Positions 1-6,589 are shown, numbered from the stretch's first letter. The stretch: DNA of 6,589 bases from Deinococcales bacterium (GCA_014378225.1 JACMOA010000148.1:1-6589); one strand, 5' to 3'. Numbers and translations are program-made. Notes: generated by a model from the sequence alone, not told the origin.

Positions 1-174
1 ATGACCTGCATCAAGCGCAAGGTTTCTGGAGGATTTCGCTCAGACGCAGGGGGAGAAACCTTCTGCCGCATTCGCAGCTACATCTCTACCCTCAAAAAGC
101 AGGGTCTGAATGTTTGGCACGGTTTGGTCAGTATTTTTAGCGGCAACATCCTGATGCCTGACTTCTCGCGCTGA
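1..174 (+). CDS. IS66-family transposase, C-terminal end (continues beyond left edge)
   Basis: Frame 1 is open from the first base to TGA at 172-174 and encodes 57 residues. The protein reads [20 protein letters not shown], then [20 protein letters not shown], and ends LMPDFSR. This matches the C-terminal segment I know from the IS66 transposase (DDE family), where K-x-K-x-SGGFRS-x-[17 protein letters not shown] and a final MP-containing tail follow the last catalytic Glu. The ATG at base 1 corresponds to an internal Met of the family, so the true start lies outside the window. No IS66-type terminal inverted repeat could be recognised downstream, so I cannot tell whether the element is intact or a remnant. 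The stretch has no CTCGAG site, unlike almost all the rest of the window, which fits foreign origin. The family call rests on remembered motifs only. Confidence 0.75.
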
Positions 175-469
175 GTAGTTACTCGAGGTTAACTTGCGTA
201 GCTTGTTGCTGTAGGCCAAACACAATGCAGCACAGCACGATTAAGCCAAAAGTGACTCAGGGAATGCGCTGCTCTGAAGAGTCAACACCGATGGGGATGA
301 GCATAGGATTAAAGTATCATGCCCTGATGTCAAGGTTTGAACCCGTGTGTGGTGCAGAAGGGACTAAAATAGCCTTGCGTGCCAGACTTTGGCCCTCGAG
401 CAGTTTCCAAAATAGAGCGGAGCGGTTCTCAAAATGGACTCAATCTCGAGATGAACCTGTTCTCGAGAA
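175..469. other. Intergenic region between transposase and cinA promoter; no gene seen
   Basis: An open frame in phase with cinA runs through here from base 225, but the encoded residues resemble nothing in CinA proteins and the CinA N-terminus aligns only from about 516. I see no RNA gene, no IS end and no strong hairpin. CTCGAG sites lie at 182, 395, 445 and 462, so native-looking sequence begins soon after the transposase stop. The part between 175 and roughly 390 may include the outer end of the insertion sequence. Confidence 0.5.
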
Positions 470-498
470 TAGACAAGTGACTAAGTTTCCTCTATACT
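470..498 (+). promoter_or_regulatory. Probable sigma-A promoter of cinA-thpR
   Basis: TAGACA (470-475, five of six matches to TTGACA) is followed by a 17-base spacer and TATACT (493-498, close to TATAAT). This is textbook spacing. Transcription would start near 504-507, leaving only about ten bases before the preferred TTG start at 516. Two CTCGAG sites (445 and 462) lie immediately upstream, the second ending two bases before the -35 box. Confidence 0.7.
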
Positions 499-515
499 TA
501 CAAGAGGTGTTTACG

Positions 516-1781
516 TTGATAACAGAATTGATGAGTGTAGGAACCGAGCTGTTACTTGGAGAAATCACCGATACTAACGCGGCTTTTCTGGCTAACGACT
601 TGAAAGGGCGCGGGGTTACGCTGCACTTTAAAACCACGGTGGGCGACAACCTCACTCGAGTGGTTTCCACCCTGAAACGGGCGCTCGAGCGTTCCGATTT
701 GGTCATTCTGGGCGGCGGCCTCGGCCCCACCGACGACGACCTCACCCGTGAAGCGATTGCCGAGGTTCTGGGTGAAATACCCCTTATTGATGAAGTTTAC
801 CTCGAGCAATTGCGGGGCTTTTTCCTCTCGAGGGGCCGTACTTTTCCAGAGCAAAATGTGAAGCAAGCCTGGATTTTGCCCAGTGGTGAAGCCCTGCCGA
901 ACCCAGTGGGGACGGCTCCGGGCTGGCTGGTGCGCCCGCAGGCTGACCCCTACGCTGGAAAAATCATCATCGCCCTGCCGGGACCACCTCGAGAGATGAA
1001 ACCCATGTGGCTCGAGCAGGCGATTCCGCGTCTGAATCTTCCCCAAAGTGGTTTTTATCACCGCACCTTCCGCACTTTTGGCATTGGCGAAAGCCATATC
1101 GCCGAAAAACTGGGCGAGCTAACCCAGATGTCCAATCCCAGTGTGGCCACCTACGCACGGCGCGACGGCGTGCATGTGCGGGTGGCGGCACTCTCAGACA
1201 CGCTCGAGGAGGCAAAAGTTCTGGCGGGGCCTGTGGAAAAGACGGTTCAGATGGCGCTCGAGGGTTATGTTTACGGCGCAGACGACCAGACCTTGCCCAA
1301 GATTTTAGGAAGGTTGTTAGGTCAAGCGGGTCAAACCCTCAGTGTGCTCGAAAGCATGACCGGTGGACTAGTGCTGGATGAACTCAGCAATGAAAGCGGC
1401 TCGAGCGCGTGGTTACAGGGTGGTGCGGTGGCCTACACGCAGGAAGCAAAAGCCAGGTTTGGGGTGGGGCTAGAGGACGAATCTTCGTGGGTCAGTGCGG
1501 AAGCCGCGCTCGAGATGGCCCTCAAAGCTAAGGCGTTCTTCGGCTCCGACTGGGCCATTTCCACCACCGGGGTGGCAGGTCCAGAAACGCTCGAGGGCAA
1601 ACCCATCGGCACGCTTTTTGTGGGCATTGCGGGGCCAAACGGCGCTAAAGCATTTGAGACAGTGGGAGCCGGAGACCGCCGCACCCTGAAAGAGCGCTCG
1701 AGCATAAGTGCGCTGGGCTTGTTTTGGCGAGTACTTCTGAATCCTGGTGTGCTCGAGGCCCCATTCGAGGGTCAGGCATGA
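516..1781 (+). CDS. cinA: CinA-like protein: nucleotide pyrophosphatase domain plus NMN deamidase domain
   Basis: This encodes 421 residues, the normal CinA length. The N-terminal half is the MoaB/MogA-like COG1058 domain: SVGTELLLGEI-TDTNA near residues 7-20, GGGLGPTDDDLT at 66-77 and PGPPREMK at 155-162. The C-terminal half is the PncC-type nicotinamide mononucleotide deamidase domain: ESMTGG (279-284, usually ESCTGG), AYTQEAK (306-312) and TGVAGPE (around 351-357). The nucleophile-type Ser280 and the Tyr and Lys of AYTQEAK are kept, while the usual Cys beside the Ser is Met. The family suggests ADP-ribose/FAD-type pyrophosphate hydrolysis and pyridine nucleotide salvage in the cytoplasm. 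I chose TTG at 516 because MITELMSVG then aligns residue for residue with the family start M-x-A-E-I-I-S-V-G, and AAGAGG (502-507) sits eight bases upstream. GTG 507 and ATG 531 are alternatives. The stop overlaps thpR as ATGA. Confidence 0.93.
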   Translation: MITELMSVGTELLLGEITDTNAAFLANDLKGRGVTLHFKTTVGDNLTRVVSTLKRALERSDLVILGGGLGPTDDDLTREAIAEVLGEIPLIDEVYLEQLRGFFLSRGRTFPEQNVKQAWILPSGEALPNPVGTAPGWLVRPQADPYAGKIIIALPGPPREMKPMWLEQAIPRLNLPQSGFYHRTFRTFGIGESHIAEKLGELTQMSNPSVATYARRDGVHVRVAALSDTLEEAKVLAGPVEKTVQMALEGYVYGADDQTLPKILGRLLGQAGQTLSVLESMTGGLVLDELSNESGSSAWLQGGAVAYTQEAKARFGVGLEDESSWVSAEAALEMALKAKAFFGSDWAISTTGVAGPETLEGKPIGTLFVGIAGPNGAKAFETVGAGDRRTLKERSSISALGLFWRVLLNPGVLEAPFEGQA

Positions 1782-2455
1782 GACTCTTTTACGCGCTCCC
1801 GCTGCCGCTCGAGGTGCAAAACGCGCTCGAGGTGGCCCAGAAAAAACTGCGTGGCAACTGGCGAGCGGTGCGCCCGGACCACCTGCACATCACTTTCGCT
1901 TTTCTACCCAAAGCTCCAGAGGGTGCGCTGCAAACCCTGGTCAAACTGGGCCACAAAGTGGGTCGTAATTTTGCCCCCTTCAAAGTTCGACTGCGCGGAA
2001 CGGGTTATTTCCCCGGTGCGGGCAGCCCTCGAGTGTGGTTCGTCAAAGCCGAAGCCCTGTTATCCGGTGGTGAGGAGGGCGACGAAATGGGCCTTATCTC
2101 GAGCGAACTCAGAAGCGGATTGACCCTACCGTTTGAGGACAAACCCTTCAAGGCCCACATCACCCTGGCCCGCAAAAAAGGCCCTGCCCCCCGTCTCGAG
2201 CCGATGATTTTTCCACTCGAGTGGGAAGCGGAGGAGTTTGTGCTGATAGAGTCTCAACTCCATAAAAGTGGCCCGGAATATAGGACCGTCAAAAAGTTCA
2301 GTTTAACCGGACCCAAACGCCCCCCCAAACCGCTCAAGCCAGAAAGATTGCCCGAAGCTGAAGCGAGTAGAGTTTCTCCGCTCGAGCCAGAAGAATTGGA
2401 AGTGCCGAGTTTGCTCGAGCCGTCTCAAACAAACCCACGACCCAACGACCTCTGA
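1778..2455 (+). CDS. thpR: RNA 2',3'-cyclic phosphodiesterase (2'-5' RNA ligase family, 2H superfamily)
   Basis: The product has 225 residues. It begins MRLFYALPLP, typical of LigT/ThpR. The two H-x-T-x motifs of the 2H phosphoesterase fold are present: HITF at 37-40 after RPDHL, and HITL at 127-130 after PFKA. The GxGxFP-type segment (residues 74-79) and PRVWFV (84-89) also fit. Members hydrolyse 2',3'-cyclic phosphates of RNA and can join tRNA halves with a 2'-5' bond in vitro. Its ATG overlaps the cinA stop (ATGA, 1778-1781), so translation is probably coupled. The family core ends near residue 177 (YRTVKKFSLTG). The last ~48 residues form an extra tail rich in Pro, Glu, Lys and Leu and are probably disordered. 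In Deinococcus the cinA-ligT pair is followed by recA, but no recA follows here. Confidence 0.92.
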   Translation: MRLFYALPLPLEVQNALEVAQKKLRGNWRAVRPDHLHITFAFLPKAPEGALQTLVKLGHKVGRNFAPFKVRLRGTGYFPGAGSPRVWFVKAEALLSGGEEGDEMGLISSELRSGLTLPFEDKPFKAHITLARKKGPAPRLEPMIFPLEWEAEEFVLIESQLHKSGPEYRTVKKFSLTGPKRPPKPLKPERLPEAEASRVSPLEPEELEVPSLLEPSQTNPRPNDL

Positions 2456-2497
2456 CCGAAAATCGGCGGACAGGCCTGGTAGGCGGGATGGCCCGAT

Positions 2498-2667
2498 AGG
2501 CGAGCAGGCGGTCTGGCCCGTGAGGTGCCGCTTAGACCAAGACGCCCGGTAGGTGCCGTTTTGCTCAAGACGTGCTGCTTTGTCCAAGACGTGCTGCCTT
2601 TGGGCCAAGACGCGAGCAGGCCCGGTAGGTGCCGTCCAGCTCAAGACAGTGCCGTTTTGCCCAAGAC
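2498..2667 (+). repeat. Array of six ~21-base units ending in CAAGAC
   Basis: Six units follow the pattern R-GTGCYG, then about eight variable T-rich bases, then CAAGAC: 2523-2543, 2551-2571, 2572-2590, 2591-2611, 2627-2647 and 2648-2667. Units 2 to 4 and units 5 to 6 are directly tandem. The others are separated by short linkers containing CCCGGT or GAGCAGGCCCGGT. Unit length is 19-21 bases, about two turns of B-DNA. The first 80 bases (2498-2577) recur almost exactly at 5736-5815. The opening part can fold, since GGCGGTCT at 2507-2514 partly pairs with AGAC...CGCC at 2534-2546. Function is unknown. It could be a genus-specific dispersed repeat or a protein-binding array. It is not a CRISPR, because units are contiguous and there are no equal-length unique spacers. 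Confidence 0.85.
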
Positions 2668-2807
2668 AGTAACAGCGTAAGGCAAGGGTTAGGTTATGCT
2701 GGAGGGGGTTAGATGGGGTAGCATCGCAAATCTACCGTATTTCCACTAGCCCATTTTGTCTACATCAAACTGTCGGGTACTAGGATGACAGAGGTCAAAT
2801 AAAGCAT

Positions 2808-2848
2808 TTTGTGGAAGTGTAGAACCATCGGCGATATACTTCCACAAA
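2808..2848 (+). promoter_or_regulatory. Inverted repeat around a TATACT -10 box: candidate operator/promoter of the ABC-F gene
   Basis: TTTGTGGAAGT (2808-2818) is repeated exactly in inverted orientation as ACTTCCACAAA (2838-2848). Two further pairs (2820-2821 with 2835-2836) extend the dyad after one G/T mismatch. The half-site centres are 30 bases apart, close to three helical turns. The second arm overlaps TATACT (2835-2840), the same hexamer as the cinA -10 box. No good -35 hexamer sits at 17 bases, and TTGTGG (2809-2814) is 20 bases away. If this -10 is used, RNA starts near 2847, so the dyad would act as DNA (an operator) rather than as an RNA hairpin. No regulator gene is visible nearby. 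Confidence 0.5.
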
Positions 2849-2891
2849 CTGATTTAGTCCATTTAACCCAACACGCTAAGCCAATCGTCAC

Positions 2892-2930
2892 ATGCCCTCG
2901 AGCGCCCAACCCCCTAAACTACGGCGGTGA
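2892..2930 (+). CDS. Candidate 12-residue leader peptide (uORF) overlapping the ABC-F start
   Basis: ATG at 2892 opens a frame encoding MPSSAQPPKLRR and closes with TGA at 2928-2930. The TGA overlaps the GTG start of the ABC-F gene (2927-2929) in a GTGA junction. The ABC-F start has no convincing Shine-Dalgarno site, so terminating ribosomes could supply initiation by coupling. The peptide carries a Pro-Pro step, which slows ribosomes when EF-P is limiting, followed by a basic KLRR end. Leader-peptide control is known for several antibiotic-resistance ABC-F genes. A role here is inference, and the uORF itself has only a weak upstream site (TAAG at 2877-2880). Confidence 0.4.
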   Translation: MPSSAQPPKLRR

Positions 2931-5191
2931 AGTCTTCCGCCCCCATTCAAACTACCCTGCTCAGCCTCGAGCACGCTTTTTACACTCGAGGGAAACTGCA
3001 CTTTACGGACCTGAACCTTAGCCTTTGCCGGGGGGAAAAAGTGGCGCTGCTGGGGCGAAACGGGGCCGGAAAAACGACTCTGCTCGAGCTGCTGGGTGGA
3101 CATCTGGCGCTCGAGGACGGGTTGCGCTGGCAGGCTGATGGGCTGAAGACGGCTTACCTGACCCAGCATCCCAATTTCCCAGACGGGGAGACGGTGCGGG
3201 AATTGCTCGAGCGCTCCCGTCCGCTGCAAGCGCTCGAGGCTCAATTGCGCGCCCTCGAGCACGAGCTGGACGCTCGGCCAGAGCTGCTAAGTGTCTGGGA
3301 CGCACTGCACACCCAGTTTGAAAACGGGGGCGGTTACACCTGGAGCGCACGAATGGCCAAAGCGCTAGGGGTGCTCGAGCTGGCCGGGTTCGAGAGTCGT
3401 GAGGCAGTTTCGCTGTCTGGCGGAGAGCGCACCCGGCTGGCCTTGGTGCTGACCCTGCTGTGTGAACCCGACCTGATGTTTCTGGACGAACCCACCAACC
3501 ATCTGGACATCACCATGCGGCTGTGGCTCGAGGACCATCTCAAAAACACCTCGAGCGCGATTCTCTTCACTTCGCATGACCGGGCGCTTCACGACGCGGT
3601 GGCGCAGAAATCCTGGTGGGTGCAGGTCGGGCCTGCGGAGGTAAACCGGGTGCTCGAGTATGGGGGTGGCTACAGCAAAACAGTGATGCAGCGCACCCTC
3701 GAGCGGCGCACCCTCGAGAAACGGGGCCGGGTGACGGGGTTTGAAGAAAATCGGCTCGAGCGTTCCCAGATTCGGCAGTCCAAGTGGGGACGGCGCTCCA
3801 GCGCCCTGCAATCCCGTCTCGAGCGCCTGAATACCGTGGAGGCTCCACTGTTGGAGCGCAAACTGCGGATGAGTTTGCTGGGGGGAAACGCTCGAGCCAA
3901 GTTGGTGATGTGGGGTGAGCATCTGAGTTTTGGTTATGGGCGGATTGCAGAAGGCGAGCGGGATGGCCTGATATATCCCAAGACAAGGCAGACGGCAGAC
4001 GGCAGCAGTGTTTCTGAGGAATCAACCTTTGACGATATGCACCTCCGTCAGAATCTGGAAAACGTAGTTCTCGAGCCAATTCTTCAGGATGTCGCTTTCA
4101 GAGTGCGTCTGGGTGACAGAATCGCGCTCATCGGTCCCAACGGGGCTGGAAAAACTACCCTGCTCAAACTGATACGCGGCGAGCTGCACTCTAGCGACCC
4201 CAGAGCAAAGTTGCTGTTTGAAGGCGGCGCAAAGCTGGCTTACCTGGACCAGCACTATCACGGCCTGCATCCTAAGAAGTCCCTGCTCGAGTTTTTCGAA
4301 GACCGCTTCTCGAGCGCTCGAGCGGTGCAGATGTTGGGGCGCTACGGTTTTGGCGCGGATTACTGGGACCGCCTTCCCGACCAGCTTAGTGGCGGGGAAC
4401 GAGCTAGAGCGGGTCTGGCGCTTATCTCTGGGCTTCGAGCAGACGTGTTGCTGCTGGACGAACCCACCAACCATCTGGATGTGGAAACGCTCGAATCCCT
4501 CGAGGACGCACTTTTAGCCTATCCCGGCGCGGTGGTGGTGGTCACACACGACCGCCGCTTTGCCGACAAGGTGGCTAACCGGGTGTGGAGCCTCGAGAAT
4601 GCTCAATTGATGGAGCGCTCGAGCCTGAAGGACAAGAAAATTCTGGACCCCGCTCGAGCGCTCGAGGATGACCCACCCCTGGTCATCCCACCAGAACCCA
4701 CACCCAGAGAACGCATGAAACTGCTCGAGGACCGCTTGCTCGAGCTTGCTCACACTCTGAACGAGCGCCACTTCAAAACGCCTTTGAGCGGACGGGAAGA
4801 AGGGCGGCTGCGCTCGGAAAGTCACCATACGCGGCTACGTCTGCTCGAGCAGTATTCCGAGGTGTACGGCGCGGAGGTGATAGATGCGGAAGTGCGGCAA
4901 AAACCGCTGTGGATACGCGCCACCAGGGGGGACGCGGGAGCCTTGATTTACGCGAAGGGTGCGTCGGATTGCCCATTCTTACGCTGGGACGGCATTGAGC
5001 TACATTGGGAAGGCTCGGGTGGTTTGCCGTGGTTTCGCCGGACCTTGCTGCTGGGCGCACTGCAAATCCTGCTCGAGCGCTGGGATTGTGCAGCGGTGTG
5101 GTGTCGGGGGGTCAAACTCTCTCGAGCGGGGTATGAAAAGCTGATTTTCAAGCGTCAAAACTCGAGCTTTGCGCCACCAGCAAATGATTAG
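2927..5191 (+). CDS. ABC-F family ATPase (ribosome-associated type) with NBD2 insertion and C-terminal extension
   Basis: The 754-residue protein has two ABC ATPase domains and no membrane segments, as in the ABC-F translation factors and ribosome-protection proteins. NBD1: Walker A GRNGAGKTT (43-51), signature LSGGERTR (163-170), Walker B/catalytic FLDEPTNHLD (185-194), switch His217. NBD2: GPNGAGKTT (403-411), LSGGERAR (487-494), LLDEPTNHLD (509-518), His541. Both catalytic Glu residues (188 and 512) are present. A basic Arg-rich helical linker (about 240-325) corresponds to the P-site tRNA interaction motif. Residues ~339-384 are an insertion between the first NBD2 strand and ILQDV. After residue ~560 come a Pro-rich hinge, a charged coiled coil (about 594-650) and an unidentified ~90-residue domain (660-747). 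The protein is longer than the usual 520-640. The GTG start lies three codons after an in-frame TAA and right before the first ABC strand, so it is well constrained. Whether it acts like Uup, YheS or a resistance factor cannot be read from sequence. Confidence 0.93.
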   Translation: MKSSAPIQTTLLSLEHAFYTRGKLHFTDLNLSLCRGEKVALLGRNGAGKTTLLELLGGHLALEDGLRWQADGLKTAYLTQHPNFPDGETVRELLERSRPLQALEAQLRALEHELDARPELLSVWDALHTQFENGGGYTWSARMAKALGVLELAGFESREAVSLSGGERTRLALVLTLLCEPDLMFLDEPTNHLDITMRLWLEDHLKNTSSAILFTSHDRALHDAVAQKSWWVQVGPAEVNRVLEYGGGYSKTVMQRTLERRTLEKRGRVTGFEENRLERSQIRQSKWGRRSSALQSRLERLNTVEAPLLERKLRMSLLGGNARAKLVMWGEHLSFGYGRIAEGERDGLIYPKTRQTADGSSVSEESTFDDMHLRQNLENVVLEPILQDVAFRVRLGDRIALIGPNGAGKTTLLKLIRGELHSSDPRAKLLFEGGAKLAYLDQHYHGLHPKKSLLEFFEDRFSSARAVQMLGRYGFGADYWDRLPDQLSGGERARAGLALISGLRADVLLLDEPTNHLDVETLESLEDALLAYPGAVVVVTHDRRFADKVANRVWSLENAQLMERSSLKDKKILDPARALEDDPPLVIPPEPTPRERMKLLEDRLLELAHTLNERHFKTPLSGREEGRLRSESHHTRLRLLEQYSEVYGAEVIDAEVRQKPLWIRATRGDAGALIYAKGASDCPFLRWDGIELHWEGSGGLPWFRRTLLLGALQILLERWDCAAVWCRGVKLSRAGYEKLIFKRQNSSFAPPAND
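3941..4078 (+). other. In-frame insertion within the ABC-F NBD2 coding sequence
   Basis: In ABC-F proteins the first NBD2 strand (here LSFGYG, residues 333-338) is normally followed after a few residues by the strand reading ILQDV. Here about 46 extra residues intervene. The DNA contains CCCAAGACAAGGCAG (3977-3991), which resembles the last unit of the intergenic CAAGAC array, followed by tandem GGCAGAC (3987-3993 and 3994-4000) and GGCAGCA. The encoded segment is polar (Ser, Thr, Glu, Asp rich) and probably a surface loop. Almost no CTCGAG falls here: the next sites are at 3891 and 4070. The limits are approximate, because they rest on remembered family spacing. Confidence 0.5.
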
Positions 5192-5239
5192 TAAGGATTC
5201 CGAAAATATCGGCAATGGACGATATTTCCAGAATCCTTA
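5192..5239 (+). repeat. Long imperfect hairpin directly after the ABC-F stop
   Basis: Two 20-base arms (5192-5211 and 5220-5239) pair at 18 of 20 positions around the 8-base loop GCAATGGA. The outer nine pairs (TAAGGATTC with GAATCCTTA) and the inner eight (AAATATCG with CGATATTT) are perfect. The stem begins one base after the stop codon. No T tract follows on either strand, so it is not a standard intrinsic terminator. It could block 3' exonucleases, act as a palindromic mobile repeat, or be a protein-binding site. It is markedly A+T-richer than its surroundings. Confidence 0.85.
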
Positions 5240-5304
5240 TGAGGGGTAGGCTTGGGAAGTGGTTGCCAATAGCCTCGAGCATTTCAGTGCCTTACCCAAC
5301 CCAC

Positions 5305-5326
5305 GTCTTGCCGTTCTTGCTAAGAC
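5305..5326 (+). repeat. Isolated degenerate unit of the CAAGAC repeat
   Basis: TTGCCGTTCTTGCTAAGAC (5308-5326) matches the unit pattern of the arrays, with TAAGAC in place of CAAGAC. It is followed by AGCGTAA, much as the last unit of the first array is followed by AGTAACAGCGTAA. A reversed core (GTCTTG, 5305-5310) overlaps its start. It lies between the ABC-F hairpin and the 3' end of the small - strand gene. Confidence 0.5.
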
Positions 5327-5404
5327 AGCGTAAACAGGCGTTATCGGGCGGTGGGTCTGAATTCTGACCTCAACTCGCAAACTTGAGTTACACCCAAAGC
5401 ATAT

Positions 5405-5650
5405 TTAGGACAGAAACGTCCCAAAACGACTCTCGAGCACCCCTTTCAACTCGAGAGAAGCATTCGGGTGGGCGTAAAGCCGCTCTGCATCAATTTTATC
5501 TTGTACCCGCTCGAGCAACCTCGAGAAGTGCTCTGAAGTTAAGTTGAGTTCGTCAAAGAGTTTCTGGTGAGTCTGAGAAAGCCTTCTGGAACCGTCCTCG
5601 AGCGCGGACACCGCCAGTTCTGCTTCCCAGGGATTGCCTCGGTGAGTCAT
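5405..5650 (-). CDS. Small hypothetical protein, mostly helical, 81 residues
   Basis: Reading on the - strand from ATG (complement of 5648-5650) to TAA (complement of 5405-5407) gives 81 residues starting MTHRGNPWEAELAVSALEDG. I do not recognise a family. The sequence looks helical and charged, with a heptad-like stretch around residues 29-58 (LFDELNL, HFSRLLERVQDKIDAERLY), and has no Cys, signal peptide or membrane segment. Evidence that it is real: TACAAT sits exactly at -12 to -7 of the ATG, the composition looks protein-like, and CTCGAG density is high (5432, 5450, 5510, 5520, 5597) as in the other chromosomal genes. The open frame extends upstream to 6007, but that part runs through the repeat array and antisense to sufE, so I reject the longer form. 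It is divergent from sufE and convergent with the ABC-F gene. Confidence 0.6.
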   Translation of the reverse strand: MTHRGNPWEAELAVSALEDGSRRLSQTHQKLFDELNLTSEHFSRLLERVQDKIDAERLYAHPNASLELKGVLESRFGTFLS

Positions 5651-5656
5651 GGGGAA

Positions 5657-5662
5657 ATTGTA
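5657..5662 (-). promoter_or_regulatory. Leaderless-type -10 box for the small - strand gene
   Basis: On the - strand TACAAT (five of six to TATAAT) occupies -12 to -7 relative to the A of the ATG, with TTCCCC between. This is the TANNNT placement reported for leaderless genes in Deinococcus. No Shine-Dalgarno site precedes the ATG and no clear -35 hexamer is present. Confidence 0.6.
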
Positions 5663-5735
5663 CGGACTTTTTTTGGTGAGCGTGCGAGGGTGGTGAGTAA
5701 GGGTGTAGGTGTGCAGGGGAGCGGCCCAGCCCATG

Positions 5736-5830
5736 AGGCGAGCAGGCGGTCTGGCCCGTGAGGTGCCGCTTAGACCAAGACGCCCGTGAGGTGCCGTTTT
5801 GCTCAAGACGTGCTGAAGTTGGGCCAAGAC
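5736..5830 (+). repeat. Second CAAGAC array, direct copy of the first
   Basis: Bases 5736-5815 match 2498-2577 at 78 of 80 positions. They are identical over 51 bases (to 5786), differ at two bases, then are identical over 27. Three units are present: 5761-5781, 5789-5809 and a third, diverged unit at 5810-5830 (GTGCTGAAGTTGGGCCAAGAC with the internal bases changed). The orientation is the same as in the first array. The two copies are 3,238 bases apart and bracket the ABC-F gene and the small - strand gene. Conceptual translations share peptides between the two loci, but that is a consequence of the DNA repeat. Confidence 0.9.
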
Positions 5831-5867
5831 AGAAAGCTCGGGTGAAAAGCTTCCACTCGAGCACACC

Positions 5868-5888
5868 CATTGCTCATTGCTCATTGCT
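5868..5888 (+). repeat. CATTGCT tandem, three copies
   Basis: Three perfect 7-base copies of CATTGCT lie 69 bases upstream of the sufE start. The tract is short and may be a simple slippage product. No regulatory role can be shown. Confidence 0.7.
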
Positions 5889-5944
5889 CTCACCCCTCTA
5901 GCCAAATGACCGCTCACTTTACCTTTCTTCCCTTCCCCCTCGAG

Positions 5945-5950
5945 TAAACT
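5945..5950 (+). promoter_or_regulatory. Leaderless-type -10 box for sufE
   Basis: TAAACT ends seven bases before the A of the sufE ATG, the exact TANNNT spacing of leaderless genes in Deinococcus. The upstream sequence is pyrimidine-rich and has no Shine-Dalgarno site and no good -35 hexamer at 17 bases. A CTCGAG site (5939-5944) abuts the box directly. Confidence 0.6.
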
Positions 5951-5956
5951 CAGCCC

Positions 5957-6394
5957 ATGAGTGCTCTTCCCCCCAAGCTCGAGAATGTGATTAACGCTTT
6001 TGCACACGCGCCCAAGTCTTTGCGGCTTCAGGCTCTGCTCGAGTACAGCAAAAAGGTTCCGGCCCTACCCCCGCGTTTCAGTGAACACCGTGACCAGCTC
6101 GAGCAGGTTCACGAGTGCCAGAGTCCGTTTTTTCTGGCTACTGAGGTGGAAAACAACAAGGTTCACCTGTTTTTCGAGGCCCCCCCCGAAGCGCCCACCG
6201 TGCGCGGCTTTGCCGGAATTCTACTCGAGGGACTCGAGGACGCCACCCCCGAGGAAGTTCTAAACGTTCCAGACGACTTTTACCGTGAAATGGGCCTTTC
6301 CGAACTCATCACACCAATGCGTCTGCGCGGTATGAACGCCATTTTGAACCGCCTGAAAAACCAGCTCCGCACGGCGGGGTATAGCGCGGCTTGA
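5957..6394 (+). CDS. sufE: SufE-like cysteine desulfuration/Fe-S assembly protein
   Basis: The 145-residue product fits SufE in length and pattern. An N-terminal helical part (LPPKLENVINAFAHAPKSLR) leads to LPP-RF and then VHECQSPFFL, with Cys54 at the persulfide-accepting position. The family usually has GCQS, so Glu53 replaces the Gly. Then come VRGFAGILLEGLEDATPEEVLNVP, split here from the family's GLxALL and tPxEIL motifs, and finally MGLSELITPMRLRGMNAI and LNRLKNQL, matching the family's lgL...LspxRxnGlxaMv.RIk. SufE accepts sulfur from the cysteine desulfurase SufS and passes it to the SufBCD scaffold in the cytoplasm. No suf partner genes are in the window, so this gene stands alone here. 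The ATG at 5957 is supported by the -12 to -7 TAAACT box. A strong terminator follows 16 bases after the stop. Confidence 0.88.
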   Translation: MSALPPKLENVINAFAHAPKSLRLQALLEYSKKVPALPPRFSEHRDQLEQVHECQSPFFLATEVENNKVHLFFEAPPEAPTVRGFAGILLEGLEDATPEEVLNVPDDFYREMGLSELITPMRLRGMNAILNRLKNQLRTAGYSAA

Positions 6395-6410
6395 ACCCCT
6401 CAAGGACTTG

Positions 6411-6444
6411 AAAAGACGCCGCAGAGTGTGCGGCGTCTTTTTTT
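6411..6444 (+). terminator. Strong intrinsic terminator of sufE, symmetric (bidirectional)
   Basis: AAAAGACGCCGCA (6411-6423) pairs perfectly with TGCGGCGTCTTTT (6429-6441) around the loop GAGTG, with seven T residues at 6438-6444. The GC-rich stem and T run make a classic rho-independent terminator for the + strand. The AAAA on the left arm gives TTTT on the opposite strand, so it may also serve the gene converging from the right. Confidence 0.93.
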
Positions 6445-6472
6445 GAACTGAAGGCGTTTCAGGCTCGAGCGT

Positions 6473-6589
6473 TCAACTCACCAGTCCTAATTTGCGGGCC
6501 AAAACATCGTTCAGAATGTACTCGTCTGCGTTCACTTTGAGTAAAGTGCAGCCGCGCTCGAGGTAAAACCCCTTAATCAGTTCCCAGGC
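6473..6589 (-). CDS. Unidentified protein, C-terminal 38 residues (continues beyond right edge)
   Basis: On the - strand the frame is open from the right edge to TGA (complement of 6473-6475). It encodes a protein-like end: AWELIKGFYLERGCTLLKVN followed by ADEYILNDVLARKLGLVS. The mix of hydrophobic strand-like (GCTLLKV) and helical (EYILNDVLARKLGL) segments and a CTCGAG site at 6557 support a real gene. I do not recognise the family. It converges with sufE, and the symmetric terminator lies 29 bases beyond its stop. Confidence 0.65.
   Translation of the reverse strand, partial: AWELIKGFYLERGCTLLKVNADEYILNDVLARKLGLVS

What the first reader, a model, noticed from the sequence alone, without database searches (positions are those of the whole stretch)
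182..6562. CTCGAG is a highly iterated palindrome in this genome
About one copy per 90 bases, in all three codon phases and also in intergenic DNA, cannot come from codon preference for Leu-Glu alone. It points to selection or biased conversion at DNA level, as for HIP1 (GCGATCGC) in cyanobacteria. Candidate causes are a methyltransferase of the same specificity, a mismatch-repair or recombination bias, or a chromosome-organising protein. Here the sites are six bases and contain a central CpG.
Basis: seen in the sequence. Interest (0 to 1): 0.75.

Follow-up and report, generated by a model that had tools for sequence, protein, structure and literature searches.

The report
CTCGAG saturates a Deinococcota-like genome
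An uncultured bacterium, likely of the Deinococcus-Thermus phylum, carries the six-letter palindrome CTCGAG about once every hundred-odd bases, inside genes and between them and roughly fifty times more often than its base composition predicts, likely because a DNA-reading enzyme that is still unidentified favours each copy.

Summary
Confirmed and extended. The window holds 72 CTCGAG (2.2 expected). Its own partial genome holds 14,690 in 1.94 Mb, but GAGCTC, the word read backwards, only 2. Of 111 genomes of the phylum, six (four genera, families f1 and f5) reach 5,900-7,600 per Mb; the other 105 lie between 3,566 and 283 (counts). Excess over synonymous-codon shuffles is 5-24-fold in all three phases, and the word exceeds its one-mismatch neighbours about 40-fold alike in whole samples and in non-coding DNA. 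Proteins follow: Leu-Glu is 2.1-2.5 times expected, against 1.0 in a relative that lacks the word. Spacing is not evened out. No clear methyltransferase orthologue is common to the top genomes in five families; one loose N6_N4 chain touches five of the six and is the best methyltransferase lead. XhoI-type and Vsr nucleases were not detected in them. Most other 6-bp palindromes are avoided there. This is a highly-iterated-palindrome (HIP) phenomenon in a new phylum. I think a symmetric CTCGAG-reading enzyme biases repair or recombination site by site; that step is inferred.

The parts
182..187 (.). CTCGAG, non-coding
395..400 (.). CTCGAG, non-coding leader of cinA
445..450 (.). CTCGAG, non-coding
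462..467 (.). CTCGAG, non-coding
528..1781 (+). cinA-like gene (competence/damage-inducible protein A), 13 CTCGAG: 8 phase 0, 2 phase 1, 3 phase 2; start codon my choice
   Evidence: NF001813 384.9 bits over its cut-off of 379, for the longer ORF 225-1781; sites
655..660 (.). CTCGAG, cinA phase 1
684..689 (.). CTCGAG, cinA phase 0
801..806 (.). CTCGAG, cinA phase 0
827..832 (.). CTCGAG, cinA phase 2
988..993 (.). CTCGAG, cinA phase 1
1011..1016 (.). CTCGAG, cinA phase 0
1203..1208 (.). CTCGAG, cinA phase 0
1257..1262 (.). CTCGAG, cinA phase 0
1400..1405 (.). CTCGAG, cinA phase 2
1509..1514 (.). CTCGAG, cinA phase 0
1590..1595 (.). CTCGAG, cinA phase 0
1697..1702 (.). CTCGAG, cinA phase 2
1752..1757 (.). 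CTCGAG, cinA phase 0
1778..2455 (+). thpR-like gene (RNA 2',3'-cyclic phosphodiesterase), 8 CTCGAG; start codon my choice
   Evidence: TIGR02258 94.9 bits over its cut-off of 65.7, for the longer ORF 1724-2455; sites
1808..1813 (.). CTCGAG, thpR phase 0
1826..1831 (.). CTCGAG, thpR phase 0
2028..2033 (.). CTCGAG, thpR phase 1
2098..2103 (.). CTCGAG, thpR phase 2
2195..2200 (.). CTCGAG, thpR phase 0
2216..2221 (.). CTCGAG, thpR phase 0
2381..2386 (.). CTCGAG, thpR phase 0
2414..2419 (.). CTCGAG, thpR phase 0
2897..2902 (.). CTCGAG, non-coding
2927..5191 (+). ABC-F family ATPase gene, 31 CTCGAG: 22 phase 0, 5 phase 1, 4 phase 2
   Evidence: NF000355 310.2 bits, below its cut-off of 380; sites
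2966..2971 (.). CTCGAG, ABC-F phase 0
2985..2990 (.). CTCGAG, ABC-F phase 1
3083..3088 (.). CTCGAG, ABC-F phase 0
3110..3115 (.). CTCGAG, ABC-F phase 0
3206..3211 (.). CTCGAG, ABC-F phase 0
3233..3238 (.). CTCGAG, ABC-F phase 0
3254..3259 (.). CTCGAG, ABC-F phase 0
3374..3379 (.). CTCGAG, ABC-F phase 0
3527..3532 (.). CTCGAG, ABC-F phase 0
3550..3555 (.). CTCGAG, ABC-F phase 2
3653..3658 (.). CTCGAG, ABC-F phase 0
3698..3703 (.). CTCGAG, ABC-F phase 0
3713..3718 (.). CTCGAG, ABC-F phase 0
3755..3760 (.). CTCGAG, ABC-F phase 0
3818..3823 (.). CTCGAG, ABC-F phase 0
3891..3896 (.). CTCGAG, ABC-F phase 1
4070..4075 (.). CTCGAG, ABC-F phase 0
4286..4291 (.). CTCGAG, ABC-F phase 0
4309..4314 (.). 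CTCGAG, ABC-F phase 2
4317..4322 (.). CTCGAG, ABC-F phase 1
4499..4504 (.). CTCGAG, ABC-F phase 0
4592..4597 (.). CTCGAG, ABC-F phase 0
4618..4623 (.). CTCGAG, ABC-F phase 2
4653..4658 (.). CTCGAG, ABC-F phase 1
4661..4666 (.). CTCGAG, ABC-F phase 0
4724..4729 (.). CTCGAG, ABC-F phase 0
4739..4744 (.). CTCGAG, ABC-F phase 0
4844..4849 (.). CTCGAG, ABC-F phase 0
5072..5077 (.). CTCGAG, ABC-F phase 0
5121..5126 (.). CTCGAG, ABC-F phase 1
5161..5166 (.). CTCGAG, ABC-F phase 2
5274..5279 (.). CTCGAG, non-coding
5405..5650 (-). small ORF, Leu-Glu rich, 5 CTCGAG; start codon my choice
   Evidence: the longer ORF 5405-6007 had no NCBIfam match
5432..5437 (.). CTCGAG, small ORF phase 0
5450..5455 (.). 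CTCGAG, small ORF phase 0
5510..5515 (.). CTCGAG, small ORF phase 0
5520..5525 (.). CTCGAG, small ORF phase 2
5597..5602 (.). CTCGAG, small ORF phase 0
5856..5861 (.). CTCGAG, non-coding
5939..5944 (.). CTCGAG, non-coding
5957..6394 (+). sufE-like gene, 5 CTCGAG, all phase 0
   Evidence: NF006792 36.5 bits, below its cut-off of 160; sites
5978..5983 (.). CTCGAG, sufE phase 0
6038..6043 (.). CTCGAG, sufE phase 0
6098..6103 (.). CTCGAG, sufE phase 0
6224..6229 (.). CTCGAG, sufE phase 0
6233..6238 (.). CTCGAG, sufE phase 0
6464..6469 (.). CTCGAG, non-coding
6557..6562 (.). CTCGAG, non-coding

Best explanation
CTCGAG is a highly iterated palindrome spread through coding and non-coding DNA of this genome and five related ones, and it is likely kept there by a symmetric CTCGAG-reading enzyme that is predicted to bias repair or recombination in favour of each copy. 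Shown: the excess, its presence in every codon phase and in gaps, the same per-site strength in whole samples and in non-coding DNA, spacing that is not evened out, and a matching excess of Leu-Glu in the proteins. Inferred: that the force acts on each copy by itself (a drive, or selection that adds up copy by copy) rather than for one copy per stretch of DNA, because a regional need would level off and even out the spacing. I could not name its gene.
For: Strength is uniform: CTCGAG against the mean of its nine one-mismatch classes is ln 3.66, 3.78, 3.68, 3.64 in G000, G001, G007, G011 at 45-56% GC, and 3.62 in 83.9 kb of strict non-coding DNA; G015 and G019 give 3.21 and 3.03 in small samples centred on methyltransferase genes. 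Non-coding against coding density per kb: G007 5.60 v 5.91, G011 5.92 v 6.08, G001 8.59 v 7.28. Excess by phase over synonymous shuffles: 5.0/16.5/17.9 (G000), 8.5/15.8/20.9 (G001), 11.6/11.3/23.8 (G007), 9.7/14.3/17.8 (G011). Leu-Glu O/E 2.46, 2.16, 2.33, 2.19, 2.08 in G000, G001, G007, G011, G002, Glu-Leu 0.63-0.95 there, and Leu-Glu 1.02 in G003, which has little CTCGAG. Spacing CV 1.02, 0.98, 1.06; counts per 5-kb block are over-dispersed (G007 mean 29.3, variance 51.7; G011 29.9, 62.5). Non-coding close pairs are as expected (26 v 27.2 at 6-11 bp, 42 v 39.0 at 12-20 bp). Turnover with pull-back: where Leu-Glu is kept in G007/G011 orthologues and G007 lacks the word, G011 has it in 30 of 54; where G007 has it, 68 of 80.
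Against: No enzyme was identified. In G000 and G002 non-coding density is below coding (6.95 v 9.35, 2.35 v 4.12 per kb). One-mismatch neighbours are not depleted as a group: transversion classes range from 0.30 to 1.89 of expectation, while the transitions CTTGAG and TTCGAG are 1.30-3.04 and CCCGAG 0.67 (G000), 1.86, 2.21 (non-coding 1.85, 1.51, 1.43), so sites decay by ordinary transitions and no strong correction of T:G at position 3 is seen; drive and additive selection cannot be told apart with these data. P(site in G011) is higher where G007 has one (0.85 v 0.56, p=0.0003; phase 2: 0.75 v 0.17; phase 1: 0.43 v 0.50), so some site memory exists. In coding DNA close pairs are avoided (see rival 2). 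16 tRNA genes (1,271 bp) hold no CTCGAG where about 8 would be expected at the genome density, so the force does not override every constraint.
Confidence: 0.4

Rival explanations
1. Methyltransferase-coupled HIP (Elhai's model): CTCGAG is methylated by a resident, possibly orphan, methyltransferase, and methyl-directed mismatch repair creates and keeps sites.
For: In cyanobacteria HIP words go with methyltransferases of the same specificity (PMC4390886: abstract, passages and part 1 of 2 of section 3.4 seen). m5C at CTCGAG exists in Halorubrum (PMC8112702, passages seen). The top genomes G001, G007, G011, G015, G019 hold 11, 6, 15, 13 and 11 methyltransferase ORFs in the set I examined. One loose chain of N6_N4 methyltransferases (299-362 aa) has a member in each of these five and in none of the other genomes searched with that family; G015 and G001 are 66% identical.
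Against: That chain is linked at 28-33% identity otherwise; its G007 and G011 members share 33% although orthologues in this genus have a median of 69%, and G002, with 10-fold enrichment, has no PF01555 match at all. PF07669 in 14 genomes and PF02384, PF00145, PF02086 in 12 gave no group with a member in all five; G000 itself shows none in any of the five families, but is 59% complete. The best-shared m5C enzyme (63-84% identity to the G007 one) is in G001, G007, G011 and G105 only, 4 of 111, and G105 has just 1,616 CTCGAG per Mb. Methyltransferases beside XhoI-type nucleases match those of the top genomes at 28% at best over 200 residues or more. Elhai's model levels off near one site per kb; here it is 5.9-8.9.
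Confidence: 0.3
2. Nucleoid or chromosome-organising protein: CTCGAG is the binding site of an abundant protein and selection adds sites across the chromosome.
For: Symmetric 6-bp word at one per 110-170 bp, present in all DNA classes looked at except tRNA genes. In coding DNA of G000, G001, G007 and G011, Leu-Glu is written CTCGAG in 301 of 615 cases with another site 20 bp or nearer, against 3,570 of 4,860 beyond (p about 5e-36), as a footprint might require.
Against: The close-pair deficit is absent between genes (26 v 27.2 at 6-11 bp, 42 v 39.0 at 12-20 bp), and Leu-Glu beside a non-CTCGAG Leu-Glu shows part of it (0.51-0.60 at 6-14 bp); G002 shows none. Messenger hairpins or repeat avoidance in genes may explain it. 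No ordered spacing.
Confidence: 0.14
3. DNA uptake signal: competence machinery prefers CTCGAG DNA and molecular drive fills the genome.
For: Uptake sequences do accumulate by drive (PMC1939737, passages seen); many Deinococcota are naturally transformable (recalled).
Against: The known uptake sequences treated there are not palindromes (same passages) and, as recalled, lie near one per kb; extra copies per fragment should stop paying at the density seen here (inference).
Confidence: 0.07
4. It is simply the one palindrome left over: strong restriction removed other palindromes and CTCGAG escaped, with Leu-Glu codon preference on top.
For: The other 63 six-base palindromes stand together at 0.28-0.50 of expectation in the six top genomes; CTC and GAG are common codons in G000.
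Against: CTCGAG is 27-98 times expectation in these six, not merely unavoided; excess persists in phases 1 and 2 and in non-coding DNA.
Confidence: 0.02

Closest known systems
HIP1 (GCGATCGC) and alternate HIPs of cyanobacteria (Elhai 2015, PMC4390886)
   Same: One palindrome in huge excess, dispersed in the genome, shared by related genomes, scarce in some members.
   Different: Other phylum, other word, 6 bp; 5,900-7,600 per Mb against 300-2,700 per Mb for the HIP1 8-mer in most cyanobacteria outside group C1 (Table 2 passage; a 6-mer and an 8-mer are not strictly comparable, and one alternate HIP, rCCGGy, is said there to be higher than the usual range); no clear shared methyltransferase; accompanied by avoidance of most other palindromes and by a Leu-Glu excess in proteins.
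XhoI/PaeR7I-type restriction-modification at CTCGAG
   Same: Same recognition word (recalled).
   Different: XhoI-family nuclease PF04555 is in 4 of 111 genomes, none of the six top ones; the three carriers in genus g9 have 695-974 CTCGAG per Mb against 1,655-1,966 in the three without, so this system seems to lower the word there; the fourth carrier, G008, whose nuclease frame holds stop codons, has 2,032.
DNA uptake sequences (USS/DUS)
   Same: Short word accumulated genome-wide.
   Different: Those are not palindromes; this is palindromic and, against a recalled one per kb, several times denser.
Dcm/Vsr very-short-patch repair
   Same: A repair enzyme can raise its own word (recalled).
   Different: Vsr (PF03852) is in 4 of 111 genomes, none of the six, and CTTGAG is raised, not depleted.

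Membership tests
Highly iterated palindrome (HIP) | Palindrome strongly over-represented against Markov expectation | tested here: met
   48-98 fold over first-order Markov in G000, G001, G007, G011 samples, 27 and 39 in small G015 and G019 samples
Highly iterated palindrome (HIP) | Dispersed through coding and non-coding DNA, not a codon effect | tested here: met
   All phases and non-coding
Highly iterated palindrome (HIP) | Shared by related genomes, scarce in some | tested here: met
   111-genome count, 283 (G052) to 7,584 (G000) per Mb
Highly iterated palindrome (HIP) | Methyltransferase of the same specificity present | tested here: inconclusive
   No clear common orthologue in five families, one loose N6_N4 chain in five of six top genomes; specificities cannot be read from sequence here
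XhoI-type restriction-modification | XhoI-family nuclease (PF04555) in the genomes with the word | tested here: not met
   0 of the 6 top genomes; 4 of 111 in all
Very-short-patch repair | Vsr endonuclease (PF03852) | tested here: not met
   0 of the 6 top genomes; 4 of 111 in all, G002 among them
Very-short-patch repair | Depletion of the deaminated form of the word | tested here: not met
   CTTGAG 1.30-2.15 times expectation in G000, G007, G011, 1.85 in non-coding
DNA uptake sequence | Asymmetric word | tested here: not met
   CTCGAG is its own reverse complement
DNA uptake sequence | Raises DNA uptake | not testable with these tools
   Needs a transformation assay

The most novel reading that the evidence does not exclude
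CTCGAG is the self-mark of a palindrome-reading DNA system: one machinery purges most other 6-bp palindromes and rewards this one, at a pressure high enough to rewrite proteins with Leu-Glu, and it works without a conserved methyltransferase.
Probability: 0.13. Interest if true: 0.92.

Novelty: new variant of a known kind. Interest (0 to 1): 0.72.

Why it matters
Why HIP words exist is, as far as I know, still open. Here is a dense case in another phylum, with graded strength across genera, relatives that lack it, a measurable effect on protein sequence and no clear shared methyltransferase, so the methylation model and its rivals can be tested side by side. Graded carriers include Meiothermus, which can be cultured: a 21-kb stretch of M. 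rufus shows 1.89 per kb, 9-fold over expectation. A 6-bp word at one per 110-170 bp also distorts the codon, dipeptide and k-mer statistics that binning and gene finding rely on.

Tried and rejected
Codon or dipeptide preference: rejected by phases and non-coding DNA. Shared methyltransferase: PF07669 searched in 14 genomes, PF02384, PF01555, PF00145 and PF02086 in 12, and the hits compared; no clear common orthologue. On checking this report I found that I had passed over a loose N6_N4 chain that has a member in each of the five more complete top genomes; searches examined it; it stays a lead, and I moved 0.02-0.03 of the odds from my reading to the methyltransferase rival for it. One search read minus-strand hits wrongly and is replaced. 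One m5C family looked promising (G001, G007, G011) and failed the phylum test. XhoI nuclease and Vsr: not detected in the top genomes. Protein footprint from the close-pair deficit: dropped because the deficit is confined to coding DNA; other 6-bp inverted repeats in 500 genes are not depleted (1.05-1.25 of shuffles), so hairpin avoidance is not proven either. Helical or nucleosome-like spacing: none seen. Densities counted masked N as sequence for G000 and G001, which inflated dipeptide ratios; one search replaces them. Rows dropped: pieces under 300 bp after cutting at N, named loci under 8 kb (80 to 72), reciprocal hits under 45% identity. The G000/G007 and G000/G011 orthologue comparisons had only 3 and 2 pairs and say nothing. 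Literature: the searches listed no paper on CTCGAG excess in this phylum; the library holds open-licence papers only. PMC5317091 (Caldithrix, passages) concerns another, longer palindrome.

Full report
Observation. The window has 72 CTCGAG against 2.17 expected and never more than 6 in 200 shuffles. Forty-five lie in the Leu-Glu phase, 17 in the other two phases and 10 between genes. The genes are ordinary: cinA, thpR, an ABC-F ATPase and a sufE-like gene.

Genome and phylum. The window is contig C11 of a 1.94-Mb, 59% complete assembly with 14,690 CTCGAG and 2 GAGCTC. Part of the sampled contigs reads N, so the density per readable base is higher than the plain quotient: 8.88 per kb in 70.6 kb. 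In 111 genomes of the phylum, per Mb of rounded genome size: G000 7,584, G001 6,248, G007 5,904, G011 6,050, G015 6,457, G019 6,262; then G002 3,566, G063 3,421, G068 3,072; the lowest are G052 283, G041 289 and G003 297, the last in the window's own family. In the six top genomes GAGCTC counts are 2, 25, 15, 4, 9, 9, in the order given. Among 72 named loci from many phyla the highest CTCGAG ratio after Meiothermus rufus (9.1) is 2.7.

A DNA-level force. Against shuffles that keep protein and codon usage, the excess is 5.0, 16.5, 17.9-fold by phase in G000, 8.5, 15.8, 20.9 in G001, 11.6, 11.3, 23.8 in G007, 9.7, 14.3, 17.8 in G011; G002 has 3.7, 7.0, 4.9, and G003 0.4, 3.1, 0.2 on 16 sites. 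Non-coding against coding density is 6.95 v 9.35, 8.59 v 7.28, 5.60 v 5.91, 5.92 v 6.08 and 2.35 v 4.12 per kb in G000, G001, G007, G011, G002, so it is equal in the large samples and lower in two others. The ratio of the word to its one-mismatch neighbours is 38-44 in G000, G001, G007, G011 and 37 in strict non-coding DNA of G000, G007 and G011. Read as a mutation-selection or drive balance this is a scaled strength near 3.6 per site (inference). Samples of G015 and G019 give 25 and 21; they are small and centred on methyltransferase genes.

Effect on proteins. Leu-Glu is the most over-represented dipeptide in G000, G001, G007, G011 and G002 (2.08-2.46 of expectation, among dipeptides with more than 30 expected) and is at 1.02 in G003; Ser-Ser, which phase 2 can write, is 1.49-1.79 in the same five and 1.16 in G003. 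In G000 355 of 425 Leu-Glu are written CTCGAG.

Dynamics. In 42 G007/G011 orthologue pairs (13,415 residues), conserved Leu-Glu is CTCGAG in both 68 times, in one only 12 and 30, in neither 24: sites turn over yet return, with some memory. Methyltransferase ORFs, likely mobile, carry 3.2-4.9 per kb per genome, below their genomes yet far above the median of 0.10 in the 72 named loci; two of them have none. Incoming DNA seems to gain the word with time (inference).

What reads it. The nearest to a shared methyltransferase is the loose N6_N4 chain L103 (G007), L116 (G011), L106 (G019), L107 (G015), L112 (G001): 66% identity for G015/G001, 23-34% over long alignments otherwise. Its members resemble each other somewhat more (up to 157 bits outside the 66% pair) than they resemble other N6_N4 enzymes (up to 81 bits), but members of one genus at 33% do not look like orthologues. 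The correlation between CTCGAG strength and avoidance of the other 63 palindromes over 11 samples is r = -0.85 (Spearman -0.61, p = 0.047); the samples are related and unequal in size, so this is a lead only. Avoidance holds in non-coding DNA too (0.47). It is not universal: AATATT, AGCGCT and some others are above expectation.

Limits. Confidence that this is a HIP-class phenomenon of DNA origin is about 0.95; confidence in the committed mechanism is 0.40.

Noticed in passing
G000, G001, G007, G011, G015, G019 samples: The other 63 six-base palindromes stand together at 0.28-0.50 of Markov expectation while non-palindromic hexamers have a median of 0.93-0.97; single four-base words are nearly gone too: GATC 13 v 268 in G000, CCGG 3 v 65 in G001, GGCC 3 v 248 in the first 100 kb of G007 (zero-order expectations).
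   Followed up: partly
G000, G001, G007, G011, G015, G068 and M. rufus samples: AGCGCT is mildly over-represented (1.3-2.2 fold) in genomes where most palindromes are avoided.
   Followed up: no
window 2491-2667 and 5729-5830; L020 2453-2472: An intergenic repeat family of 28-base units (reference copy GCCCGGTAGGTGCCGTTTTGCTCAAGAC), seven copies in two clusters in the window, and an exact 20-base piece in one other of 347 loci, a G000 contig; the listed copies hold no CTCGAG.
   Followed up: partly
G017, G042, G048 (L148-L150) and G008 (L151): XhoI-family nucleases sit beside two unlike methyltransferases (N6_N4 type; Eco57I/TaqI_C type); the G008 nuclease frame holds stop codons. The three carriers in genus g9 have about half the CTCGAG of the three non-carriers.
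   Followed up: partly
coding DNA of G000, G001, G007, G011: Leu-Glu is written CTCGAG less often when another CTCGAG lies within 20 bp (301 of 615 v 3,570 of 4,860); non-coding DNA shows no such deficit.
   Followed up: yes
window 528-1781 (cinA): The protein is 65% identical to that of G019 (family f5) but 54% to that of G001, labelled same genus, so placement or binning of this partial genome may be uncertain.
   Followed up: no
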